From Peribacillus muralis (GTDB taxonomy: Bacteria; Bacillota; Bacilli; Bacillales; DSM-1321), in NCBI RefSeq assembly GCF_001645685.2, contig NZ_CP017080.1:3649051-3713050 (forward strand): 64,000 nucleotides of DNA, written 5' to 3'. This document shows, one piece after another, positions 1-64,000 of this stretch. A program made the translations under genes and the position numbers. Positions within the stretch are counted from its first letter, which is position 1. Each line of letters opens with the position of its first letter. The notes under the pieces were generated by a model that had not been told where the DNA came from, searched no databases, and saw only the letters and a list, made by a program, of their open reading frames with translations.

Positions 1-390
1 CAGTGCTCGCCAAGCTTCTTTGTACTTTCCTTCCACCGGCCAATGAATAAGATATAAGTCCAGGTACTCCAAGCCAAGCTTCGTTAAGCTTTTTTCGTAA
101 GCCGCTAATGTCGACTCATAGCCTAAGTCCGCATTCCATACTTTGGATGTAACGAATAAGTCTTCCCGTGTGATTCCAGCTTCCTTAAGACCTTCACGGA
201 TTCCTTGTCCGACCCCTTCTTCATTTTGATAAATGGCAGCCGTATCAATGCTGCGGTATCCATGTTTGATCGCTGATTTAACCGCATTCACAAGCTCGGG
301 ACCTTCCTCTACCTTAAATACGCCCAAACCGAACCAAGGCATGTCAACCCCGTTATGCAATGTTGTTGTATCTTGTAAATTTTTCACCAT
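1..390 (-). CDS. Aldo/keto reductase, N-terminal 130 residues (cut by window start)
   Basis: NADPH-dependent aldo/keto reductase of the AKR5/YvgN type, a cytoplasmic enzyme that reduces aldehydes and methylglyoxal-like carbonyls. The translation from ATG at 390 reads [20 protein letters not shown] and then contains [14 protein letters not shown], which holds the conserved Asp and Tyr of the AKR active site, followed by the TSKVWN and LDLYLIHWP signatures. A GGAGG ribosome site lies 9 bases upstream. The C-terminal half lies outside the window. It is downstream of the MFS gene on the same strand, separated by a long inverted repeat. The exact substrate cannot be told from sequence. Confidence 0.9.
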
Positions 391-442
391 TATCGATCTA
401 CCTCCATTTTTTCATTTCATATTTCATAGACTGTAATGCGTT

Positions 443-528
443 AGAGTATCTGTATCATTACATCCCTTCAAGGAATCTTCCCCATTCGCTGAAGGGATGT
501 AATGATACTTGATGTTAAGGGATACTCT
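443..528. repeat. Long interrupted palindrome upstream of the aldo/keto reductase
   Basis: Two perfect 19-base arms (452-470 and 490-508) face each other across a 19-base loop. An outer pair AGAGTATC (443-450) / GATACTCT (521-528) extends the palindrome, with about 12 unpaired bases on one side. It fills most of the gap between the MFS gene and the aldo/keto reductase, both on the minus strand. It has no T-tract, so it is not a normal terminator. It could be a pair of operator sites, an mRNA processing stem or a small MITE-like element. Confidence 0.6.
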
Positions 529-553
529 ATACACATACAGGGAATGACTTGCT

Positions 554-1783
554 TTAACTACCTTGCATCACTTCGCCTATCCTATTTAGTTCTTCCCTTT
601 CCTGTAGGTCCCTCCGTTCCAGCGAACGGCTCCATCCGGTTAAAATCACTGCAGCGAACACCATGACACCGCCTATCCACGCTGTATGGATGAGTCCAAT
701 CGAGTCCGTGATCACGCCGCCTAAATAGGCGCCCAAAGCGATGCCTGCATTAAAAGCAGCGATGTTGATCGCAGATGCCACATCAACTGCACTTGGCACG
801 AAGCGCTCCGCTAACATGACAACATAGACTTGAAGCCCGGGGACATTCATGAAGGCAAACAGCCCCATTAAAATGATCGTAAGCAGACCGGCCAGCTTGA
901 ACGGTGCCGTGAAAGTCAAGACCACCAATACGATGGCCTGTATGAGGAACATATAGAATAGGGCATTAATGGGATTGCGATTAGCCAATTTTCCGCCAAG
1001 AGTATTCCCGATCGCAATAGCTACTCCATATATTAACAAAATCAAGGCGACGGTTCCTTCTTTAAACCCCGTCACTTCCTGAAGCAGGGGCGACAAGTAT
1101 GTGAAGACAACGAATGTACCGCCATATCCTAATGCTGTAATGATGAAGACAAGTAGTAAACGCCCATTTGTGATTAATTTGATTTGATCGGAAAATGTTG
1201 TGCGTGCAGCCTTCCTTAAATCAGATGGGACAAGGACGCTGTTCCCGATGAAGGCAATGATGCCGATGGCCACGATGATGATGAAAGCAAATCTCCAGCC
1301 GAATTGCTGTCCGATGAAGGTCCCGAATGGAACCCCGGTCACCGTTGACACCGTCAGACCTGTGAACATGATGGCGATGGCACTCGCCCGCCGATTTTCA
1401 GGCACCAAATCAGCAGCGATCGTCGCACCAATCGACATGAAGATGCCGTGGGCTAGGGCGGAAATGACACGTGCAATCAATAAGACACTGATCGTGGTCG
1501 CAGATGCCGCTAATGCATTTCCTGCTATGAACACGACCATGATCCAAAGCAGCAAGGTTTTGCGTGACATATTCGACGTCAAGGATGTAAGGATCGGTGC
1601 CCCGAACATCACGCCCAAAGCATACAGGGATACTGTCAAACCGGCCGTCGTGACCGTAATGTGCATATCCCTTGAAATGAGCGGCAATAAACCCACGCTG
1701 ATGAATTCTGTCGTTCCAATCGCAAAGGCACTGATTGCCAAAGCCAGCAATGCCCATGTACTTCTATTTTTATTTGAAATCAT
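554..1783 (-). CDS. MFS exporter, DHA1 (AraJ/YdhP-like) family
   Basis: Twelve-helix major facilitator efflux protein of 409 residues in the cytoplasmic membrane, probably a drug or sugar/metabolite exporter driven by the proton gradient. The first helix carries the ALAISAFAIGTTEFISVGLL signature of the DHA1 family, and the loop SLTSNMSRKTLLL corresponds to the loop-2-3 motif. The start is the ATG at 1783, preceded by AAAGGAGAAGGG. An in-frame upstream start at 1873 would add a hydrophilic extension unlike the family and lacks a ribosome site. It is divergent from an HxlR regulator, a common arrangement in which the regulator represses the exporter. Substrate unknown. Confidence 0.88.
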   Translation of the reverse strand: MISNKNRSTWALLALAISAFAIGTTEFISVGLLPLISRDMHITVTTAGLTVSLYALGVMFGAPILTSLTSNMSRKTLLLWIMVVFIAGNALAASATTISVLLIARVISALAHGIFMSIGATIAADLVPENRRASAIAIMFTGLTVSTVTGVPFGTFIGQQFGWRFAFIIIVAIGIIAFIGNSVLVPSDLRKAARTTFSDQIKLITNGRLLLVFIITALGYGGTFVVFTYLSPLLQEVTGFKEGTVALILLIYGVAIAIGNTLGGKLANRNPINALFYMFLIQAIVLVVLTFTAPFKLAGLLTIILMGLFAFMNVPGLQVYVVMLAERFVPSAVDVASAINIAAFNAGIALGAYLGGVITDSIGLIHTAWIGGVMVFAAVILTGWSRSLERRDLQEREELNRIGEVMQGS

Positions 1784-1906
1784 ATTCCCTTCTCCTTTTC
1801 GTCTTTTTGTACTATCATGAAAATTGCCTAAAGCAATTTTTTTATAAATGGTACAGTGGAATTCGGTGTGCAAATGCTATTATGAGATATAATAGAAATA
1901 AAGAAC

Positions 1907-1948
1907 AGTACGTACTTTAAAGTGATATAGGCACCTTTTAGTTCCTAT
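1907..1948. promoter_or_regulatory. Candidate HxlR operator(s) between MFS exporter and hxlR-type gene
   Basis: The divergent intergenic region holds a perfect 10-base palindrome AGTACGTACT (1907-1916), an overlapping ACTTTAAAGT (1914-1923), and an inverted repeat ATAGGCAC (1927-1934) / GTTCCTAT (1941-1948) with one mismatch. HxlR-family dimers bind inverted repeats in such divergent promoters. Which one is the real site is an inference. Confidence 0.45.
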
Positions 1949-1962
1949 AAGTTAAGGAGTGT

Positions 1963-2334
1963 ATGTCCATCATGCAAAAAAAGAAGTACAATATATCGGT
2001 TGAAGCGACCCTTGAAGTACTGGGCGGCAAATGGAAATGCGTCATCCTTTGTCACCTGACCCACGGAAAAAAACGGACTAGTGAATTGAAGCGCCTGATG
2101 CCGAACATCACGCAAAAAATGCTGACGCAACAATTGCGTGAATTGGAAAAGGACGGGGTCATCGACCGGATCGTTTACAACCAGGTTCCCCCAAAGGTGG
2201 AATATGAACTTAGTGAATATGGACAGAGTCTGGAAACGATCCTAACCGCCCTGTGTACATGGGGGGATACTCATATAACTAGAGTGTACGGAGATAAATC
2301 TTCCGTTCTCGAGGAAAGCATTTTGAATCAGTAA
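1963..2334 (+). CDS. HxlR-family winged-helix transcriptional regulator
   Basis: DNA-binding regulator of 123 residues with one winged helix-turn-helix domain. The family signature is clear: EATLEVLGGKWKCVILCHL at residues 14-32, ELKRLMPNITQKMLTQQLRELE in the recognition helix, then DGVIDRIVYNQVPPKVEYELSEYG in the wing. Length is normal for the family. The GGAG ribosome site ends 3 bases before the ATG at 1963 and 12 bases before an in-frame ATG at 1972, so either start is possible. It is divergent from the MFS exporter and probably controls it and itself. HxlR proteins of Bacillus often sense electrophiles or quinones through an N-terminal Cys; here a Cys is present within the first helix (WKCVILC), so redox sensing is possible but unproven. 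Confidence 0.9.
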   Translation: MSIMQKKKYNISVEATLEVLGGKWKCVILCHLTHGKKRTSELKRLMPNITQKMLTQQLRELEKDGVIDRIVYNQVPPKVEYELSEYGQSLETILTALCTWGDTHITRVYGDKSSVLEESILNQ

Positions 2335-2362
2335 TGGGACATGCAGCTGTTGCGTTAGCTAT

Positions 2363-2396
2363 AAAAAAAGATTAGCTCAATTGGCTAATCTTTTTT
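2363..2396 (+). terminator. Rho-independent terminator after the HxlR gene
   Basis: Stem AAAGATTAGC / GCTAATCTTT with a 7-base loop, followed by a run of T. It lies 28 bases after the stop codon. Confidence 0.85.
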
Positions 2397-2598
2397 GCAT
2401 TAATCGTCACGTAATGTAAGGGATGATCCCTGGCGACCCGAAACGGGACCGAGGTTTTATTATCCGCCATTTTTTGGTATAATATGTATGAACATACATA
2501 AATTCAAAGTTTTTTGGATGAAATAGGAACGAGCTGATTCTTTTCATTTTTTCTTTTGTAATTGAATGAGTATAATTAGGGAAACCAAGAGGTGACGT

Positions 2599-2886
2599 AT
2601 GAAAGTCTTATTGGAATTAATGCGCATCATATTGATATTCGGTATTGCCGGAACGTTTTTTTCGGTGATGGTGAACGGCATATACAGTAACATAGGCGTG
2701 GACACGGAGCAATTTGGCTGGATAGGATCAGTTGCCATCCTCCTTTTATTGTTTGTCTGGTATCGAAATAAACTGCAATTCAGCGGCTGGTACGCTGGTA
2801 AGGGGAAGGAAAAGCTGCCTAAAACGGCCACGAGAGTATTGATCATCTGCTCCCTATTGCTGTTATGTGCCCCACCCATTCTTTAA
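2599..2886 (+). CDS. Small three-helix membrane protein, unknown function
   Basis: A 95-residue protein with three hydrophobic segments (about residues 7-27, 42-57 and 78-94) and short charged loops. No catalytic motif is visible and I do not recognise the family. A good ribosome site AGAGGTGACGT precedes the ATG. It lies 30 bases upstream of the CAP-domain gene and is probably co-transcribed with it. The terminator follows only after the second gene, so the two may act together at the cell envelope. Confidence 0.7.
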   Translation: MKVLLELMRIILIFGIAGTFFSVMVNGIYSNIGVDTEQFGWIGSVAILLLLFVWYRNKLQFSGWYAGKGKEKLPKTATRVLIICSLLLLCAPPIL

Positions 2887-2916
2887 GTCTATTTCAAATA
2901 GAGCGGAGTGAATTAT

Positions 2917-4056
2917 TTGCAGAGATTATTTAATATAGTTGTCCTCATCCTCCTGCTCGGTGCCTTTTGGCATGGATATGGCAAAGACATTCAGGAGTCT
3001 GGGGTCAAGGCGGGAGTTAGCTCCTTTGCATCCGATTTCCACTCGCTCATAAACGGGCCCGAGGTTTCGAACGCCCTGGAAAAGCTGAATACAGGCGTCA
3101 CCAACCTGATGGGGGCGCTAACCGAAAAACTGGACTCCGCTACCGATAAGGAGCGCCCAGAAACGGAAAAAGTGAAAAAACCAGCACTGGAAGCACCAGC
3201 TGAAGCCTCCTTCTCGGTCCGTAATATTGAGTTGGGCGACTCGAAGGACAAGGTTGAAAAACTAGCTGGAGGGGCGCAGCGGCATACGTTGAACGAATAT
3301 GGAGTTGAATGGTACACCTATCACGAAAATTACCAAAACTTCTTCATGGCTGCTTATGATACAGACAATAAAGTCGTCGGTTTATATACGGACCAGGACT
3401 TAATTTCCTCGAAGCAAGGGATAAAACGCGGCACACCTAAAGCAGACGTGGCTGAAAAACTGGGGGAGCCGATTACCAAACTGTTAAAAGGAAACGTCTA
3501 TTATCAAATCAAAAGCGATGGCGAATACGAGATGTTTGAAATGGATAAGAGCTATGTGACGATTTTTTATGACAAACATGAAAACGATACCGTCACATCC
3601 ATCCAAATTATCGACGCCGATCTCGAAAAGCAAAAAAGCAGTTATTTTGCAGCTGCCAGCACGGAACTGAAGCAAGGATTTGAATACCAATTATTCGATT
3701 TGACCAATGCAGCCCGGGTCAATCATGATCTCTCCGTGCTCTCCTGGGATAAACGGGTCAAAGTCACTGCCCAGGACCATAGTAAGGATATGGCCGTGAA
3801 TCAATATTTTAACCATACCAATCTTGAAGGTAAGTCTCCTTTCGACCGGATGGAGGATGACAAAATCAAGTTCCGAATGGCCGGCGAGAATCTGGCTGCC
3901 GGGCAGAACAGCAGCATCTTCGCCCATGAAGGCTTGATGAATTCCATTGGGCATAGGGAAAACAAATTACAGAAGGACTTCCAATCACTCGGTGTCGGGG
4001 TTGCTTTCGATAAAGAGCAGAAGCCTTATTATACGGAAAACTATTTGAGGAAATGA
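2917..4056 (+). CDS. CAP-domain protein with CAP-associated N-terminal domain (YlbC-like)
   Basis: Exported or membrane-anchored protein of about 379 residues. It has an N-terminal hydrophobic segment (FNIVVLILLLGAFWHGY), a low-complexity linker, a CAP-associated domain (about 100-240; SVRNIELGDSKDKV and GIKRGTPKADVAEKLGEP are internal repeats of this domain) and a C-terminal CAP/SCP domain (about 250-379) with QYFNHTNLEGKSPFDRM, AGENLAAG and GHRENKL. B. subtilis YlbC has this architecture. TTG at 2917 is chosen because GGAGTG lies 6 bases upstream; a GTG at 2908 would have no spacing. The role of CAP domains in bacilli is poorly defined (cell envelope or sporulation). Confidence 0.85.
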   Translation: MQRLFNIVVLILLLGAFWHGYGKDIQESGVKAGVSSFASDFHSLINGPEVSNALEKLNTGVTNLMGALTEKLDSATDKERPETEKVKKPALEAPAEASFSVRNIELGDSKDKVEKLAGGAQRHTLNEYGVEWYTYHENYQNFFMAAYDTDNKVVGLYTDQDLISSKQGIKRGTPKADVAEKLGEPITKLLKGNVYYQIKSDGEYEMFEMDKSYVTIFYDKHENDTVTSIQIIDADLEKQKSSYFAAASTELKQGFEYQLFDLTNAARVNHDLSVLSWDKRVKVTAQDHSKDMAVNQYFNHTNLEGKSPFDRMEDDKIKFRMAGENLAAGQNSSIFAHEGLMNSIGHRENKLQKDFQSLGVGVAFDKEQKPYYTENYLRK

Positions 4057-4062
4057 ACGAAA

Positions 4063-4104
4063 AAAAGGAGTGCGCCCTTCATGGAATGGGTGCACTCCTT
4101 TTCA
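4063..4104. terminator. Bidirectional terminator between the CAP-domain gene and the nucleoside permease
   Basis: Stem AAAGGAGTGCGCCC / GGGTGCACTCCTTT (one mismatch) with A and T tracts on either side, located between two convergent genes. Confidence 0.85.
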
Positions 4105-4118
4105 TTTTCACTCGTACA

Positions 4119-5312
4119 TTACCAAACGAATAAGCCTACGACCATGGCACTTAACAAGGAAACGGCCATTCCGCTGACCAACAGTTTCCAAACGTTCCTT
4201 CCGATGATATTCGATTTCTCATCACTAAGGATCGAATTGAAGGTTCCATAGATCATCCCGACTGTGCTGAAGTTGGCAAATGACGTCAAATAAGTGACCG
4301 CAACAGCGACTGTATGAGGTGGCAGGCTGCTGATTTGATCTTTTAAATCGAGCAAGGCGACGAACTCATTCGTAGCCAGCTTGATCCCCATCAATTGGGC
4401 AACATACATCGCATCATTTCCAGATAATCCGAGCAGGAAGGCAAAAGGACTAAAAATTATGGAGAAAATCTTTTGGATCGTCAAGCCATCAATGAAGAAG
4501 CCGAAAATGCCATTCAAAGCTGCCGTTAACGCCACATAACCGATAACCATCGCCATGATAACGAAGACCATCTTGGCGCCGACCAGCATGCTATTCGAAA
4601 TGGTGGAAAAGAAATCTTTCCGTTCCTCTTTGGCGGGTACGTATACGACATCTTCCTGTTTACTGACTTCGACGGGATTCAGCATGTTAGCAATCAGCAA
4701 GGCGTTCAAGCAGTTCAAAGGAATTGCCACAAATACGTAGGTTGCCGGGACCATCGATAAATAGGCACCAATGATCGAGCCACTTATGCTGCTCATGCTC
4801 ATGATTCCAAAGGTCAATAACCGCTGATCCTTTATCGCTCCGAGCTGAGTCCGGATAACGGCAAGTGCTTCCGTATTCCCAAGGAACATCATCTGGATGG
4901 AAAAGAAACTCTCAAGCTTTGGCAAACCGGAAATTTTCGAAATGAGCCAACCCACTTTATCAATGATCCAAGTAAGGATGCCGAAATAAGACAAAACATC
5001 AAAAAACGTAATAATGAAAATGATTGGCATTAAAGCACTAAAAAAGAAATCCACTTGTTCATTTGCCATAATGGAAGGAAACACGAAAGAAATCCCTTCA
5101 TTTGCACATTCAATTAACCAAGTGAAGAAGGAAGCAATCAGATTAATCACCCATGCCCCGATTTTAGTCGATAACATGAACCACGTGATAAGCAATTCAA
5201 AAACCAGCAAGGTAAGGATGGCTTTCCAATTAACTCTCCTTTTATTGGGTGAACAAAGGTAAACGATGCCCATTACAACTAAAACACCTAGTATATTCAA
5301 TAAGAAATACAT
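4119..5312 (-). CDS. nupG: Concentrative nucleoside permease, NupC/NupG (CNT) family
   Basis: Proton- or sodium-coupled nucleoside importer of 397 residues in the membrane. It has the CNT gate and core motifs: FFSALMPIIFIITFFDVLSY, the QMMFLGNTEALAVIRTQL segment (family GQTEAPL region), SISGSIIGAY and GLSGNDAMYVAQLMGIKLATNEFVA near residues 290-325. Length equals that of B. subtilis NupG and NupC. The leader carries a guanine-class purine riboswitch and an overlapping terminator, which matches the purine-nucleoside permease NupG rather than the pyrimidine permease NupC. When guanine or hypoxanthine is plentiful the leader would terminate and uptake would fall. The start ATG lies after a GGGGAT ribosome site. 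It is transcribed alone. Confidence 0.93.
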   Translation of the reverse strand: MYFLLNILGVLVVMGIVYLCSPNKRRVNWKAILTLLVFELLITWFMLSTKIGAWVINLIASFFTWLIECANEGISFVFPSIMANEQVDFFFSALMPIIFIITFFDVLSYFGILTWIIDKVGWLISKISGLPKLESFFSIQMMFLGNTEALAVIRTQLGAIKDQRLLTFGIMSMSSISGSIIGAYLSMVPATYVFVAIPLNCLNALLIANMLNPVEVSKQEDVVYVPAKEERKDFFSTISNSMLVGAKMVFVIMAMVIGYVALTAALNGIFGFFIDGLTIQKIFSIIFSPFAFLLGLSGNDAMYVAQLMGIKLATNEFVALLDLKDQISSLPPHTVAVAVTYLTSFANFSTVGMIYGTFNSILSDEKSNIIGRNVWKLLVSGMAVSLLSAMVVGLFVW

Positions 5313-5351
5313 GCTTTCATCCCCTTTGTTTTATCATTTCCCATTCATTAT

Positions 5352-5414
5352 AAAAAAGCCCTTACCTTTTCACACTTTCAGCCGCAGGAAGAAAGTGTGA
5401 AAAAGCAAGAGCCT
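5352..5414 (-). terminator. Riboswitch-controlled terminator in the nupG leader
   Basis: On the minus strand an arm AGGCTCTTGCTTTTTCACAC... pairs along about 23 positions (some G-U) with a second arm ending GGTAAGGGCTT, followed by a T run. It sits about 75 bases after the aptamer and just before the nupG start. Confidence 0.85.
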
Positions 5415-5490
5415 ACATCGAAACAAGGTGAAGTGCTGATCATGAAGCCAACCAGCCTAAACCCGTTCATCTCTTCCATTTATCATACTT

Positions 5491-5558
5491 CCTTGTAGTC
5501 CGGCATTACGGCTGCCAGGTAGAAACTATCAGACCATCGTCACTGATATTATACAAGG
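5491..5558 (-). promoter_or_regulatory. Purine riboswitch aptamer, guanine class
   Basis: On the minus strand P1 is CCTTGTA / TACAAGG, enclosing the J1/2 motif TATAATAT, the P2-J2/3 motif GTTTCTACC and the L3/P3 segment CCGTAATGCCGGACTAC. The base before the closing P1 strand is C (GAC-TAC), which in this class base-pairs with guanine or hypoxanthine; adenine-type switches have T there. The released P1 3' strand ACAAGGAAG can pair with CTTCACCTTGT at about 5424-5435, a plausible antiterminator. Confidence 0.93.
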
Positions 5559-5712
5559 ATATTTTTTTAATGAATTATTAGGAAAGATTTATTTTAAAAC
5601 ACTTTATTTTCAATATCAATACGTTTCGTAATTGTTATATTAATATAAATATTTCGAAAAAGATGACCCCGCTCCTGACCTTATCTATTCGAGTTACATC
5701 CTCCACTCAAGC

Positions 5713-5740
5713 AAAAAAGCCACCATGATGATGGTGGCTT
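5713..5740 (-). terminator. Terminator of the carboxylesterase gene
   Basis: Stem AAGCCACCATC / GATGGTGGCTT (read on the minus strand: AAGCCACCATCATCATGGTGG) followed by TTTTTT. Confidence 0.88.
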
Positions 5741-5760
5741 CATTTGACAGGTTTGTCCTC

Positions 5761-6510
5761 TTAAGCATGATACCAAGGCAGTGTATTCAAGAACCGGTAT
5801 ACATCCTCATACACCTGTTCACGCTCTTTGCCCAATGTAATGATATGGCCCGATTTCTCATACCATATCAATGATTTATGCTGTGTATCCACTTCATTAT
5901 ATATAATGGATGCACTATTTCTATAATCCGGGTCATCAAGACTTCCCTGTAACACTAGGGTCGGGGAAGTGATGAGATCCAGTTTATCAGCTGTATCATT
6001 AATCATATCAAGTGCTTCCTGCAAGGATGCCATCGGCTCCTCTTTAAGCTTATTCATTTCAGAGGCAACTTGTTCTGCATCTTTCCCCTCAAATTTCTTA
6101 TAAGCTTGTGCATAACTGAGCATCCGATTATTTAAACGGTCTACATCATTCCCAATTGTAGGTGCACACATGGAAACGACCCCTGTAACAGGCAATTCGA
6201 TTCCGACTTTCAATGAGAAGACACCGCCAAGGGAAATACCTACAACGGCAATCTCTTCGTAGCCCTCATCCTTCAAGTATTGATACGCATTTTCCACATC
6301 TTCCCACCACTGCTTCGGACTAGTTTGAACCAGCTCCTCCGCAGGCAAACCATGCCCGCTATATAGAGGTCCGTGGCAAGTATAATCACGATCATTCAAA
6401 TATTTACCCAATTTTTTCATATCTCCCGTACTTCCGGTAAACCCGTGAAGTAAAAGGACTGCTCTATTTCCACCTCTGTATGTGAATGACTCAGGTGCTT
6501 TCACTTTCAT
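5761..6510 (-). CDS. Carboxylesterase, Est30/YvaK family
   Basis: Cytoplasmic alpha/beta hydrolase of 249 residues that cleaves short-chain carboxyl esters. The nucleophile motif is GISLGG, with Ser93 in the elbow (Est30 has GLSLGG). The oxyanion loop is LLLHGFTGS (20-28), the acid is in GSLDDPDYRNS and the catalytic His in EKSGHIITLG. Length and order match Geobacillus Est30 and B. subtilis YvaK (in B. subtilis beside secG and rnr, which are not present here, so the context is different). It is a single-gene unit with its own terminator. Confidence 0.92.
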   Translation of the reverse strand: MKVKAPESFTYRGGNRAVLLLHGFTGSTGDMKKLGKYLNDRDYTCHGPLYSGHGLPAEELVQTSPKQWWEDVENAYQYLKDEGYEEIAVVGISLGGVFSLKVGIELPVTGVVSMCAPTIGNDVDRLNNRMLSYAQAYKKFEGKDAEQVASEMNKLKEEPMASLQEALDMINDTADKLDLITSPTLVLQGSLDDPDYRNSASIIYNEVDTQHKSLIWYEKSGHIITLGKEREQVYEDVYRFLNTLPWYHA

Positions 6511-6948
6511 CTAACTAGGACCTTCTTTCTGCTCTTGTTGATAAATAGAATCTAAATGATTTTTATCAAAAAATCAATTAATACCCCTTGAGTAGGGTTA
6601 ACTTCTATCCTAATCCGTATTCTCATAGAACAAATCATTATCGGATATAGTAACCTTACACACTACATATAACTCATCCGTTCCGAAGCACATTTTACTA
6701 TGATTAAATTTATTTAGCAATCGTCATTTAACCATTTTTTTTAGAAAAGTAAAATGCACCTTGTGATACGATGTACAACGAATGACACTTTACTGATGAA
6801 ATCCGGAGACGTGAACCAACACTCTTACAAAAAAAAACAGCTCTATGGCTATGAAATGGAGAAGACACCCTCTGCCCCGCCCTTAAACGGATGGTAACAA
6901 GGAAGTTAATGAAATACCCGCGGAAAGAGTCCGAAAGCAGGAAATATT
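6511..6948. other. Gene-free stretch upstream of the carboxylesterase
   Basis: About 440 AT-rich bases with many stops in all frames. It should hold the carboxylesterase promoter. A 33-codon open frame at about 6796-6897 (from ATG, ending NGW) has no ribosome site, and I do not call it a gene. Confidence 0.5.
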
Positions 6949-7112
6949 ATTTCTCGCCAATTTCAGCTGTTTACTCGCCAATTCCGGTCGTTTACTCGCC
7001 AATTCCGGCTGTTTTCTCGCCAATTTCGGTCGTTTACTCGCCAATTCCGGTCGTTTACTCGCCAATTCCGGTCGTTTACTCGCCAATTCCGGTCGTTTAC
7101 TCGCCAATCGGG
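6949..7112. repeat. Tandem array of a 21-bp unit (about 7.7 copies)
   Basis: Unit TTTACTCGCCAATTCCGGTC+G repeats at 6970, 6991, 7012, 7033, 7054, 7075 and 7096, with a degenerate first copy from 6949. The copies differ at a few positions (CTG for TCG, TTC for TCC). The period is exactly seven codons, so both strands are open, but there is no ribosome site and the codon pattern is simply the repeat. The TTTACTCGCC core returns as GGCGAGTAAA in the array at 34.3 kb. Confidence 0.9.
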
Positions 7113-7155
7113 CTTTCCCTCATGAATGTCGCTACCTCATATTTCCGGAATTTAA

Positions 7156-7179
7156 AAAAGGGCCTAATTTGGCCCTTTT
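7156..7179 (-). terminator. Terminator overlapping the end of the 49-residue Cys protein gene
   Basis: Stem AAAGGGCC / GGCCCTTT with a 6-base loop. Read on the minus strand it is followed by a T-rich tract. The stop codon of the small gene lies inside the loop. Confidence 0.75.
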
Positions 7180-7313
7180 GCCTCTAATTCTTTATGCTTG
7201 CGATAATTGGCGCAGGAGAGTTTCATGCATTCGCCTTGGACATGTGGTCCGTACTTTTTACGGAAGGCTTCCAGGCAATAGCATCTGTCTTGTTTCTTTT
7301 TGGATCCATCCAT
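7164..7313 (-). CDS. Small Cys-containing basic protein (49 residues), possible metal binder
   Basis: Not long enough for a usual gene call but well supported. AGGAGG precedes the start, the frame is open to a TAG inside the terminator, and the composition is protein-like. Translation begins MDGSKKKQDRCYCLEAFRKK and continues YGPHVQGECMKLSC, giving Cys-x-Cys, then Cys-x4-Cys, which could bind zinc or be a small DNA-binding knuckle. An in-frame TTG at 7316 or GTG at 7325 could be the true start; the GTG would be too close to AGGAGG. It follows the queuosine-precursor transporter by 21 bases on the same strand and is probably in its preQ1-controlled transcript. I do not recognise the family. 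Confidence 0.6.
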   Translation of the reverse strand: MDGSKKKQDRCYCLEAFRKKYGPHVQGECMKLSCANYRKHKELEAKGPN

Positions 7314-7334
7314 CAAGCGTTTCACTCCTCCTAT

Positions 7335-7877
7335 TTAACCGGAGACTACGCGCTTCTCCAGCCTGATATGGATTCGTCCGAGCAGTAGGGCACCGATCGA
7401 CTGAATGATCGTTTTTACGATGATTTGACCGATGATGGCTGCCGGTACGGCTTCCCATGGCAAGATGTTGGCACCGAGTGGGCTTAGGCCAATCACGACA
7501 AAAAGCACTGAATCGAAAAAGCCTCCAACGATTCCGCTGTAAAACACCCTCCAGCTCATCGGCAGCTTTAGTCGGGTGTAAATTTCCGTATCGGCCGTTT
7601 CTGCGACCACGAACGATAATGCGGAAGCGAAGACGATCAATAATGTATCCCCTAATAAAAATGATACACATGCAGATAATATTAGTGCGATGATGATGCA
7701 AAAATAGGTTTTCGCCCGGCCGAATTTATTTTGGACCAGATCTCGAAAGATGAACGTTCCCCCAATCAGCAACGTTCCCATCGGTATGATGAACATACCA
7801 AATTGTAAAGGCATAAAAGCTGCTGTCACCACATTTGCGGTGATGATGGATACTAAATACAGTAAAATTCTTAACAT
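7335..7877 (-). CDS. Queuosine precursor transporter, VUT (YhhQ/DUF165) family
   Basis: Membrane importer of 180 residues with about six helices for a queuosine precursor (preQ0/preQ1 or queuine). Family features are SIITANVVTA near residue 10, IIPMGTLLIGGTFIFRDLVQ with the conserved acidic/Arg-Asp after the second helix, FVVAETADTEIYTRL (conserved Glu and Asp), and FFDSVLFVVIGL in helix 5. The preQ1 riboswitch, attenuator and promoter directly upstream support the assignment independently of similarity. The ribosome site GAGGAG lies 11 bases before ATG. Confidence 0.93.
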   Translation of the reverse strand: MLRILLYLVSIITANVVTAAFMPLQFGMFIIPMGTLLIGGTFIFRDLVQNKFGRAKTYFCIIIALILSACVSFLLGDTLLIVFASALSFVVAETADTEIYTRLKLPMSWRVFYSGIVGGFFDSVLFVVIGLSPLGANILPWEAVPAAIIGQIIVKTIIQSIGALLLGRIHIRLEKRVVSG

Positions 7878-7900
7878 GTCTTACAATCTCCTCTTACAGA

Positions 7901-7931
7901 AAAAACAGCACCCTAAGAAAGAGTACTGTTC
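7901..7931 (-). terminator. Attenuator of the preQ1 riboswitch (transporter leader)
   Basis: Minus-strand stem AACAGTACTCT / AGGGTGCTGTT (two G-U pairs) with a short loop, followed by TTTTTT. It starts two bases after the aptamer. Confidence 0.9.
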
Positions 7932-7932
7932 T

Positions 7933-7967
7933 CCTTAGTTTTTTTGAGAGGGTAGCTAGAACCTCTT
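7933..7967 (-). promoter_or_regulatory. preQ1-I riboswitch aptamer (copy 1)
   Basis: Minus-strand sequence AGAGGTTCTAGCTACCCTCT followed by C, an A run and ACTAAGG. This is the class I preQ1 fold: P1 AGAGG/CCTCT, the conserved TTCTAGCTA loop, and the A-rich tail that forms the pseudoknot. It sits just before an attenuator. Confidence 0.95.
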
Positions 7968-7997
7968 CCGCCGAGCGGATCATTATTTTCCTTTTTT

Positions 7998-8026
7998 ATC
8001 GTAGCTTGAAAATGATTGGAAATCAA
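7998..8026 (-). promoter_or_regulatory. SigA promoter of the queuosine-precursor transporter
   Basis: Minus strand -35 TTGATT (8026-8021), 17-base spacer, -10 TACGAT (8003-7998). The same boxes, spacing and half the spacer sequence precede the second preQ1 riboswitch at 12.4 kb. Confidence 0.8.
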
Positions 8027-8042
8027 GCAGTTTCCAGCTAGC

Positions 8043-8361
8043 TTAAAAAATGATGATACTCTGAAAGATGGGGACAAGACGATTACCTTAAAATATGATG
8101 AATACGCAGCCGAGGTCATGATTACTGTACCGGAAATCGAGGAAAAAAGGAAAATCACATTTTCTTGGGGAAACGATGGTTACCATCCTGTTAGAAGAAG
8201 TGGGTGCCCCAAGCACGAACGAATCAGGTTTGAAAGCCGATGACCCCGAGATCCTAAGCAAAATGATCGGCCAAAAAGAAGGGTGGGTATATACATTCAC
8301 TTGCTTAAAGGGCCATCTGGAAAATGGCGTGCATACATTGTGGGCGTCCATCGTTTTTTAA
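8043..8361 (+). pseudogene. Remnant of an SRPBCC/AHSA1-family gene, 5' end missing and frameshifted
   Basis: The C-terminal two thirds of an activator-of-Hsp90-ATPase-like (SRPBCC) protein can be read in two frames. The first runs LKNDDTLKDGDKTITLKYDE... to KRKITFSWGNDG at about 8176. After a frameshift the second gives VTILLEEVGAPSTNESGLKA... and ends with MIGQKEGWVYTFTCLKGHLE then a stop at 8361. The joined peptide has the family hallmark W at the end of strand 4 and the GW...CL...LE C-terminal helix. The usual first ~60 residues are absent and the region before holds the transporter's promoter. It is a decayed gene, not a working one. Confidence 0.75.
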
Positions 8362-8391
8362 CATGGACTCATGGATTTGAGTCCATCACTT

Positions 8392-8585
8392 TTAGATACC
8401 TTCCAGGTTACCATCATCCGCTTCATCCCCAATGAGCATGAATTCAGTTGATAGTACTCGATTTCCTGGATGCACGATAAATATGTCTACTAGAGGGTCA
8501 GTTTTTTTAAAAAATGGGCGAGCGAATAAAAAAAAACCGTCAATACGAAGATTATTGAAGATAATATTCCTAATTTCTTTTTCAT
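8392..8585 (-). pseudogene. Short exported-protein gene broken by a homopolymer frameshift
   Basis: From ATG at 8585 (ribosome site GAGGAAAGAGA) the minus strand encodes MKKKLGILSSIIFVLTVFFY, a good signal-anchor, but stops at 8490. A one-base shift at the A run near 8505-8510 continues a clean frame: DPLVDIFIVHPGNRVLSTEF, then MLIGDEADDGNLEGI and a stop at 8392. The joined product would be about 63 residues. It begins 30 bases after the end of the exported protein gene at 8616 and was probably co-transcribed with it. A sequencing error in the homopolymer is the alternative. Family not recognised. Confidence 0.5.
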
Positions 8586-8615
8586 ATTAGTCTCTTTCCT
8601 CCAATTTCAATATCC

Positions 8616-9215
8616 TCATTTTATCATATAAGGGTGATGATGGAATTGGATTGAATCGATTATGGGTTCCTTTTTTTCTGTTACCGACACGTTCATATCT
8701 CCCATGAATTGATCATGTACATATAGCTGTAAAGTCCAAATGCCGGTTTCATTAAATGTTAAAACCGTGGTCGCCATGGATACAGGAACATCAATGCATT
8801 CGCTATCAAAGCTGACTGGTTGCGGCGTATACGCTTTAGGTAATTCTTTGATGGGCGTTTTTATATTGATCAATACCCCTTTAGCTGAATGGCTTATTCC
8901 ATCAGCATGAGTGGCCGTTACCTCTAGTTCGCCTAAGGGAATTTCTTCACCATTTCTCCAAAACAGCCATTCCAATACGATTTCCTGATCCACTAATAAG
9001 GGTTTATCCATATAGCCGAATTTTCGCTCCGTCCCCCTTAACACATGCAGCAGCATCACATCTTTCACTTTTTCTGTTATCGTGAATGTTTTTGACGCAT
9101 TTAATGGATCGTAAGCGAATCCATCATCTTCAATACTCCATTCAGCATCGGCGTCGTTAGGAATTGATAAACCAACAAGCAGGAACAGAAATATAACAGC
9201 ATGTTGTAATTTCAT
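8616..9215 (-). CDS. Exported protein with an immunoglobulin-like beta fold, unknown function
   Basis: A 199-residue protein. The start ATG at 9215 follows AAAGGAGACC; an upstream in-frame ATG lacks a site. The N-terminus MKLQHAVIFLFLLVGLSIPN followed by DADAEW is a signal peptide with a likely signal peptidase cut after ADA. The rest is mostly beta strands, with alternating patterns such as LEVTATHADGISHSAKGVLI and ETGIWTLQLYVHDQFMGDMN, typical of Ig-like or FixH/YtkA-type extracellular domains. It ends in a His-rich tail (FHHHPYMIK). I do not recognise a named family. The small signal-peptide gene downstream is broken. Confidence 0.75.
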   Translation of the reverse strand: MKLQHAVIFLFLLVGLSIPNDADAEWSIEDDGFAYDPLNASKTFTITEKVKDVMLLHVLRGTERKFGYMDKPLLVDQEIVLEWLFWRNGEEIPLGELEVTATHADGISHSAKGVLINIKTPIKELPKAYTPQPVSFDSECIDVPVSMATTVLTFNETGIWTLQLYVHDQFMGDMNVSVTEKKEPIIDSIQFHHHPYMIK

Positions 9216-9340
9216 AGGTCTCCTTTCTAGGCTCAACGTTTACTATGTTAGACGAGGCAGGCAAGCTTTAGTTACATATATATGGAAATCTTTGCAACGC
9301 TCCGTCATTTGACAGTTTATAACAAATGGGTTATATTTTA

Positions 9341-9356
9341 ATTGACCATTGGTTAA
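9341..9356. promoter_or_regulatory. TetR operator 1
   Basis: ATTGACCATTGGTTAAT contains TGACCATTGGTTA, one mismatch from the perfect palindrome found again at 9953. It lies 20 bases before the tetR-type start, where it would cover the promoter. Confidence 0.75.
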
Positions 9357-9375
9357 TAAATAAGGAGGTGCTCTG

Positions 9376-9945
9376 ATGTCACCAAGGAAATCGGCAGATA
9401 AAGAATTATCAAAGGAAATGATTCTGAAGGAAGCTAGACACCTTTTTGCCACCGTCGGGTATTCGAGCGTTTCCATGAGGCAATTGGCGAAAACATTGAA
9501 TTGCAGTCACGGAGCCATTTATTATCATTTTAAAAATAAGGCAGAAATCTTTTATGGCTTGGTGAAATCGGATTTTTTCGCTTTAAATCTCTTAATCGAT
9601 GAAATCCTGCTGTCCGACAATCTCCCTCAGCAAAAATTGGAAAAGGTCTTATTGTGCTTTATCGAATTCGGCTTGACTCAGCAAAATCATTATTCCATCA
9701 TGTTTCTATCCAAGGAAAAGGAAATTCAGCATTTATTGCAAATCGATTCTACCAAGACCTATGAAAAGCTTATCCAGTCGATGGCAGAACTGACCGATCA
9801 TAAACTCGACCCTGCGTCCATTTGGTCCATTTTCCTTTCTCTGCACGGCTTTATCACCTTTTATATCAATACCGATCTATCCTTCCAAGATGTAAAGGGT
9901 TTAGCGCAATTCCACGTAAAAAACATCACGAAGAATATTTTATAA
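9376..9945 (+). CDS. TetR/AcrR-family transcriptional repressor
   Basis: A 189-residue regulator. The N-terminal helix-turn-helix is canonical: MILKEARHLFATVGYSSVSM then RQLAKTLNCSHGAIYYHFKN KAEIFYGLV (residues about 15-60). The C-terminal half is a helical ligand-binding domain with no recognisable ligand. AAGGAGGTG precedes the ATG. Near-identical palindromes flank the gene at 9341 and 9953, so it very likely represses itself and the DUF4260 gene downstream, 43 bases away. Confidence 0.92.
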   Translation: MSPRKSADKELSKEMILKEARHLFATVGYSSVSMRQLAKTLNCSHGAIYYHFKNKAEIFYGLVKSDFFALNLLIDEILLSDNLPQQKLEKVLLCFIEFGLTQQNHYSIMFLSKEKEIQHLLQIDSTKTYEKLIQSMAELTDHKLDPASIWSIFLSLHGFITFYINTDLSFQDVKGLAQFHVKNITKNIL

Positions 9946-9952
9946 ATAACAC

Positions 9953-9965
9953 TGACCATTGGTCA
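9953..9965. promoter_or_regulatory. TetR operator 2
   Basis: Perfect 13-base palindrome TGACCATTGGTCA between the tetR-type gene and DUF4260. Confidence 0.8.
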
Positions 9966-9988
9966 ATTAACCTTCAGGAGGCTTGAAT

Positions 9989-10336
9989 ATGGTAAAGAAA
10001 CTTCTCCATACCGAAGGGCTCATAATCTTTTTCGCCATGGTTTATGTGTATTCCTTATACGATTTCAGCTGGTGGATGTTCCTTTTGTTGCTTTTTTCCC
10101 CTGATGTTTCGATGGTGGCCTATCTGTTTGATGAACATGCAGGAGCAAAGGTTTATAACGTATTCCATACCTATACCCTCCCTATATTTCTGATCCTGTC
10201 GGCCATTTATTTAAGGCTGGATAACCTGTTGATGATCGGATTAATTTGGACGGCGCATATCGGCATGGATCGTTTTTTGGGCTATGGGCTTAAATACGCC
10301 ACTTCATTCAAAGCTACACATATACAAAGAGTTTAA
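9989..10336 (+). CDS. DUF4260 family membrane protein
   Basis: A 115-residue protein with about four hydrophobic segments. It contains the conserved features of DUF4260: LLHTEGLIIFFAMVYVYSLY at the N-terminus, LLLFSPDVSMVAYLFDEHAG in the middle, NVFHTY, and WTAHIGMDRFLGYGLKYATS before the C-terminus. The function of this family is unknown. The conserved Asp, His and Arg residues in or near the membrane suggest binding or catalysis at the membrane. AGGAGG lies 7 bases before the ATG at 9989. The upstream palindrome places it under the TetR protein. Confidence 0.9.
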   Translation: MVKKLLHTEGLIIFFAMVYVYSLYDFSWWMFLLLLFSPDVSMVAYLFDEHAGAKVYNVFHTYTLPIFLILSAIYLRLDNLLMIGLIWTAHIGMDRFLGYGLKYATSFKATHIQRV

Positions 10337-10342
10337 GAGAAA

Positions 10343-10370
10343 AGGCAGTGTGAATATGCTTCACACTGCC
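10343..10370. terminator. Convergent terminator between DUF4260 and queE
   Basis: Stem GGCAGTGTGAA / TTCACACTGCC with a 6-base loop, between two convergent genes. Confidence 0.8.
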
Positions 10371-10379
10371 TCCTCTTCT

Positions 10380-11108
10380 TTACACGCCCCGCTTGTTGCC
10401 CCATATATAGGTATGCAGCTGCGGCAGAACCTTCACGTCATTCAATTCATCATCGGCTATCACTTTATCGATCAGCTCTTCATATTTTTTCAATAATCGG
10501 CCTATCAATTGCTGATCATCAGCCGTCCTGCTGTCGTCATTGCCGACCTGCAGATAAAAAGGAATGCCAGGGTACCTTCCATGTATACGTTTGGCATACT
10601 GGTAATCTTCTTCATTAAAGACGACGATTTTCAATGAAACATGATTGTTAGGGTTTCCGTCGGCAAGGTTCTCCATGATTCGATCGAGCACCGTAAAATC
10701 CGTGTTCATTCCGGAGCTCGGGGGCTTAGGTGATAAAGTCAATTCATCAATATCGAGAAACCAATCCTGCCAACGGCTGCCTTGTGTTTCGACACCGATT
10801 TTCATTTCATGCTCGTGCAGCAAGGCGATCAAACCGTTTAGATTTTTCAAAAGTGCAGGATTCCCTCCAGATATGGTCACGAAGGAAAAAGCCGAACCAC
10901 CAATTCGCTTCAGCTCATCCCAAATTTCTTCTGCGGTCATTTGGACGGTATCTTCCTTCCCTGATCCATCCCAGGTAAAGGCTGAATCACACCAAGAACA
11001 GGAATAATCGCAGCCAGCAGTCCGGACGAACATCGTCTTTTGACCAATGACCATTCCCTCACCTTGGATGGTCGGGCCGAAGATTTCCATTACCGGAAGC
11101 TTACTCAC
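10380..11108 (-). CDS. queE: 7-carboxy-7-deazaguanine synthase QueE
   Basis: Radical-SAM enzyme that turns 6-carboxy-tetrahydropterin into 7-carboxy-7-deazaguanine, the third dedicated step to preQ0. The cluster-binding motif is CDYSCSWC (Cys33, 37, 40), preceded by the signature EIFGPTIQGEGMVIGQKTMF. Length is 242, as in B. subtilis. I choose the GTG at 11108, whose codon overlaps the queD stop and which has GGGAG 10 bases upstream; longer in-frame starts would overlap queD by 68 bases. It is the last gene of queC-queD-queE here; queF is not in the window. Confidence 0.94.
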   Translation of the reverse strand: MSKLPVMEIFGPTIQGEGMVIGQKTMFVRTAGCDYSCSWCDSAFTWDGSGKEDTVQMTAEEIWDELKRIGGSAFSFVTISGGNPALLKNLNGLIALLHEHEMKIGVETQGSRWQDWFLDIDELTLSPKPPSSGMNTDFTVLDRIMENLADGNPNNHVSLKIVVFNEEDYQYAKRIHGRYPGIPFYLQVGNDDSRTADDQQLIGRLLKKYEELIDKVIADDELNDVKVLPQLHTYIWGNKRGV

Positions 11109-11574
11109 TTTCCATCCACTCCCGTCTGGCCTCAGCATAACTGGTCGGTGTTTCATAGAGGCGGACAAATTCGACTCTTGCCCCCTGATAATCCTTTAAC
11201 GAAAGGGCTTCGGCCATTTTTTCATATATCCAGACAACCATATTTTCAGCTGTTGTATTCATGGGCGGCAGCGTTTCGTTCAAATAACGGTGATCGAGGT
11301 GGATTTCAATCTCATTTTTCCATATTTCCTTCATATCACCGAAATCCATCATCAAACCTCGTGAATCCGTGTATCCGCTCACTCCAAAGATGACCTTATA
11401 TGTGTGACCATGAAGATTCTTGCATTTCCCCTCATAGTCGTGCAGATGGTGTGCTGCGTCAAAAGTGAATTCCTTGCTGACCAATACCCGTTTCTTTGTA
11501 TAGTTCAGCTGGCTGCGCTGTATATCTTCATCTATTTTTTGAAGCTTATCGACGATTGTAAAGCCATACATCAT
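11101..11574 (-). CDS. queD: 6-carboxy-5,6,7,8-tetrahydropterin synthase QueD
   Basis: Zinc enzyme of 157 residues that converts dihydroneopterin triphosphate to 6-carboxy-tetrahydropterin. The zinc His residues are in FDAAHHL and LHGHTY, and the active-site Cys is in GKCKNLHG. The acid motif is DFGDMKEIW, and LDHRYLNE and PTAEN-like [10 protein letters not shown] follow. It overlaps queC by 4 bases (ATGA) and queE by 8, showing tight translational coupling. Confidence 0.95.
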
Positions 11575-12236
11575 GAGAGGTCCCCCCGTCTGCTTACATA
11601 GTCGTCCAGTCCTTTTTGGCGCAGCTTACAGGCAGGACATTCTCCACAGCCGTCAGATATGACGCCATTATAGCAAGTAAGCGTCTTGTCACGGACGAAT
11701 TCAAACGCGCCAAGCTGATCTGCAAGCTCCCACGTTTCTTCTTTATTCAGCCACATAAGCGGCGTATCAATTACGAATGACTGGTCCATCGACAAGTTCA
11801 AGGTTACGTTCATCGATTTAACGAATACATCTCGACAGTCCGGATAACCGCTGAAATCCGTTTCACAGACACCTGTGACAATATGTTTAGCCCCAATCTG
11901 GCTGGCAAGCACCCCGGCAAATGAAAGGAACAGCAAGTTCCTCCCAGGGACGAACGTTGATGGCAATTCGCCGTCTTCACCGTCCTCCACTGCAATGTCA
12001 CTTCTCGTCAGCGCATTGGGCGCCAGCTGGTTCAGCAGCGACATGTCAAGGATATGATGGTTGATGCCCAGCTCCTTGGCGATCTGTTGGGCGCATTCGA
12101 TTTCCAAGCTGTGCCGCTGATTATAATCGAACGTCACCGCCTCCACTTCCTCGAATCTTTCCATTGCCCAAAACAGACATGTCGTACTGTCCTGCCCTCC
12201 GCTAAATACAACCACTGCCTTTTCTTTCTTGTTCAT
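11571..12236 (-). CDS. queC: 7-cyano-7-deazaguanine synthase QueC
   Basis: ATP- and ammonia-dependent enzyme that makes preQ0 from 7-carboxy-7-deazaguanine. The PP-loop is FSGGQDST (residues about 11-18) and the C-terminal zinc site is [19 protein letters not shown]. It has 221 residues, close to B. subtilis QueC. The start is the ATG at 12236 with AAAGGAG 10 bases upstream; an apparent longer frame would begin inside the riboswitch terminator. First gene of queCDE, controlled by the preQ1 riboswitch upstream. Confidence 0.95.
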
Positions 12237-12260
12237 TTCTATAAAACTCCTTTTTACGGA

Positions 12261-12292
12261 AAAAAACAGCACCCTAAGAATAGAGTACTGTT
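12261..12292 (-). terminator. Attenuator of the preQ1 riboswitch (queC leader)
   Basis: Minus-strand stem AAACAGTACTCT / AGGGTGCTGTTT followed by TTTTT, nearly the same as the attenuator at 7901. Confidence 0.9.
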
Positions 12293-12295
12293 TCT

Positions 12296-12330
12296 CCTTA
12301 GTTTTTTTGAGAGGGTAGCTAGAACCTCTT
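12296..12330 (-). promoter_or_regulatory. preQ1-I riboswitch aptamer (copy 2)
   Basis: Minus-strand AGAGGTTCTAGCTACCCTCT, then C, an A run and ACTAAGG, identical to copy 1 at 7933-7967. It controls queCDE. A small stem CCGCATTATGGCGG (12331-12344) precedes it. Confidence 0.95.
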
Positions 12331-12366
12331 CCGCCATAATGCGGAATATGCTATTTTTCCTAATTA

Positions 12367-12395
12367 ATCGTAACTTGAAAACGGGAAGAAATCAA
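12367..12395 (-). promoter_or_regulatory. SigA promoter of queCDE
   Basis: Minus strand -35 TTGATT, 17-base spacer, -10 TACGAT, with the spacer ending TTTTCAAG as in the promoter at 7998-8026. Confidence 0.8.
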
Positions 12396-12439
12396 GATGT
12401 TTATAAATGGAGCAACTGGACCATTTCATACGATCCAAT

Positions 12440-12466
12440 TAACATATTTCATTATTTTCCGATAAA
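12440..12466 (+). promoter_or_regulatory. Candidate SigD promoter of the chemoreceptor gene
   Basis: TAAC, 15-base spacer, CCGATAAA, close to the motility sigma factor consensus TAAA-N14-16-GCCGATAA. It lies 38 bases before the TTG start of a methyl-accepting chemotaxis gene. Confidence 0.6.
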
Positions 12467-12503
12467 TAAGTGAACAAACTTATTGATAAAGGGGTCCATT
12501 CAT

Positions 12504-14183
12504 TTGAGAAGCATTAGAGGAAAGATATTGGTGTCATTTTCACTCATCATATCATTATGTATCATCTTAGGAGCATTCAATATTTATAGCAGCAACAAGT
12601 CACTTGTACATTCGCAGGATATCATTGAAAGGGAGCTGCCCCTTCTGATCGAGAACGAAAAGCTGCTGAATAATCTCTCGCAAAGGACGGCGTTCGCAAG
12701 AGCTTATATTTTATACGGCGACGAAAGCTATAAAGACAAGTTCTTACAATATACCGAAGATAGCCAAAACATCCAGGACAATCTCTTGACCTTAAACGAC
12801 TCGGAAAAAGCGAAGGATCTGATCGAGAAAAGCGTGGATTGGAAAACGATGATTGTCGATCGGGTGTTCCCACAATATGAAAAAGGAAATGAAGAACGTG
12901 CAAAAGAAATCCTTAAAAACGAAGTGGCGCCGATAAGCAATGAGGTAATGGAAGGCTTTAAGGGTCTTGCTTCGGAACAAGAGGAATTGATCGAAGCTTC
13001 AGGCGAAACCGTCATGGCCAGTGCGAAGTCAGTCAAGACGACAAGTATCATCATATCCATTGCCGTCGTCATCATTGGCGTGCTGCTCGCGGTCGTCACG
13101 GCCCACCTCATTACCGTCCCCCTTCTTAAAATCAGGGATAGGATGAAATTGGTGGCAGCTGGAGAGTTAAACCACGAGCCGCTGGAACGCAAATCAAATG
13201 ATGAAATCGGCGAATTAACGGAATCTGCCAATCAAATGCAGAATAACCTGCGTGAAACGATCGAAAAAATGCTGGATGTATCCGAATCCGTATCCACCCA
13301 AAGCCAAGACCTGACCCAATCAGCTCATGAAGGGCAACAGGGCAGCAGGCAGATAGCGACCACGATGCATGAACTTTCGGAGGGCTCGGACTCGCAAGCC
13401 AACCGGGCAACGGAAATGGTTCGCATGATGGAGGATTTCACCAGCAAAATCGAACAGGCCCATCATGCTGGCGGCGCGGTATTCATGAGTTCAAACGAAA
13501 TCCTTTCCCTTACGAAGGAAGGAAGCATTCTGATGCGCAGCTCCGTGCAGCAAATGAATACGATCGATACCATCGTCAAAAATGCCGTCGAGCAGGTGAA
13601 AGGGCTGGATTCCCAATCACAGCAAATCTCGCAGCTCGTTCAGGTCATCAAGGACATTTCCAACCAAACCAACTTATTGGCATTGAATGCCGCCATAGAA
13701 GCTGCCCGTGCCGGCGAACATGGCAAGGGATTTGCCGTCGTCGCGGATGAAGTCCGAAAACTCGCTGAAGAGGTCACACATTCCGTAGGGGATATTACCG
13801 AAATTGCAGGCACGATACAAACTGGTTCAAAAAACGTCGTCCGATCCTTAGAAGACGGGTATCGCCAGGTCGATGAGGGCACGAAACAAATCACCCTTAC
13901 CGGTCAAACCTTTGAAACGATCAATCGCTCAGTCGAGGATATGGGTACGAAAATCCAACATATTACAGACGAACTGACCTACATCTCTACTAATAGTAGA
14001 AACATCAATACGGCCATTGAAGACATCGCAGCCGTCTCCGAAGAATCCGCAGCAGGAATCGAGCAGGTCTCCGCATCGGCTCAGCAATCCAGCTCGGCCA
14101 TGGATGAAATCACTAATCATGCCGGCGAGCTCGCATCATCCGCTGTGCAACTGACTGAACAGGTAAAGAAGTTCCAATTATGA
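12504..14183 (+). CDS. Methyl-accepting chemotaxis protein with a four-helix-bundle sensor
   Basis: Membrane chemoreceptor of 559 residues. TM1 is at about 7-27 and TM2 at about 180-202. The periplasmic-side domain between them is all-helical (4HB type, with [20 protein letters not shown]). A HAMP domain (about 203-255, [18 protein letters not shown]) and a long coiled-coil signalling domain follow, with the hairpin tip [39 protein letters not shown]. The start is TTG at 12504, where AAAGGGG stands 9 bases upstream. The ligand cannot be predicted. A SigD-like promoter agrees with motility control. Confidence 0.92.
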
Positions 14184-14190
14184 CTTTAGC

Positions 14191-14225
14191 AAATTCCTGC
14201 CATTTCCAGGCAGGAATTTTCATTT
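14191..14225 (+). terminator. Terminator of the chemoreceptor gene
   Basis: Stem AAATTCCTGCC / GGCAGGAATTT with an 8-base loop, then TCATTTTTT. Confidence 0.85.
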
Positions 14226-14523
14226 TTTCCTCGACAATCGAATTGTTTCATCTCTTCCGATCCGGGGAATAAATAGAAGGTAAGCATTATCAGAATATTT
14301 AGTGTATAATGAATATACCTCAAGGAATATTCTACCCATTACAAAACCTAGGTATATGTATTGAGCAATTCAATATCACGATTTCTTACACAACGACCAC
14401 CTCCAAGACTTTATTACCATATAAATCTATCTTTTTCTCCAAAATTGTAAAATAAGGTTAATTCTCACCAGTTTTGTGTTACTATTAAACCAAGACCTTT
14501 TAACCCCACAAGGAGGAATTCAT

Positions 14524-14736
14524 ATGAAGCATCTATTTAAATTCATAGCAGAGTTTAACAAAAGGAAAGCGCTGGAACGGGAAACCGACGAATTCTTTCG
14601 CAAAGAATACGAAAGCTATATGAAACTCAATCCTGAAACCGGAGTAAAAAGGAGATTAGCTCCTATGCTTTATGTTATTGAAGGTGGTAAAAAAGGCGCC
14701 GATCACGAGATTTCCGATCGAAAGAAATCCAGTTGA
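14524..14736 (+). CDS. Small charged protein, 70 residues, unknown
   Basis: An excellent ribosome site (AAGGAGGAATTCAT) precedes the ATG, and a terminator follows at 14808, so this is a real single-gene unit. The sequence MKHLFKFIAEFNKRKALERE continues with TDEFFRKEYESYMKLNPETG and ends in a Lys/Asp/Ser-rich tail. It is soluble and mostly helical, with no Cys. I do not recognise a family. It would be too short for function prediction. Confidence 0.7.
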   Translation: MKHLFKFIAEFNKRKALERETDEFFRKEYESYMKLNPETGVKRRLAPMLYVIEGGKKGADHEISDRKKSS

Positions 14737-14807
14737 CCCCCTTTCCTAAAAAATCATTTGTGAATGACGTACTCTGACAGCTCCAGTTAAATACAATATA
14801 TAAACGA

Positions 14808-14838
14808 AAGCCCAGGAATCATTTCTGGGCTTTTTTTG
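14808..14838 (+). terminator. Terminator after the 70-residue protein gene
   Basis: Stem AAAGCCCAGA-type arm (AAAGCCCAGGA / TTCTGGGCTTT) followed by TTTTTTG. Confidence 0.88.
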
Positions 14839-14872
14839 TTTCTTCTATTAACACTATATTAATAGAAGAAAC
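14838..14872. repeat. Perfect 14-base inverted repeat next to a terminator
   Basis: GTTTCTTCTATTAA (14838-14851) and TTAATAGAAGAAAC (14859-14872) with a 7-base spacer. It is AT-rich, too far (600 bases) from capB to be a classic operator, and of unknown role. Confidence 0.6.
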
Positions 14873-15477
14873 TAGGCATTTTTTAAAAAAATTGGATTAA
14901 CTTTAGCGCATTTCATGTTTTAGGCAATCATGCACGAGGTATGACAATCGCTATTTTTTGTGTAAAAGCGCGAATAATCATAAAAAAAGAGCTGTGTTCT
15001 TTTACTCATCTTTACCCATATTCAAAAGAGTCTAAATAATTGAGTCGATGGATGCACTTTCTTACATTGAATGACAATCGAATAATTAATATTACACAAG
15101 CAGCAAATACATGGGTAAAAACAATTATCCACCTGTAATAAAGGTCACTTTCAAAGTACATTAATTATATAAATATAGTCATTAAGAATCGGGTTCAAAT
15201 ACTCATTATTTGACATTTGTTCTCTCAATATAGTGTTTCTATTACAACTGCCATATTTTAGTGTAAATAAATCAAGACATTCCACTGTTTCCATCCCTAT
15301 CTTTGTGCTCATGAAACAATAAATTCCATTAGATACTATTACACTCCTATATACATTTATTTGAAAAAACCGAGAATAACTATATTGCGATAAAAAAATT
15401 GACCCTTGCCTATTAAGTTTAAAATCATGTAGTGTGTATTCAGTAATTCAAATATGCAAAAAAAGAGAGGGTAAAAA
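14873..15477. other. Long AT-rich gene-free leader region upstream of capB
   Basis: About 600 bases without a protein-like open frame, very AT-rich, with several TTGACA/TATAAT-like words. Such long AT-rich control regions are typical for genes under H-NS-like, AbrB or multi-input control. The only candidate promoter I can place is at 15399. Confidence 0.5.
15399..15425 (+). promoter_or_regulatory. Candidate promoter of the cap operon
   Basis: TTGACC, 15-base spacer, TAAAAT. The spacer is shorter than usual, so an activator may be needed. The start codon of capB follows 53 bases later. Confidence 0.4.
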
Positions 15478-16659
15478 ATGGCTCCAATACTTATATGTGC
15501 GATCTTTTTGCTTGGCTATGGCATAGTCGAACAAATACGCCATCAGAAGCGTCTCGACTCCATTCCCGTACGAGTGAATGTGAATGGGATCCGCGGAAAA
15601 TCAACTGTAACGCGTCTGATTACAGGTGTAATCCAGGAAGCTAAATACAAAACAGTAGGAAAAACGACCGGAACCTCTGCTAGGATGATTTATTGGTTTA
15701 CGGACAAAGAAAAACCGATTAAGCGCCGTCCGGAGGGACCGAACATTGGTGAACAGCGGCGTGTCGTCAAGGAAGTGGCTGATTTGGGCACGGAAGCACT
15801 AGTTTGTGAATGCATGGCCGTTCAGCCTGATTATCAACTAATCTTCCAAAATAAAATGATTCAAGCCAATATCGGGGTCATCGTGAATGTACTCGAGGAC
15901 CACATGGATGTCATGGGTCCGACTTTGGACGAGGTTGCCGAAGCATTCACTGCTACCATCCCCTATAATGGTCATTTAATAACGATTGAAAGTGAGTATT
16001 TGGACTTTTTCAAACAAATTGCCAAGGAACGCAACACGAAGGTGATTGTCGCTGATAATTCAAGAATCTCGGAAGATTACTTGCGCGAATTCGATTATAT
16101 GGTATTTCCCGATAACGCCTCACTTGCTTTAGCCGTAGCCGAGGCTTTGGGCATCGATGAAAAAACGGCCTTTCGCGGCATGTTACATGCACATCCCGAT
16201 CCAGGTGCGATGCGAATCACCAAGTTCGGGAATTCAATCCAGCCAACTTACTTTGTAAATGGCTTTGCTGCAAATGATGCATCATCGACTTTGAACATCT
16301 GGGAACGTGTCAATACGTTCGGATACAGCTCAGAACCGCCTATCGTCATCATGAACTGCCGTCCCGATCGCGTGGACCGTACCGAGCAGTTTGCGAGAGA
16401 TGTATTGCCTTACATAAAATCTACAATCGTCATTGCCATCGGGGAAACGACTTCACCGATCACCAGGGCATTCGAACAAGGTAACTTGGATACCAATGAG
16501 TATTGGGATCTAGAAAACTGGTCGACGGAAGAAATCGTTGCCCGCCTCGGCCCAGCCATGAAAAATCGCGTCGTATACGGTGTCGGTAACATACATGGTG
16601 CAGCGGAGCCATTAATTGAAGCATTCATGAAATCTAAAACAAAGCAAAAAGCGAGTTAA
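15478..16659 (+). CDS. capB: Poly-gamma-glutamate synthase subunit CapB/PgsB
   Basis: ATP-dependent amide ligase of 393 residues that polymerises glutamate through its gamma-carboxyl, working with CapC at the membrane. A hydrophobic N-terminus (residues 2-16) precedes the Mur-ligase-like ATP site NGIRGKST (36-43). RPEGPNIGEQRRVVKEVADL, VLEDHMDVMGPT and NCRPDRVDRTEQFA are conserved CapB/PgsB blocks. Length matches B. subtilis PgsB (393). The ribosome site is GAGAGGG. It is the first gene of capB-capC-capA-capD-capE. Confidence 0.96.
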   Translation: MAPILICAIFLLGYGIVEQIRHQKRLDSIPVRVNVNGIRGKSTVTRLITGVIQEAKYKTVGKTTGTSARMIYWFTDKEKPIKRRPEGPNIGEQRRVVKEVADLGTEALVCECMAVQPDYQLIFQNKMIQANIGVIVNVLEDHMDVMGPTLDEVAEAFTATIPYNGHLITIESEYLDFFKQIAKERNTKVIVADNSRISEDYLREFDYMVFPDNASLALAVAEALGIDEKTAFRGMLHAHPDPGAMRITKFGNSIQPTYFVNGFAANDASSTLNIWERVNTFGYSSEPPIVIMNCRPDRVDRTEQFARDVLPYIKSTIVIAIGETTSPITRAFEQGNLDTNEYWDLENWSTEEIVARLGPAMKNRVVYGVGNIHGAAEPLIEAFMKSKTKQKAS

Positions 16660-16674
16660 GTAGGAGGAACCTTA

Positions 16675-17124
16675 ATGTTTGGATCGGATTTATATGTAGC
16701 CTTAGTATTGGGAGTAACACTTAGCCTTATCTTTTCAGAAAAAACGGGTGTCGTGCCCGCAGGACTTATTGTGCCAGGTTATTTGGCACTCGTATTTGAC
16801 CAATGGGAGATCATGCTGGTCATCATGATCATTAGTGTCGTAACTTATTTGATCGTCACTCATGGCCTTTCGAGATGGGTGATACTTTACGGAAGAAGAA
16901 AATTCGCAGCCATGATGGTGACCGGGATTTGCTTGAAGCTCATATTGGACTTCGTCTATCCCGTCATGCCATTCGAAATATTCGAGTTTCGGGGAATCGG
17001 GATAATCGTACCTGGTTTGATCGCGAATACCATTCAAAGACAAGGAATGCCATTAACGCTTGGCAGCACGCTTTTATTATCCGGTTTAACTTTCGGTTTA
17101 ATGAACGTGTATTACCTATTCTGA
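16675..17124 (+). CDS. capC: Poly-gamma-glutamate synthesis membrane subunit CapC/PgsC
   Basis: Membrane protein of 149 residues, exactly the family length, forming the synthase with CapB. About five helices. Conserved segments are TGVVPAGLIVPGYLALVFDQ near residue 23 and RGIGIIVPGLIANTIQRQGM near residue 105. TAGGAGGA precedes the ATG, 15 bases after capB. Confidence 0.96.
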   Translation: MFGSDLYVALVLGVTLSLIFSEKTGVVPAGLIVPGYLALVFDQWEIMLVIMIISVVTYLIVTHGLSRWVILYGRRKFAAMMVTGICLKLILDFVYPVMPFEIFEFRGIGIIVPGLIANTIQRQGMPLTLGSTLLLSGLTFGLMNVYYLF

Positions 17125-17134
17125 GGTGCATAAA

Positions 17135-18379
17135 ATGAAACGGACTTTAAACGCTAAAGAAAAAACACTTATTTTTATTAAACGGACAAAGAAAAACAAT
17201 CTTAAGTACGCTGGAATCATTCTACCTATCTTACTGATCGCCCTAGTCATCACCACGTGGATGGGACGGGCCGAGGAAGTGAAAACAGTCCCTCCCAAAT
17301 CTGATCAGCCATCGACGATGACAATGGTCGGTGATGTGATGATGGGGCGTTATGTGGAGGAGGTGACGGAAAAACATGGGTATGACTACCTGTTCCGATA
17401 CATGAAGCCTTATTTTGCCGATTCGGACTATGTCAGCGGCAATTATGAACACCCGGCATTGAAAGATGATGCCTCGAGCTATAAGGAAGCCGATACAGCC
17501 ATCCGGTTAAACTCCAACAAAAGCGGAGTCAAGGCGGTTAAGGATGCAGGTTTTTCTGTCATGACCCTTGCCAATAACCATATGATGGACTTTGAGGAGC
17601 AAGGATTGCTCGACACGATTGATGAATTCAAACGTACGGATATGAACTATGTAGGTGCTGGGAAAAACACTGCCGAGGCTAAAGCCAGCATCGACTATGC
17701 AGATGTTAACGGCGTTCGGGTGGCAACTCTTGGGTTCACCGATGTTTATGGCAAGGACGCGGTACCGACCGATACTCAAGCTGGGATTTTGAATTCAAAC
17801 CCTGATTTATTATTTGAAATGATCGGAAAAGCAAAGGATGCCAAGCAAGGCAATGCAGATCTGGTTGTAGTGAATATGCATTGGGGTCAGGAATATTCCA
17901 CATCCGCAACCTTGCGCCAAAAAGACTTGGCTAAAGCGGTCATCGACGCGGGTGCTGACATCATCATCGGGCATCATCCCCATGTCCTGCAATCGTTTGA
18001 CGTTTATAAGGACGGGATCATTTTCTATAGTTTAGGTAACTTCATATTCGATCAAGGCTGGACACGTACAAAGGATTCTGCCATGGTCCAATATCATTTG
18101 GCGGAGGACGGAAAAGCATCGATCGATGTCGTTCCCCTGCAAATTGAGGAGGCAACACCAAGGCCAGCCACTTCGAAAGCGGACCAATCCCGTGTTTACC
18201 GACAGCTGACGAAGGAAACGGGTAAAAACGTCCAGTGGTCGAAAAAAGCGGATCATATCGAAATCAACATGAACCACAAAAAGGTCATCGACCATAAAAC
18301 ACAGCGTGAACAAGAAGAAAAAGCGGCGGAAGCAAAAAAAGCTGCACAAGAGAAACGAGCAGCAGCTACCAAACAATAG
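17135..18379 (+). CDS. capA: Poly-gamma-glutamate export/synthesis protein CapA/PgsA
   Basis: A 414-residue protein with one N-terminal membrane helix (about 26-45, IILPILLIALVITTWMG) and a large extracytoplasmic metallophosphatase-like (CapA, PF09587) domain. Motifs are MVGDVMMGR, NYEHPAL, LANNHMMDFEEQG, VVNMHWGQEY and IIGHHPHVLQ, which carry the likely metal ligands, then YSLGNFIFDQ. The C-terminus is an Ala/Lys/Glu-rich helix. It works with CapBC in transport and polymer extension. GAGGTG overlaps the capC stop, and ATG at 17135 is 6 bases on. Confidence 0.95.
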   Translation: MKRTLNAKEKTLIFIKRTKKNNLKYAGIILPILLIALVITTWMGRAEEVKTVPPKSDQPSTMTMVGDVMMGRYVEEVTEKHGYDYLFRYMKPYFADSDYVSGNYEHPALKDDASSYKEADTAIRLNSNKSGVKAVKDAGFSVMTLANNHMMDFEEQGLLDTIDEFKRTDMNYVGAGKNTAEAKASIDYADVNGVRVATLGFTDVYGKDAVPTDTQAGILNSNPDLLFEMIGKAKDAKQGNADLVVVNMHWGQEYSTSATLRQKDLAKAVIDAGADIIIGHHPHVLQSFDVYKDGIIFYSLGNFIFDQGWTRTKDSAMVQYHLAEDGKASIDVVPLQIEEATPRPATSKADQSRVYRQLTKETGKNVQWSKKADHIEINMNHKKVIDHKTQREQEEKAAEAKKAAQEKRAAATKQ

Positions 18380-18472
18380 AACATACAGCCCATGCAATAA
18401 CGAACGATTGACTACGACGTGAACAAGAGAGACATACAACTTAGATACTCACCGAAAAAGGGGGATCCGCCG

Positions 18473-20047
18473 ATGATTAACCATATGACAAAAAAAGTGC
18501 TCCTTTCCCTTTGCCTGCTCATATATATAGCAGGATGCTCGAAGTCGCCCCCTCTTTCTGACACGAATGAACCGATCGATCATAAATCATATGGAGTCAG
18601 CTCTTCCAGCCCGATAGCAATCGATGTCGGGATGAAGATATTGAATAACGGCGGTACGGCGGCAGATGCCGCCATTGCGGTGTCCTATGCATTGGGGGTA
18701 ACCGAACCCTATGGATCTGGTATAGGCGGCGGAGGCGGCATGCTGATCGCCCCTAAGTCAGGCAAACCGAATTTCATCGATTATCGGGAATCCTCTCCGG
18801 AAGACCCAAGTTCAAGACACCAAACGGGAATACCCGGTTTAGTGGCCGGCATGCAGGTTGTCCACGATAAGTATGGAAGCGTACCAATGGAGGATCTCAT
18901 CCAGCCGGCTGTTGATTTGGCACAGGATGGGTTTAAAGTGAATGAAATGTTAGCTGCACGCCTGGCCGAAGCCGAACCAAGGCTTTCATCCGATGAAACT
19001 TCACTGTTTTACCCGGATGGTGATGCTCTGGAACAAGGCGAAACGCTAAGGCAGGAAAAGCTTGCCGATACATTGAAGAAAATTCAGCAACAAGGCCCTG
19101 ATGGTTTCTATAAAGGAGATATCGCCCGGGATATAAAAAAAGAAACAGACGTCGACTTGATGGATTTAAAGCGTTATGAAGTGAAAGAACGGAAGCCTGT
19201 CCAGGGAACATTTGCAGGTTATGACGTGTGGACGGCCCCTCCCCCCTTTTCCGGCATAACCGTTCTTGAAATGTTGAGACTTGCCGAAGAAGCGAACCTT
19301 GGCGATATAAAAAGCAAATCTGCTTATATGAAAGTGCTCGGGGCCATCACCAATACCGCTTACGGGGATCGGGTCAACCATATCGGGGATGGAACCAGTC
19401 CAGCTAAAGCTGAACAGCTGCTCTCCCCCATCCACTTGACCAATCTTACACATAAAATCAAAAATGACAGCTGGGATTATAAGGAATCCGATGAATCGGA
19501 AGAACATGAAAGCACCACACATTTTGTGATCATGGATAAGTATGGCACGATCGTTTCTACCACAAATACGCTTAGTAACTTTTTTGGATCTGGTGACTAT
19601 ACGAATGGTTTTTTCCTGAATAATCAACTGAAAAACTTCGGCTCCGACTTGAATGATCAAGAGGCTTATAAACGGTCCAGAACGTTCACGTCACCGACCA
19701 TTCTCAAAAAACCAGGGCAGGAATCGATTGGGATCGGCTTACCCGGCGGAGATAGGATTCCCCAAGTATTGATGCAGGTCCTATACTCATATGCGGAAAA
19801 AGAAGGCTCTTTCCAGGATATCATCGACCGTAATCGGTTCGTGTTTGACGGAAGGAAAATTCATACAGAAACAAAATTACCAAATGAAACGATATCGGAT
19901 TTGGAAGATTCCGGATACAAAGTCATTCATGATACGGACCCGATGTATTACGGCGGAGTACAAGTTCTCCTGAGAGACGAAAACACCGGACGATTAACGG
20001 GAGCTGGGGACAAGCGAAGGAACGGAAGCTGGAAGGCGCATCAATAA
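18473..20047 (+). CDS. capD: Capsule depolymerase/transpeptidase CapD (gamma-glutamyltranspeptidase family), lipoprotein
   Basis: Autoprocessing Ntn-hydrolase of 524 residues that cuts poly-gamma-glutamate and can attach it to peptidoglycan. The signal peptide ends in a lipobox (LLIYIAGC), so the enzyme should be anchored to the outer face of the membrane. The nucleophile is Thr348 in ESTTHFVIMD, the site of self-cleavage into large and small subunits. The glycine loop GSGIGGGGGMLIAP (near 85-98) and LPGGDRIPQ are family motifs. Short compared with ordinary GGTs, like B. anthracis CapD. GGGGGAT stands before ATG at 18473. The 93-base gap from capA has no terminator. Confidence 0.92.
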   Translation: MINHMTKKVLLSLCLLIYIAGCSKSPPLSDTNEPIDHKSYGVSSSSPIAIDVGMKILNNGGTAADAAIAVSYALGVTEPYGSGIGGGGGMLIAPKSGKPNFIDYRESSPEDPSSRHQTGIPGLVAGMQVVHDKYGSVPMEDLIQPAVDLAQDGFKVNEMLAARLAEAEPRLSSDETSLFYPDGDALEQGETLRQEKLADTLKKIQQQGPDGFYKGDIARDIKKETDVDLMDLKRYEVKERKPVQGTFAGYDVWTAPPPFSGITVLEMLRLAEEANLGDIKSKSAYMKVLGAITNTAYGDRVNHIGDGTSPAKAEQLLSPIHLTNLTHKIKNDSWDYKESDESEEHESTTHFVIMDKYGTIVSTTNTLSNFFGSGDYTNGFFLNNQLKNFGSDLNDQEAYKRSRTFTSPTILKKPGQESIGIGLPGGDRIPQVLMQVLYSYAEKEGSFQDIIDRNRFVFDGRKIHTETKLPNETISDLEDSGYKVIHDTDPMYYGGVQVLLRDENTGRLTGAGDKRRNGSWKAHQ

Positions 20048-20109
20048 AGTCCAGTCCAGGCCGTCCTTTGACCATCATATGAATGTAGTGAATATAGGGA
20101 GACGAGACT

Positions 20110-20274
20110 ATGAATATCGCAAAAAAAATAACAAGCTGGCTCATACCTGTTTTTCTCATTGCAGCCCTGCTTGTGACGATGAATACGTTCAAACGGACGG
20201 AAACTTTAACACATGACGAGCAAAAGAAAATCGAACAACATACAACGGTCAAACATGAAAAGGCGGGGCTTTGA
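20110..20274 (+). CDS. capE: Small poly-gamma-glutamate synthesis protein CapE/PgsE
   Basis: A 54-residue protein missed by a usual length cut-off. It has one membrane helix, [20 protein letters not shown], and then a charged tail rich in Glu, Lys and His ([20 protein letters not shown]). Length, topology and place after capD match CapE of B. anthracis (47 residues) and PgsE/YwtC of B. subtilis (55 residues), which are needed for full PGA production. GGGAG precedes the ATG and the operon terminator follows. Confidence 0.88.
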
Positions 20275-20300
20275 ACCCGAAAGCTAGATACGCTGCTACG

Positions 20301-20345
20301 AAGGATTGAGTCCGGTATTGCACCGGATTTAATCCTTTTGTTTTT
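20301..20345 (+). terminator. Terminator of the cap operon
   Basis: Stem AAGGATTGAGTCCGG / CCGGATTTAATCCTT (one mismatch), then TTGTTTTTG. Confidence 0.85.
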
Positions 20346-20393
20346 GCCCGCAACGGGTATTATCAATGAAATGACCAATACCGGAGGATGAAC

Positions 20394-21026
20394 ATGACTT
20401 CAGCCAGCTACACTAATTTTGCCGAGCTTACAAAAAATGAACAAGAACTCTTCGATTTCCGCATCATTTCGCATCACAGGAATCCCGCCATTGCCGTTCT
20501 TGCCATCCATGGGGGAAATATCGAACCAGGCACCAGTGAAATTGCCGTCGCCCTAGGAGAAAGACTGGGCGCGAGCACCTATCTATTCGAAGGGCTGAAG
20601 CCTCGAGGCAACCAGATTCTTCATATAAAATCCAGCTTGTTCAATGAACCGAGCGGGCTCGCCATGGCGGCCAACGCACAGACCACACTTACCATTCATG
20701 GACACCGCAACGAACAGGCTTCAATTGTTTACATCGGAGGACGTAATGAAACCTTCAAAAACGTGATCCGACATTCCCTGAAAGAAGCTGGATTTCAGGC
20801 ATATGACGCGCCAACGCACCTTTTGGGCATGAATGTTAGCAATATCGCCAACACCTGCAAAATGGGTGCAGGCGTTCAATTGGAGCTTTCCACCAAGCTT
20901 AGGAAAAGTATGTTCAAAGGTGATGACTTTAGCAGAAAGAACAGAATCAATCGCTTGGACCGCTTTCACCGCTTCGTTCACGCGCTTGAAAAAGGGGTGC
21001 TCACTTATAAACGGTTTATCAGGTGA
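20394..21026 (+). CDS. Poly-gamma-glutamate hydrolase, zinc-dependent (PghP/YjqB family)
   Basis: A 210-residue enzyme of the phage PGA-hydrolase family (DUF867), a zinc carboxypeptidase-like fold first described from Bacillus phages that digest the host capsule; B. subtilis has YjqB, YmaC and YndL. Motifs are AIHGGNIEPGTSEIA (zinc His and Glu), LTIHGHR and VYIGGRNE, and MGAGVQLELSTKLR near the C-terminus. No signal peptide is seen, so it acts in the cytoplasm, needs lysis to escape, or uses a non-classical route. ATG at 20394 is chosen because GGAGG is 6 bases upstream. It directly follows the cap operon terminator. Confidence 0.9.
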   Translation: MTSASYTNFAELTKNEQELFDFRIISHHRNPAIAVLAIHGGNIEPGTSEIAVALGERLGASTYLFEGLKPRGNQILHIKSSLFNEPSGLAMAANAQTTLTIHGHRNEQASIVYIGGRNETFKNVIRHSLKEAGFQAYDAPTHLLGMNVSNIANTCKMGAGVQLELSTKLRKSMFKGDDFSRKNRINRLDRFHRFVHALEKGVLTYKRFIR

Positions 21027-21038
21027 AAAGGTTCATGT

Positions 21039-22241
21039 TTAGTAGATAAGGTTTTCGGCTTGACCAAAGCTTTCGAACTTCACGGCAAAATACCCTGATG
21101 AAAGATTGGAAATATGAACGCCGGCATTTTCGGTTGTATGGAGGAAGCGTCCTGCCCCCAGGTAAATGCCGACGTGAGTTACGCCCAGCCTTGCCCCGGT
21201 ATCTCTAAAAAACACTAAATCCCCTGTTTTTGGATTATCGATTTTCGGTAGTAAGGAGAAGTATTCCTCCGCTGAACCGCGCTTTACTGAAAGGCCCTGC
21301 TCCTTCATGACCCAGTAGATGAATCCACTGCAATCCATTCCGATTCGGGGATCATCTTCCCCAAATGCATAGGTGAAGCCACGTAAAGTGTAGGCATACT
21401 TAATGACTTTCTCAGCTTTATCATAAGCAGCCTCCCGATTTACGTAAAACGGAAATAGAGGATTGCTGTAAATTTGAAGATACTGTCCTTTTATCAGTTC
21501 GCCAGCAGGGAGTGCATTGCGATTGTTGATCGTATTGACGGACACGCCGTAATTGTCCGATATCCCTTTAAGCGTTTCCCCGCTTTGGACGATATGCTCA
21601 CCTTTTGGGGTATACGTTTTATAGGCCAGTTTATATTTTGCAAAATAATTTTCCGTACTCGATCTTACCTGGACCGTTTCTGCCCCGTATCCGGACTGAA
21701 CGAACTGGTTCTTGCCGAGATAGATCCCAGCAGTCACGACCTTCAAACTTTCTTTTTCAAGAAAGAAAATAAGATCTCCTGCTTTCGGAGTCGATGTATC
21801 CATCCCTTGCTTATAAAAACCGTCCACCGTCAAACGGTCGATCGGAACCTTTTGCGCCGAAAGCACCCAATGAATCAATCCGCTGGAGTCAAAGCCCTTT
21901 ACAGGCGTCTCTTCTCCGGCCACTTTTTTAAATCCCAAAAAAGTTTTCGCATAGTTGGCAATCCTTTTCCCTCTCTCCGACCACTGGTAGGCGGCAGGCG
22001 TGTAGGCCGTCCGGATGATCGTCAACTTCTGGCCGGCATATAGCTTGTTATCTGGCAGCCCATTCGTTGCCATTAATTGCTCCGCGGATATATGATAGTC
22101 CCTTGCAACCGAATCTACCGTTTCGCTAGAAGCTACAGTATGAACCCGATCTGCCGCCTCCGCCATCAAGCCAGGGAAAAAAATGAAACCAACGAGCATT
22201 ACGCCTATAAGTACCCCGCTGCTTACTGTCTGTTTTAACAA
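21039..22241 (-). CDS. Exported LysM / NlpC-P60 hydrolase with an inactive first P60 domain
   Basis: A 400-residue exported protein. After the signal peptide comes a LysM (HTVASSETVDSVARDYHISA), a first NlpC/P60 domain (about 85-210), a second LysM (HIVQSGETLKGISDNYGVSV) and a second P60 domain (about 280-400). Domain 2 has the catalytic Cys304 in MDCSGF and the His in GVTHVGIYLG. Domain 1 has Ser119 in place of Cys (FDSSGL) and Ala in place of His (VVTAGIYLG), so it should be dead. TTG at 22241 follows GGAGGGG. Either a DL-endopeptidase of the cell wall or, given the neighbouring cap genes, a PgdS-like gamma-DL-glutamyl hydrolase. It converges on the PGA hydrolase gene. Confidence 0.9.
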   Translation of the reverse strand: MLKQTVSSGVLIGVMLVGFIFFPGLMAEAADRVHTVASSETVDSVARDYHISAEQLMATNGLPDNKLYAGQKLTIIRTAYTPAAYQWSERGKRIANYAKTFLGFKKVAGEETPVKGFDSSGLIHWVLSAQKVPIDRLTVDGFYKQGMDTSTPKAGDLIFFLEKESLKVVTAGIYLGKNQFVQSGYGAETVQVRSSTENYFAKYKLAYKTYTPKGEHIVQSGETLKGISDNYGVSVNTINNRNALPAGELIKGQYLQIYSNPLFPFYVNREAAYDKAEKVIKYAYTLRGFTYAFGEDDPRIGMDCSGFIYWVMKEQGLSVKRGSAEEYFSLLPKIDNPKTGDLVFFRDTGARLGVTHVGIYLGAGRFLHTTENAGVHISNLSSGYFAVKFESFGQAENLIY

Positions 22242-22478
22242 ATTATCCCCTCCTTCACGAACAAAATCCAGTAATCCCCAATGAACCTTATTACCTATCA
22301 AATTAAGAATCATACACCTTAATGCTTATTCACACCTCTAATATCGGTCAATAACATGAATCTTTTAGCCTATTAATCTTCTGAAAATACGTTTCACCTG
22401 ATTTGTTTTTGGGCAGGATGCCGGACTGATGAAGTCAGGGGAAGCCGAATTGGATTTGCGCAATTAATGTAATGTAAA

Positions 22479-22504
22479 AGGGGGAAAGCCATATGGCTCT
22501 CCCA
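22479..22504 (-). terminator. Weak terminator after the two-repeat protein gene
   Basis: Minus-strand stem GGGAGAGCCATATGGCTTTCCC followed by CCTTTTA. Confidence 0.55.
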
Positions 22505-22518
22505 CTCGATTGCTGATT

Positions 22519-23184
22519 TTAAGGCATGTACACGCTTTTAATATGGGCAAGCTTCAAAAACACCTGCTCGCCGCTTGCTGTCGTTAACTCGACCAAGTTA
22601 TTCACTGCCGTTTTCAATAACCCTATTTTCATCGGGTCTCCCCCCCCATCAAGGACCACAAGCTTTCCTGCATTTTTCTTTAATTGTTCTTCCAAGGAGC
22701 GCACCATTGGTACGGCTGAAGGATTGACCGGAAAGCATTCTTTACTGAGGGAGTAAGGGATGGCATGTTGAGCATAAGGGGAAAGCCATTTAAGGTGATG
22801 CAGTGATATATACATCGTTTTGTATACAGGGGAGTAGAACGCAAAGTAGTCATTGAAAACATTAGTGATATAACCGTGCAGCGGAATGTGGCCCGCAACG
22901 TGGATCTCCGAATAAACCCCTTTTGCATTCATTAAGGTTTTTCGATAGGAAATCGAGCCCATGTCCTCCATCATCGGTGGATCGGAGGGATATGCAATCT
23001 CACTATCTATTTCTTTACTCAGATTCAATCGATGGACCTGCAGCATCGGAAAATATAGAAACCGCTCTCCATTAAAAAGCACGAGTATATCCATGCCCAG
23101 ATCAGTTAATATTCCTTTGAACGTTTTTTTCCCCGAGAGCTGAACATCGATTTGCTTACCCAGCAATGCACCTGCATCACTCAT
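22519..23184 (-). CDS. Two-repeat protein with DUF2642-like (Sm-fold-like) domains
   Basis: A 221-residue soluble protein built from two similar halves. Residues about 7-52 (LLGKQIDVQLSGKKTFKGIL, then DILVLFNGERFLYFPMLQVH) and about 172-221 (KLVVLDGGGDPMKIGLLKTA, then NLVELTTASGEQVFLKLAHI) share the five-strand pattern of DUF2642 proteins, which in bacilli are often spore-associated. A third weaker copy (YSEIHVAGHIPLHGYITNVF) lies between. No catalytic residues stand out. The ribosome site GGAGGAG is good. Possibly a spore coat or storage protein; function unproven. Confidence 0.65.
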   Translation of the reverse strand: MSDAGALLGKQIDVQLSGKKTFKGILTDLGMDILVLFNGERFLYFPMLQVHRLNLSKEIDSEIAYPSDPPMMEDMGSISYRKTLMNAKGVYSEIHVAGHIPLHGYITNVFNDYFAFYSPVYKTMYISLHHLKWLSPYAQHAIPYSLSKECFPVNPSAVPMVRSLEEQLKKNAGKLVVLDGGGDPMKIGLLKTAVNNLVELTTASGEQVFLKLAHIKSVYMP

Positions 23185-23208
23185 TACTATCTCCTCCTAG
23201 AGGGTTAT

Positions 23209-24564
23209 TTAACTGAAGATCATTTGGACCCAAAAATATAATAATAGCAGTGTCGCCACTGTAGTCAGTGGTATGACTATCAAGGATACACTTAAGTAAT
23301 CTTTCCATGTTATTTTCACTTTATTCCGCTTCAGGATATGCATCCAGATAAGAGAGGCGAGGGTACCGATCGGCAACAACAACGAGCCCATGTCACTGCC
23401 GATTATATTTGCGAGATAGATGGTTTTTAAGGTGATTGGATCAAGTCCCATCTCCGTTAACGTAATCGTGCCTATCATTAATGCTGGATGATTGTTGAAG
23501 ATGTTTGATAAAAGCGAAACCAACCCGCCCATGACAAAACTGGCACTCAATAATCCTTGGTTCACTATCGGTTCACAGAGCTTTATGAGGAGGGTTGTCA
23601 GTCCTACATTATGCAGTCCATAAATGATGACATACATGGAGAAAGCGAATATCAGGATGTGCCATGGAGTTTTCTTTAGGATATCGACAGGATGGGTCCG
23701 TAGGTGATACCATCTCCAAACCAGCAAAGACAACGAGCCAAGGACGGCAACCCATTCAATGGGAATGGATAGGTAAGATGCGACGAAGAGTAAACAGCGT
23801 ATCACAAACACATACAGCAATACTTTCAGCATGAATATTGTTCGCTGCCGTTTCGTTTCAACCGTCATTTTCCCCTTTAAGGGGTGAAAGTTCCTCGTGA
23901 AGAAGCTTTCCTCGATGTCATATGAAAGCTCAGGCAATTTCTTGGGCAATTTTTTCCTGACCACCAGGAACATCAAGCATGACATGAAAAGCAGCCCCAT
24001 GGTAGCAGGTACGAACATCATGGCTGTATGCATATAAAGCGTCATATGCACAATTTGCAAAGCGATTAAATTAACAATGTTACTCACACCAATCGGGGCA
24101 CTCGAAGCAGTTGCAATCAATGCTCCGCTCAAAAGATAGGGAACCGCTTGGTGCGGCTTAAGCCTGAGATTTTTCAGGAGCAAGATCAATATGGGCGTTG
24201 TGATCAAGATGCTTCCATCATTATTGAATAGCAGAGTCATTAAAAAGCATAATAATTGAATGTACCAATATAGGCGATGACCCGAGCCTCTCGCAAGGAT
24301 GGCGAGCCTTGCAGCCGCCCAGTGAAAAAAGCCGAAGCTTTCCAGAATGACAGCCATCACGATCGTTGCCATGATGGTGATCGATGCCCCGCCAATTTTA
24401 CTGAGGATATCCAAAATGTCGCCATGGGATACCGTGCCGGATAGTAAAATCACCGCTGCACCGATTGAAGCTGGCCATGCTTCATTTATACCTCCCGGCC
24501 TCCATAATATGACGATCATTGTCATGACGAACACAAAAATAGCCATTCCAATTTCGAAATGCAT
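23209..24564 (-). CDS. ArsB/NhaD-type anion permease
   Basis: Membrane transporter of 451 residues from the ion-transporter superfamily, closest to ArsB arsenite pumps (B. subtilis YdfA type). About eleven helices. Conserved stretches are SIGAAVILLSGTVSHGDIL near 33, LLFNNDGSILITTPILILLL near 110, ASSAPIGVSNIVNLIALQIV near 152 and IFNNHPALMIGTITLTEMGL followed by NIIGSDMGSLLLPIGTLASL. An AAAGGAGAG site precedes the ATG. No arsR, arsC or arsA is nearby, so arsenite is only the best guess among anions. Confidence 0.85.
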   Translation of the reverse strand: MHFEIGMAIFVFVMTMIVILWRPGGINEAWPASIGAAVILLSGTVSHGDILDILSKIGGASITIMATIVMAVILESFGFFHWAAARLAILARGSGHRLYWYIQLLCFLMTLLFNNDGSILITTPILILLLKNLRLKPHQAVPYLLSGALIATASSAPIGVSNIVNLIALQIVHMTLYMHTAMMFVPATMGLLFMSCLMFLVVRKKLPKKLPELSYDIEESFFTRNFHPLKGKMTVETKRQRTIFMLKVLLYVFVIRCLLFVASYLSIPIEWVAVLGSLSLLVWRWYHLRTHPVDILKKTPWHILIFAFSMYVIIYGLHNVGLTTLLIKLCEPIVNQGLLSASFVMGGLVSLLSNIFNNHPALMIGTITLTEMGLDPITLKTIYLANIIGSDMGSLLLPIGTLASLIWMHILKRNKVKITWKDYLSVSLIVIPLTTVATLLLLYFWVQMIFS

Positions 24565-24741
24565 GCTGTTCTCTCCTTTGGGCCTTGAGCCATTGGACCC
24601 TACTTGTCCAATTCCTATATGTATATTCCTCTTTAAGGAAAAGGAATGGGGTGCTGACCAGGCATATTAAATTGTACCTTTGTCCTTTTAGTGGAAATGT
24701 CCGTTTAGGAGAGATGACCAGAGCTGTTGGTACGCATGCCA

Positions 24742-24775
24742 AAAAGGGAAAACCATTAAGCGGTCTCCCCTTTTG
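24742..24775 (-). terminator. Terminator of the dCache chemoreceptor gene
   Basis: Minus-strand arms AAAAGGGGAGACC and GGTTTTCCCTTTTT around a 7-base loop. Confidence 0.7.
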
Positions 24776-24789
24776 CCTTTTCCGTGACT

Positions 24790-26871
24790 CTACTTATTTA
24801 TTTGGAATTCTCCAAGCGTAGTCTCCAAATCATTTATTAATTGTGTTAGCTGACGGGTATATTGAGCAAGTTCATTGGATGAGGCAGCTTGCTCCTCCAT
24901 CGATGATGCAATTTCTTCTGATGATGCCGTCGTTTGCTGGGAAACAGCGGTGATTTCTTCTATCATTTGCACGACCGTTTCTTTTTGTTGGTTGATGCTT
25001 TCAATCGATCGTGTTTCTTCCTGGATCGAAGTGGATATCCTCCCAATCGAATCCTCCAGCTCTCTCATCGCTTCACTTACCGTGATTACGGCATTTTTCT
25101 GATTCTTGCTGATTTGATTCGTTTCATTCGTCGTCCTTAACAGTTCCTCCGTATCGGACAGAATGCTCTGGATGATGACCTGAATGTTTTTGGTAGCTTC
25201 TTTGGAATCATCCGCCAAGCTCCGTACTTCATTGGCCACTACAGCAAAACCTTTGCCGGACTCACCTGCCCGTGCCGCCTCTATCGACGCATTCAATGAT
25301 AACAAATTGGTTTGCTCCGATATTTTCGAAATGGCATTCGTCACATCGGAAATGGTTTTCGATTTTTCCACAAGTCTCAAACTCATATCGGTGACCGCCG
25401 TAAACGCCAGCTCCAATTTTTGATAAGAGGTTTCCAGTCCGCTGACCTGTTGTTTCCCTGATTCAATTTTTTCCGAAGCAAGCTCCAATACCGATTGGGT
25501 CTCCCTGGATTGCTTGGACAATCCATCGATTTCATCACTTAAAACACCGATCGTGCTCGCTCCATGCTCCACTTGTTCCGATTGATTGGACGCGCCCGAT
25601 GCAATCTCGTCTATCGCGCGTGAAACATCCGTAATCGCCGAGCTGTTTTCTGCAGCTATTTGGCTTAGTCCGGCATTGGCATTCGTCACCGATTCGGCGT
25701 TACTGTTCACATTGGCAACCAATTTCCTTAATTTCCCGAGCATGGAGTTATAGCTTTTGCTCAAATCCCCAATCTCGTCATTCGAGTTAATCGCAAATTC
25801 GGTTACTAAATCTCCATTTGCCGTCTTTTCTATGACCTTTTTAAAGTCAGCCATGATTTTCGTTAACTTTCCTGCAAGATATAGGGCACATATCGTCCCG
25901 AATAAGAGACCTATTAGAATCGATATCAAGACGATTCCTTTAATATCAGCAAGCTTGGATTGGAGGATTTCGTCTGGTGTGAGCGCCAATACTTTCCAGT
26001 TCACACCGGCTACCGCACTCACTTCACCTGTATAATCCTCATCTCCCAGCGTCAAGGATTGATTGGCCACCGTTTCTCCATTATACAGGTCGGCCACCCA
26101 CTTGAACTCCGAATCGAAGCTGTCTGTGTCCGTAATGAAATCCTTCACGCCTTCTTCCAGGCCGCTTTTTTCAGGATTCATATTCTTCCCGTCCATATCC
26201 TTCATGAAGGAACTTACGATAAAGCCTTGTGAATCCAAAATCACCAGACTGCTAGTCGAATCCTTTTCAATATTGGACCTCATTTTTCCGATCGTCGACA
26301 GGTCGATATCATAGCCAAGAGCTCCTGCCATTTTTCCGTTCACTAAAACCGGTGTGACAACAGAAGTCATGATCGTTCCTGAAGTCGTATCCTTATATAC
26401 GTCCATCCATTTCGTTTCGGGCCTTTCCGTCAGCTGCGTATAGGTTTTTGTTTCCCTGGCGTCCTGATTGAACTCCATTTTGGGTGACGCATTCAAGGAA
26501 CCGTCTTTCCCATCCATATAATAAACCGAAATTAAATCCTCATTATTTTTCTGGAATGCTTCAATTGTCTTAATGACATCCTTTATTGAATCACCACTGC
26601 TTACCTGGTTGGAGATTAACTGAGATAATTGTTCCAGCGAATTTTCATATGTAGCCATGCTCAGATTGATTTGTGCCGCGGCATTTTGTGCCGAGCTTTT
26701 ATTGAGGGATATACTATCTTCTTTAAAAATGGAAGTCACCTTCACCCCCATTATCGAAACGGCAACGATTATAGCAAGAAAAACAGATACACAAATGAAT
26801 AATAGCCATTTTACCCGAATCGATATCCTTCTTTTTACTTTCTCCTTCTTGTCAGCAGGTGAACTCCCCAT
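24790..26871 (-). CDS. Methyl-accepting chemotaxis protein with double Cache sensor
   Basis: Chemoreceptor of 693 residues. TM1 is about 23-45, followed by a dCache_1 extracellular domain (about 46-315, with [40 protein letters not shown] and [15 protein letters not shown]), TM2 about 318-340, HAMP, and a signalling domain with [40 protein letters not shown]. dCache receptors in B. subtilis (McpA, McpB, McpC) sense amino acids and sugars by the outer Cache pocket. The start ATG at 26871 follows AGGAGG; an ATG at 26907 is upstream of that site. Ligand unknown. A SigA promoter lies at 26977. Confidence 0.92.
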
Positions 26872-26976
26872 AAACTTTTTCCTCCTTATAGCTTCATGCA
26901 ATAACACAGTTGCAATTCATGATTAAAATGGATTATTCCTTAATCTCCATCACTTACTTTATTTTTCCACATAAAC

Positions 26977-27005
26977 ATACTATATACCTATTATATTATT
27001 GTCAA
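26977..27005 (-). promoter_or_regulatory. SigA promoter of the dCache chemoreceptor gene
   Basis: Minus strand TTGACA, 17-base spacer, TAGTAT. The leader to the start codon is about 100 bases. Confidence 0.75.
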
Positions 27006-27053
27006 TTACCAATTTTAACGATTTTGATGGGTCCAAAGTTTTGAATGCATTAA

Positions 27054-27084
27054 AAAACACTATTCAAACAGTGTGAATAGTGTT
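27054..27084 (-). terminator. Terminator of a small minus-strand unit
   Basis: Minus-strand stem AACACTATTCA / TGAATAGTGTT with a 7-base loop, followed by TTTTT. Confidence 0.8.
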
Positions 27085-27202
27085 AAAACAAGCGGATATC
27101 ACGCATTTCTTCCTCTATCACCTTTTTATTCCAAGGATTCATCGAGATGATCATTTTTCCATATATTACATGATTGCCAATAACTTCATCATTCCAATTC
27201 AT
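27083..27202 (-). CDS. Possible small protein of 39 residues
   Basis: From ATG at 27202 the minus strand reads MNWNDEVIGNHVIYGKMIIS MNPWNKKVIEEEMRDIRLF and stops inside a strong terminator. GGAG lies 11 bases upstream of the start. The joined terminator argues for a transcript ending here, but the peptide could equally be read-through from the SRPBCC unit or the end of a decayed gene. No family recognised. Confidence 0.35.
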   Translation of the reverse strand: MNWNDEVIGNHVIYGKMIISMNPWNKKVIEEEMRDIRLF

Positions 27203-27273
27203 GAATCAGCACTGCTCCAATTACGTATAAACGGATTAAACCCACGATTACCTTTCCGCTTCGTTCCCAATGC

Positions 27274-27300
27274 AAAAACACAGGCGGGCTGCCTGTGTTT
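27274..27300 (-). terminator. Terminator of the SRPBCC gene
   Basis: Minus-strand stem AAACACAGGC / GCCTGTGTTT, then TTTGC, about 50 bases after the stop codon. Confidence 0.8.
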
Positions 27301-27352
27301 AGTGTACATTCCTTCTTAATTTCTACCGCTCCTCCATTTTTCCATCCTTCCG

Positions 27353-27835
27353 TCAGCCCATCCGTTTGACGGCACGGATATATTCCTCATGCCACCTTTC
27401 CCATACATCCATCGGAAAGTCCATGGCACGACCAGCCAATACCGCCCTTAACATGTCGAGGCACACATGCCAGCCTGCCAAATCTTTTGATGTATGCTGA
27501 TTGAGCTCAGGTATGGATTCAGTCAATACGAGCGAGCAGCCATCCTTGTCAGGATATAACTCGAAACGAACCCAGCCATCCCCCCATTCATACCCTAAAA
27601 CGGCACGTTCACGGAAGTCCCTTATCTTCATATCAAATGATTTACCAGATTCGTCATTGAAATTGAATTGTATGTTTCCGCCTTTTCTAAGGTCCTTCAT
27701 TTCCAGATTGGACATCCACTTCTCCAGCTTATCATTCTCCGTTAAAGCACCCCATACCTTTTCCACTGAATGATTGAATCGGCGCTCGAATCTAGCTATA
27801 ATCCCGATCCCTTCTTTTTCGATTGCAGCCTGCAC
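27353..27835 (-). CDS. SRPBCC (AHSA1-like) domain protein
   Basis: A 160-residue START/SRPBCC-fold protein with a hydrophobic ligand pocket. Family marks are FERRFNHSVEKVWGALTEND KLEKWM at the N-terminus, FDMKIRDFRERAVLGYEWGD in the sheet and AGWHVCLDMLRAVL in the long C-terminal helix. Ligand and role are unknown for most bacterial members. GTG at 27835 with GGGGGAG 6 bases upstream is the start. A decayed member of the same superfamily sits at 8.0-8.4 kb. Confidence 0.88.
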   Translation of the reverse strand: MQAAIEKEGIGIIARFERRFNHSVEKVWGALTENDKLEKWMSNLEMKDLRKGGNIQFNFNDESGKSFDMKIRDFRERAVLGYEWGDGWVRFELYPDKDGCSLVLTESIPELNQHTSKDLAGWHVCLDMLRAVLAGRAMDFPMDVWERWHEEYIRAVKRMG

Positions 27836-27854
27836 TTAAATCTCCCCCATCCAT

Positions 27855-28046
27855 TTATTTATAATAAATGGTCAAATGAATTCGAGTTCCCGATATCACA
27901 CCATCAGGAATTTTTCCTGCCGGAATGTATCCAAAAAAACTACAGGGTTTGAAAGGATTCGCTCTAGCGTGATTGAACATGCAAGCACCTTCGTCTGTAA
28001 CGATTTTGGCACGCTCACTGTCCTTTTGCTTTGAACATGAATGCAA
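27855..28046 (-). CDS. Possible small Cys-containing protein upstream of the SRPBCC gene
   Basis: An open minus-strand frame runs from about 28133 to a stop at 27855. TTG at 28046 has GGAG 7 bases upstream and would give 63 residues beginning MHSCSKQKDSERAKIVTDEG, with Cys at four positions and a hydrophobic-polar C-terminus (YIPAGKIPDGVI...). The stop is 20 bases before the SRPBCC start, so the two could be one operon. Another overlapping frame is open over the same bases, so coding status is doubtful. Family not recognised. Confidence 0.3.
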   Translation of the reverse strand: MHSCSKQKDSERAKIVTDEGACMFNHARANPFKPCSFFGYIPAGKIPDGVISGTRIHLTIYYK

Positions 28047-28166
28047 CTGTACGCTCCGACTCTCACCCTGTAATTTTGCAACAAACGGAATGACACCAGG
28101 CTTTAAGGCACCACCCCAACAATGAGTAAGCTCTTAAAGATTTTTGAGCAGAATGAGATCATCATA

Positions 28167-28682
28167 TTACCATCCCCGGCGCTTTGATAAAGAAGTAATA
28201 TGAGCGAGATGGTGGCGGCCATGCCACGCATACATGCCGATATTCTCTCCGACCTTCACCTCGCCTGAATCAGGATGAAGAAAGGTCCGGTTCAGATCGT
28301 CAGCGGAAAGGCCCGATAAAAGTGTGTGCAATCGCCCATGGACCGCCTCTATTAGTGTTAGTGATATGTCCACTGGCATTCCATAGTCAGGCAGCTCTGC
28401 CCAGCGTCCCTGTTCATAAGGTTTAATGACTGGATTTTCTTCTGTAAGAGCAAGCTTAAAACGAATATACGCATTCATATGACTATCGGCCACATGGTGA
28501 ACGACCTGACGCACCGTCCACCCTCCCGGACGATAAGCCGTATCAAGCTGCTCATCATCCATGCTGGCTACCGCCTCCTTAAGCAAGCTAGGCAAAGTCC
28601 CGATCTCCTTGATCCAGTCGTCGGCCATACTTGCGATTTCCCCATCAAAATGGAATTGCCCAACCGGGTATTTCAAATCCAT
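28167..28682 (-). CDS. bstA: Bacillithiol S-transferase BstA (YfiT), DinB superfamily
   Basis: Metal-dependent enzyme of 171 residues that joins bacillithiol to electrophiles for detoxification. DinB four-helix fold with three metal-binding His: [16 protein letters not shown] (His64 or 65 region) and [11 protein letters not shown] near the C-terminus. The N-terminus [25 protein letters not shown] is the YfiT signature. Length is close to B. subtilis YfiT (157-170). It is a single gene; the GGGGGAG ribosome site is upstream. Confidence 0.9.
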
Positions 28683-28925
28683 CTACCTCTCCCCCTTGAT
28701 GTTCCTCATTTTTTTTCACCTATATACATTCTTTATAGCTTAAGATAAATCCTTTATGTCCCCCTATCATCACCATTCATTATCGACGTCAATGTTTCCT
28801 TGCTTCTCAAGCAGGATTATTAATTTAAGACGTATACTATTTCCACTTTTAGCAACTATAAACAAATATACGGTACGTTCATCAATCCCGATTATTTAAA
28901 CCATGGAAAGGGAGATTAGATCAAA

Positions 28926-30026
28926 TTGAAGAAAATTAGTTCGATGCAAGTCCTTAGTATTTGCTTTTTATCCATTGGCCTTCTTAATCATGTCATCTTG
29001 ATCCCCTTCCTCCTTTCTAGCGGCGGAAGGGATGCTTGGTTTTTTTCCCTCCTTACTTTCGGGCTGATTCCGCTTTGGGTTTACCTTTTATCAAGGATAA
29101 TCAAGAACATGAACAATGAATCTCTGGCAAATTGGCTTGAAAATAAATTCGGCAAACCGATTAAACATATCGTTTTATTCTTCATCATGATTTATTTGAT
29201 GAGCATGGTTTTGGCCACCACCAAGGAAACGATGGATTGGATCACCACAAGCTTTCTTTTTGAAACCCCAAGTTTGGCCATCATCATTCCGTTTGCCCTG
29301 CTTTGCATATTCCTGGCCCACTCGGGCTTGCGCTCCATTGCCATCAGTTCATCCGTGTTATTGCCAATTGTCGTCATTCTTGGCTTTTTTGTTGCGACCG
29401 GAAATATCCCGACCAAAGATTATAGCCATCTTCTTCCCCTATTTGAAAATGGCTATTTTCATGGCATCAAAGCCTTTCAGTTTTCATCATACGGCTTTGC
29501 TGAACTGATTTTGTTTGCCTTTTTCCAGGAAAAACTTACGGATACTCTCAGTCGCAAAGGCTTAGTCATCTTATGTTTAGGCTTGTTGTTCCTGCTTATT
29601 GGACCGCTGACTGCAGCTATCGCCGAATTTGGACCGACCTTAGCAGAAACGATGAGATACCCTGCGTATGAGCAATGGCGCTTGCTGACTATCGGGAAAT
29701 ACATCGAGCATACGGATTTCTTTTCGATTTATCAATGGCTTGCCGGTGCTTATATTCGTGTTTCCTTGGCGTTGTTCCTTATAACGGAAATTTTCAAAAG
29801 AAAATCGAACAAAATGAAGCTCGGCATTCTTTTAGCCAATGGTTTTCTGATGGTGATCATCTCCATTGTGCCTTTCAGTAATTTCAAGTTCCTTCATTTC
29901 AGTAAAACCTATTATTACCCTGGCACTTTTTATTTCCTTTTATTTTTGTCCGCCTTTTTGTTTTTCGGCACATTCATCCATACGAAGGAGGCGAAAAAGC
30001 ATGAGAATGAAACGATCCAAAAATGA
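28926..30026 (+). CDS. Germinant receptor B subunit (GerAB/GerKB-type permease)
   Basis: Inner spore-membrane protein of 366 residues, the probable germinant-binding subunit with an APC-superfamily fold. About ten helices, with SSMQVLSICFLSIGLLNHVI at the start (family ISxxQL motif), YLMSMVLATTKETMDWI in helix 3 and FGPTLAETMRYPAYEQWRLL in the conserved region before helix 7. TTG start at 28926, GGGAG 11 bases upstream. It is first in an unusual B-A-C operon and overlaps the A gene by 26 bases. Confidence 0.92.
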   Translation: MKKISSMQVLSICFLSIGLLNHVILIPFLLSSGGRDAWFFSLLTFGLIPLWVYLLSRIIKNMNNESLANWLENKFGKPIKHIVLFFIMIYLMSMVLATTKETMDWITTSFLFETPSLAIIIPFALLCIFLAHSGLRSIAISSSVLLPIVVILGFFVATGNIPTKDYSHLLPLFENGYFHGIKAFQFSSYGFAELILFAFFQEKLTDTLSRKGLVILCLGLLFLLIGPLTAAIAEFGPTLAETMRYPAYEQWRLLTIGKYIEHTDFFSIYQWLAGAYIRVSLALFLITEIFKRKSNKMKLGILLANGFLMVIISIVPFSNFKFLHFSKTYYYPGTFYFLLFLSAFLFFGTFIHTKEAKKHENETIQK

Positions 30027-31485
30027 GCCTGAATTGCCTGAATTGAAGGAGGAAACATTTCGGCAGTTGTTCAGGAAAAGCTCGGACATCATCTTTGACA
30101 CGATATATATTGGAGAAACCGAAGATCCCATGCCTGCCCTTATCTTTTATTGCTCGGGCATGGTCGATATCAGTTTATTGAATGAAGGGATATTGGAAAA
30201 GCTGAACAAAATGATGGAATTGGATGAGAAAATTGATGCAAAGGAAACCATAAACAAGCTAAACCCCTTGGTAGATTTGACGAAAGTGACCATTGATGAT
30301 GAATTCATTAGTGTACAACAGTTGATTTTCTCTGGTTATGCCTTATTATTCATCCCTTCCACCCAAAAGGTGTATTCGATGAATTTGTCCAATGTCCCGA
30401 ATAGGCAGCCTGAGGAATCCTCCTTCGAGGTCTCGGTACGAGGTCCAAGGGATGGGTTTGTCGAGGATTTAAGCATCAATACAGCTTTGGTCAGAAAACG
30501 TTTAAAGACAAAATCACTCGCATACGAGGACTTTATCGTGGGCAGGCGCAGTCAAACGAAAGTCGCGCTATTGTACATGGATGACATCATCAACCAAGAT
30601 CTGGTCACCAATATTAGAGCCAGACTGAACTCGATAGATATTGATATATTGGTCAGCAGCCAGCAATTGGAAGAGATGATTTCAAATAGTAAATATAGCA
30701 TATTTCCACTCACCCATTATACGAGCCGTCCCGATTTCGTGGTCGAAGCACTGAACCAGGGAAGATTCATCCTGATCGTTGACGGGATGCCAACGGTCAT
30801 TGTGGCTCCCTCGACATTATTATTGCAAATTAAAACAGCTGAAGATTCGAATCTTCCTTATCTTTATGTTAGCCTTGAGCGGCTTCTTCGGTTTTTGGGA
30901 CTGGGCATTACCATTTTACTGCCTGGATTTTGGATATCGATATCCGCTTTCAATATTGAACAGGTACCATTTCCTTTACTTGCCACCATAACCCTTTCAA
31001 GATTCGGGCTACCGCTATCTGCGACGATGGAATTCATTCTCATGCTCATTTTGTTTGAATTATTCCGTGAATCCGGAGTCAGATTGCCTAAAGCCGTAGG
31101 ACAGACCGTTGCCGTGGTCGGCGGGCTCATTGTCGGTGATGCCGCAATCAGGGCAGGACTGACCTCCCAAACGATGCTCGTGGTTACTGCTGTTACATCC
31201 GTCGCATCTTATACCCTTGTCAATCAGTCATTGACCGGAGCCGTCACCATCTTGCGCATGTTCGTCCTGGCACTCAGCTGCATTTATGGTATTTATGGCT
31301 GTATCATCGGCTTCCTGTCCATCGTCACTTTATTATCAAGACTCGATTCATTCGGTGTTGCCTATATGGGCGGACTAAACCCGCCAAGATTCACAAAAAT
31401 TCTGGATTCCATCATAAAGAGGCCATGGAATTCCATGGCGAAACGGACGCTGGGTGCTAGAGATAAGACAAGAAAGGGGCAGTAG
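30001..31485 (+). CDS. Germinant receptor A subunit (GerAA family)
   Basis: A 494-residue receptor subunit with a large N-terminal cytoplasmic domain and about five to six C-terminal helices. Family motifs: SSDIIFDTIYIGETEDPMPA near residue 25, VRGPRDGFVEDLSINTALVR KRLK near 145, HYTSRPDFVVEALNQGRFIL with VDGMPTVIVAPSTLLL near 240-270, and LPKAVGQTVAVVGGLIVGDA AIRAG near 365. The start ATG at 30001 follows GAAGGAGG. The A subunits are thought to oligomerise into an ion channel opened by germinant. Confidence 0.93.
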   Translation: MRMKRSKNEPELPELKEETFRQLFRKSSDIIFDTIYIGETEDPMPALIFYCSGMVDISLLNEGILEKLNKMMELDEKIDAKETINKLNPLVDLTKVTIDDEFISVQQLIFSGYALLFIPSTQKVYSMNLSNVPNRQPEESSFEVSVRGPRDGFVEDLSINTALVRKRLKTKSLAYEDFIVGRRSQTKVALLYMDDIINQDLVTNIRARLNSIDIDILVSSQQLEEMISNSKYSIFPLTHYTSRPDFVVEALNQGRFILIVDGMPTVIVAPSTLLLQIKTAEDSNLPYLYVSLERLLRFLGLGITILLPGFWISISAFNIEQVPFPLLATITLSRFGLPLSATMEFILMLILFELFRESGVRLPKAVGQTVAVVGGLIVGDAAIRAGLTSQTMLVVTAVTSVASYTLVNQSLTGAVTILRMFVLALSCIYGIYGCIIGFLSIVTLLSRLDSFGVAYMGGLNPPRFTKILDSIIKRPWNSMAKRTLGARDKTRKGQ

Positions 31486-31489
31486 GACC

Positions 31490-32635
31490 ATGTTCCGCAT
31501 CACTAAGATTTTGTTGATCGTTCCTTTATTGCTGCTGCTTTCCGGTTGCTGGGATGAAAAAACGATCCAGGATTTTCATTATGTAACCGCGGTAGGCATT
31601 GATTTCAAAGACGGGGAATATATCGTTTATGCTCAGCTTGTTGACTTCGCTGCCGTAGCAAAAACGGAAACGAAGCCGACGCAAAATCCCCCTGTATATG
31701 TAGGAAGGGAAAGAGGGCGTTCCATCTCGGCTGCCATTAATCAACTGATGCACAATACACAGCAGGCCCTTTATATTGGGCATATTTCCACATTCGTAAT
31801 CAGTGAAAATGTCCTGAACCAACAAAGCACCGAAATAGTCGATTATATTTATAGGAACCAATTGCTTAGATACTCAGCCAACATCTTTGCCACGAAAAGT
31901 TCCATGGATGAGCTTTTTTCCATCAATGGCTATTTTAATTTGTCACCTTTATACACAACTTTATATTTACCGGATGATGTCTATCGGCACCGCTCATTCA
32001 TTAAGCCCATCACAGTCCAAAGATATTATTCCATGCAACGTGAAAAAGCATCGACCACCATTCTCCCTTCCATTAGCTGGAACAGTAAAGTGTGGAAAGA
32101 AAAAGATAAAAAACGAAAAAGCCTGTATATGGATGGAGCCTATGTCATTTACTACAAAGTGTCACAGCCTTGGTTTTCCGAACAGGAATTGAGCGGCGTA
32201 CGCTGGCTCACTAAAAAGACCAACAAGGCACCCGTAAATATTAGCCTTAAAAAGGAAGATATCTACGCCTCCTTCTCCCATCCGCATCACAAAGTAAAAC
32301 CCGTTTTCAAAAACGGAAAGTACAAATTCGATATTGATGTGGTTGTGCCCGGCAAGATCCTCGGACTCGATACACAAATGAATATGAATAAAATAATACG
32401 AACATTCGAAAACCAAATAAAAAAAGAAATCCAATCAACCTTTGAGGCCGGACTCAAAAAGAACGCGGACCCGCTTAGCCTAGGCAAAATCCTCTATATC
32501 CAAGAAACGAAATACTGGCAGAAAAATGATATTAAAGAACCGAAGGATTACCTGGATGCAGACTCAATCAATACTATTAACGTAAAAGTGAACATTCTGA
32601 ACACAGGAGGATTAGAAGCTAAACCTTTAAAATGA
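31490..32635 (+). CDS. Germinant receptor C subunit, lipoprotein (GerAC family)
   Basis: A 381-residue lipoprotein on the outer side of the inner spore membrane. The signal peptide ends in a lipobox LLLLSGCWDEKTI, followed by the family sequence FHYVTAVGIDFKDGEYIVYA QLVDFA. The three-domain GerAC body ends with LGKILYIQETKYWQKNDIK. AGGGGCAGTAGG precedes the ATG, 4 bases after the A gene. The operon ends here, 50 bases before the IS insertion. Confidence 0.93.
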   Translation: MFRITKILLIVPLLLLLSGCWDEKTIQDFHYVTAVGIDFKDGEYIVYAQLVDFAAVAKTETKPTQNPPVYVGRERGRSISAAINQLMHNTQQALYIGHISTFVISENVLNQQSTEIVDYIYRNQLLRYSANIFATKSSMDELFSINGYFNLSPLYTTLYLPDDVYRHRSFIKPITVQRYYSMQREKASTTILPSISWNSKVWKEKDKKRKSLYMDGAYVIYYKVSQPWFSEQELSGVRWLTKKTNKAPVNISLKKEDIYASFSHPHHKVKPVFKNGKYKFDIDVVVPGKILGLDTQMNMNKIIRTFENQIKKEIQSTFEAGLKKNADPLSLGKILYIQETKYWQKNDIKEPKDYLDADSINTINVKVNILNTGGLEAKPLK

Positions 32636-32784
32636 TGGCGCGCAATGCCACATTCATGATTAAGAAGCCCACACTCCATGGTGAAGATTAAGTCCGTATA
32701 ATTGTGTAAAAAAAGAGAGTCATTTCGTTCACTCTTGGAAACAATGTTTTCTACCACAGAAATCACATTGAAAAGAGGAATAAA

Positions 32785-33942
32785 ATGACTCAGTTACAGT
32801 TTAACCTTGATCTCGATCTTTTAAAAGTATCCATTATGAGTTCTACAATGGATGACGTGATTAAATCAGCGGTTGTATTAATTTTAAATGAGTTTATGGA
32901 GAAGGAGAGAGACGCCTATCTACAAGTTTCATCTTATGAGCGCTCCTCCGAACGTCAGGATTATCGGAATGGCTATTATGAACGTGACTTTACGATGAGT
33001 ATTGGGAAGATTAAATTGAAGGTACCCAGGACGCGTACTGGTGACTTTTCCCCTTCTGTTTTTGAAAAATATGCCCGGTGTGATCAGGCGCTTATCCTTT
33101 CCATGTTGGAGATGGTGATCAATGGGGTCTCTACTCGGAAAGTCACCCATGTTGTCGAACAGCTTTGCGGAGAAAGTGTTTCAAAGTCTTTTGTTTCCTC
33201 GCTTACCCAAAAGCTGGATCCCATTGTTAATGGCTGGGCAACTAGGCCCCTAAATATCACATACTATCCCTTTATTTTCGTGGATGCCATGTATATCAAG
33301 GTGCGTGAGCACCAACAGGTTGTTTCAAAAGCCGTATATATCGCCACAGCTCTTACCAAACAAAATAAGCGGGAGATTATAGGGGTACATATCGATCATG
33401 TTGAAAGTTTTGAATGCTGGTCCCAGTTCTTTAAACAACTAAAATCTCGTGGCCTTCAATCCCCTAAGCTGGTGATTTCTGATGCCCATCAAGGATTACA
33501 AAAAGCGATCCAACGCGATTTCATTGGAACCTCCTGGCAAAGATGCAATGTCCATTTTAAGCGGAACATTTTAGAGAAACTGCCCAAAAAGGGATCATCC
33601 GACATTCGTTTAATGATTAAACGGGTATTTGAGGCTGTCACGATTGAGGATTGTCGTCTATTCAAAGCGGAGTTAATCGATAAATTCGGGGAGGAATTAA
33701 AATATGAAAAAGCCCTTCAAATTTTAGATGAAGGGTTCGAAGACACCGTTCAATACATGAATCATCCAGAAAAAATCAGGCAGCACATCCGCAGTACCAA
33801 CTCGCTGGAACGTTTAAACCAAGAAGTTCGTAGAAGAGAAAGAGTCATCCGAATCTTTCCTAATACCCAATCAGCCTTCCGATTAATAGGTGCCGTATTA
33901 ATGCAGTATCAAGACACGGTTTACGCTAAGAAAAAAGGATAG
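32785..33942 (+). CDS. IS256-family transposase
   Basis: Full-length DDE transposase of 385 residues. The N-terminal part has the DYRNGYYERDFTMSIGKIKL KVPRTR block typical of IS256. The catalytic Asp residues are in YPFIFVDAMYIKVREH and KLVISDAHQGLQKAI, with the Cys/His spacer WQRCNVHFKRNILEKLP and the Glu region near RSTNSLERLNQEVRRRERVIR. No frameshift, so the element may still be active. AAAAGAGGAAT precedes the ATG. Confidence 0.95.
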   Translation: MTQLQFNLDLDLLKVSIMSSTMDDVIKSAVVLILNEFMEKERDAYLQVSSYERSSERQDYRNGYYERDFTMSIGKIKLKVPRTRTGDFSPSVFEKYARCDQALILSMLEMVINGVSTRKVTHVVEQLCGESVSKSFVSSLTQKLDPIVNGWATRPLNITYYPFIFVDAMYIKVREHQQVVSKAVYIATALTKQNKREIIGVHIDHVESFECWSQFFKQLKSRGLQSPKLVISDAHQGLQKAIQRDFIGTSWQRCNVHFKRNILEKLPKKGSSDIRLMIKRVFEAVTIEDCRLFKAELIDKFGEELKYEKALQILDEGFEDTVQYMNHPEKIRQHIRSTNSLERLNQEVRRRERVIRIFPNTQSAFRLIGAVLMQYQDTVYAKKKG

Positions 33943-33953
33943 TCCAAGTACCT

Positions 33954-34067
33954 ATTTTGTGAAACTTTCATCATGAATAATTTCACATTCGAACAGGACC
34001 GTCAAAGTGAAAAGCCTTTGACAGCCCTGCCCGAATGTGAGAGAAGATGATCATGAAAGTTTCGCAA
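33954..34067. terminator. Long inverted repeat after the transposase gene
   Basis: GAAACTTTCATCAT...ACATTCG at 33961-33989 pairs with CGAATGTGA...ATGATCATGAAAGTTTC at 34034-34065, with a smaller stem CAAAG/CTTTG between. It could end transposase transcription or block read-in from outside. Confidence 0.6.
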
Positions 34068-34138
34068 AAAAAATGTGTCAGGATAGAGTTTTGCGTACCT
34101 CTAAAATAGCTTTTTAATCTGAGGAAACATTAAATTAT

Positions 34139-34271
34139 ATGGTTGAAAACATTGTGTTAGTGAATTTACACAATAATAAGGGCTTGACTGTAAAAGCCTA
34201 AAATTGGAACATCAAATTAAATGGTTGAAAACATTGTGTTAGTGAATTTACACAATAATAAGGGCTTGACT
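34139..34271. repeat. Direct duplication of the IS right end (51 bp, two copies)
   Basis: ATGGTTGAAAACATTGTGTT... ending GGGCTTGACT is identical at 34139-34189 and 34221-34271. The bases before each copy (CATTAAATTAT and CATCAAATTAA) are similar but diverged, and 31 unrelated or diverged bases lie between. Only the outer copy touches the target duplication. Confidence 0.9.
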
Positions 34272-34280
34272 ATGGTGAAC

Positions 34281-34415
34281 TGCTTATGGCGAGTAAAGTG
34301 GCGGTATTCGCGAGTGAAACTGCTTATTGGCGAGTAAAGTGACGGTATTCGCGAGTAAAACTGCTTATTTGGCGAGTAAAGTGGCGGTATTCGCGGGTAA
34401 ACTATCCATTCTCGC
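34281..34415. repeat. Three imperfect copies of a 40-bp unit with GGCGAGTAAA core
   Basis: Units begin CTGCTTAT at 34281, 34320 and 34361, each running GGCGAGTAAAGTGGCGGTAT then TCGCGAGTAAAA or a variant, with a decayed fourth to 34415. The core GGCGAGTAAA is the reverse complement of TTTACTCGCC in the 21-bp array at 6.95 kb. No coding. Confidence 0.85.
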
Positions 34416-34548
34416 GAGTGCAGCTCCCCAACTCAATACGAAACTTCCGAATAATCAAATTACCTGACAAAATGAGTATGGAGCATGTTTCGTTATGTGT
34501 GAAAAAATGGTAAATTGGTATTATTCTAATAAATCGGAGGTTTCAATC

Positions 34549-34989
34549 ATGCATATTCAGAGAGCCACATTGGATCAGCTTGAATCTTTGACGGGTCTTT
34601 TTGATTCATACAGAGTGTTTTATGAGCAGTTGCCTGATCTTGATTCTGCTAGGATTTTTTTGCGTGAAAGGCTGGTGAATGGAGAGTCTGTCGTGTTCAT
34701 TGCCTTCGAAGAGGAGGATGCTGTCGGGTTTGTTCAACTGTATCCTTCCTTTTCATCCGTAAGCATGAGGCATTCATGGATATTGAATGATTTATTCGTG
34801 AAGAAGTCAGCTCGCCAAAAAGGGTATGGAGAGGAGTTATTGAAGAAGGCGATCACTTTCGCACGGGAATCAGGCGCCAAAGGGATTACACTTGAGACGG
34901 GTAAGGATAATGTTAAGGCGCAAAGCCTTTACGAAAAAATAGGCTTTGCTCGTGAAACGAATTATTTTTATCATTTCTCCATCATCTAA
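34549..34989 (+). CDS. GNAT-family N-acetyltransferase
   Basis: Acetyl-CoA-dependent acetyltransferase of 146 residues. The acetyl-CoA loop is ARQKGYGEELLKKAITFARE (motif A, Q/RxxGxG/A), preceded by the beta-4 strand WILNDLFVKKS and followed by the C-terminal ETGKDNVKAQSLYEKIGF. The substrate is unknown. The ATG at 34549 follows ATCGGAGG; an upstream in-frame ATG at 34495 has no ribosome site. A single-gene unit ended by the shared terminator at 34997. Confidence 0.9.
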   Translation: MHIQRATLDQLESLTGLFDSYRVFYEQLPDLDSARIFLRERLVNGESVVFIAFEEEDAVGFVQLYPSFSSVSMRHSWILNDLFVKKSARQKGYGEELLKKAITFARESGAKGITLETGKDNVKAQSLYEKIGFARETNYFYHFSII

Positions 34990-34996
34990 TAAAAAA

Positions 34997-35025
34997 AGTG
35001 TAGGGAAATGATACTCCCTACACTT
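34997..35025. terminator. Bidirectional terminator between GNAT and abrB
   Basis: Stem AAGTGTAGGGA / TCCCTACACTT with an 8-base loop. The T run is stronger on the minus strand (abrB side). Confidence 0.88.
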
Positions 35026-35040
35026 GGATGCCTTTTATCA

Positions 35041-35325
35041 TTATTTAGCGAATTCCAGGCTGGCTTGAATTTCCTTGATTAGAAGTTCAGCACCTTCAGC
35101 GCTAAGGATTAATTTACCGTCAGCTAGTTTCATATTGTCATCGGATGTTTCGCCTGTTACCTGACAAGTCATGTTTGGTTTATATTTTTGAAGGATGATA
35201 CGATCTTGTTCAACATAGATCTCCAAAGCGTCTTTCTCTTTAATTCCTAATGTACGGCGTAGCTCAATCGGAATGACTACCCGTCCTAATTCGTCAACTT
35301 TACGTACAATACCTGTAGATTTCAT
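35041..35325 (-). CDS. abrB: Transition-state regulator AbrB
   Basis: A 94-residue dimeric DNA-binding protein that represses stationary-phase genes during growth. The N-terminal swapped-hairpin domain MKSTGIVRKVDELGRVVIPI ELRRTLGIKEKDALEIYVEQ is almost the same as in B. subtilis, including Arg residues for DNA contact and the Cys in KPNMTCQVTGE. The C-terminal domain (about 55-94) mediates tetramers. Abh is a paralogue, but the tandem Spo0A boxes in the leader are a feature of abrB itself. It is here between a GNAT and an EmrE-like gene, unlike its place near metS in B. subtilis, so it may be an extra copy. Confidence 0.92.
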   Translation of the reverse strand: MKSTGIVRKVDELGRVVIPIELRRTLGIKEKDALEIYVEQDRIILQKYKPNMTCQVTGETSDDNMKLADGKLILSAEGAELLIKEIQASLEFAK

Positions 35326-35371
35326 TATTATTTACCCCACTCATTTTCTTGCGAATGTTGCATCTATATAT

Positions 35372-35388
35372 TTCGTCAGCATTCGACA
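35372..35388 (-). promoter_or_regulatory. Tandem Spo0A boxes in the abrB leader
   Basis: Minus strand TGTCGAA (35388-35382), three bases, TGACGAA (35378-35372). In B. subtilis abrB two 0A boxes lie just downstream of the start of transcription and Spo0A~P represses through them. Here they start 18 bases after the -10 box, the same arrangement. Confidence 0.88.
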
Positions 35389-35405
35389 TTATTTGCACTT
35401 CTATT

Positions 35406-35434
35406 AAGATACCACTCCCTACCATATCCGTCAA
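35406..35434 (-). promoter_or_regulatory. SigA promoter of abrB
   Basis: Minus strand -35 TTGACG, 17-base spacer, -10 TATCTT, directly upstream of the Spo0A boxes. Confidence 0.78.
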
Positions 35435-35797
35435 TTCTCGTATCTTCATATATTATCTGCCTCTTTATTTTTTTTCGTTTATCTTACCCTCTTTCATTCC
35501 TAAATCCCTTCATACCAGCATTTACACTTCTTTATTTTAGTATTTATTGGTAATCATTTATTTTCGAACGATGAACACCATCATACAAATTTAATAGAAT
35601 CCTGTTGATTTCCCACCATTTTTGAAGGACAATTTATATTGACAGGTTTTATATTCAGAAAATTTCATATTCGTGCTATTAATCCGTCCAATGCGAATAT
35701 GCTCGAATCAACATCACGATAACGACAGCCGAAACGATTGCCATACTTTCTGAGTCTTGGCTAATTATTGGCTCAAAAACAGATTGAGGTGAGTCAA

Positions 35798-36769
35798 TTG
35801 CGTCCAATTATATTAGGGATTTGTTCAGCTTTCTTTTTTGCCTTTACGTTCGTATTGAATCAGGCGATGGAATTGTCTGGCGGAAGTTGGATTTGGAGTG
35901 CTTCGCTGCGGTATATTTTCATGGTGCCTTTTCTATTGTGTATCGTTTTAAGCAGGAAAAACCTGCTTCCCCTTTTACGTGTGATGAGAGAACGGCCGGG
36001 GCCTTGGCTGCTTTGGAGTTTTGTAGGCTTTGGATTATTTTATGCTCCCTTATGCTTTGCATCCGCCTACTCACCAGGTTGGCTGATCGCCGGCACTTGG
36101 CAAATCACGATCATTTCCGGTGCTTTACTTGCTCCGCTCTTTTTTGAAAATGTTCAAACGAAAGAAGGCCTCGAAAGGCAAAGAGGGAAGATTTCCGTAA
36201 GAGGTCTCCTCATGTCGATGATCATCCTGCTCGGTATCATCCTGATGCAGCTGGAGCACACGAAGCATATTTCCATGGCTAACCTCTGGTTAGGTGTGAT
36301 TCCCATCATCATCGCCTCCTTTGCATACCCTTTGGGGAATCGTAAGATGATGGAGGTTTCAGAAGGACGGCTGGATGCCTATCAACGAGTATTGGGCATG
36401 ACTTTGGCAAGTATGCCATTTTGGTTCCTGCTTTCGATTTACGGTTTCATGACAGTAGGCGCCCCTACGAAGATGCAGAGCTTCCAATCCCTTTTGGTAG
36501 CTTTGTTTTCCGGAGTTATTGCTACCGTCCTTTTTTTCAAGGCGACCGATATGGTACGCGGAAATATGCAGAAATTAGCTTCCGTTGAAGCCACTCAATC
36601 GATGGAAGTGCTTTTTGCCCTAGCTGGTGAGTTACTATTCCTTTCTTTACCGTTTCCTTCCCTTTTATCTTGGTTCGGCATCTTCATCGTTATCATCGGA
36701 ATGATCCTGCATAGCTATGTATCACATAAAAATGAAGGTTCATCGCGAAAACGGACAGTCAGTGCCTAA
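35798..36769 (+). CDS. Multidrug resistance efflux transporter, EmrE-like (DMT superfamily)
   Basis: A 323-residue membrane protein with ten helices, of the EmrE-type DMT family PF13536. The first helix ILGICSAFFFAFTFVLNQAM ELSGGSWIWSASLRYIFM and the second half VASFAYPLGNRKMMEVSEGR are typical, and SVEATQSMEVLFALAGELLF in helix 9 is a family hallmark. TTG at 35798 is chosen because GAGGTGA is 6 bases upstream; a TTG at 35768 would add ten polar residues with no site. Substrate unknown. Its neighbour downstream is the guanidine-controlled SMR pair, which has its own leader. Confidence 0.82.
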   Translation: MRPIILGICSAFFFAFTFVLNQAMELSGGSWIWSASLRYIFMVPFLLCIVLSRKNLLPLLRVMRERPGPWLLWSFVGFGLFYAPLCFASAYSPGWLIAGTWQITIISGALLAPLFFENVQTKEGLERQRGKISVRGLLMSMIILLGIILMQLEHTKHISMANLWLGVIPIIIASFAYPLGNRKMMEVSEGRLDAYQRVLGMTLASMPFWFLLSIYGFMTVGAPTKMQSFQSLLVALFSGVIATVLFFKATDMVRGNMQKLASVEATQSMEVLFALAGELLFLSLPFPSLLSWFGIFIVIIGMILHSYVSHKNEGSSRKRTVSA

Positions 36770-36859
36770 TTGGTTAGAATGAAGCGCTACCAGTATTTTT
36801 CCCTTGAGTAAGTTTTAAAAGTATGTATAATGTAAGGTAACTGCATACGTCAAATGTTT

Positions 36860-36950
36860 TCTAGGGTTCCGCAGCTCATGTAATGGCTGGCCTGGTCCGA
36901 GAGAAAACTCACAGCTTGCTGTGTCACGGAAGGATAAAAGCCTGGGAGAT
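36860..36950 (+). promoter_or_regulatory. Guanidine-I riboswitch (ykkC-yxkD class)
   Basis: Conserved blocks in order: CTAGGGTTCCG (36861), TGGTCCGAGAGA (36893), a variable hairpin CACAGCTTGCTGTG, then CACGGAAGGATAAAAGCC (36925) and GGGAGA. These are the signature pieces of the guanidine-I aptamer. The 3' part overlaps the terminator that follows, so ligand binding should block termination and turn the pair of SMR genes on. Confidence 0.96.
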
Positions 36951-36985
36951 ACTGTTTAACAGTCATCTCTTTGGCTTTTTTTGTT
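36938..36985 (+). terminator. Riboswitch-controlled terminator before ykkCD
   Basis: AAAGCCTGGGAGAT at 36937-36950 pairs with ATCTCTTTGGCTTT at 36965-36978, followed by a T run. Its left arm is part of the guanidine aptamer. Confidence 0.9.
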
Positions 36986-37023
36986 TTTTGGTAAAGAATA
37001 ATCATATTGGAGGTGTTGGTGTC

Positions 37024-37365
37024 ATGAATATCAACTGGATTAAAGTATTCATTGCAGCTTTTTTTGAGGTTTTTTGGGTGATTGGCTTAAAACATGCAGA
37101 TGGTTTTTGGACTTGGACCGGAACCGTCATTTCCATCATCATCAGTTTTTATTTGATGATCATGGCTGGACGGAAGCTTCCCGTCGGAACGGTTTATGCC
37201 GTATTTGTAGGGATGGGGACCGCCGGAACCGTTTTATCCGAAATCATCTTCTTTGGGGAATCATTCAGGATAAGCAAAACGCTATTGATCGTTCTATTAT
37301 TATTAGGGGTAATCGGCCTCAAGGTAGTGACCGATGATACCGTTGCAAAAGGAGATGAATCATGA
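37024..37365 (+). CDS. ykkC: Guanidinium exporter subunit, SMR family (YkkC type)
   Basis: Four-helix small multidrug resistance protein of 113 residues. Helix 1 [20 protein letters not shown] has the essential Glu, and [26 protein letters not shown] is the SMR signature, with the Gdx/SugE-type pattern. It forms a heterodimer with the next gene for guanidinium/proton exchange. Both the length and the order (113, 105 residues) match B. subtilis ykkC-ykkD. ATTGGAGGTG precedes the ATG. Controlled by the guanidine-I riboswitch. Confidence 0.94.
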
Positions 37366-37679
37366 TGGCTTGGGTTTCTTTAATTTTAGCGGGTTTATGT
37401 GAGATGTTTGGTGTTGCGATGATCAATAAGCTGCATAAAGACCGTAATTGGCAATCCTTGACGCTGTTATTCATCGGATTCGGTGCAAGCTTCCTATTCC
37501 TTGCTTATGCGATGCAAACATTGCCGATGGGAACGGCCTATGCGATATGGACAGGAATCGGTGCATCAGGCGGAGCGATAATCGGGATGCTCCTTTATGG
37601 GGAATCGAAGGATTGGCGGAGGATCGTGTTTATTGCGATGGTTCTCTGTGCAGCTGTCGGCTTGAAACTCGTTTCCTAG
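37362..37679 (+). CDS. ykkD: Guanidinium exporter subunit, SMR family (YkkD type)
   Basis: Partner of the previous protein, 105 residues, four helices. [20 protein letters not shown] contains the essential Glu (position 13), and [28 protein letters not shown] is the SMR signature. The ATG overlaps the ykkC stop by 4 bases. Export of guanidine is a detoxification step, induced by the ligand through the riboswitch. Confidence 0.94.
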
Positions 37680-37762
37680 ATATTCACTATCATATTTTCT
37701 CCTTTTTCCGCAGCAGTTTTATTTTTGCCTTCTTGAATGGAAATGTCCATCTTATTATGGAT

Positions 37763-37803
37763 GAAAGTAAAAAATTGATTCTTAGGAATCGATTTTTACT
37801 TTC
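37763..37803 (+). terminator. Long hairpin after ykkCD
   Basis: GAAAGTAAAAA...GATTC / GAATCGATTTTTACTTTC, 17 paired bases, then TGTTTG. There is no long T-tract, but the T run inside the right arm may serve. Likely end of the ykkCD transcript. Confidence 0.6.
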
Positions 37804-37894
37804 TGTTTGAATATCAATTCGGTTTAGATGAAGTGTTAACTACCGGTCCTACCTTACAGGAGCATAACATAAAGTTAAAAACGAGGTGGTTCAA

Positions 37895-38155
37895 ATGTCA
37901 CAAAATCATGACTATTATCAGGACTTATTAAAAAGACTATGTAAAGCTGAACATATTTCAACACGAAAACCTAGATTTGAAAATATTGATGATTTTGTAG
38001 TCATTCATGTTAAAAATCATTTAAAAGAAGGAGTCGATTTGGAATGTTTCAAAATTTTAGATCTTATTCAGCGGACAATTGTACCTTTAGGTATAAAATT
38101 CAATCAACAATTATATTTGTACCAAAAGGAGATAGATTGGATCGAGTGGCGATAA
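37895..38155 (+). CDS. Orphan AT-rich gene, 86-residue soluble protein
   Basis: ACGAGGTGG stands 6 bases before ATG. The product MSQNHDYYQDLLKRLCKAEH continues ISTRKPRFENIDDFVVIHVK NHLKEG and ends YQKEIDWIEWR. It has an alpha-beta pattern with Trp and Tyr near the C-terminus. The base composition (about 70% A+T with AAA/TTT codons) is clearly poorer in G+C than the neighbours, suggesting transfer. The size, composition and solitary state resemble orphan immunity proteins of polymorphic toxin systems, but no toxin gene is present. Family not recognised. Confidence 0.65.
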   Translation: MSQNHDYYQDLLKRLCKAEHISTRKPRFENIDDFVVIHVKNHLKEGVDLECFKILDLIQRTIVPLGIKFNQQLYLYQKEIDWIEWR

Positions 38156-38214
38156 CCATCAATAAAAGCGATTATGCACTTTTAAACAAAAAACTGGAAA
38201 AAGGAGAAGTGTAA
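38137..38214 (+). CDS. Possible 25-residue overlapping small protein
   Basis: TTG at 38137 has AAGGAG 5-6 bases upstream, inside the end of the 86-residue gene, and reads MDRVAITINKSDYALLNKKL EKGEV to a stop at 38212-38214. The open frame and protein-like sequence suggest either a coupled small peptide or the tail of a longer gene lost by frameshift. Weak. Confidence 0.25.
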   Translation: MDRVAITINKSDYALLNKKLEKGEV

Positions 38215-38280
38215 ATTATTATACTTAACAGTGAGCCGCTAGTATGTGATGGCTCATTGCCCTCCATTGTTCAACCAGGC

Positions 38281-38309
38281 AAAAAAGGCCACCACATGCA
38301 GGCGGCCTT
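38281..38309 (-). terminator. Terminator of the SNF2 helicase gene
   Basis: Minus-strand stem AAGGCCGCCTGC / GTGGTGGCCTT followed by TTTTTTG. Confidence 0.82.
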
Positions 38310-38350
38310 CCAAAAAGCGTATGGAAGGCTGAAACAGCTCGCCACCCTTC

Positions 38351-41300
38351 CTATATCATCAAGATTTCCTTAATATCCTCTTCTGTAAGTGCGGAGGATG
38401 ACATCTCCCCAGGGTCGATGATTTCCTCGATCATATGTCTCTTCTTCTCTTGTAGCTCATTCATTTTTTCTTCGATGGTGCCCCGGGCAACGAGTTTGAT
38501 GACCTGGACCACGTTTTCCTGTCCCATTCGGTGGGCCCTGTCGGCAGCCTGTTCCTCAACGGCCGGATTCCACCAAAGGTCATAAAGAATGACCGTATCG
38601 GCACCGGTCAAATTGAGCCCTGTACCCCCTGCTTTCAAAGAGATGAGGAATAGATCCCGTTCTCCCGAGTTAAATCGTTGGCAGACATCTACACGTTCCT
38701 TTGATGGTGTTTGCCCATCCAAATAAAAATAGTCTTGTCCCTGCTTAGCTAAATCCCTGCCGATCATGTGAAGCATCTTGGTAAATTGCGAGAAAATCAG
38801 CACCCGTCTTCCGGAAAGCTTCGATTCCTCAATGATTTGCATCAGCTGTTCATACTTCGCTGAGCTGCCTTCATACCCGTCCACAAACAAGGCGGGGTGA
38901 CAGCAAATCTGTCTCAGCCTGGTCAAGCCAGCGAGAATCCTGATCCGGTTTTTGCGGAAGGTATCCTTGTCGAGATGCTTGAGCGTATCATGTTTCAGCT
39001 TCGCCAAATATGCACCGTATAGTTTCTTTTGATCGGGAAGCAGCTCCATTGACTCGAGCGATTCGATTTTTTCCGGAAGCTCCCCAAGTACGTCCTCTTT
39101 CATCCTCCGCAGCATAAATGGCTGGATCCTCCGGGAAATCTTCTTCCTTGAGAGGTTGCTATACTCCTTTAACCCCATGAATAGCTCGGGAAATACGACA
39201 TGGAATAGTGACCAGAGCTCTTCCATTGAATTCTCGATTGGTGTGCCCGTCAAGGCGAAGCGATGTAACGCCTTTATTTTCTTGGCCGATCGTGCCGTCT
39301 GTGTCCCGGGATTTTTGAACGCCTGTGCTTCATCAAAGAACACCGTATGGAAGTCGCGTTTTTCAAACCATAAGATATCCTTCCGCAGCAGCGGATACGA
39401 GGTGATCACGACATCCATGTCCATCGCTGCCTGCAAGAGACTTGTCCGCTCCTGCTTGTGGCCGTCTACGATGACAGCTTTTATATCCGGAGCGAATTTT
39501 GCGAATTCCGCCTGCCAATTATAGGTTAAGGATGAGGGGCAGACAATGAGGGCCGGGAGCTTTTTCTTACGGATTTCGGGTAACTCCGAAACGATGAAGG
39601 CGATACTTTGCAAGGTTTTTCCCAGTCCCATATCATCTGCAAGAATTCCTCCAAATCCGTATTCGGCAAGTATTTTCATCCATTTATAGCCGGTTTTTTG
39701 ATAATCACGCAATATCGGCTCCAAGCTCTTTGGCACTGCGAACTCCAATTCAGTCGGATTCTTGATGTTTTTCAGGAAGTTGCGGAATGATTCCTCCAGC
39801 GTGAATGTGGTGCTGTCATTCACGGAATCCAGCAGCTGAAGCCCTTTTACAATCGGCATGTTCAGACTGCTTTCCAGATCTTGATCCTGGACGGGAAGTG
39901 CCTTAAGAAACCGTTGGATCTCCTCGAACTCCCTTGTTTCGAGGGAAACCAGCGACCCATTCCTTAAACGGTAATACTTCCGCTTTTCTTCAAGCGCTGC
40001 CAACACCTCACGTATTTGTTTATCGGGGATCGCGTCCATTTCAAATTTGAATTCCAGCCAATCCGTCCGTTCCTTCTTGATTTTCACCTTTATTCGCGGT
40101 GCCGCATTCCCCCGCGATATTCGGTTTCTTATGGCTGTCGTTGCATAGATTTGGACCAACTTTTGCAGCTTCGGAACGATATGGTATAAGAACTCGTACT
40201 CCAACTCTTCATTATGCAAGAAATAGCCACCGTCCGTTTTGGCGAATTGGCCATCCCCCATAAGCTTTAAGATCTCCTTCTCCTTTTCCACATCTCTAAT
40301 GAGCATTGAAGCTGTTCCTGTTTCCTGAGTTTCTAGAGGATTGATCACGTTATGTTCATAATGGAATTCCATTCCGGCAAGCAGCCTGTTATTCACTCGA
40401 TCCAAAAATAGCTTTGCGACAAGCGGAGTCACCAAAAATCGTTCACTGATGGACCTTGCTATATGGACTTCTCCGAGCCTTTTCAAGCCTGGCACCACCT
40501 TATCGAGGAATAAGTCCAGTTGCTCATGATGGATGGGAATTCGATTCATGCCTGAATCTTCAAGCATTTGCTTCAATTCCAAAAGACGTTGACAATCCTC
40601 GCTTTCAAGCTGAAAAAGGCTGCCCGCAAAAAGGACCGTTTTGTAGGCATTCATGACGATCGTCTCATTCAGCCCGCTAATATCCAGTCGATATCCTTCA
40701 ACCTCGCCTCGGTTAAAGTCGAACCGCAAAGGAAGCCGTTCACCGGATATCAGCAGACCATGAAACGTATTGCCGCCATGAGCGAGCTTCACCAATGGCG
40801 CAATGACCAGGATCGGGATAAGCCTCGCAAAGGAGGATGGCGGCAGAAGTAACAAATGATCATCCATATTGTATTCGGATTTGTCCATAAGGGCGTCCAC
40901 ATAAACTTTTTCATCCGCTAGCACGGCAATGAGCTGCTGAAGCACTGCATCCGTTTCACGCTGAAAACAATGGAGCTCTGGGTCATACAGAAAGGATTGC
41001 GACACAAGGACCGCCTTTCCTTTTTGGACGCGCTTCAGGAAATTCCGGATATCGGCTACATGAACCTTATCGAGCTTCAGCTCCATTCCGAGCATATATT
41101 GCCTCTTGCCCATCCGTATCGGCTTCAGCGTAAATTCGGCATCAAGCAACTGTCGATTTTCGAAGTGAAGCTGATGCCCGCTTTTTCGTACAGGCTGATT
41201 ATTGAAAAGGGTCAGCAGCCCCTCGGACAATCTATTATTGGCTGAAGCATTTAATCCCTCAGGAACTGTCCCATGCTGCTGATGATCATGAACTGACAGC

Positions 41301-41557
41301 AGTACGGCGGCAATATGCTGACAATCTCTTGGGAAGGAAGCGAGTGTAGGGCAAGTGCATGTCGATTTAAAGCCGCCTGCACCATCCACTGCAATTGAAA
41401 CATGAAAGGTTTCTTTTCCATCGACCATGGCTTCACAGCCATCGGAACGGTAGCTTTCAAATGTCACTTTATTGGTGCGCTGGAAGGCCTCCCCTCTTTT
41501 GAAGGAGACTGTCCCACACAGGTCTTTGATGATTTTTTGATTCAATTTGATATTCAA
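38351..41557 (-). CDS. SNF2-family ATP-dependent DNA helicase/translocase with SWIM zinc finger (YwqA-like)
   Basis: A 1068-residue cytoplasmic ATPase. The N-terminal SWIM finger has CTCPTLASFPRDCQHI (CxC at 67-69, CxH at 79-81). A bacterial SNF2-associated domain spans about 170-580. The helicase core carries ILADDMGLGKTLQSIAFI (Walker A), VFFDEAQAFKN (motif II, DEAQ), LTGTPIENSMEELWS (motif III), and then FSQFTKMLHMIGRDL, LISLKAGGTGLNLT and DRAHRMGQ (motifs IV-VI). Start is TTG with AGGAGG 8 bases upstream. The closest known relative is B. subtilis YwqA; its cellular role is uncertain (chromatin remodelling, recombination or defence-like). Confidence 0.92.
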   Translation of the reverse strand: MNIKLNQKIIKDLCGTVSFKRGEAFQRTNKVTFESYRSDGCEAMVDGKETFHVSIAVDGAGGFKSTCTCPTLASFPRDCQHIAAVLLSVHDHQQHGTVPEGLNASANNRLSEGLLTLFNNQPVRKSGHQLHFENRQLLDAEFTLKPIRMGKRQYMLGMELKLDKVHVADIRNFLKRVQKGKAVLVSQSFLYDPELHCFQRETDAVLQQLIAVLADEKVYVDALMDKSEYNMDDHLLLLPPSSFARLIPILVIAPLVKLAHGGNTFHGLLISGERLPLRFDFNRGEVEGYRLDISGLNETIVMNAYKTVLFAGSLFQLESEDCQRLLELKQMLEDSGMNRIPIHHEQLDLFLDKVVPGLKRLGEVHIARSISERFLVTPLVAKLFLDRVNNRLLAGMEFHYEHNVINPLETQETGTASMLIRDVEKEKEILKLMGDGQFAKTDGGYFLHNEELEYEFLYHIVPKLQKLVQIYATTAIRNRISRGNAAPRIKVKIKKERTDWLEFKFEMDAIPDKQIREVLAALEEKRKYYRLRNGSLVSLETREFEEIQRFLKALPVQDQDLESSLNMPIVKGLQLLDSVNDSTTFTLEESFRNFLKNIKNPTELEFAVPKSLEPILRDYQKTGYKWMKILAEYGFGGILADDMGLGKTLQSIAFIVSELPEIRKKKLPALIVCPSSLTYNWQAEFAKFAPDIKAVIVDGHKQERTSLLQAAMDMDVVITSYPLLRKDILWFEKRDFHTVFFDEAQAFKNPGTQTARSAKKIKALHRFALTGTPIENSMEELWSLFHVVFPELFMGLKEYSNLSRKKISRRIQPFMLRRMKEDVLGELPEKIESLESMELLPDQKKLYGAYLAKLKHDTLKHLDKDTFRKNRIRILAGLTRLRQICCHPALFVDGYEGSSAKYEQLMQIIEESKLSGRRVLIFSQFTKMLHMIGRDLAKQGQDYFYLDGQTPSKERVDVCQRFNSGERDLFLISLKAGGTGLNLTGADTVILYDLWWNPAVEEQAADRAHRMGQENVVQVIKLVARGTIEEKMNELQEKKRHMIEEIIDPGEMSSSALTEEDIKEILMI

Positions 41558-41723
41558 ATGGCAGACCTCCTTGCTGAGGATTTCTATGTAACCATCCTAT
41601 ATGAAAGATAAGTCCATTCCATAATCATACTATGAAATGGATGAACGGGGTGGTAAAAAGGCAAAAAGACAAACCCTCATTCAAACCAAGGCTTGAAATG
41701 GAGTTCATCTATTATGTAAGCGT

Positions 41724-41957
41724 TCATTGCTGCCCCTTGGATTTGTTATCCTTCTCTTTTTTCCGATAAATGAAACTGAATAATAAGATGATAAGAAGTA
41801 TGACGAACAGAATCAATTCCGCTCGGTCCTTCACCAAAAAAGGATTAAAGGCACGTTTCACGGAATTATCCAAATCAAATCCTAAAAGAATATCCATCCC
41901 TAATGAAAAGAGCACTAATGGAACCAGCAACAATACCGTAATACCGAAGAATTTCAT
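41724..41957 (-). CDS. Germinant receptor D-type small membrane subunit
   Basis: A 77-residue protein with two membrane helices (about 4-26 and 48-66) and a basic C-terminus. It overlaps the B-subunit gene by 4 bases and is last in the A-C-B operon. Small two-helix 'D' subunits are known from gerK-like and gerU-like operons, where they tune receptor activity. Sequence similarity between D subunits is low, so the assignment rests mostly on position and topology. Confidence 0.75.
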   Translation of the reverse strand: MKFFGITVLLLVPLVLFSLGMDILLGFDLDNSVKRAFNPFLVKDRAELILFVILLIILLFSFIYRKKEKDNKSKGQQ

Positions 41958-43099
41958 CTTTCTTCAACTCCACCTTTCAGTTCCGTATTTTGTCGCTGGT
42001 GCTTGTTCGTTTTTTTCCGGTTCTTGAAAAAAGCAATCATTAAAAGAAGCAGCGGAATGATGATCTGGAATGGGAGGTGGATATACATCGGTACGGCGCC
42101 TAGCCCTTCATGGATATGCTCCGAATAGCTGCTTGCTATCACGACCGATACGAGCAAAATGACGATGCCGACCGGATAGGCAAGTCTTGATGCTTGCTTC
42201 ACATTGAACACATTGGCCGTGCCGATTACCGCTACATAGGTGAAAACGGTTATTTTGATGAACCCGCCAATCATTAGCTTCAACAAAAAATAAACATCAA
42301 GCCGTTCCAAAAAGCCAGCGACCTCGATTGATTGAATGAGGGTCAGCAGCGGATATTGGGAGCGTAAAGTCAGGTCCACTCCAAGCACCGCAATATTCAT
42401 TGCCATAGTGAAAGAAAGGAAAATCCCGCTTGCTGCCAAACCAGCGACACCAATTTTCTTCAGTCTCTGAGGCTCGTTCAAATAAGGGAAAATCATTAAA
42501 AAGACAATCAGCTCTCCAAAAGGAAAGAAAATCGTTTTCGTGAAGGCCATCTTGCCCATTTCGAGAACACCGATTTCAAAGACGGGTTTCAGGTTGTTCA
42601 TATGAATCATACCTGAAACGATTATAAGAAGAATGAAAGTCATGAAAAGTAAATTCTCCAGCACAAAGAATAGTTCCCCCGTCCTTGCCAGTACCTCCAC
42701 CCCTTTACGGACCGTATATATCACAACAATAATGAAGGCTGCATTGGCAAAAAATATCGGAACGTGTGGATAGGCAAAGGTAAGCAGTGTCTCGCCGAAA
42801 TCCCGCAAAACCCTTGCTGCAAGGTACATAAAATATAAAATATATAGGAAAGCCACGATCCTGCCCAAAAAATTGCCCAATATACTCCTTACAAATTCAG
42901 TCAAGAGCTGATCTGGGTAGTAGCGAAAGAGGGCATAATAAACGAAAAACAATAAAATGCCGCCAATCGTCGCCATGAGAATGACCAGCCAGGCACCCTG
43001 TTTGGCTTCACCTGCAAGAGGAACCAAAAGTGCACTGCCCATTTCAAACAAGAAAATGAGGACAAAAAGCTGGTAGCCGCTGATTTTTGCCTTTTCCAT
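41954..43099 (-). CDS. Germinant receptor B subunit (GerKB-type permease)
   Basis: A 381-residue ten-helix inner spore-membrane protein. Signature: ISGYQLFVLIFLFEMGSALL VPLAGEAKQGAW at the N-terminus, FAYPHVPIFFANAAFIIVVI in helix 4, and FPFGELIVFLMIFPYLNEPQ in the middle (family FGE motif). It differs strongly from the B subunit at 28.9 kb, suggesting a different germinant. Third gene of a receptor operon that reads A-C-B-D on the minus strand. Confidence 0.93.
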   Translation of the reverse strand: MEKAKISGYQLFVLIFLFEMGSALLVPLAGEAKQGAWLVILMATIGGILLFFVYYALFRYYPDQLLTEFVRSILGNFLGRIVAFLYILYFMYLAARVLRDFGETLLTFAYPHVPIFFANAAFIIVVIYTVRKGVEVLARTGELFFVLENLLFMTFILLIIVSGMIHMNNLKPVFEIGVLEMGKMAFTKTIFFPFGELIVFLMIFPYLNEPQRLKKIGVAGLAASGIFLSFTMAMNIAVLGVDLTLRSQYPLLTLIQSIEVAGFLERLDVYFLLKLMIGGFIKITVFTYVAVIGTANVFNVKQASRLAYPVGIVILLVSVVIASSYSEHIHEGLGAVPMYIHLPFQIIIPLLLLMIAFFKNRKKTNKHQRQNTELKGGVEER

Positions 43100-43120
43100 G
43101 TGATTGCCACTTCCCTTCCT

Positions 43121-44350
43121 TTATTGATCGCCCTTTTTAATGTCCGATAGATACGGTTTATTCCGCAGTCCTGTGCGACGGATGAAGGTCTCTACCTGTA
43201 TCTCCGCTTCCAACTTGGGAAAAGTCGCATCATCCCAATCCTCTTCATGTTTTTTCCAATATTTAGGGTGAGACTCGTGAATAATTTCCCCAAAGCCAAA
43301 AATGTCAGATTTATTTTTTTGGGCTATGGCGATCGCATTCTCCATCTCCTTCTTCAGATCCTTTGCTAGCATCTTTTCAATGTCTATCAGCTCATGCGGA
43401 CTGGCAAGATCAAGAGGAACATTCACCTCGCGAATATCTCCTTCCGCTCGGACCGTAATATACATTTTGGGTTTGCCATTTTTCATTCTTGGCTTGATGT
43501 TGGTTTTTTGGCGAAGCACCTGATAGGTGACTGCCCCTTTTTTTCCTCCCCAATTGATGTTAACATTCGTATTGACAATCCTATCCATGACCCACATTGT
43601 TCCTATTGCTTGATTACCATCCAGCCAGTCCACTAATTTGCCATCTTTAAAAACGCCTATTCCAACGGCATTTGGATTGGCCGCTATACTGGAAGATTGG
43701 GTATTCTCCATTTTATTTTCTTTACCGGTATTTCCCCTCACTGTAAAGCCACTGATTAATGGCTCTTTTCCGGAGCTGACGAGATTCTTGATCACCTCTT
43801 GAAGGTTGACGTTAATGCTTCCACCCTGCTGCTTTTCCGTCGATTCAATCGTTTTGATGACTTTTTCAGCCGATACTTTATCAATCGCCGTCAGTGTTTC
43901 GACGATATCCTTTGCTTTTACACCCCGGGCAATGACGATCCTCGTAGTGGCCCTGAATTCCGGGGAGCGCTCAAACGCATCCAGGATGGAGTTAATCCCC
44001 ATTTCTTTTGCAACCTCCTCACCTATGACGATAAGATTCGCATGAGCAAAATACATATCACGGGAAATCTTGGTTGAAGCGTTGCTATCCAGCTCAAGCA
44101 CATTATCTCCAGTGGCCCGGTAAATGGAGATGGGGGGATTGGTTCCCCCTCCGCCCTGGAGCGAACCCGCCACATTGACCGGATTAATGATTTGAAACGT
44201 TCCAACCAGCTTGCCATCATTATTTTTATCGATTCCAACGGCAGAAACGATCGACATTTCGTTCAATTCGGTTTTGTCCCAACAGCCGGAGGTGAAGGCC
44301 GTACCCATCAGCATCAATAGCAGAACGAGCCGTTTACGATTCATTTCCAT
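43121..44350 (-). CDS. Germinant receptor C subunit, lipoprotein (GerKC-type)
   Basis: A 409-residue lipoprotein. The lipobox is FTSGCWDKTELNEM, after which comes the family start SIVSAVGIDKNNDGKLVGTF QIINP. The C-terminal domain contains SDIFGFGEIIHESHPKYWKK, a conserved GerAC tail block. The start ATG at 44350 has GGGGAG 5 bases upstream; the gene overlaps the A-subunit end by 17 bases. Confidence 0.93.
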   Translation of the reverse strand: MEMNRKRLVLLLMLMGTAFTSGCWDKTELNEMSIVSAVGIDKNNDGKLVGTFQIINPVNVAGSLQGGGGTNPPISIYRATGDNVLELDSNASTKISRDMYFAHANLIVIGEEVAKEMGINSILDAFERSPEFRATTRIVIARGVKAKDIVETLTAIDKVSAEKVIKTIESTEKQQGGSINVNLQEVIKNLVSSGKEPLISGFTVRGNTGKENKMENTQSSSIAANPNAVGIGVFKDGKLVDWLDGNQAIGTMWVMDRIVNTNVNINWGGKKGAVTYQVLRQKTNIKPRMKNGKPKMYITVRAEGDIREVNVPLDLASPHELIDIEKMLAKDLKKEMENAIAIAQKNKSDIFGFGEIIHESHPKYWKKHEEDWDDATFPKLEAEIQVETFIRRTGLRNKPYLSDIKKGDQ

Positions 44351-45962
44351 CCCCACTCCCCTCGTCAGATGTTTTCATTCCACGCGATTCAGGAGGCAAT
44401 GGTCTTTGATTATCGCCTTCCCGTTTCAAGTTTCCTTTCGAGCTTATTAATTTGGGCCTTTCCTTGAACGCCCACATCGGTCTTCTGAAGAAGGTGTCTC
44501 CCAATCCTTGCGGGTTCAGCGGTGCAAGCGGTGACATATAAGGGACACCGAACGAACGCAGGCTGCATAAATGGACGATGAGGATGATAAAGGCTAAGAT
44601 CATGCCATAAAGACCCAATACGCCAGCACAAATGATAAAGGCAAAACGGACTAAGCGGGCTGAAATGGCAATAGAATAAGAAGGTGTCGCAAAGCTTGCA
44701 ATCGCCGTAATCGAGACGATGATGACCATGGCCGGAGAAACGATGCCGGCCTGTACTGCCGCCTGCCCAATGACCAGCGCACCGACAATGGACATCGTCC
44801 CGCCAACGGCCTTTGGCATCCGAAGGCTTGCCTCCCTCAGGATTTCAAAGGTAATCTCCATGAGAAGGGCTTCAATGACGGCAGGCAATGGCACCGTTTC
44901 CCTTTGCGCCGCAACGATGACCAGCAATTTCGTCGGAATCATTTCCTGATGGAAGGTCGTTGCCGCCACATAGAGGGCAGGTCCCACGATTGAAATGATA
45001 AAAACGATAATCCGCAAGAAACGGGTGGCCGATGCAATATCAAAGCGATTATAGTAGTCTTCGACAGACTGGAAAAACTGGACGAACAAAGCAGGTGCCA
45101 CGAGGACGAAAGGGGTACCATTAACGAAGATCGCAACTCTGCCTTCCAGGAGATTACCAGCGACCATATCCGGTCTTTCCGTATGATTCATGGTGGGGAA
45201 GGGAGTCATGACCTGGTCTTCTATCAATTGTTCGATATATCCCGATTCAAGAATGCTATCGATATTGATCCGCTTTAAGCGTTTCTTGACCTCTGTGACG
45301 ATTCCCTTTTTTACAATCCCGTTTATGTACATGATCGAAACATCCGTTTTTGTCACCGTCCCTATTTTCATCGATTCGATCCATAGGTCGGGAGTGTTGA
45401 TGATGCGGCGCAGCATGGAGATGTTCGTTTCGATCGATTCAGTAAAGCCCTCCCGCGATCCCCTGACGGTCAGATGGGTGCTTGGCTCTTGAATGGAGCG
45501 CCGTTCCCCCCCTTTTGTACTGGCAACCAGCGCTGTGCCTATCCCATCAACAAAAATGATGCTATCGCCTGACAATAATGCCAAAAATAATTTTTCCCAG
45601 TCGTTGACGTTGGCTACACCACCGAGGGAAACCACGTCTTCCGAGATTACTTCCAACGCTTCTTGCGGAAGTATTTTCTCCGACAGATGAGGGTTCTTCA
45701 TCATCGATTCAATTAAAAAATCCGTAACGCTGGGATTATCGATCAGACCCTGGACATACACGATGGTCGTTTTCATTTCAGGGTTTTTGCTGATTTTTAA
45801 CGTCCTGATAATGATATCCGGACTGTTTCCCGTTCTTTGCTTCACGATTTCCATATTGGCAGAAAGGGAGCTTTCTATATAATCAGTCGTTTTCGATCGT
45901 TTTTCCTCTTCCTTTTTCGTCTCCTGCTTACCTTGTCTTTTTTGTTTGAAAAAAGAAACCAT
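44334..45962 (-). CDS. Germinant receptor A subunit (GerKA-type)
   Basis: A 542-residue subunit, first in the operon. N-terminal cytoplasmic part with STHLTVRGSREGFTESIETN ISMLRR and MNHTERPDMVAGNLLEGRVA IFVNGTPF. Five to six helices follow, with SLRMPKAVGGTMSIVGALVI GQAAVQAG (the family PKAVG motif). The C-terminal tail is charged and Gly/Ser rich. I choose ATG at 45962 (GAGGG upstream), since the ATG at 45977 is adjacent to its only purine-rich sequence. The A-C-B(-D) order is that of gerK. Confidence 0.93.
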   Translation of the reverse strand: MVSFFKQKRQGKQETKKEEEKRSKTTDYIESSLSANMEIVKQRTGNSPDIIIRTLKISKNPEMKTTIVYVQGLIDNPSVTDFLIESMMKNPHLSEKILPQEALEVISEDVVSLGGVANVNDWEKLFLALLSGDSIIFVDGIGTALVASTKGGERRSIQEPSTHLTVRGSREGFTESIETNISMLRRIINTPDLWIESMKIGTVTKTDVSIMYINGIVKKGIVTEVKKRLKRINIDSILESGYIEQLIEDQVMTPFPTMNHTERPDMVAGNLLEGRVAIFVNGTPFVLVAPALFVQFFQSVEDYYNRFDIASATRFLRIIVFIISIVGPALYVAATTFHQEMIPTKLLVIVAAQRETVPLPAVIEALLMEITFEILREASLRMPKAVGGTMSIVGALVIGQAAVQAGIVSPAMVIIVSITAIASFATPSYSIAISARLVRFAFIICAGVLGLYGMILAFIILIVHLCSLRSFGVPYMSPLAPLNPQGLGDTFFRRPMWAFKERPKLISSKGNLKREGDNQRPLPPESRGMKTSDEGSGDGNES

Positions 45963-46063
45963 TGCACCGACCCTCATTCCTTTTTCGTTTCACTCATTTT
46001 GTCCAAAGGGTATACCCTTTATTCTGTGTTCCTCCGCTCATTTCGGATTGAAAGACAAAAGAA

Positions 46064-46088
46064 AAAAGACTGCCCATCGACAGTCTTT
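46064..46088 (-). terminator. Terminator between dedA and the ger operon
   Basis: Minus-strand stem AAAGACTG / CAGTCTTT with a 9-base loop and TTTTCTTTTG after it. It ends the DedA transcript. Confidence 0.82.
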
Positions 46089-46134
46089 GAGATTTATTGA
46101 ATTTTATTTATATTTGGAAGGTACATGCATCCAA

Positions 46135-46749
46135 TTATTTCACATTGCCTTTATTTCTCCTGAAAATCAAGACAATGAAAAGAATGAATAGCAACGCCAA
46201 TATCGCATACACGATGTTTGAATAAATATCCATATACCCTACGATGTCTTCCCAAGAAGATCCGACTGCCGCCCCGATATTCACTAAAAGGATGTTCCAA
46301 ATCAACGTTCCTGATGTTGTATATAACAGGAACAGCCAAAAGTTCATGTGCGACATCCCAGCTGGGAGCGAGATCAAGCTCCTGATCAACGGAACGAGCC
46401 TGCAGAAGAACACGGTCCAGGCACCGTACTTATCAAACCAAGCGTTCGCTTTATGGACATCAGATACCGTTAACCGGAAAATGTGCCCCCACCTTTCGAC
46501 GAATCTTTCAATGATTTTCACATCAAGAATGGAACCGATCCAATAAAGGATGACTGCCCCCGCCACTGATCCAAAGGTCGACGCAATCACGACGCCAAGG
46601 ATCGTCATATTCGCCGTCGTTGTCATGAAACCGCCAAAAGTCAGGATGACCTCCGATGGGATGGGCGGGAAAATATTTTCCAGTGCTATTAAGAGAAAGA
46701 TACCGATATAACCAAAATCATTCATGAATTGCGTAATCCAGTTTTCCAT
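46135..46749 (-). CDS. DedA/UptA-family membrane protein
   Basis: A 204-residue membrane protein with about five helices and two re-entrant loops. The N-terminal ENIFPPIPSEVILTFGGFMT and the loop FCRLVPLIRSLISLPAGMSH (F-x-R-x-x-P-x-x-R motif) are the DedA signatures. DedA proteins recycle undecaprenyl phosphate or phospholipids across the membrane; in B. subtilis YngC (UptA) and PetA are examples. Length and motif spacing fit YngC. A PAP2 gene lies immediately upstream on the same strand, a related lipid-phosphate function. Confidence 0.92.
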   Translation of the reverse strand: MENWITQFMNDFGYIGIFLLIALENIFPPIPSEVILTFGGFMTTTANMTILGVVIASTFGSVAGAVILYWIGSILDVKIIERFVERWGHIFRLTVSDVHKANAWFDKYGAWTVFFCRLVPLIRSLISLPAGMSHMNFWLFLLYTTSGTLIWNILLVNIGAAVGSSWEDIVGYMDIYSNIVYAILALLFILFIVLIFRRNKGNVK

Positions 46750-46822
46750 TTCAAATGCTCCTTACTATATGGAATCACAAAAATTGTAGCGAAGCCATTG
46801 ACTTATCCAGCTCTTTTTTTAT

Positions 46823-47476
46823 TCAGCCACTTTTATCCTGCCGGCGGTCCTGATATCTTTGGAAGAACCAAATCGACATCGCAATCCAAAAACCGCCTGC
46901 CAAATAACCCGCTATTATATCACTAGGATAATGGACTCCCAAGTAAATGCGACTTATTCCGATTGTGAGGATCATCAATGTGCTCATCACAATCAGGAGC
47001 ATCCTCCCCCACTTAACCTTAATGTGCCGCCACAGCAAAAAGGTGAGAATTCCGTATAACGACATGGCATTCATTGCATGTCCACTCGGGAAGCTATAGC
47101 CACCTATTTCGATGAGACGATGTAAATCGGGCCTTGTCCTTTGAAAGCAAAGCTTGACCACTGCATTGAGGAGAGGAGATCCAGCCATGACGGCAATGAA
47201 CAAGACTAACTCCAAACGATGCTTCAATACCTTGTATAAAAAAATCAAAATGAACAAGGATAGGATGATAATGGAACCAGTGGATCCTATATATGTAAAG
47301 AACTTCATGATTCCTGTCAGTATCGGCGACTCCCACCCCTGCACAACGGAAATGACCTCACTGTCAAATTTCAAATAATCATTGGCACTAACGGCAAAAG
47401 CCATGAAGCTAAATCCGATTAAGGCAAACACACTCACTATAAAGGCAATCATTAATTGCAGCTTTAATTTCATCAT
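46823..47476 (-). CDS. PAP2-family phosphatase
   Basis: Membrane lipid phosphatase of 217 residues with six helices. The three PAP2 motifs are KLCFQRTRP (about 108), YSFPSGHAMNAMS (about 127) and SRIYLGVHYPSDIIAGY (about 176), with the catalytic His pair in PSGH and VHYPSD. Likely substrate is undecaprenyl pyrophosphate or phosphatidylglycerophosphate. Start ATG at 47476 (AAAGGATG upstream). Together with the adjacent DedA gene it suggests a lipid-carrier recycling pair. Confidence 0.9.
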   Translation of the reverse strand: MMKLKLQLMIAFIVSVFALIGFSFMAFAVSANDYLKFDSEVISVVQGWESPILTGIMKFFTYIGSTGSIIILSLFILIFLYKVLKHRLELVLFIAVMAGSPLLNAVVKLCFQRTRPDLHRLIEIGGYSFPSGHAMNAMSLYGILTFLLWRHIKVKWGRMLLIVMSTLMILTIGISRIYLGVHYPSDIIAGYLAGGFWIAMSIWFFQRYQDRRQDKSG

Positions 47477-47743
47477 AACATCCTTTCACTATTCAAAGCT
47501 CGCTTCTTCATACCGATTCCTAATATCAGCCTGCCTTGGTCGATCCCCGCGCAAAAAAATGCGGTAACACGGCCAATATGAGCGTAAACAGACCGAAATT
47601 GCAACCGTTCCACTTTTCATACTACTCTATCCATCCCCGCCACCTCAACTTAAGGTTACTTTAGAGTAAGAGATATGATGAAGAATGATTGATTTCAGGA
47701 AAGGGAAAGCGATGTTTGGTTGTGAATCCGAAAGGACTTTTTT

Positions 47744-47824
47744 ATGGAAGGAGGAGAGAAAGGTTGGCAGCAACATGCTTGGCTTGCCGCTTATTGGCCA
47801 TCTGATTTTGCTGAAACGAAATAA
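47744..47824 (+). CDS. Possible 26-residue small protein facing the P450 gene
   Basis: AAAGGA stands 7 bases before ATG. The peptide MEGGEKGWQQHAWLAAYWPS DFAETK ends at a stop inside a terminator stem. It is rich in Trp and Ala. Convergent to the P450 gene. The match of start, ribosome site and terminator is suggestive, but the size makes chance likely. Confidence 0.25.
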   Translation: MEGGEKGWQQHAWLAAYWPSDFAETK

Positions 47825-47854
47825 ACCCTTATGCAGATTCACGCATAAGGGTTT
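47822..47854. terminator. Bidirectional terminator after the cytochrome P450 gene
   Basis: Stem AAACCCTTATGC / GCATAAGGGTTT with an 8-base loop, T run on the plus strand. Confidence 0.85.
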
Positions 47855-47861
47855 TTCGATC

Positions 47862-49097
47862 TTAGAGAGTACGGTGGACTTTAAGCGGCATGGATGTCAG
47901 CGTCTGTCCGGTCGCCGAATCGGTGAGATGATCCTCCAATTGAAAAGCTGCCACCGGTTCAATTTTCTTGAACTTTTTCAGGAATGAGGTAAGTGCAATC
48001 TTTGCTTCCAAGCGGGCTAACGGAGCCCCTAAGCAGAAATGCGGCCCATTTCCAAAAGCTAGATGCTTCTTGTTGTTGGGGCGGTGGATATTAAGGGTGA
48101 AAGCGTCCTCAAACATATCTTCATCCATATTTGCCGCACTCATCCACGCCACAACGGTATCGCCTTTTTTCAGTTTTACGCCCAATAAATCGTTATCTTC
48201 CGACACCGTCCTGTCCAATTTGGTTAAATTGAACCGGAAGCGAAGCATCTCCTCTACCGCTTGCGGAACTAAATCCAGGTTTTCATGCAATTCCTGATAA
48301 ACCGTATCATCATCATAGAGCAAGGAATAAAAAGTATTGGCAAGTAAATGACTGGTCGTCTCGACCCCTGCCCCCAATATCAGCATCGTGGTGCGCACCA
48401 CTTCATCATCGGTAAACCTTTCGCCATCGACCTCAGCCTGCAATAAATCGGAAATGATATCATCGGCCGGATTCAATCGTTTCTGTACAACAATTGGAAA
48501 TAAATACTCATAATATTCCCGTGCGGCAACCTTCTTCCTTTCATTGACTTCATCCTGTGTTTTTTTATCAAAAGGAAGGAATAGGGTATCGACCCATTCT
48601 TTGAACAACAGGCGATCTTTCGAGGGAACGCCCATCAAATCGGACATCACAATGATCGGGAGAGGGCTTGCCAATGCGGAAACAATATCGATTTCCGATT
48701 TCCCCTCCATTTGCTCCATCAATTGATCTGTAATCTCTTGAATTCGAGGTTCCCAGTTTTGAAGGCTTCTAGGTGTAAAGGCAGCGGCCAGCAGCGAACG
48801 GCGTTTTCTATGATCAGGCGGATCGACTTCAGTAAGTTTGATCTTATCCGGTGCAGAGCCTTCCTTACTATCGACTCCAACCGATATCGTGGTACGCTTC
48901 CTCTCGCTCGAAAAATGCTTATAATCACCTAGAACCAGTTTAACATGCTCGTATTTAAAAACATTCCACGTATCTGTTCCCTCGTGATAGCTCACAGGAT
49001 CATTTTCGAGCATCTCTTTACACCAAGCGTACGGACTGAATTCCTCCGTTCGAGTTGTAAACTGCGTAATTTCTTTTACTGCAATAATTTCTTTCAT
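47862..49097 (-). CDS. Cytochrome P450 (CYP109-like)
   Basis: Soluble haem monooxygenase of 411 residues. The I-helix is LILGAGVETTSHLLANTFYS, the ExxR is EEMLRFR, and the haem loop is FGNGPHFCLGAPLARLEA with Cys355 as the iron ligand. The closest known relative is B. subtilis YjiB (CYP109B1), which oxidises fatty acids and terpenoids. No ferredoxin or reductase gene is adjacent. ATG at 49097 is chosen for GGGAGGAG upstream. Confidence 0.93.
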   Translation of the reverse strand: MKEIIAVKEITQFTTRTEEFSPYAWCKEMLENDPVSYHEGTDTWNVFKYEHVKLVLGDYKHFSSERKRTTISVGVDSKEGSAPDKIKLTEVDPPDHRKRRSLLAAAFTPRSLQNWEPRIQEITDQLMEQMEGKSEIDIVSALASPLPIIVMSDLMGVPSKDRLLFKEWVDTLFLPFDKKTQDEVNERKKVAAREYYEYLFPIVVQKRLNPADDIISDLLQAEVDGERFTDDEVVRTTMLILGAGVETTSHLLANTFYSLLYDDDTVYQELHENLDLVPQAVEEMLRFRFNLTKLDRTVSEDNDLLGVKLKKGDTVVAWMSAANMDEDMFEDAFTLNIHRPNNKKHLAFGNGPHFCLGAPLARLEAKIALTSFLKKFKKIEPVAAFQLEDHLTDSATGQTLTSMPLKVHRTL

Positions 49098-49583
49098 GAT
49101 ACCGACTCCTCCCACTTCTTAAAGGTCCCTAACAAAAGGATTGAATGCTCAACATTCACATTCTTCATCGATTAGTTATAGTGTCGTGCATTCCTGATAG
49201 ATCATTAACAGATTCTTCTATTCCAGTATAGGGTAAATATTGGTCACAAACCATGCATCATCCATCCTAACTCCTAACGTGAAATCTCCCCTCACCTCCA
49301 TGTATAATTGCTTATTTTTTACATTTCCCTTTCTTTTTCAAAATCTTTATGTCTCTCAAATGCCGAGATAAAGCCTACAGCTTTACGAGCAGCACCCTTA
49401 ATAAATTATCCTAAAATAGTTTGATAATCACATGCTTCAAAAAGCCGCAACAAACCACAACACCAATCCACTCCGAACAACTGGGATGGAGCAGGTATAC
49501 GAAACGTCCAAGGGTGGGTGGCCCTATAGAGGAGGATTCCGCGGGACCGCCTGCAGTGAAATGAAATGTACAAATATCGAAAC
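49098..49583. other. Gene-free stretch upstream of the P450 gene, with a GC-rich patch
   Basis: About 485 bases. 49200-49440 is AT-rich with no protein-like frame. At 49488-49556 there is a GC-rich patch (GGGTGGGTGGCCC, GAGGAGGATTCCGCGGGACC) unlike its surroundings, and similar in word use to the degraded GC-rich intergenic repeats of Bacillus. No gene. Confidence 0.5.
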
Positions 49584-49623
49584 CAAAAAAAATAGACAAA
49601 CCCGACTTAATGGAGTTTGTCTA
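49584..49623 (-). terminator. Terminator of the DUF4083 gene
   Basis: Minus-strand stem GTAGACAAAC / GTTTGTCTAT, followed by TTTTTTTT. Confidence 0.88.
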
Positions 49624-49654
49624 CAATCTGAAGACCGCCGCCTGCGACTGTCAT

Positions 49655-49831
49655 TCAGTCCTTCCGTAACTGTTGATGCAAATCATCCAGCTTCTTTTCC
49701 ATGATATCCAACCTCGTTTTCCTGTGCTTGATGGATCGGAATAAGGAAATGGCACCAACGATGATCAAGATGAAAAAGGCAAGGAAAAAAAACTGATATA
49801 TGATATCCGCAATATTATAACTACTCACCAT
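49655..49831 (-). CDS. DUF4083-like small membrane protein, 58 residues
   Basis: AGGGGG stands 6-7 bases before ATG, and a strong terminator follows. Translation starts MVSSYNIADIIYQFFFLAFF, forms one membrane helix (about 10-30), and ends in a charged coiled helix (RKTRLDIMEKKLDDLHQQLR). This N-terminal ADIIYQ, the helix and the KLDDL tail are typical of the DUF4083 family of small Bacillus membrane proteins, of unknown function. Confidence 0.8.
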   Translation of the reverse strand: MVSSYNIADIIYQFFFLAFFILIIVGAISLFRSIKHRKTRLDIMEKKLDDLHQQLRKD

Positions 49832-49903
49832 TTAATCCCCCTAATTTGCAAACTCACCATTCCATTATACATCAGATGTATTTTTTTAAGGGAAAAGGGA
49901 AAT

Positions 49904-49933
49904 AAAAAAACCGATAGCCCTATCGCTATCGGT
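49904..49933 (-). terminator. Terminator of the DUF975 gene
   Basis: Minus-strand stem ACCGATAGCG / GGGCTATCGGT with a short loop, then TTTTTTT. Confidence 0.88.
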
Positions 49934-49941
49934 CACAGTCT

Positions 49942-50613
49942 TTATCCTTCTATTGGCTGCTCATCTTCCTGAAGGACAATCAACTCGTCATAGAATGCTG
50001 CCAGTGTTGTCCCGATATAAGGAATCAGCCATAATAGCCCAATCCCCACCGTAAAGAGGCAGAGGAATCCCCAGCCTATGAAGCTAAGGTTCATAAGGAA
50101 GTACTTCCATTTCAATCCATTCATCCTTTTTCTGCTCTCTGTAATGGCCTCCAGTATTGTATATTGCGGATGGTCCCTCAATAAGAAAAACAGTTGAGAA
50201 TAGGCGATGCTTTTGATGATACCCGGTATGATTAATAATAATGACCATAAAAATATGAAAATAGCTTGTAAAATCGAGCCGCCAATCAGCTTCAAGGAGG
50301 TTTTCCCATCTTTATAGATAGCGAATACCTCGGTAATTTCAGGGTTTCCTTTCCTGACTAGATCCAGGTAGAACCAAGTGGTCGCTATAGTTAGCGGTAT
50401 TAAAACGATGGACAGCACCGTTCCGAAGATATCCGACCATAACGGCGTTCCTTCCTGATCGAACCACTGTACGAAGCCTCCGCTTCCGATCACTTCGACA
50501 ATGTACGGCAGTATGACATTGATCAAGAATAGGAGCAGCATGAGTGAAACGGCTTTTCCCCATTTACCTTTTAACGATTCAAGACCTTTCTTTTTTAACT
50601 CGGATATTCTCAT
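49942..50613 (-). CDS. DUF975-family membrane protein
   Basis: A 223-residue protein with about six hydrophobic segments. The N-terminus MRISELKKKGLESLKGKWGK AVS and the block GLKWKYFLMNLSFIGWGFLC then GLLWLIPYIGTTLAAFYDEL are the DUF975 signatures. Function is unknown; the family tends to be in envelope-stress or exopolymer contexts. A single-gene unit with its own terminator. Confidence 0.9.
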   Translation of the reverse strand: MRISELKKKGLESLKGKWGKAVSLMLLLFLINVILPYIVEVIGSGGFVQWFDQEGTPLWSDIFGTVLSIVLIPLTIATTWFYLDLVRKGNPEITEVFAIYKDGKTSLKLIGGSILQAIFIFLWSLLLIIPGIIKSIAYSQLFFLLRDHPQYTILEAITESRKRMNGLKWKYFLMNLSFIGWGFLCLFTVGIGLLWLIPYIGTTLAAFYDELIVLQEDEQPIEG

Positions 50614-50890
50614 CCTTTAATTGATCTCCCCTTTACGGCAGCATCACTGAAATATCCAGTAATAAAGCCAGTTGTTTTTTACCTCGTTTAGATTTTAACA
50701 TATTTTCACCATTTGTGGGTATAAATTCCCATAAACTAACGAATACAGCCGAAACGAGGGAATCATCATCACTCGAACGCTTATTTCCTTCAAAACGCCT
50801 TCCCCTATCAGTCTATGAAGGTGAAAATGAGGATATGCCTTTGATCCAGAAGCCAAGGCAGTCAAGCTTTCCCCTATCATCTAAAAACAA
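50614..50890. other. Gene-free stretch between DUF975 and a small gene
   Basis: About 275 bases; no protein-like frame. It should contain the DUF975 promoter and the region after the barrel-sandwich gene's terminator. Confidence 0.5.
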
Positions 50891-50946
50891 CAAAAAAGAG
50901 CATCCCAAAAGCAGAATAGCCTCCGCTTTTGGAACACCCTCTTTTT
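50891..50946 (-). terminator. Terminator of the 84-residue protein gene
   Basis: Minus-strand arms AAAAAGAGGGTGTTCCAAAAGC and GCTTTTGGGATGCTCTTTTTT, a long stem with a loop, then TTG. Confidence 0.85.
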
Positions 50947-50951
50947 CATCA

Positions 50952-51206
50952 TCAATCAGAGCCAGTTATAACGAAATCGTCTTGGAGCAAAGCTAAAGGT
51001 AGCTTTCCATTTATAGGATCCCCTGCCGTGACATTAATTTCAGTGATATGACCACTTGCACCTATTGAAACATCGATCAATTTCCCATCTTCCGTCTTCA
51101 CTAGAAAAAGCCTCTCCCATTCATAAACATAGGAATTCTTTTGAATGTACACCTGTTCGATGGTCCCATTCTGGGCACATTCGATGGCATGGATCGGTTT
51201 TAGCAC
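50952..51206 (-). CDS. Biotinyl/lipoyl-like barrel-sandwich protein lacking the attachment Lys
   Basis: An 84-residue soluble protein. Sequence AQNGTIEQVYIQKNSYVYEW ERLFLVKTEDGK and then GASGHITEINVTAGDPINGK LPLALL fits the two mirror-image hairpins of the biotinyl/lipoyl carrier fold (each G-x-I-x-x-I/V...G-D/S-x-V/I). The usual MKM or DKA turn with the modified Lys is absent, so it should not carry a cofactor. GTG start with GGAGGAG upstream. It follows rocG by 38 bases on the same strand, and its terminator may end the roc transcript. Confidence 0.65.
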   Translation of the reverse strand: MLKPIHAIECAQNGTIEQVYIQKNSYVYEWERLFLVKTEDGKLIDVSIGASGHITEINVTAGDPINGKLPLALLQDDFVITGSD

Positions 51207-51244
51207 GGAATCACTCCTCCACTCTTCATTATTTGACTAAGGGC

Positions 51245-52510
51245 TTATACCCAGCCGCGGAATATCGAGGCTTCTGCCATTTTCCTGACTCCCACCATGT
51301 ATGCCGCCAGCCTCATATTCACCTTTCTTGTCTCGGACATCTCATACACTTGGTTGAATGAGCTGACCAATAGCTCTTTTAATTTTCTTTGGACTTCTTC
51401 ATCTTCCCAATAGTAACCCTGATTATTTTGTACCCATTCAAAGTAAGAAACCGTCACACCGCCTGAACTTGCCAATACATCCGGCACAAGAAGCACATTG
51501 CGTTCCGTCAAGATCTTGGTTGCCTCCAAAGTGGTCGGGCCATTCGCTGCTTCCACGACAATTTGGGCTTTGATAAGATGTGCATTTTCCTTGGTGATCT
51601 GGTTGGAAATGGCAGCCGGAACTAAAATATCACAATCTTGCTCGAGAAGCTCTTGGTTGGTGATTTTATTTTCGAATAGTGTCGTAACCGTTCCAAAGCT
51701 ATCCCTTTTATCAAGCAAGTAGTTGATATCCAGGCCATCCGGGTTATATAAAGCACCGTATGCGTCTGAAATGCCAATCACCTTCGCACCTGCATCATGC
51801 ATGAACTTGGCTAAAAAGCTTCCAGCATTCCCGAATCCTTGGACGATGATACGAGCACCCTTCAGTTCAATGCCCTTACGTTTAGCCGCTTCTTCAATAC
51901 AAATCGTGACACCTTGCGCCGTGGCCTTTTCCCTGCCCTGTGAACCACCAAGGACCAGTGGCTTGCCGGTAATGAACCCAGGAGAATCGTGCTCTCTTAT
52001 TCTACTGTATTCATCCATCATCCATGCCATGATTTGTGAATTCGTATAAACATCCGGAGCCGGAATATCTTTCGTCGGTCCGACTATCTGGCTGATCGCC
52101 CGGACATACCCGCGGCTAAGCCTCTCCAATTCACCTATCGACATTTGGCGCGGGTCACAGATGATGCCGCCTTTCCCTCCGCCATAAGGGAGATTCACAA
52201 TGCCGCATTTCAAGCTCATCCACATGGAAAGTGCCTTGACCTCCTCCTCATCGACTTCAGGATGGAAACGGATTCCGCCTTTTGTCGGACCGACTGCATC
52301 ATTATGCTGGGCCCGATATCCAGTGAATATCTTCGTCGTATTGTCATCCATCTTAATGGGAATGCGGACAGTCAGCATGCGAAGAGGTTCCTTCAAAAGC
52401 TCGAACACTTCTTCGGAGTAGCCAAGCTTACCGAGCGCCTCCTTGATTACGACCTGTGTTGATTCTAGCAAGCTGGCAGTTTCTTTTTCTTCTTTGATTG
52501 TTGTACTCAA
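51245..52510 (-). CDS. rocG: NAD-dependent glutamate dehydrogenase RocG
   Basis: Catabolic enzyme of 421 residues that turns glutamate into 2-oxoglutarate and ammonia, the last step of arginine/ornithine/proline breakdown. GGGKGGIICDP contains the catalytic Lys region, PAPDVYTNSQIMAWMMDEYS the active Asp, and GFGNAGSFLAKFMHDAGAKV the NAD-binding loop. Sequence follows B. subtilis RocG closely. TTG at 52510 is chosen since GAGGTG is 6 bases upstream. In B. subtilis rocG is separate from rocABC; here it is last in rocA-rocD-rocG. Confidence 0.92.
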   Translation of the reverse strand: MSTTIKEEKETASLLESTQVVIKEALGKLGYSEEVFELLKEPLRMLTVRIPIKMDDNTTKIFTGYRAQHNDAVGPTKGGIRFHPEVDEEEVKALSMWMSLKCGIVNLPYGGGKGGIICDPRQMSIGELERLSRGYVRAISQIVGPTKDIPAPDVYTNSQIMAWMMDEYSRIREHDSPGFITGKPLVLGGSQGREKATAQGVTICIEEAAKRKGIELKGARIIVQGFGNAGSFLAKFMHDAGAKVIGISDAYGALYNPDGLDINYLLDKRDSFGTVTTLFENKITNQELLEQDCDILVPAAISNQITKENAHLIKAQIVVEAANGPTTLEATKILTERNVLLVPDVLASSGGVTVSYFEWVQNNQGYYWEDEEVQRKLKELLVSSFNQVYEMSETRKVNMRLAAYMVGVRKMAEASIFRGWV

Positions 52511-52535
52511 TGGATTCACCTCATAGGGATAGTAA

Positions 52536-53729
52536 TTAAGATAAAACTTTATTGATGCGTTCGATTGCCCAGTCCAAATCTTCTTTCGTGATCACTAGCG
52601 GCGGTGCAAAACGGATGACTGTATCATGCGTTTCTTTACATAGCAGTTTTTCTTCTTTTAGCTGCTCGCAATAAGGCCTTGCAGCTTCCGTCAATTCGAC
52701 TCCGATGAACAAGCCCCTGCCGCGGATATCTTTAATCATTGGATTCTTGATTTCTTTCAAACGATCCATAAAGTATTGGCCAAGCTCCAAGGAACGCTCC
52801 GCAAGCTTCTCCTCTTCAAGGACTTCCAATGAAGCGATGGAAACCGCACACGCCAATGGATTGCCACCGAATGTGGAACCATGGGAACCAGGATTGAATA
52901 CGCCAAGGATTTCACGGTTTGCAGCTACGCAAGAGATCGGGAAAACCCCGCCGCCTAGTGCCTTGCCTAAAATGTACATATCTGGAACGACTCCGTCCCA
53001 GTCAGAGGCGAACATTTTCCCTGACCGGCCAAGTCCTGATTGGATTTCATCAGAAACGAACAAGACATTATTTTCTTTACATAAGTCATACGCTTCTTTC
53101 AGGAATCCTTGAGGCGGGATGATGATTCCTGCTTCCCCTTGAATCGGTTCGATTAAAAATCCAGCCGTTTGCGGTGTAATCGCTGCTTTCAATGCATCAA
53201 GATCGCCGTAAGGGATAAGCTTGATTCCTGGCAGCATCGGTCCGAAGCCCCTTCTGTATTCCTCATCGGAAGACAGAGATACGGCTGCCATCGTACGTCC
53301 ATGGAAATTTCCGATACAAGCGATGATTTCAGCTTGGTTTTCTGCGATTCCCTTAACATCATAGCCCCAGCGTCTAACCGCTTTGATGGCTGTTTCAACG
53401 GCTTCGGCACCTGTGTTCATCGGCAGTGCCATGTCTTTTTGCGTGAGGCGCGAAACCATTTCATACCATGGGCCCAATTTATCGCTGTGGAACGCACGAG
53501 ACGTCAATGTCACGCGATCCGCTTGTTTTTTTAATTCGTCGATGATCTTCGGATGCCTGTGCCCTTGGTTCACTGCTGAATAAGCACTTAACATATCCAT
53601 ATATTTGTTGCCTTCTGGGTCTTCCACCCAAACTCCTTCTGCCTTCGAAATGACGATCGGTAGTGGATTATAATTGTTTGCACCATATTGTTCCGTTTGC
53701 TCGATTAATTTTTCCGTAATTGTTGTCAT
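52536..53729 (-). CDS. rocD: Ornithine aminotransferase RocD
   Basis: PLP enzyme of 397 residues that moves the delta-amino group of ornithine to 2-oxoglutarate, giving glutamate-5-semialdehyde. Lys256 in [12 protein letters not shown] is the PLP lysine. [20 protein letters not shown] and [16 protein letters not shown] are the class-III signatures, with [15 protein letters not shown] for PLP stacking. Between rocA and rocG, so one transcript makes the full ornithine-to-2-oxoglutarate route. Confidence 0.95.
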
Positions 53730-53745
53730 ATTGATTCCCCCTAAT

Positions 53746-55293
53746 TTATAGCGTTTCCGATGTTGTTTTTCCTTGAAGGTGAAGAACTAAATAATCGGGA
53801 CCGCCCGCTTTTGAATCCGTTCCTGACATATTGAAGCCGCCAAATGGCTGGTATCCTACAATGGCTCCTGTACAGCCGCGATTGAAGTACAAGTTACCGA
53901 CGTGGAAATCCTCACGCGCCTGTTCGATATGTTCAATGTTATTCGAGATGACCGCGCCTGTTAAACCATAATCCGTGTTGTTGGCAATTTCGATGGCATG
54001 ATTGAAATCCTTTGCCTTACAGAACGCTACAACCGGTCCGAAAATCTCTTCTTTCATGACACGTGCGTTCTCATCCACATCGGCAATGATCGTCGGCTGG
54101 ATGAAGAAACCTTTTGAATTGTCCCCTTCTCCCCCTGCAACAACTTTCCCTTCTTTTTTACCGATTTCCACGTAGCTCATGACTTTGTCGTAAGCGGCTT
54201 GATCGATGACAGGACCCATGAAGTTGTTAACATCCGATGGCTCCCCGACCGTTTTCTCTTTCGTTAATTCAATGACACGATCCAAGACTTGATCATACAC
54301 ATCTTCCACTACGACGGTACGTGAGCAAGCTGAACATTTCTGTCCGGAGAATCCGAATGCAGAAGCGACGATTGATTGTGCCGCCAATTCCAGATCAGCC
54401 TCTTTATCAACGACGATCGTATCTTTACCACCCATTTCAGCGATGACACGTTTTAACCAAATTTGACCTTCATGAACTTTTGCCGCACGCTCATAAATAC
54501 GAATTCCGACATCACGAGATCCAGTAAAGCTAATGAAACGTGTACGGTGATGATCCACTAAATAATCGCCCACTTCGGCACCGCTTCCTGGAATGAAGTT
54601 CACGACTCCTGCAGGCAAGCCCGCTTCTTCCAATACTTCGATGAATTTGGCTGCAATGACCGGCGTTGTACTGGCTGGTTTCAATAGAACCGTATTACCT
54701 GAAACAAGAGCAGCCGTCGTCATCCCTGCCATGATCGCAAACGGGAAATTCCAAGGTGAGATGATGACACCGACACCAAGTGGAACATAGCTGAATGCAT
54801 TGTGTTCAATCGGACGGCTTTCCACTGGCATGCCGTCTTTAAGCTTCAGCATTTGACGTGCGTAGTATTCCATGAAATCGATTGCTTCCGCTGTATCTGC
54901 ATCCGCTTCATTCCAAGGCTTCCCTGCTTCTTTGACCAATAGCGCCGAGAAATAATGTTTTCTTCTGCGAACGATGGCTGCAGCCCTGAATAAAATATTT
55001 GCACGAACTTCCGCTTTCGTTTTTCTCCAGGTTTGGAATGTCTGATCTGCCGCTTGCATGGCTTGCTCGGCCAAATCCTTGTTCGCTTTGGAAACCATTC
55101 CAATGACTTCTTCTTTATTTGCTGGGTTTACAGAGGTAATGACTTCATCAGTAAACACTTTTTCCCCATTAATGACTAGCGGGTATTTCTTCCCTAACTC
55201 ATTAGCTACTTCATTCAATGCCGCTTGAAAAGCTTTATCGTTTTCTTCGAGTTTAAAATTAGTAAATGGTTCGTGTTTATATGGTTGGACCAT
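53746..55293 (-). CDS. rocA: Delta-1-pyrroline-5-carboxylate dehydrogenase RocA
   Basis: NAD-dependent aldehyde dehydrogenase of 515 residues oxidising glutamate-5-semialdehyde to glutamate. The catalytic Cys320 is in [13 protein letters not shown] and the Glu in [33 protein letters not shown] and [11 protein letters not shown] bind NAD. First gene of rocA-rocD-rocG. The leader has a -12/-24 promoter at 55349, so transcription needs SigL and the RocR activator coded just upstream on the other strand. Confidence 0.96.
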
Positions 55294-55348
55294 TATGGCT
55301 CATCTCCCTAAAGTTTATTTATGTTTTTACTTCTCCCTTATTTAATAA

Positions 55349-55363
55349 GCAAGTTCCGTGCCA
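55349..55363 (-). promoter_or_regulatory. SigL (sigma-54) -12/-24 promoter of rocADG
   Basis: Minus strand TGGCACG, 4 bases, TTGC: a perfect match to the -24 TGGCAC and -12 TTGC consensus, 56 bases upstream of rocA. Confidence 0.95.
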
Positions 55364-55553
55364 ACTTTTCATTTTTATCAAAATAATTAATATTTTGCAT
55401 GAAATTCAACACGTTCAGGGCAAAATTTTTATAGTATGCCATTATTTTTTGCTCTAATCTATATTTTGCAGCTTCAAACCCTGTACTTTTATTAGATGCA
55501 AAATTCATGCCAAACTGTTTCATCATAAAAAAGCAGCCTTTCCCCCTTTTTTC

Positions 55554-55609
55554 GCAAAATAATTTTGCACCTATCCGCAAAACCATCTTGCTGCGCAAAT
55601 TTTCATTGC
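55554..55609. promoter_or_regulatory. Pair of palindromic candidate RocR activator sites
   Basis: GCAAAATAATTTTGC (55554-55568, perfect palindrome around one base) and GCAAATTTTCATTGC (55595-55609, one mismatch) share their length; centres are 41 bases apart, four helical turns. They lie about 190-250 bases upstream of the -12/-24 promoter, usual for RocR. The second overlaps the rocR promoter. Confidence 0.75.
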
Positions 55610-55634
55610 ACCTTTTCTTCCATTCCTCTACAAT
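55606..55634 (+). promoter_or_regulatory. SigA promoter of rocR
   Basis: TTGCAC, 17-base spacer, TACAAT, 35 bases before the rocR start. The -35 box overlaps the second palindromic site, so RocR could repress itself. Confidence 0.75.
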
Positions 55635-55669
55635 AAGCTCTAACATATGAAATAAACGGGGAGGCACTC

Positions 55670-57082
55670 ATGTATTTAGACCAAATCATAAAAATAGAAG
55701 GTTTCCAGACCATCCTCTACTCACTTGTGGATGTGATCGATAGTGGGATACATATCATTGATACAAAAGGACGTACGATTGTATATAACAAAAAAATGGC
55801 TGAAATTGAAGGCATGGAATCCGATGAGGTATTGGGGAAAAAGATTCACGAGATTTTCAAGTTCAAGGAGGAAACGGAGAGTACATTGATTCGCGCCTTA
55901 CATTCCGGCAAAAAGACCGAAAACTCAAAGCAGACGTATTTCAATAATCTCGGGCAGGAAATCACGACCATCAATAATACGTTCCCGATTATGGATCAGA
56001 ACCAACGGATAATCGGGGCAATTGAAGTGGCCAAGGATATAACGAACCTGGAAAGGCTCATTAAAGATAATATTTTGAATAAGGGAGATACCAAATACAC
56101 GTTTGACAGCATCATTGGAACGAGCGAGAATTTCTTGGAGGTTATAGAAAAGAGCAAGCGCTCGACCAGGACCACATCCTCGATCCTTATCGTCGGGGAG
56201 ACGGGAACGGGCAAGGAGCTCTTTGCCCAAAGCATCCATAATGGCAGCAGCCGCTCGACACATCCCTTCATTAGCCAAAACTGTGCAGCCCTCCCGGATA
56301 GCCTAATTGAAGGAATACTGTTTGGCACGAAGAAAGGAGCGTTCACGGGTTCGATTGAAAGGCCCGGATTATTCGAACAAGCCCAAGGCGGGACCATCCT
56401 TCTGGATGAAATCAACTCCTTAAATCCGAATCTGCAGGCGAAGCTGCTGCGCGCCCTACAGGAAAGGACGATTCGCCGTGTCGGGGATACGAAAGACAAA
56501 AAAATAGATGTTCGGGTCATTGCGACAATCAACGAAGATCCAATAGACGCCATTGCAAATGATCATTTACGAAAAGATTTATACTACCGCCTAAGCGTCG
56601 TTTCCTTATTCATCCCGCCGCTTCGTGAGCGGAAAGAGGACATTCCTTTGCTTGCGCAATCCTTCATCGAGAAATTCAATGCACTATTCGAATTGAATAT
56701 CGAAGGAATAAGCGAAGATGTTTACGCCCTTTTTTATGACTATGACTGGCCAGGAAACGTCAGGGAGCTTGAGCATATCATCGAAGGTGCCATGAATTTA
56801 CTCGAACCTGGCGATACAAAAATCTCACCCAACCACCTTCCAGCTCTATTCAAAAAGAAGGCACATCTAGAGGAAGCACCTGCCTCTAAAGACGAAGACC
56901 ATAACAAACGGGAAACACAAGAGTCAACTTTATCCCTGGATGATTATATAGCAAATACCGAAAAGCAATATTTGGAGAAAGTCTTGAAGGAGCATGGGAT
57001 GAATATCTCACAAGCGGCCAAAACCCTCAATATCAGCCGCCAAAGCCTTCAATACCGATTGAAAAAATATCAAGTCAAATAG
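55670..57082 (+). CDS. rocR: RocR, sigma-54-dependent activator of arginine catabolism
   Basis: A 470-residue bacterial enhancer-binding protein. PAS domain at about 20-125 (ligand site for ornithine/citrulline), AAA+ domain about 145-375 with GETGTGKE (Walker A), the sigma-54-contacting GAFTGS loop and GGTILLDEINSL (Walker B), and a Fis-type helix-turn-helix about 440-470 (NISQAAKTLNISRQSLQYRL). Divergent from rocADG, with palindromes between. GGGGAGG precedes the ATG. Confidence 0.94.
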   Translation: MYLDQIIKIEGFQTILYSLVDVIDSGIHIIDTKGRTIVYNKKMAEIEGMESDEVLGKKIHEIFKFKEETESTLIRALHSGKKTENSKQTYFNNLGQEITTINNTFPIMDQNQRIIGAIEVAKDITNLERLIKDNILNKGDTKYTFDSIIGTSENFLEVIEKSKRSTRTTSSILIVGETGTGKELFAQSIHNGSSRSTHPFISQNCAALPDSLIEGILFGTKKGAFTGSIERPGLFEQAQGGTILLDEINSLNPNLQAKLLRALQERTIRRVGDTKDKKIDVRVIATINEDPIDAIANDHLRKDLYYRLSVVSLFIPPLRERKEDIPLLAQSFIEKFNALFELNIEGISEDVYALFYDYDWPGNVRELEHIIEGAMNLLEPGDTKISPNHLPALFKKKAHLEEAPASKDEDHNKRETQESTLSLDDYIANTEKQYLEKVLKEHGMNISQAAKTLNISRQSLQYRLKKYQVK

Positions 57083-57139
57083 CATCACGCTTCACAAAAA
57101 GGCCCCCATTCTATGGACCCTTCTATTGATCAGCGCGGT

Positions 57140-57670
57140 GGAGAGCAAATTCATATATGACCGGACGGATTTTGCGTTGAGCACGCTGATTTTTTTCCGC
57201 ACGGCCGAATTATCGGTCGGGTCGGTCGAATTATCGGTCGGGTCGGTCGAATTATCGGTCGGGTCGGTCGAATTATCGGCTGCGACGGTCGAATTATGAC
57301 AGAGTTCGGACGGATTATGACTGAATTCGGACGGATTCTGCTTTGAGCATGCTGATTTTTTTCCGCACGGCCGGAATATCGGACGGGTCGGTCGAATTAT
57401 CGGCTGCGACGGTCGAATTATGACCGAGTTCGGACGGATTCTGCGTTGGACATGCTGATTTTTTTCCGCACGGCCGGATTATCGGGCGGGTCGGTCGAAT
57501 TATGACCGAGTTCGGACGGATTCTGCGTTGAGCATGCTGATTTTTTCCGCACGGCCGGATTATCGGACGGGTCGGTCGAATTATCGGCTGCGACGGACGA
57601 ATTATGACCGAGTTCGGACGAATTATCGGCTGCGACGGACGGATTATGACCGAGTTCGGTCGAATTATGA
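57140..57670. repeat. Mosaic array of 21-bp repeats with a higher-order unit
   Basis: About 530 bases made of 21-base modules of three main kinds, CGGTCGAATTATCGGTCGGG+T, CGGTCGAATTATCGGCTGCG+A and CGGACGGATTATGACCGAGT+T, joined with a longer module (CTGATTTTTTTCCGCACGGC around 57170, 57352, 57460 and 57538) that recurs about every 80-190 bases. It is rich in CG and palindromic CGG/CCG words. Reading frames stay open because 21 is a multiple of three, but there is no ribosome site. It fills the whole rocR-azoR gap (57083-57721). Confidence 0.88.
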
Positions 57671-57681
57671 CCAGATGCAGT

Positions 57682-57714
57682 GGGAAAGGCCCTCCATATT
57701 TGGAGGGCCTTTCC
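57682..57714. terminator. Perfect hairpin between the repeats and azoR
   Basis: Stem GGAAAGGCCCTCCA / TGGAGGGCCTTTCC, 14 pairs with a 3-4-base loop. It has no T-tract, but by position it should end the catD-catE-azoR transcript. Confidence 0.7.
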
Positions 57715-57721
57715 GTTATGA

Positions 57722-58408
57722 TTAGAATGAAGCGGCAGCTTTTGCAACGTTTTCCAAACCATCGCTGATGATTTTTTGTGTCCGATCGGGGTACTGATTG
57801 TGACCTTCTATGACCACTGCCTCAGGATTGTTGATCCCCCATAGGCTAATGATAGTTTTAACCAAATTGACAGCCATTTCTCCAGAAGCCATTCCTTCCA
57901 AGGCATAATCCGAGCCACGGGCGTTCAGTAACATGACTTTTTTATTGCCCGCATATCCTATTGGACCTTCCGCCGTGTAATTGAACATTTTACCGGCTTG
58001 TGCCAAATAGGATAGATAGGTGATGAGCGGTGCTGGTGCGGTTCCATTCCATAATGGGAAAGCGAAAACCACCTTATCCATCGCCAGGAACTGATTTAAA
58101 TATTGGTCGACCAGATTGGCGGCTTTTTCCTCTTCAGCTGTCAGTTCCAGCCCTTGATTGCGTTTATACAGCCCCGTGATGGCGGTATTGCCATAGTAGG
58201 GAAGGTCTTCTTTGAATAAATCCAATTCAGTCACTTCATCTGTACGGTGTGACTCTTTATACGATTTTAAAAATGTGTCATACATTTTCGAGCTTATTGC
58301 CTGTTCTGCCGGGCGATCGTTCACTTTCACGAAAAGTACTTTTGTCATTTTCCGATTCGCCTCTGCAGCGGTTTCCTTATTTCCAAATAATCTGCTTAAA
58401 AAACCCAT
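57722..58408 (-). CDS. azoR: FMN-dependent NADH-azoreductase AzoR
   Basis: Flavodoxin-fold quinone/azo-dye reductase of 228 residues. After an unusual N-terminal piece (MGFLSRLFGNKETAAEANRK) the family core starts MTKVLFVKVNDRPAEQAISS, with VVFAFPLWNGTAPAPLITYL SYLAQAGKMFNYTAEGPIGY for FMN and quinone binding and LLNARGSDYA. The extension could be an error: an internal ATG at the MTKV sequence has a weaker ribosome site. Last gene of catD-catE-azoR; all three deal with catechols and quinones. Confidence 0.9.
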   Translation of the reverse strand: MGFLSRLFGNKETAAEANRKMTKVLFVKVNDRPAEQAISSKMYDTFLKSYKESHRTDEVTELDLFKEDLPYYGNTAITGLYKRNQGLELTAEEEKAANLVDQYLNQFLAMDKVVFAFPLWNGTAPAPLITYLSYLAQAGKMFNYTAEGPIGYAGNKKVMLLNARGSDYALEGMASGEMAVNLVKTIISLWGINNPEAVVIEGHNQYPDRTQKIISDGLENVAKAAASF

Positions 58409-58443
58409 TATCCTCACCCTTGCTTTCTTCTATAGTTCATTTC

Positions 58444-59292
58444 TTAGACGACTAAATGAATCTCATTTCCTGATGGATCGGCTACAATGTAGTACGCTTC
58501 TTTTTCCGTCACTACAGCACCGATTGCTTTCAATTGTTTCGTTACTTCGTTTCTCGCTTTCTCATCTGCAAAAACGAGAGTGTACCAGTTTAGGCCCACA
58601 CTATTTTCCTTAGGGGCTGGGACGCCGACGCCATTCCATGTGTTCAAGCCGATGTGATGATGATATCCTCCGGTGGAAGTGAAAAGCGCACCTCCGAATC
58701 GGTTCACGACGGTAAATCCAAGTCCTTGCATGTAAAACTCCTCCGTCTTCCGTAAATCCGATACGTGCAGATGGATGTGTCCCATTAGGGTACCTTCAGG
58801 CAATTTGCTCCATTCGCGGTCGCTTTCTTCCAGCAGGTCGTTTCCATCCAAGGGATCCGTGCCCATTGCAACCTCGCCATCAGCCCATTTCCAACGATCA
58901 GATGGTCGATCCACGTAGATTTCAATGCCATTTCCATCGGGATCGGTGATGTACAATGCTTCACTTACAGCATGGTCTGCCGCCCCGAACGGATATTTCG
59001 TTTGAAGTAGATGGCGTAAGAACTCCGCTAAGTCTGCACGGGTTGGCAGCAACAAGGCGAAGTGATATAAGCCCGAAGTCCGTCCTTCCTTAGGGGTCAC
59101 ACCGGCGGGCTGCTCAAGGGTAAGCAACGGGGTTTTTCCATCCGTCGTTAACACAGCCTGCCTATCCGTCTTCTTCAGTAGTTGAAGACCGATGATATCT
59201 TGATAAAACATGATGGCATCATCCAAATTCATGACGTTTATACTGACCTCGCCGACAAAAGTAACGGGTTTTTGATGAAAGTTTTCATTCAT
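58444..59292 (-). CDS. catE: Catechol-2,3-dioxygenase CatE (VOC family)
   Basis: Ring-cleaving dioxygenase of 282 residues with two VOC modules (about 8-130 and 165-282). Metal ligands are seen in VGEVSINVMNL / GLYHFALL of module 1 and MGHIHLHVSDL, YHHHIGLNTW and the Glu of GNEIHLVV in module 2. B. subtilis CatE (YfiE) has this structure and removes catechol made from quinone stress. GGGGTG precedes the ATG, 4 bases after catD. Confidence 0.92.
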   Translation of the reverse strand: MNENFHQKPVTFVGEVSINVMNLDDAIMFYQDIIGLQLLKKTDRQAVLTTDGKTPLLTLEQPAGVTPKEGRTSGLYHFALLLPTRADLAEFLRHLLQTKYPFGAADHAVSEALYITDPDGNGIEIYVDRPSDRWKWADGEVAMGTDPLDGNDLLEESDREWSKLPEGTLMGHIHLHVSDLRKTEEFYMQGLGFTVVNRFGGALFTSTGGYHHHIGLNTWNGVGVPAPKENSVGLNWYTLVFADEKARNEVTKQLKAIGAVVTEKEAYYIVADPSGNEIHLVV

Positions 59293-59296
59293 ATTG

Positions 59297-59701
59297 TCAC
59301 ACCCCTTTTTTATTGAAAAACATATGATCTACAGAAAATACTGTGCGGCTTGCACATGCTAGATACACAGAAATGGCCAACAAGGCCAAGTCCAGCTCGT
59401 AGCCCGCTGTTTGTCCGTTGCCAAGAAAGCCCGCAGGCAGTTTAGCCGTGACGATCGCACCAAGTAAAATGATCGCAAATAGGACGGAAACGATTTTTGT
59501 ACCCAAACCAAGTATAACCGCAAGTCCTCCAATCAATTCGATTCCTGCCACGATGTATGCCATAAAGCCGGGAATGCCCAGGCTATTGAAAAAACCAGCC
59601 GTGTTTCCTATTCCCCCTTGAAACTTCGACAATCCGTGAATGAAAAAAGTAAGACCTAAAATCACCCTTAAAAAAACTTGTGCTGCATCATTTTTATTCA
59701 T
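59297..59701 (-). CDS. catD: DoxX-family membrane protein CatD
   Basis: A 134-residue four-helix membrane protein, first in the catDE-azoR operon. RVILGLTFFIHGLSKFQGGI at the start and GIELIGGLAVILGLGTKIVS in the middle are DoxX signatures, followed by AIVTAKLPAGFLG and the C-terminal YELDLALLAISVYLA. B. subtilis CatD (YfiD) is co-transcribed with CatE under the CatR/YodB repressors. Promoter and operator are immediately upstream. Confidence 0.92.
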   Translation of the reverse strand: MNKNDAAQVFLRVILGLTFFIHGLSKFQGGIGNTAGFFNSLGIPGFMAYIVAGIELIGGLAVILGLGTKIVSVLFAIILLGAIVTAKLPAGFLGNGQTAGYELDLALLAISVYLACASRTVFSVDHMFFNKKGV

Positions 59702-59725
59702 GTATGAATTCTCCTTTTTATACGG

Positions 59726-59742
59726 TTACTTTATGTAAGTAA
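59726..59742. promoter_or_regulatory. Palindromic operator of the catDE-azoR promoter
   Basis: TTACTTTATGTAAGTAA: perfect 6-base arms TTACTT / AAGTAA around 5 bases, directly after the -10 box. A related AAGTAACTT lies at 59769-59777 over the -35 box. In B. subtilis, HxlR/MarR-type redox repressors CatR and YodB bind TACT/AGTA-type palindromes at this operon. Confidence 0.8.
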
Positions 59743-59770
59743 TTATATTTTAATAAGTTTATAATGTCAA
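59742..59770 (-). promoter_or_regulatory. Consensus SigA promoter of catDE-azoR
   Basis: Minus strand TTGACA, 17-base spacer, TATAAT: a perfect consensus, as expected for a promoter held off by a repressor. Confidence 0.93.
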
Positions 59771-59813
59771 GTAACTTTCTTGGGTTTTAATTTAGCTTGT
59801 GTTCATTTAAGAT

Positions 59814-59862
59814 AAAAAAACTGTAGACAAGCTCCCTCTTCAAGAGAGCTGGCCTACAGTTT
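59814..59862 (-). terminator. Terminator of the MATE / nicotianamine-synthase-like operon
   Basis: Minus-strand arms AAACTGTAGGCCAGCTCTCT and AGGGAGCTTGTCTACAGTTT with few mismatches, then TTTTTATC. Confidence 0.92.
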
Positions 59863-59896
59863 GAAACGGGTTGCCTATGCTACCCTTTCATTGGTG

Positions 59897-60718
59897 TTAT
59901 TGTTTAAACGTATAAAAAATGGTTGAATTGATGATGAAAGAATCCGCCTTGGTCCGTGCGACCTCCTCACATTTCACAGTCCGGAACTTCGTTGCATCAA
60001 CGGGCTCATATAATAATTGATGAATGCCGTCCACCGACCGAATGGCAACAATCGCTTCAGGCTTGGTTTGAAATATCCTCTCCAGGATTTTCTCTTTATT
60101 AGGAACTAGACTGGCAATCCAGACTAAATCGAACTCCCCATAATCATGAAGTGCGCCATCTTTCAAGACATAATCCGACGTCGGTTCCCCCTCGAGTTGC
60201 TTTATGATCCGCTTGCCTAGCGAATGGGCTTGTTCATCTATATCAATACAAGTCATACTCGCTCCAAGCTCTTGTTGAAGCAGCAATGGACTTAAAGGCA
60301 AAGGGCCCGTACCTACAAATGCAAAGGAACGGATTTCACCCTTCACTTTCCGTAATTCCTTCATTTCCGTTTTGATCAGTTCTTTGTAGTTCTCCCAATA
60401 AAGGAAGGTATGGAAATCCTCCAAATTGCTCACCTTGCCAGCATATGATTTGGCATAATGCTCCTCCATCAATGTCTCGGCTATGTTCAGCTTGGCAAGC
60501 ATGTTGCCGCGTATCGATTGGATTTCATCTTGGATGAGGATTTCTGTTGCCAAGTGCTGGTCCAACGGTTTGGAAATCACCGAAACAAGCTCCGATAATA
60601 CACGATTGATGATCTTATTATCAGGAGATAAATCAGCTTCCTTCCGTAAGGTTTCATAAGCCCCCACATATGTATGAATGATTTTTTCTTGATTTCTAGA
60701 CCATTTCATTGCTTTCAA
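59897..60718 (-). CDS. Nicotianamine-synthase-like enzyme (CntL family)
   Basis: SAM-dependent aminobutanoyl-transferase-like enzyme of 273 residues. The N-terminal helical domain (about 1-125) is followed by a Rossmann fold with SFAFVGTGPLPLSPLLLQ (about 132-147, the nicotianamine synthase signature) and SMTCIDIDEQAHSLGKR for SAM binding, then FDLVWIASLVPNKEKILERI. In staphylopine, pseudopaline and bacillopaline systems CntL adds an aminobutanoate unit to His. TTG at 60718 is chosen because GAGGAG lies 8 bases upstream. It overlaps the MATE gene by 23 bases. No opine dehydrogenase (CntM) or racemase (CntK) is in the window; they could lie upstream of the ABC genes. Confidence 0.87.
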   Translation of the reverse strand: MKAMKWSRNQEKIIHTYVGAYETLRKEADLSPDNKIINRVLSELVSVISKPLDQHLATEILIQDEIQSIRGNMLAKLNIAETLMEEHYAKSYAGKVSNLEDFHTFLYWENYKELIKTEMKELRKVKGEIRSFAFVGTGPLPLSPLLLQQELGASMTCIDIDEQAHSLGKRIIKQLEGEPTSDYVLKDGALHDYGEFDLVWIASLVPNKEKILERIFQTKPEAIVAIRSVDGIHQLLYEPVDATKFRTVKCEEVARTKADSFIINSTIFYTFKQ

Positions 60719-62033
60719 GGTGAACACTCCTCTTAGGAAATAATTTTTTATTTAACTGAGGTATATATAGTGACAAAAAAATGGAACGACCTAAGCTGAA
60801 GATTGTAAAGGCGAGCCACAATCCATGGTTTTGATACACAGGTACAAAGAAATGCAGTGTCAATAGAAAGGCGATCAAGGAGTAAATCATCGAGTTTCGA
60901 ATCGGGGCCGCCTCGGTTGCCCCAGTAAAAACACCATAAAAAACGATCCCTACACTCGCTGCTATCGGGAACAGGACCAACCAGGATCCATAAACATGTG
61001 CCCCTTCCATGACACTGGGTATCCGCGTAAAAAACGTGAAAATGGAATCACGGAATAAATGGTAGCAAGCGGCCATCAGCAGCGAGGTCAGCACTCCCCA
61101 TTGCAGGGACAGCAGCAACGTCTTCTTATATAAAAGCTGATTTCTAGAACCAACCGCTTTCCCGACCAAAATGCTCGAAGCGTTTGCCAATCCGTCGAAG
61201 AAGTATGCCATCATATAATGGATTTGGATGAGTACCGCATTGGCGGCCAATACCTCCGTTCCGTATGAGGCTCCCTTTGCCGTAAAGATATTGAAGACGG
61301 TCAACAAGCAAAGCGTTCTAATGAATAAATCGCGATTCACCGACATCATTTTCTTTATCGAGGAGGCATCGATCATTTCCTTCAAAGGAGGCATTTCCAA
61401 TCGATGCAAAAAGGCGTTCCAAATAATGAATAACCCAATGAAAAAGGCTGTCATTTCCGAGAGCAGCGTGGCTATCGCTACACCTGATACCCCCCATTCG
61501 AATACATGGACGAACACCAGGGCCAGAATGATGTTCATGACGTTCATGAACACCTGTAGCAGTAACGAAACCTTGATTTTGGCCATCCCCATCAGCCAGC
61601 CCAATATGACGTAATTCATCAATGTGAAAGGAATCCCCCATATCCGGATGCCGAGGTATTCCGCCGCATATAAGCGGACTGCTGCATCGGGATCCATCAA
61701 GTTTAAGGAAATTCGTTCGATTGGTCCCTGCAGCAATATGAAAACGATCCCGACCGCCAAGGCCAAAAGAAATGGTCTTATAAAAGCGAGCTTTCCTTCC
61801 CTATCATCGTTTGCCCCAAGTGCTTGTGCAGCAAATCCCGATGTGCTCACCCGCAAAAATCCAAACAGCCAATATAAGGTATTAAACACGACAGTACCGA
61901 TGGCCACGCCGCCCAAATAAGCAGGATCGGGCAATTGGCCCACAACAGCGGTGTCAACCGCACCTAAGAGTGGCGTCGTTATCGTCGAGATAATCAGAGG
62001 AATGGCCAATGCTAAATATGATCGATGGTTCAC
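60696..62033 (-). CDS. MATE-family efflux transporter (DinF-like), candidate metallophore exporter
   Basis: Twelve-helix membrane antiporter of 445 residues. The N-terminal block ALAIPLIISTITTPLLGAVD TAVVGQLPDPAYLGGVAIGT and GFLRVSTSGFAAQALGANDD are DinF/MATE signatures, and the second half repeats them (LAANAVLIQIHYMMAYFFDG LANASSILVGKAVG). GTG start with GGGAGG 7 bases upstream. It is preceded by its own promoter and a Zur-like palindrome and translationally coupled to the CntL-like gene, so export of that enzyme's product is the natural guess; known systems use CntE (MFS) or CntI (EamA) instead. Confidence 0.9.
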   Translation of the reverse strand: MNHRSYLALAIPLIISTITTPLLGAVDTAVVGQLPDPAYLGGVAIGTVVFNTLYWLFGFLRVSTSGFAAQALGANDDREGKLAFIRPFLLALAVGIVFILLQGPIERISLNLMDPDAAVRLYAAEYLGIRIWGIPFTLMNYVILGWLMGMAKIKVSLLLQVFMNVMNIILALVFVHVFEWGVSGVAIATLLSEMTAFFIGLFIIWNAFLHRLEMPPLKEMIDASSIKKMMSVNRDLFIRTLCLLTVFNIFTAKGASYGTEVLAANAVLIQIHYMMAYFFDGLANASSILVGKAVGSRNQLLYKKTLLLSLQWGVLTSLLMAACYHLFRDSIFTFFTRIPSVMEGAHVYGSWLVLFPIAASVGIVFYGVFTGATEAAPIRNSMIYSLIAFLLTLHFFVPVYQNHGLWLAFTIFSLGRSIFLSLYIPQLNKKLFPKRSVHLESNEMV

Positions 62034-62065
62034 CTTGCTTCCTCCCTAGATTCAAAAATAAAAAA

Positions 62066-62080
62066 ACGTAACCATTTCGA
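62066..62080. promoter_or_regulatory. Zur-like operator upstream of the MATE gene
   Basis: Minus strand TCGAAATGGTTACGT, flanked by AAA and TTT. Against the B. subtilis Zur core TCGTAATnATTACGA it agrees at 11 of 14 scored positions, and it fits Fur and PerR cores less well. It begins 7 bases after the -10 box of the promoter at 62088, where a repressor would act. Confidence 0.6.
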
Positions 62081-62087
62081 TTTATAA

Positions 62088-62115
62088 ACTATATTAGTTT
62101 CCTCATATCAATCAA
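62088..62115 (-). promoter_or_regulatory. Candidate SigA promoter of the MATE / CntL-like pair
   Basis: Minus strand TTGATT, 16-base spacer, TATAGT, overlapping the stop codon of the upstream ABC gene, 55 bases before the MATE start. Confidence 0.6.
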
Positions 62116-62872
62116 ACAGGGAAATCAATTCTTTCGTATATGGATGACGGTCGGCACAAAGAAGCAGCTCCGTCTCGAAGGCATCGACGATTTCCCCTTC
62201 TTTCATCACCATGATTCTTTGGCACATCTTTTGTACCGCCGGGAGATCGTGGGAAATGAATAGATAAGACATGCCTAACCTCTCACGCAGCTTCCCTAGC
62301 AATGTAAGCAACGACGCCTGTGATAAAACATCCAGGCTTGAAGCAGGTTCATCCAGAATAATCAGGCTCGGTTCAATGCTGATGGCCCGGGCAATGGTCA
62401 CACGCTGCTTTTGGCCGCCACTTAACTCGTGCGGATAACGCTCAGCCAAACTTTTTGGAAGCTCCACCATTTCCAGTAGCTGCTCAATGAAATCGCGTTC
62501 ACTTTTATACGTCAGATGCTTCATATCGACCTGACTGCCATATTGCTGAAAAGGATCGATTAATGACTCCCTTACCTTTAGTTTCGGATTCAGTGCAGAA
62601 GCCGGATTTTGCAAGACGGCCTGCATGTTCCTTCGGTATGGCTTTAAAAGGCGTTCACTTTTTCCAGACAGCTCCCTTCCATTAAATAAGATGCTGCCTT
62701 CGTCAATCGGCTCAATCTGCAGGAGGCAGCGGGCAAGCGTGCTCTTTCCGCACCCGCTTTCCCCGATCAAACCTAAGCATTCTTTGCTTTCGATGCTAAA
62801 ATTTACATTTTTAAGCACTTCCGCTCCACTATAGTATGTTTTATGGATATTTCGTATGTCTAATAAACTCAT
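62108..62872 (-). CDS. Dpp/Opp-type ABC importer ATP-binding protein (CntF/DppF-like)
   Basis: A 254-residue ATPase. Walker A is GESGCGKS (about 36-43), the Q-loop is AVLQNPASALNP, the signature is HELSGGQKQRVTIARA, and Walker B is LIILDEPASSLDVLSQA. The C-terminal HPYTKELI is the oligopeptide-family tail. It forms a heterodimer with the next protein. Overlaps it by 4 bases. In Cnt and nickel-type systems this pair powers uptake of metal-metallophore complexes. Confidence 0.92.
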   Translation of the reverse strand: MSLLDIRNIHKTYYSGAEVLKNVNFSIESKECLGLIGESGCGKSTLARCLLQIEPIDEGSILFNGRELSGKSERLLKPYRRNMQAVLQNPASALNPKLKVRESLIDPFQQYGSQVDMKHLTYKSERDFIEQLLEMVELPKSLAERYPHELSGGQKQRVTIARAISIEPSLIILDEPASSLDVLSQASLLTLLGKLRERLGMSYLFISHDLPAVQKMCQRIMVMKEGEIVDAFETELLLCADRHPYTKELISLFD

Positions 62873-63666
62873 CCGAATGCCCCCTCATGTTTTAATAAAT
62901 CTTTTCTGAGTGAGGGAGATGCTTGAATCAGCCTCCTGGTATAGGGATGCTGAGGATGATTGAGTACGTGGTCTTTATCTCCGCTTTCAATCATCACTCC
63001 GTCTTTCATCACCCCTATGCGGTCCGCGTATTTCTTGACATGACGCAAATCATGGGTGATGAACAGGATTGCGCATCCAGCTTCTGCCTGTAGTCTTGAT
63101 AACAGCTCCAAAATCTTAAAAGATGAGACGCTATCCAGGGCAGTGGTCGGTTCATCCGCTATCAATAAATCAGGTTGAAGCAGCAGTGCAAGTGAAATGG
63201 ATACCCTTTGAAGCTGGCCGCCACTTAATTGAAAAGGATATCTGCTGTAGATATCCTCAGCCAGTCCCACTGATGCGAGCGCGTCGACAGCTTGCCGGCG
63301 TCGTGCCTTTTTGGAAAGGTCCAGATGCGTCCGCTGATATTCTTCGAAATGTTGACCGATCGTAAGGAACGGTGTGAATGAACTTTGGTAATCTTGAAAA
63401 ATATAAGCGAGGCGCTTGCCGCGAAGCTTCCTGATGACTGGTGCACAGAGAGTTAATATATTCTTGTCTTCAAACCATATTTCTCCCTTCGCTTGGAGAT
63501 TGGGTGAAAGCAGCTGTCCAATCGCCATAGCCGTCATGCTTTTGCCGCTGCCGCTTTGACCGACGAGTGCCAGCCACTCTCCTTCACGGACCTCAAATGA
63601 AAGATTTTTTACGATATGATTTTGCTTGCCCATCACATGTAGCTGCCTTACCGATAAAAGACTCAT
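62869..63666 (-). CDS. Dpp/Opp-type ABC importer ATP-binding protein (CntD/DppD-like)
   Basis: A 265-residue ATPase with Walker A GQSGSGKS (about 37-44), Q-loop YIFQDYQSSFTPFLTIGQ, signature FQLSGGQLQRVSISLALLLQ and Walker B LLIADEPTTALD. The tail HPYTRRLIQASPSL is typical of DppD/NikD. Overlaps the permease by 4 bases. Its sequence (for example GKRLAYIFQDYQSSFTP) resembles nickel/cobalt/zinc-metallophore importers more than peptide importers, though this cannot be settled by eye. Confidence 0.92.
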   Translation of the reverse strand: MSLLSVRQLHVMGKQNHIVKNLSFEVREGEWLALVGQSGSGKSMTAMAIGQLLSPNLQAKGEIWFEDKNILTLCAPVIRKLRGKRLAYIFQDYQSSFTPFLTIGQHFEEYQRTHLDLSKKARRRQAVDALASVGLAEDIYSRYPFQLSGGQLQRVSISLALLLQPDLLIADEPTTALDSVSSFKILELLSRLQAEAGCAILFITHDLRHVKKYADRIGVMKDGVMIESGDKDHVLNHPQHPYTRRLIQASPSLRKDLLKHEGAFG

Positions 63667-64000
63667 GATTCCACCTTCTTATTCACATCGAATGCATCTC
63701 TGAAATAATCGCCGAGTATGTTTGTTAAAAAAACGACACCCATGATGGCGAGCCCTGGATAAATCATCAGGGATTGATTGGTTTGGAAGTATGGGCGGGC
63801 ATCGTTCAGCATGGCCCCCCACTCCGCTGCAGGCGGCTGGGCACCAAGGCCAATATACGACAAGGACGATATGAGCAAAATGATTTTACCTAAATCGAGA
63901 CTGGCAAGGACGAGCACGTTTCCGATGATATGCGGAAAAAGGTGTTTTTTCATGATCCTAAAGGAGCTTAGTCCATTTATTTTGGTCATGGTGACATAAT
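63663..64000 (-). CDS. Dpp/Opp-type ABC importer permease (CntC/DppC-like), C-terminal part
   Basis: The open frame runs past the window end (codons YVT precede the first ATG in view). The C-terminal 112 residues show the EAA loop of the inner-membrane permease (INGLSSFRIMKKHLFPHIIG), two helices, and SYIGLGAQPPAAEWGAMLND ARPYF, followed by MIYPGLAIMGVVFLTNILGD YFRDAFD, which is the DppC/NikC end. The rest of the operon (second permease, binding protein and possibly CntK/CntM) lies beyond 64000. Confidence 0.9.
   Translation of the reverse strand, partial: YVTMTKINGLSSFRIMKKHLFPHIIGNVLVLASLDLGKIILLISSLSYIGLGAQPPAAEWGAMLNDARPYFQTNQSLMIYPGLAIMGVVFLTNILGDYFRDAFDVNKKVES

Follow-up and report, generated by a model that had tools for sequence, protein, structure and literature searches.

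A conserved NAS-MATE-importer operon of Peribacillus as a candidate zincophore system without CntM

The window analyzed here, a stretch of 64,000 nucleotides from Peribacillus muralis, ends inside a seven-gene operon in which a nicotianamine synthase (NAS)-family gene is joined to a MATE-family transporter gene and to an ABC importer, with no opine dehydrogenase detectable in the host genome. It is probable that this is a Zur-repressed metal-acquisition operon, whose NAS would make a nicotianamine-like chelator, whose MATE protein would export it and whose Nik-type ABC transporter would import it again. In such a scheme, zinc shortage would take Zur off the promoter ahead of the substrate-binding protein (SBP) gene, and the seven genes would be transcribed; NAS would couple 2-aminobutyrate units from S-adenosylmethionine (SAM) into a finished nicotianamine-type chelator; the MATE transporter, made by overlapping translation, would send it out; and the SBP and ABC transporter, which are of the Opp2/Opp5A type (Nik-like), would recover the metal complex. 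Neither a histidine racemase nor an opine dehydrogenase would be required for this product and, since a nicotianamine-type ligand would be complete after aminobutyrate transfer, the lack of both enzymes is expected rather than puzzling.

Layout and boundaries of the operon

Within the window, all features of the operon are found on the reverse strand. The NAS-family gene, encoding a nicotianamine-type synthase, occupies 59897-60718 and follows the gene of a MATE-family transporter of the DinF-like branch (60696-62033, 445 aa), the last 23 nt of which, stop included, are shared with the beginning of NAS. The NAS start is likely to be the TTG at 60718, giving a protein of 273 aa, because the relatives begin at the same residue and an AGGAG motif stands just 5' of it. 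The mechanically called ORF begins with GTG and spans 59897-60727 (276 aa), and it is on this version that residues E84, E88 and Y114, discussed below, are counted. Ahead of the MATE gene are located a weak Zur-box-like site with three mismatches (62066-62080) and two genes for ABC ATPases matching PF00005, one NikE/OppF-like (62108-62872; best NCBIfam family NikE, 235 bits, under the cut-off of 333) and the other NikD/CntD/CntF-like (62869-63666; best NCBIfam family CntF, 272 bits, under the cut-off of 385), followed by a permease gene, Opp2C, that is cut by the window edge (63663-64000). A preliminary description of this DNA had placed a Dpp/Opp-type importer, truncated by the window, directly upstream of the NAS-MATE pair. 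Its position and truncation were confirmed, with both ATPases and the permease on the same strand, and its type had to be corrected to Opp2/Opp5A 'nickel'. The 8 kb beyond position 64000 (locus L002) contain the remainder of the Opp2C permease (full gene L002:10714-11553, 279 aa; NF045474 345 bits, cut-off 300), a second permease and the SBP, which completes the order SBP-permease-permease-ATPase-ATPase-MATE-NAS. The preliminary description had advised looking for cntA/cntB, cntK and cntM in the 6-8 kb past the window; the SBP found there is NikA-type and not CntA, and neither CntK nor CntM is present in these 8 kb.

About 400 bp beyond the SBP gene comes an OsmC gene, and with it the genes of another importer, of the amino-acid type. 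The transcript appears to be bounded on both sides, because a terminator-like hairpin lies on the 3' side of the OsmC gene, upstream of the operon, a promoter-like pair (TTGTAA-18-TATAAT) precedes the SBP gene, and a strong intrinsic terminator (59814-59862, reverse strand), a hairpin with a run of seven U behind it (-27.8 kcal/mol, z -5.7), closes the operon after NAS. The latter was picked up by folding and was absent from the pattern-scan list. The DoxX gene downstream of this terminator is separate and has its own perfect sigma-A-like promoter. A search for riboswitches and other RNAs that covered the operon region together with the leader gave a single weak match below threshold, to rli40 (21 bits; gathering score 100). 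The host genome (G000) comprises 5.0 Mb in two contigs, and the closest named relatives of its NAS are from Peribacillus.

Conservation and family of the synthase

A scan of named genome contigs identified 66 NAS loci, with importer genes beside NAS in 14 (L032-L043, L049 and L050). Together with two loci from Bacilli of other families (L132 and L133) and the window, these make up the 17 loci compared. The linkage of NAS, MATE and importer is not a matter of chance, because all seven genes, with an unbroken MATE, were found in 14 of the 17 loci (13 of 16 relatives and the window). Hosts of the complete operon include Anoxybacillus, Bacillus canaveralius, Halalkalibacter and two further families of Bacilli, and across the loci identity to the window proteins falls as low as 35% for NAS and 51% for MATE. 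Among the exceptions, L038 has its MATE reading frame split in two pieces, between two frames, and L041 retains NAS and has no MATE, so that MATE may be dispensable. L049 presents no MATE match and only residues 189-275 of NAS, with the importer kept; such a joint loss would be expected if the chelator of others were still imported, and L049 looks like a strain of this kind. In the Halalkalibacter locus (L050), NAS is found in front of the SBP gene and not behind MATE, a relocation to the operon front which indicates that the gene association outlived rearrangement.

The nicotianamine-synthase-like gene previously noted for its VGTGPLPLSP signature, and its coupling to a MATE gene, were both borne out. 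The motif is present and the protein reaches 105 bits against PF03059 (nicotianamine synthase; cut-off 27.1), and its partner 126 bits against PF01554 and 245 bits against TIGR00797 (cut-off 147). The operon MATEs of the relatives are 51-87% identical to that of the window, and the sole other MATE match in G000 is weak, with 18% identity to the operon protein.

The assignment of the locus to the Cnt-like opine metallophores, made in the same description, was not upheld. The score of NAS against the CntL family NF033601 was 53.5 bits for a curated cut-off of 350, although the CntM-adjacent CntL of Peribacillus sp. Bi96 also remains below this cut-off, at 304 bits. In a tree of 73 rows, constructed by a quick method after exclusion of 16 redundant or partial rows and with CntL rows from Bacilli only, all 17 CntM-linked CntL rows were separated from the window NAS by a branch with SH-aLRT 100, and placement outside the CntL clade had been named beforehand as evidence against the assignment. 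Additionally, the opine dehydrogenase family PF10100, whose absence from the genome had likewise been named beforehand as evidence against the assignment, was detected neither in G000 nor adjacent to NAS, by a model that does give matches in other genomes, and it is missing from 13 of the 14 operon-bearing genomes searched, a set that excludes the genome of L049. The positive genome, that of Peribacillus sp. Bi96, carries besides the MATE operon a separate cluster on another contig, in which the CntL mentioned above is accompanied by CntM (705 bits by PF10100), CntA (839 bits against NF047575, though truncated at the locus end) and a DAP-epimerase-like gene fragment. The octopine-dehydrogenase family PF02317 had no match in G000 and was matched in 2 of the 15 genomes searched, in full in G007 and by a fragment in G005. 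Among 398 sampled genomes of Bacilli, NAS was present in 42, PF10100 in 52 and both in 35. Seven genomes have NAS and no PF10100 (G000, G118, G150, G276, G319, G381 and G392), G000 by three separate searches and the others after a recheck with a positive control; five of the seven carry the MATE operon, and G276 and G392 have NAS without it.

The residues of the synthase also set it apart from CntL. The comparison covered the 30 NAS with loci among the 43 NAS matches of the Bacilli sample, the 13 others lying outside it; E84 and Y114 were present in 7/7 NAS from genomes without CntM, and CntM-adjacent CntL had V/I/L at 84 and I/L at 114 in 23/23, a two-residue signature that distinguishes the CntM-free group from CntL. 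E84, E88 and Y114 align exactly with E73, E77 and Y106 of AtNAS1, and thus the window NAS has all three of the residues checked for nicotianamine-forming NAS. According to the accessible text of Seebach 2023 (PMC10248798), the E77Q, Y106F and E73Q variants of AtNAS1 are all inactive in nicotianamine synthesis, E73 is conserved among plant NAS and different in microbial NAS-like proteins, and deletion of 206-VGMD-209 abolishes activity. In a 59-row alignment, the combination E/E/Y was observed in 52 rows (8 plant and 44 others outside CntL and Methanobacteria), and both CntL rows have Ile at 114. G/E/Y was observed in five archaeal rows, namely the thermonicotianamine synthase MtNAS (3fpe) and four Methanobacteria, which have Gly at 84 where the window NAS has Glu. 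The window NAS therefore resembles the plant enzymes of the AtNAS1 type in family and in these three positions; it differs from them in residing in a bacterial operon and in having a four-residue gap at the segment equivalent to 206-VGMD-209. Jiangellaceae NAS have an insertion at this position. Since the VGMD insertion is missing, nicotianamine as the product is not secured; nicotianamine itself, made from three SAM, may nevertheless be taken tentatively as the first choice, followed by another two- or three-unit chelator that would be built on a different starter amino acid.

Zur-box-like sites and comparison with known systems

The promoters were scanned with the consensus TCGTAATNATTACGA, which we take to be that of Zur; the available literature passages describe the Zur box as palindromic and do not give these letters. 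With this consensus, sites with at most two mismatches were found in the 551-bp promoter windows of 17/17 loci. The rest of these loci, 323 kb in all, contained 15 such sites, which corresponds to 0.025 expected in a promoter window, and in 200 base shuffles an average of 0.07 loci had one. Sites with at most one mismatch occur in 13 of the 17 promoter windows, and a perfect site in L039 and L050. The SBP promoter of G000 has two sites, 64 bp apart and both with two mismatches, one of which falls entirely within the spacer between the -35 and -10 hexamers. At a second position, 33-50 bp ahead of MATE, a site with one to three mismatches is present in 7/7 Peribacillus loci that retain this gene, and several Peribacillus relatives have a better match there than the window. 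Part of the 15 sites counted outside the promoters are these MATE-upstream boxes. A scan of G000 at three mismatches was at background level (325 matches versus 308 in the reversed control) and hence uninformative. Two sites in the same layout, with a distance of 63 bp, also stand ahead of a gene in G000 for a GTPase of the CobW type, which scores highest against the zinc chaperone family ZigA (531 bits, under the cut-off of 600); for yciC, the CobW-type GTPase gene of B. subtilis, Zur control is documented in the accessible part of PMC5007448. Stand-alone NAS genes at L044 and L134 are also preceded by Zur-box-like sites, and in Paenibacillus NAS loci, of the E84 type or related, such a site was found within 400 bp upstream of NAS in 0/15. 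The last result counts against the Zur reading, as does the background level at three mismatches, given that both promoter sites of G000 have two. Taken as a whole, these sites suggest that the operon promoter bears a Zur box and would be controlled by Zur, and they offer a direct prediction of when the operon should be expressed. Together with the conserved synteny, they support that part of the preliminary description which saw in these genes a synthase-exporter-importer unit with the logic of a metallophore system.

Opine-like zincophores (staphylopine, pseudopaline, yersinopine and bacillopaline) also combine a NAS-family enzyme with an exporter, and staphylopine-type clusters share with the window operon an Opp-type ABC importer. 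The window operon differs from them in having no CntM or adjacent racemase, a NAS outside the CntL clade and an SBP of the NikA/Opp5A type. A Zur link has been reported for pseudopaline in the available part of PMC6103462. As given in the accessible text of Morey and Kehl-Fie 2020 (PMC7438024), an opine-like zincophore cluster has NAS directly upstream of CntM, and importer and exporter within six ORFs; the window operon has importer and exporter within this distance, and its NAS is followed by a terminator and DoxX. According to the same text, opine clusters of fusobacteria include a MatE transporter, which is counted there as a third efflux type, so that MATE is not the new exporter class that the preliminary description had proposed. 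Cluster 8 of that study resembles the window operon in having a MATE exporter beside a NAS gene; however, the fusobacterial clusters were found via CntM, have FecCD-type importers and, by their description, are set apart from it. Since that survey was anchored on CntM, its authors state that zincophores independent of CntM would be missed, which would apply to systems such as the NAS-MATE operon.

Importer type, alternative explanations and significance

The importer raises the question of the metal. The SBP scores 706 bits against Opp5A_nikA (NF045468; cut-off 600), as do those of the Anoxybacillus and Halalkalibacter operons with 738 and 732 bits, and both permeases exceed the curated 'nickel' cut-offs of Opp2B/Opp2C; against CntA (NF047575), the SBP reaches 120 bits for a cut-off of 800. 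Among solved structures, its best match, with 683 bits, is to 3t66, which bears the name of a nickel-binding protein, followed by 256 bits for S. aureus NikA (4ofj) and 90 bits for the S. aureus-type SBP structure 5yh8, which is presumably CntA. The cargo may thus be nickel or cobalt, and the same operon could serve mainly these metals, as a nickelophore with a Nik-type importer. This is considered unlikely, because the promoter sites in 17/17 loci and the layout held in common with the zinc-chaperone-type GTPase gene suggest zinc, and the family names are annotations rather than tested metals. Unlike the nickel transporters of the Opp2/Opp5A (NikA) type to which it is otherwise similar, the window importer is linked to NAS and MATE and has Zur-box-like sites upstream.

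It is also conceivable that what NAS makes stays inside the cell as a metal buffer, with MATE and importer serving other compounds. The MATE family also comprises drug exporters, which counts against chelator export, and a buffer would fit the stand-alone NAS genes with Zur-box-like sites (L044 and L134) and the MATE-less L041. This explanation is quite improbable, because the synthase, MATE and importer genes lie side by side in 14/17 loci from several families, and because L049 has lost MATE together with most of NAS and kept the importer. A true opine metallophore, with a dehydrogenase that is unlinked or of another family, would account for the similar logic of importer, exporter and NAS and could draw on the PF02317 matches in G007 and G005. 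The opine reading was nevertheless rejected, as very hard to reconcile with the absence of both dehydrogenase families from G000, with the tree placement and with scores below the NF033601 and CntA cut-offs, the former far lower even than that of a CntM-adjacent CntL. A Zur-repressed operon for a nicotianamine-like chelator thus remains the preferred reading.

NAS-based metallophore operons are a kind already known, and the CntM-free, Zur-linked branch with MATE and Nik-type genes is, as far as the searches show, undescribed: no description of such an operon was found in the literature searched, which consisted of open-licence papers. The operon therefore represents a conserved, testable candidate for a zincophore class without CntM. 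It is possible, if rather speculative, that soil and thermophilic Bacilli secrete nicotianamine as a Zur-controlled zincophore, made by one enzyme, exported by MATE and recovered by a Nik-type importer. If this were true, the nicotianamine-type metallophores of bacteria would have a second branch, made in one step and overlooked by CntM-based surveys. If the product is nicotianamine, the same chelator, whether secreted or internal, would be used in plants and bacteria, which would bear on zinc exchange in the rhizosphere.

The operon and a CntL system within Peribacillus

In Peribacillus sp. Bi96, both a CntL/CntM/CntA cluster and the importer operon ending in the MATE and nicotianamine-synthase-family (NAS) genes were found. 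In the former (L098, 1-4272; L-numbers designate loci fetched around NAS-family genes in other genomes), the genes for the opine-metallophore synthase CntL, the opine dehydrogenase CntM and the substrate-binding protein CntA are clustered with a DAP-epimerase-like gene fragment. In Peribacillus frigoritolerans RU293, a deletion scar was observed (L049, 5980-6400), in which the start of the MATE gene is fused onto the end of the NAS gene. The importer is retained despite this MATE/NAS deletion, and this strain could possibly represent a chelator "cheater". In the window itself, an ORF on the minus strand (57418-57762) encodes SELGHNPSVAADN-type repeats and is probably a low-complexity repeat stretch.

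NAS genes in other neighbourhoods

In six actinobacterial loci (L068, 10797-12065; L070, 10801-12111; L072, 10809-12071; L073, 10788-12083; L079, 8628-9893; L096, 10788-12062), the NAS gene is abutted or overlapped by a gene for an ATP-grasp ligase whose C-terminal domain is of the L-amino-acid-ligase type, a pairing whose product is possibly a chelator coupled to an amino acid. At L045 (2447-3331), a Micavibrio NAS gene is followed, 14 bp on, by a gene for a protein with weak ATP-grasp matches; its counterpart in L046 had no Pfam match. In Paenibacillus cellulosilyticus (L058, 10944-12964), NAS precedes an ArsP_1 permease, a DUF1980 protein and an Opp-type importer, and a search of this genome found no opine dehydrogenase family PF10100.

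Jiangellaceae and plant NAS

The Jiangellaceae NAS (L067-L071 and L096) display the plant-like C/E/E/Y pattern, the last three residues corresponding to AtNAS1 E73, E77 and Y106, and their alignment revealed an insertion at the position of the plant VGMD (AtNAS1 206-209). In the tree, these sequences adjoin plant NAS (SH-aLRT 91). Their placement and residues may inform the origin of plant NAS.
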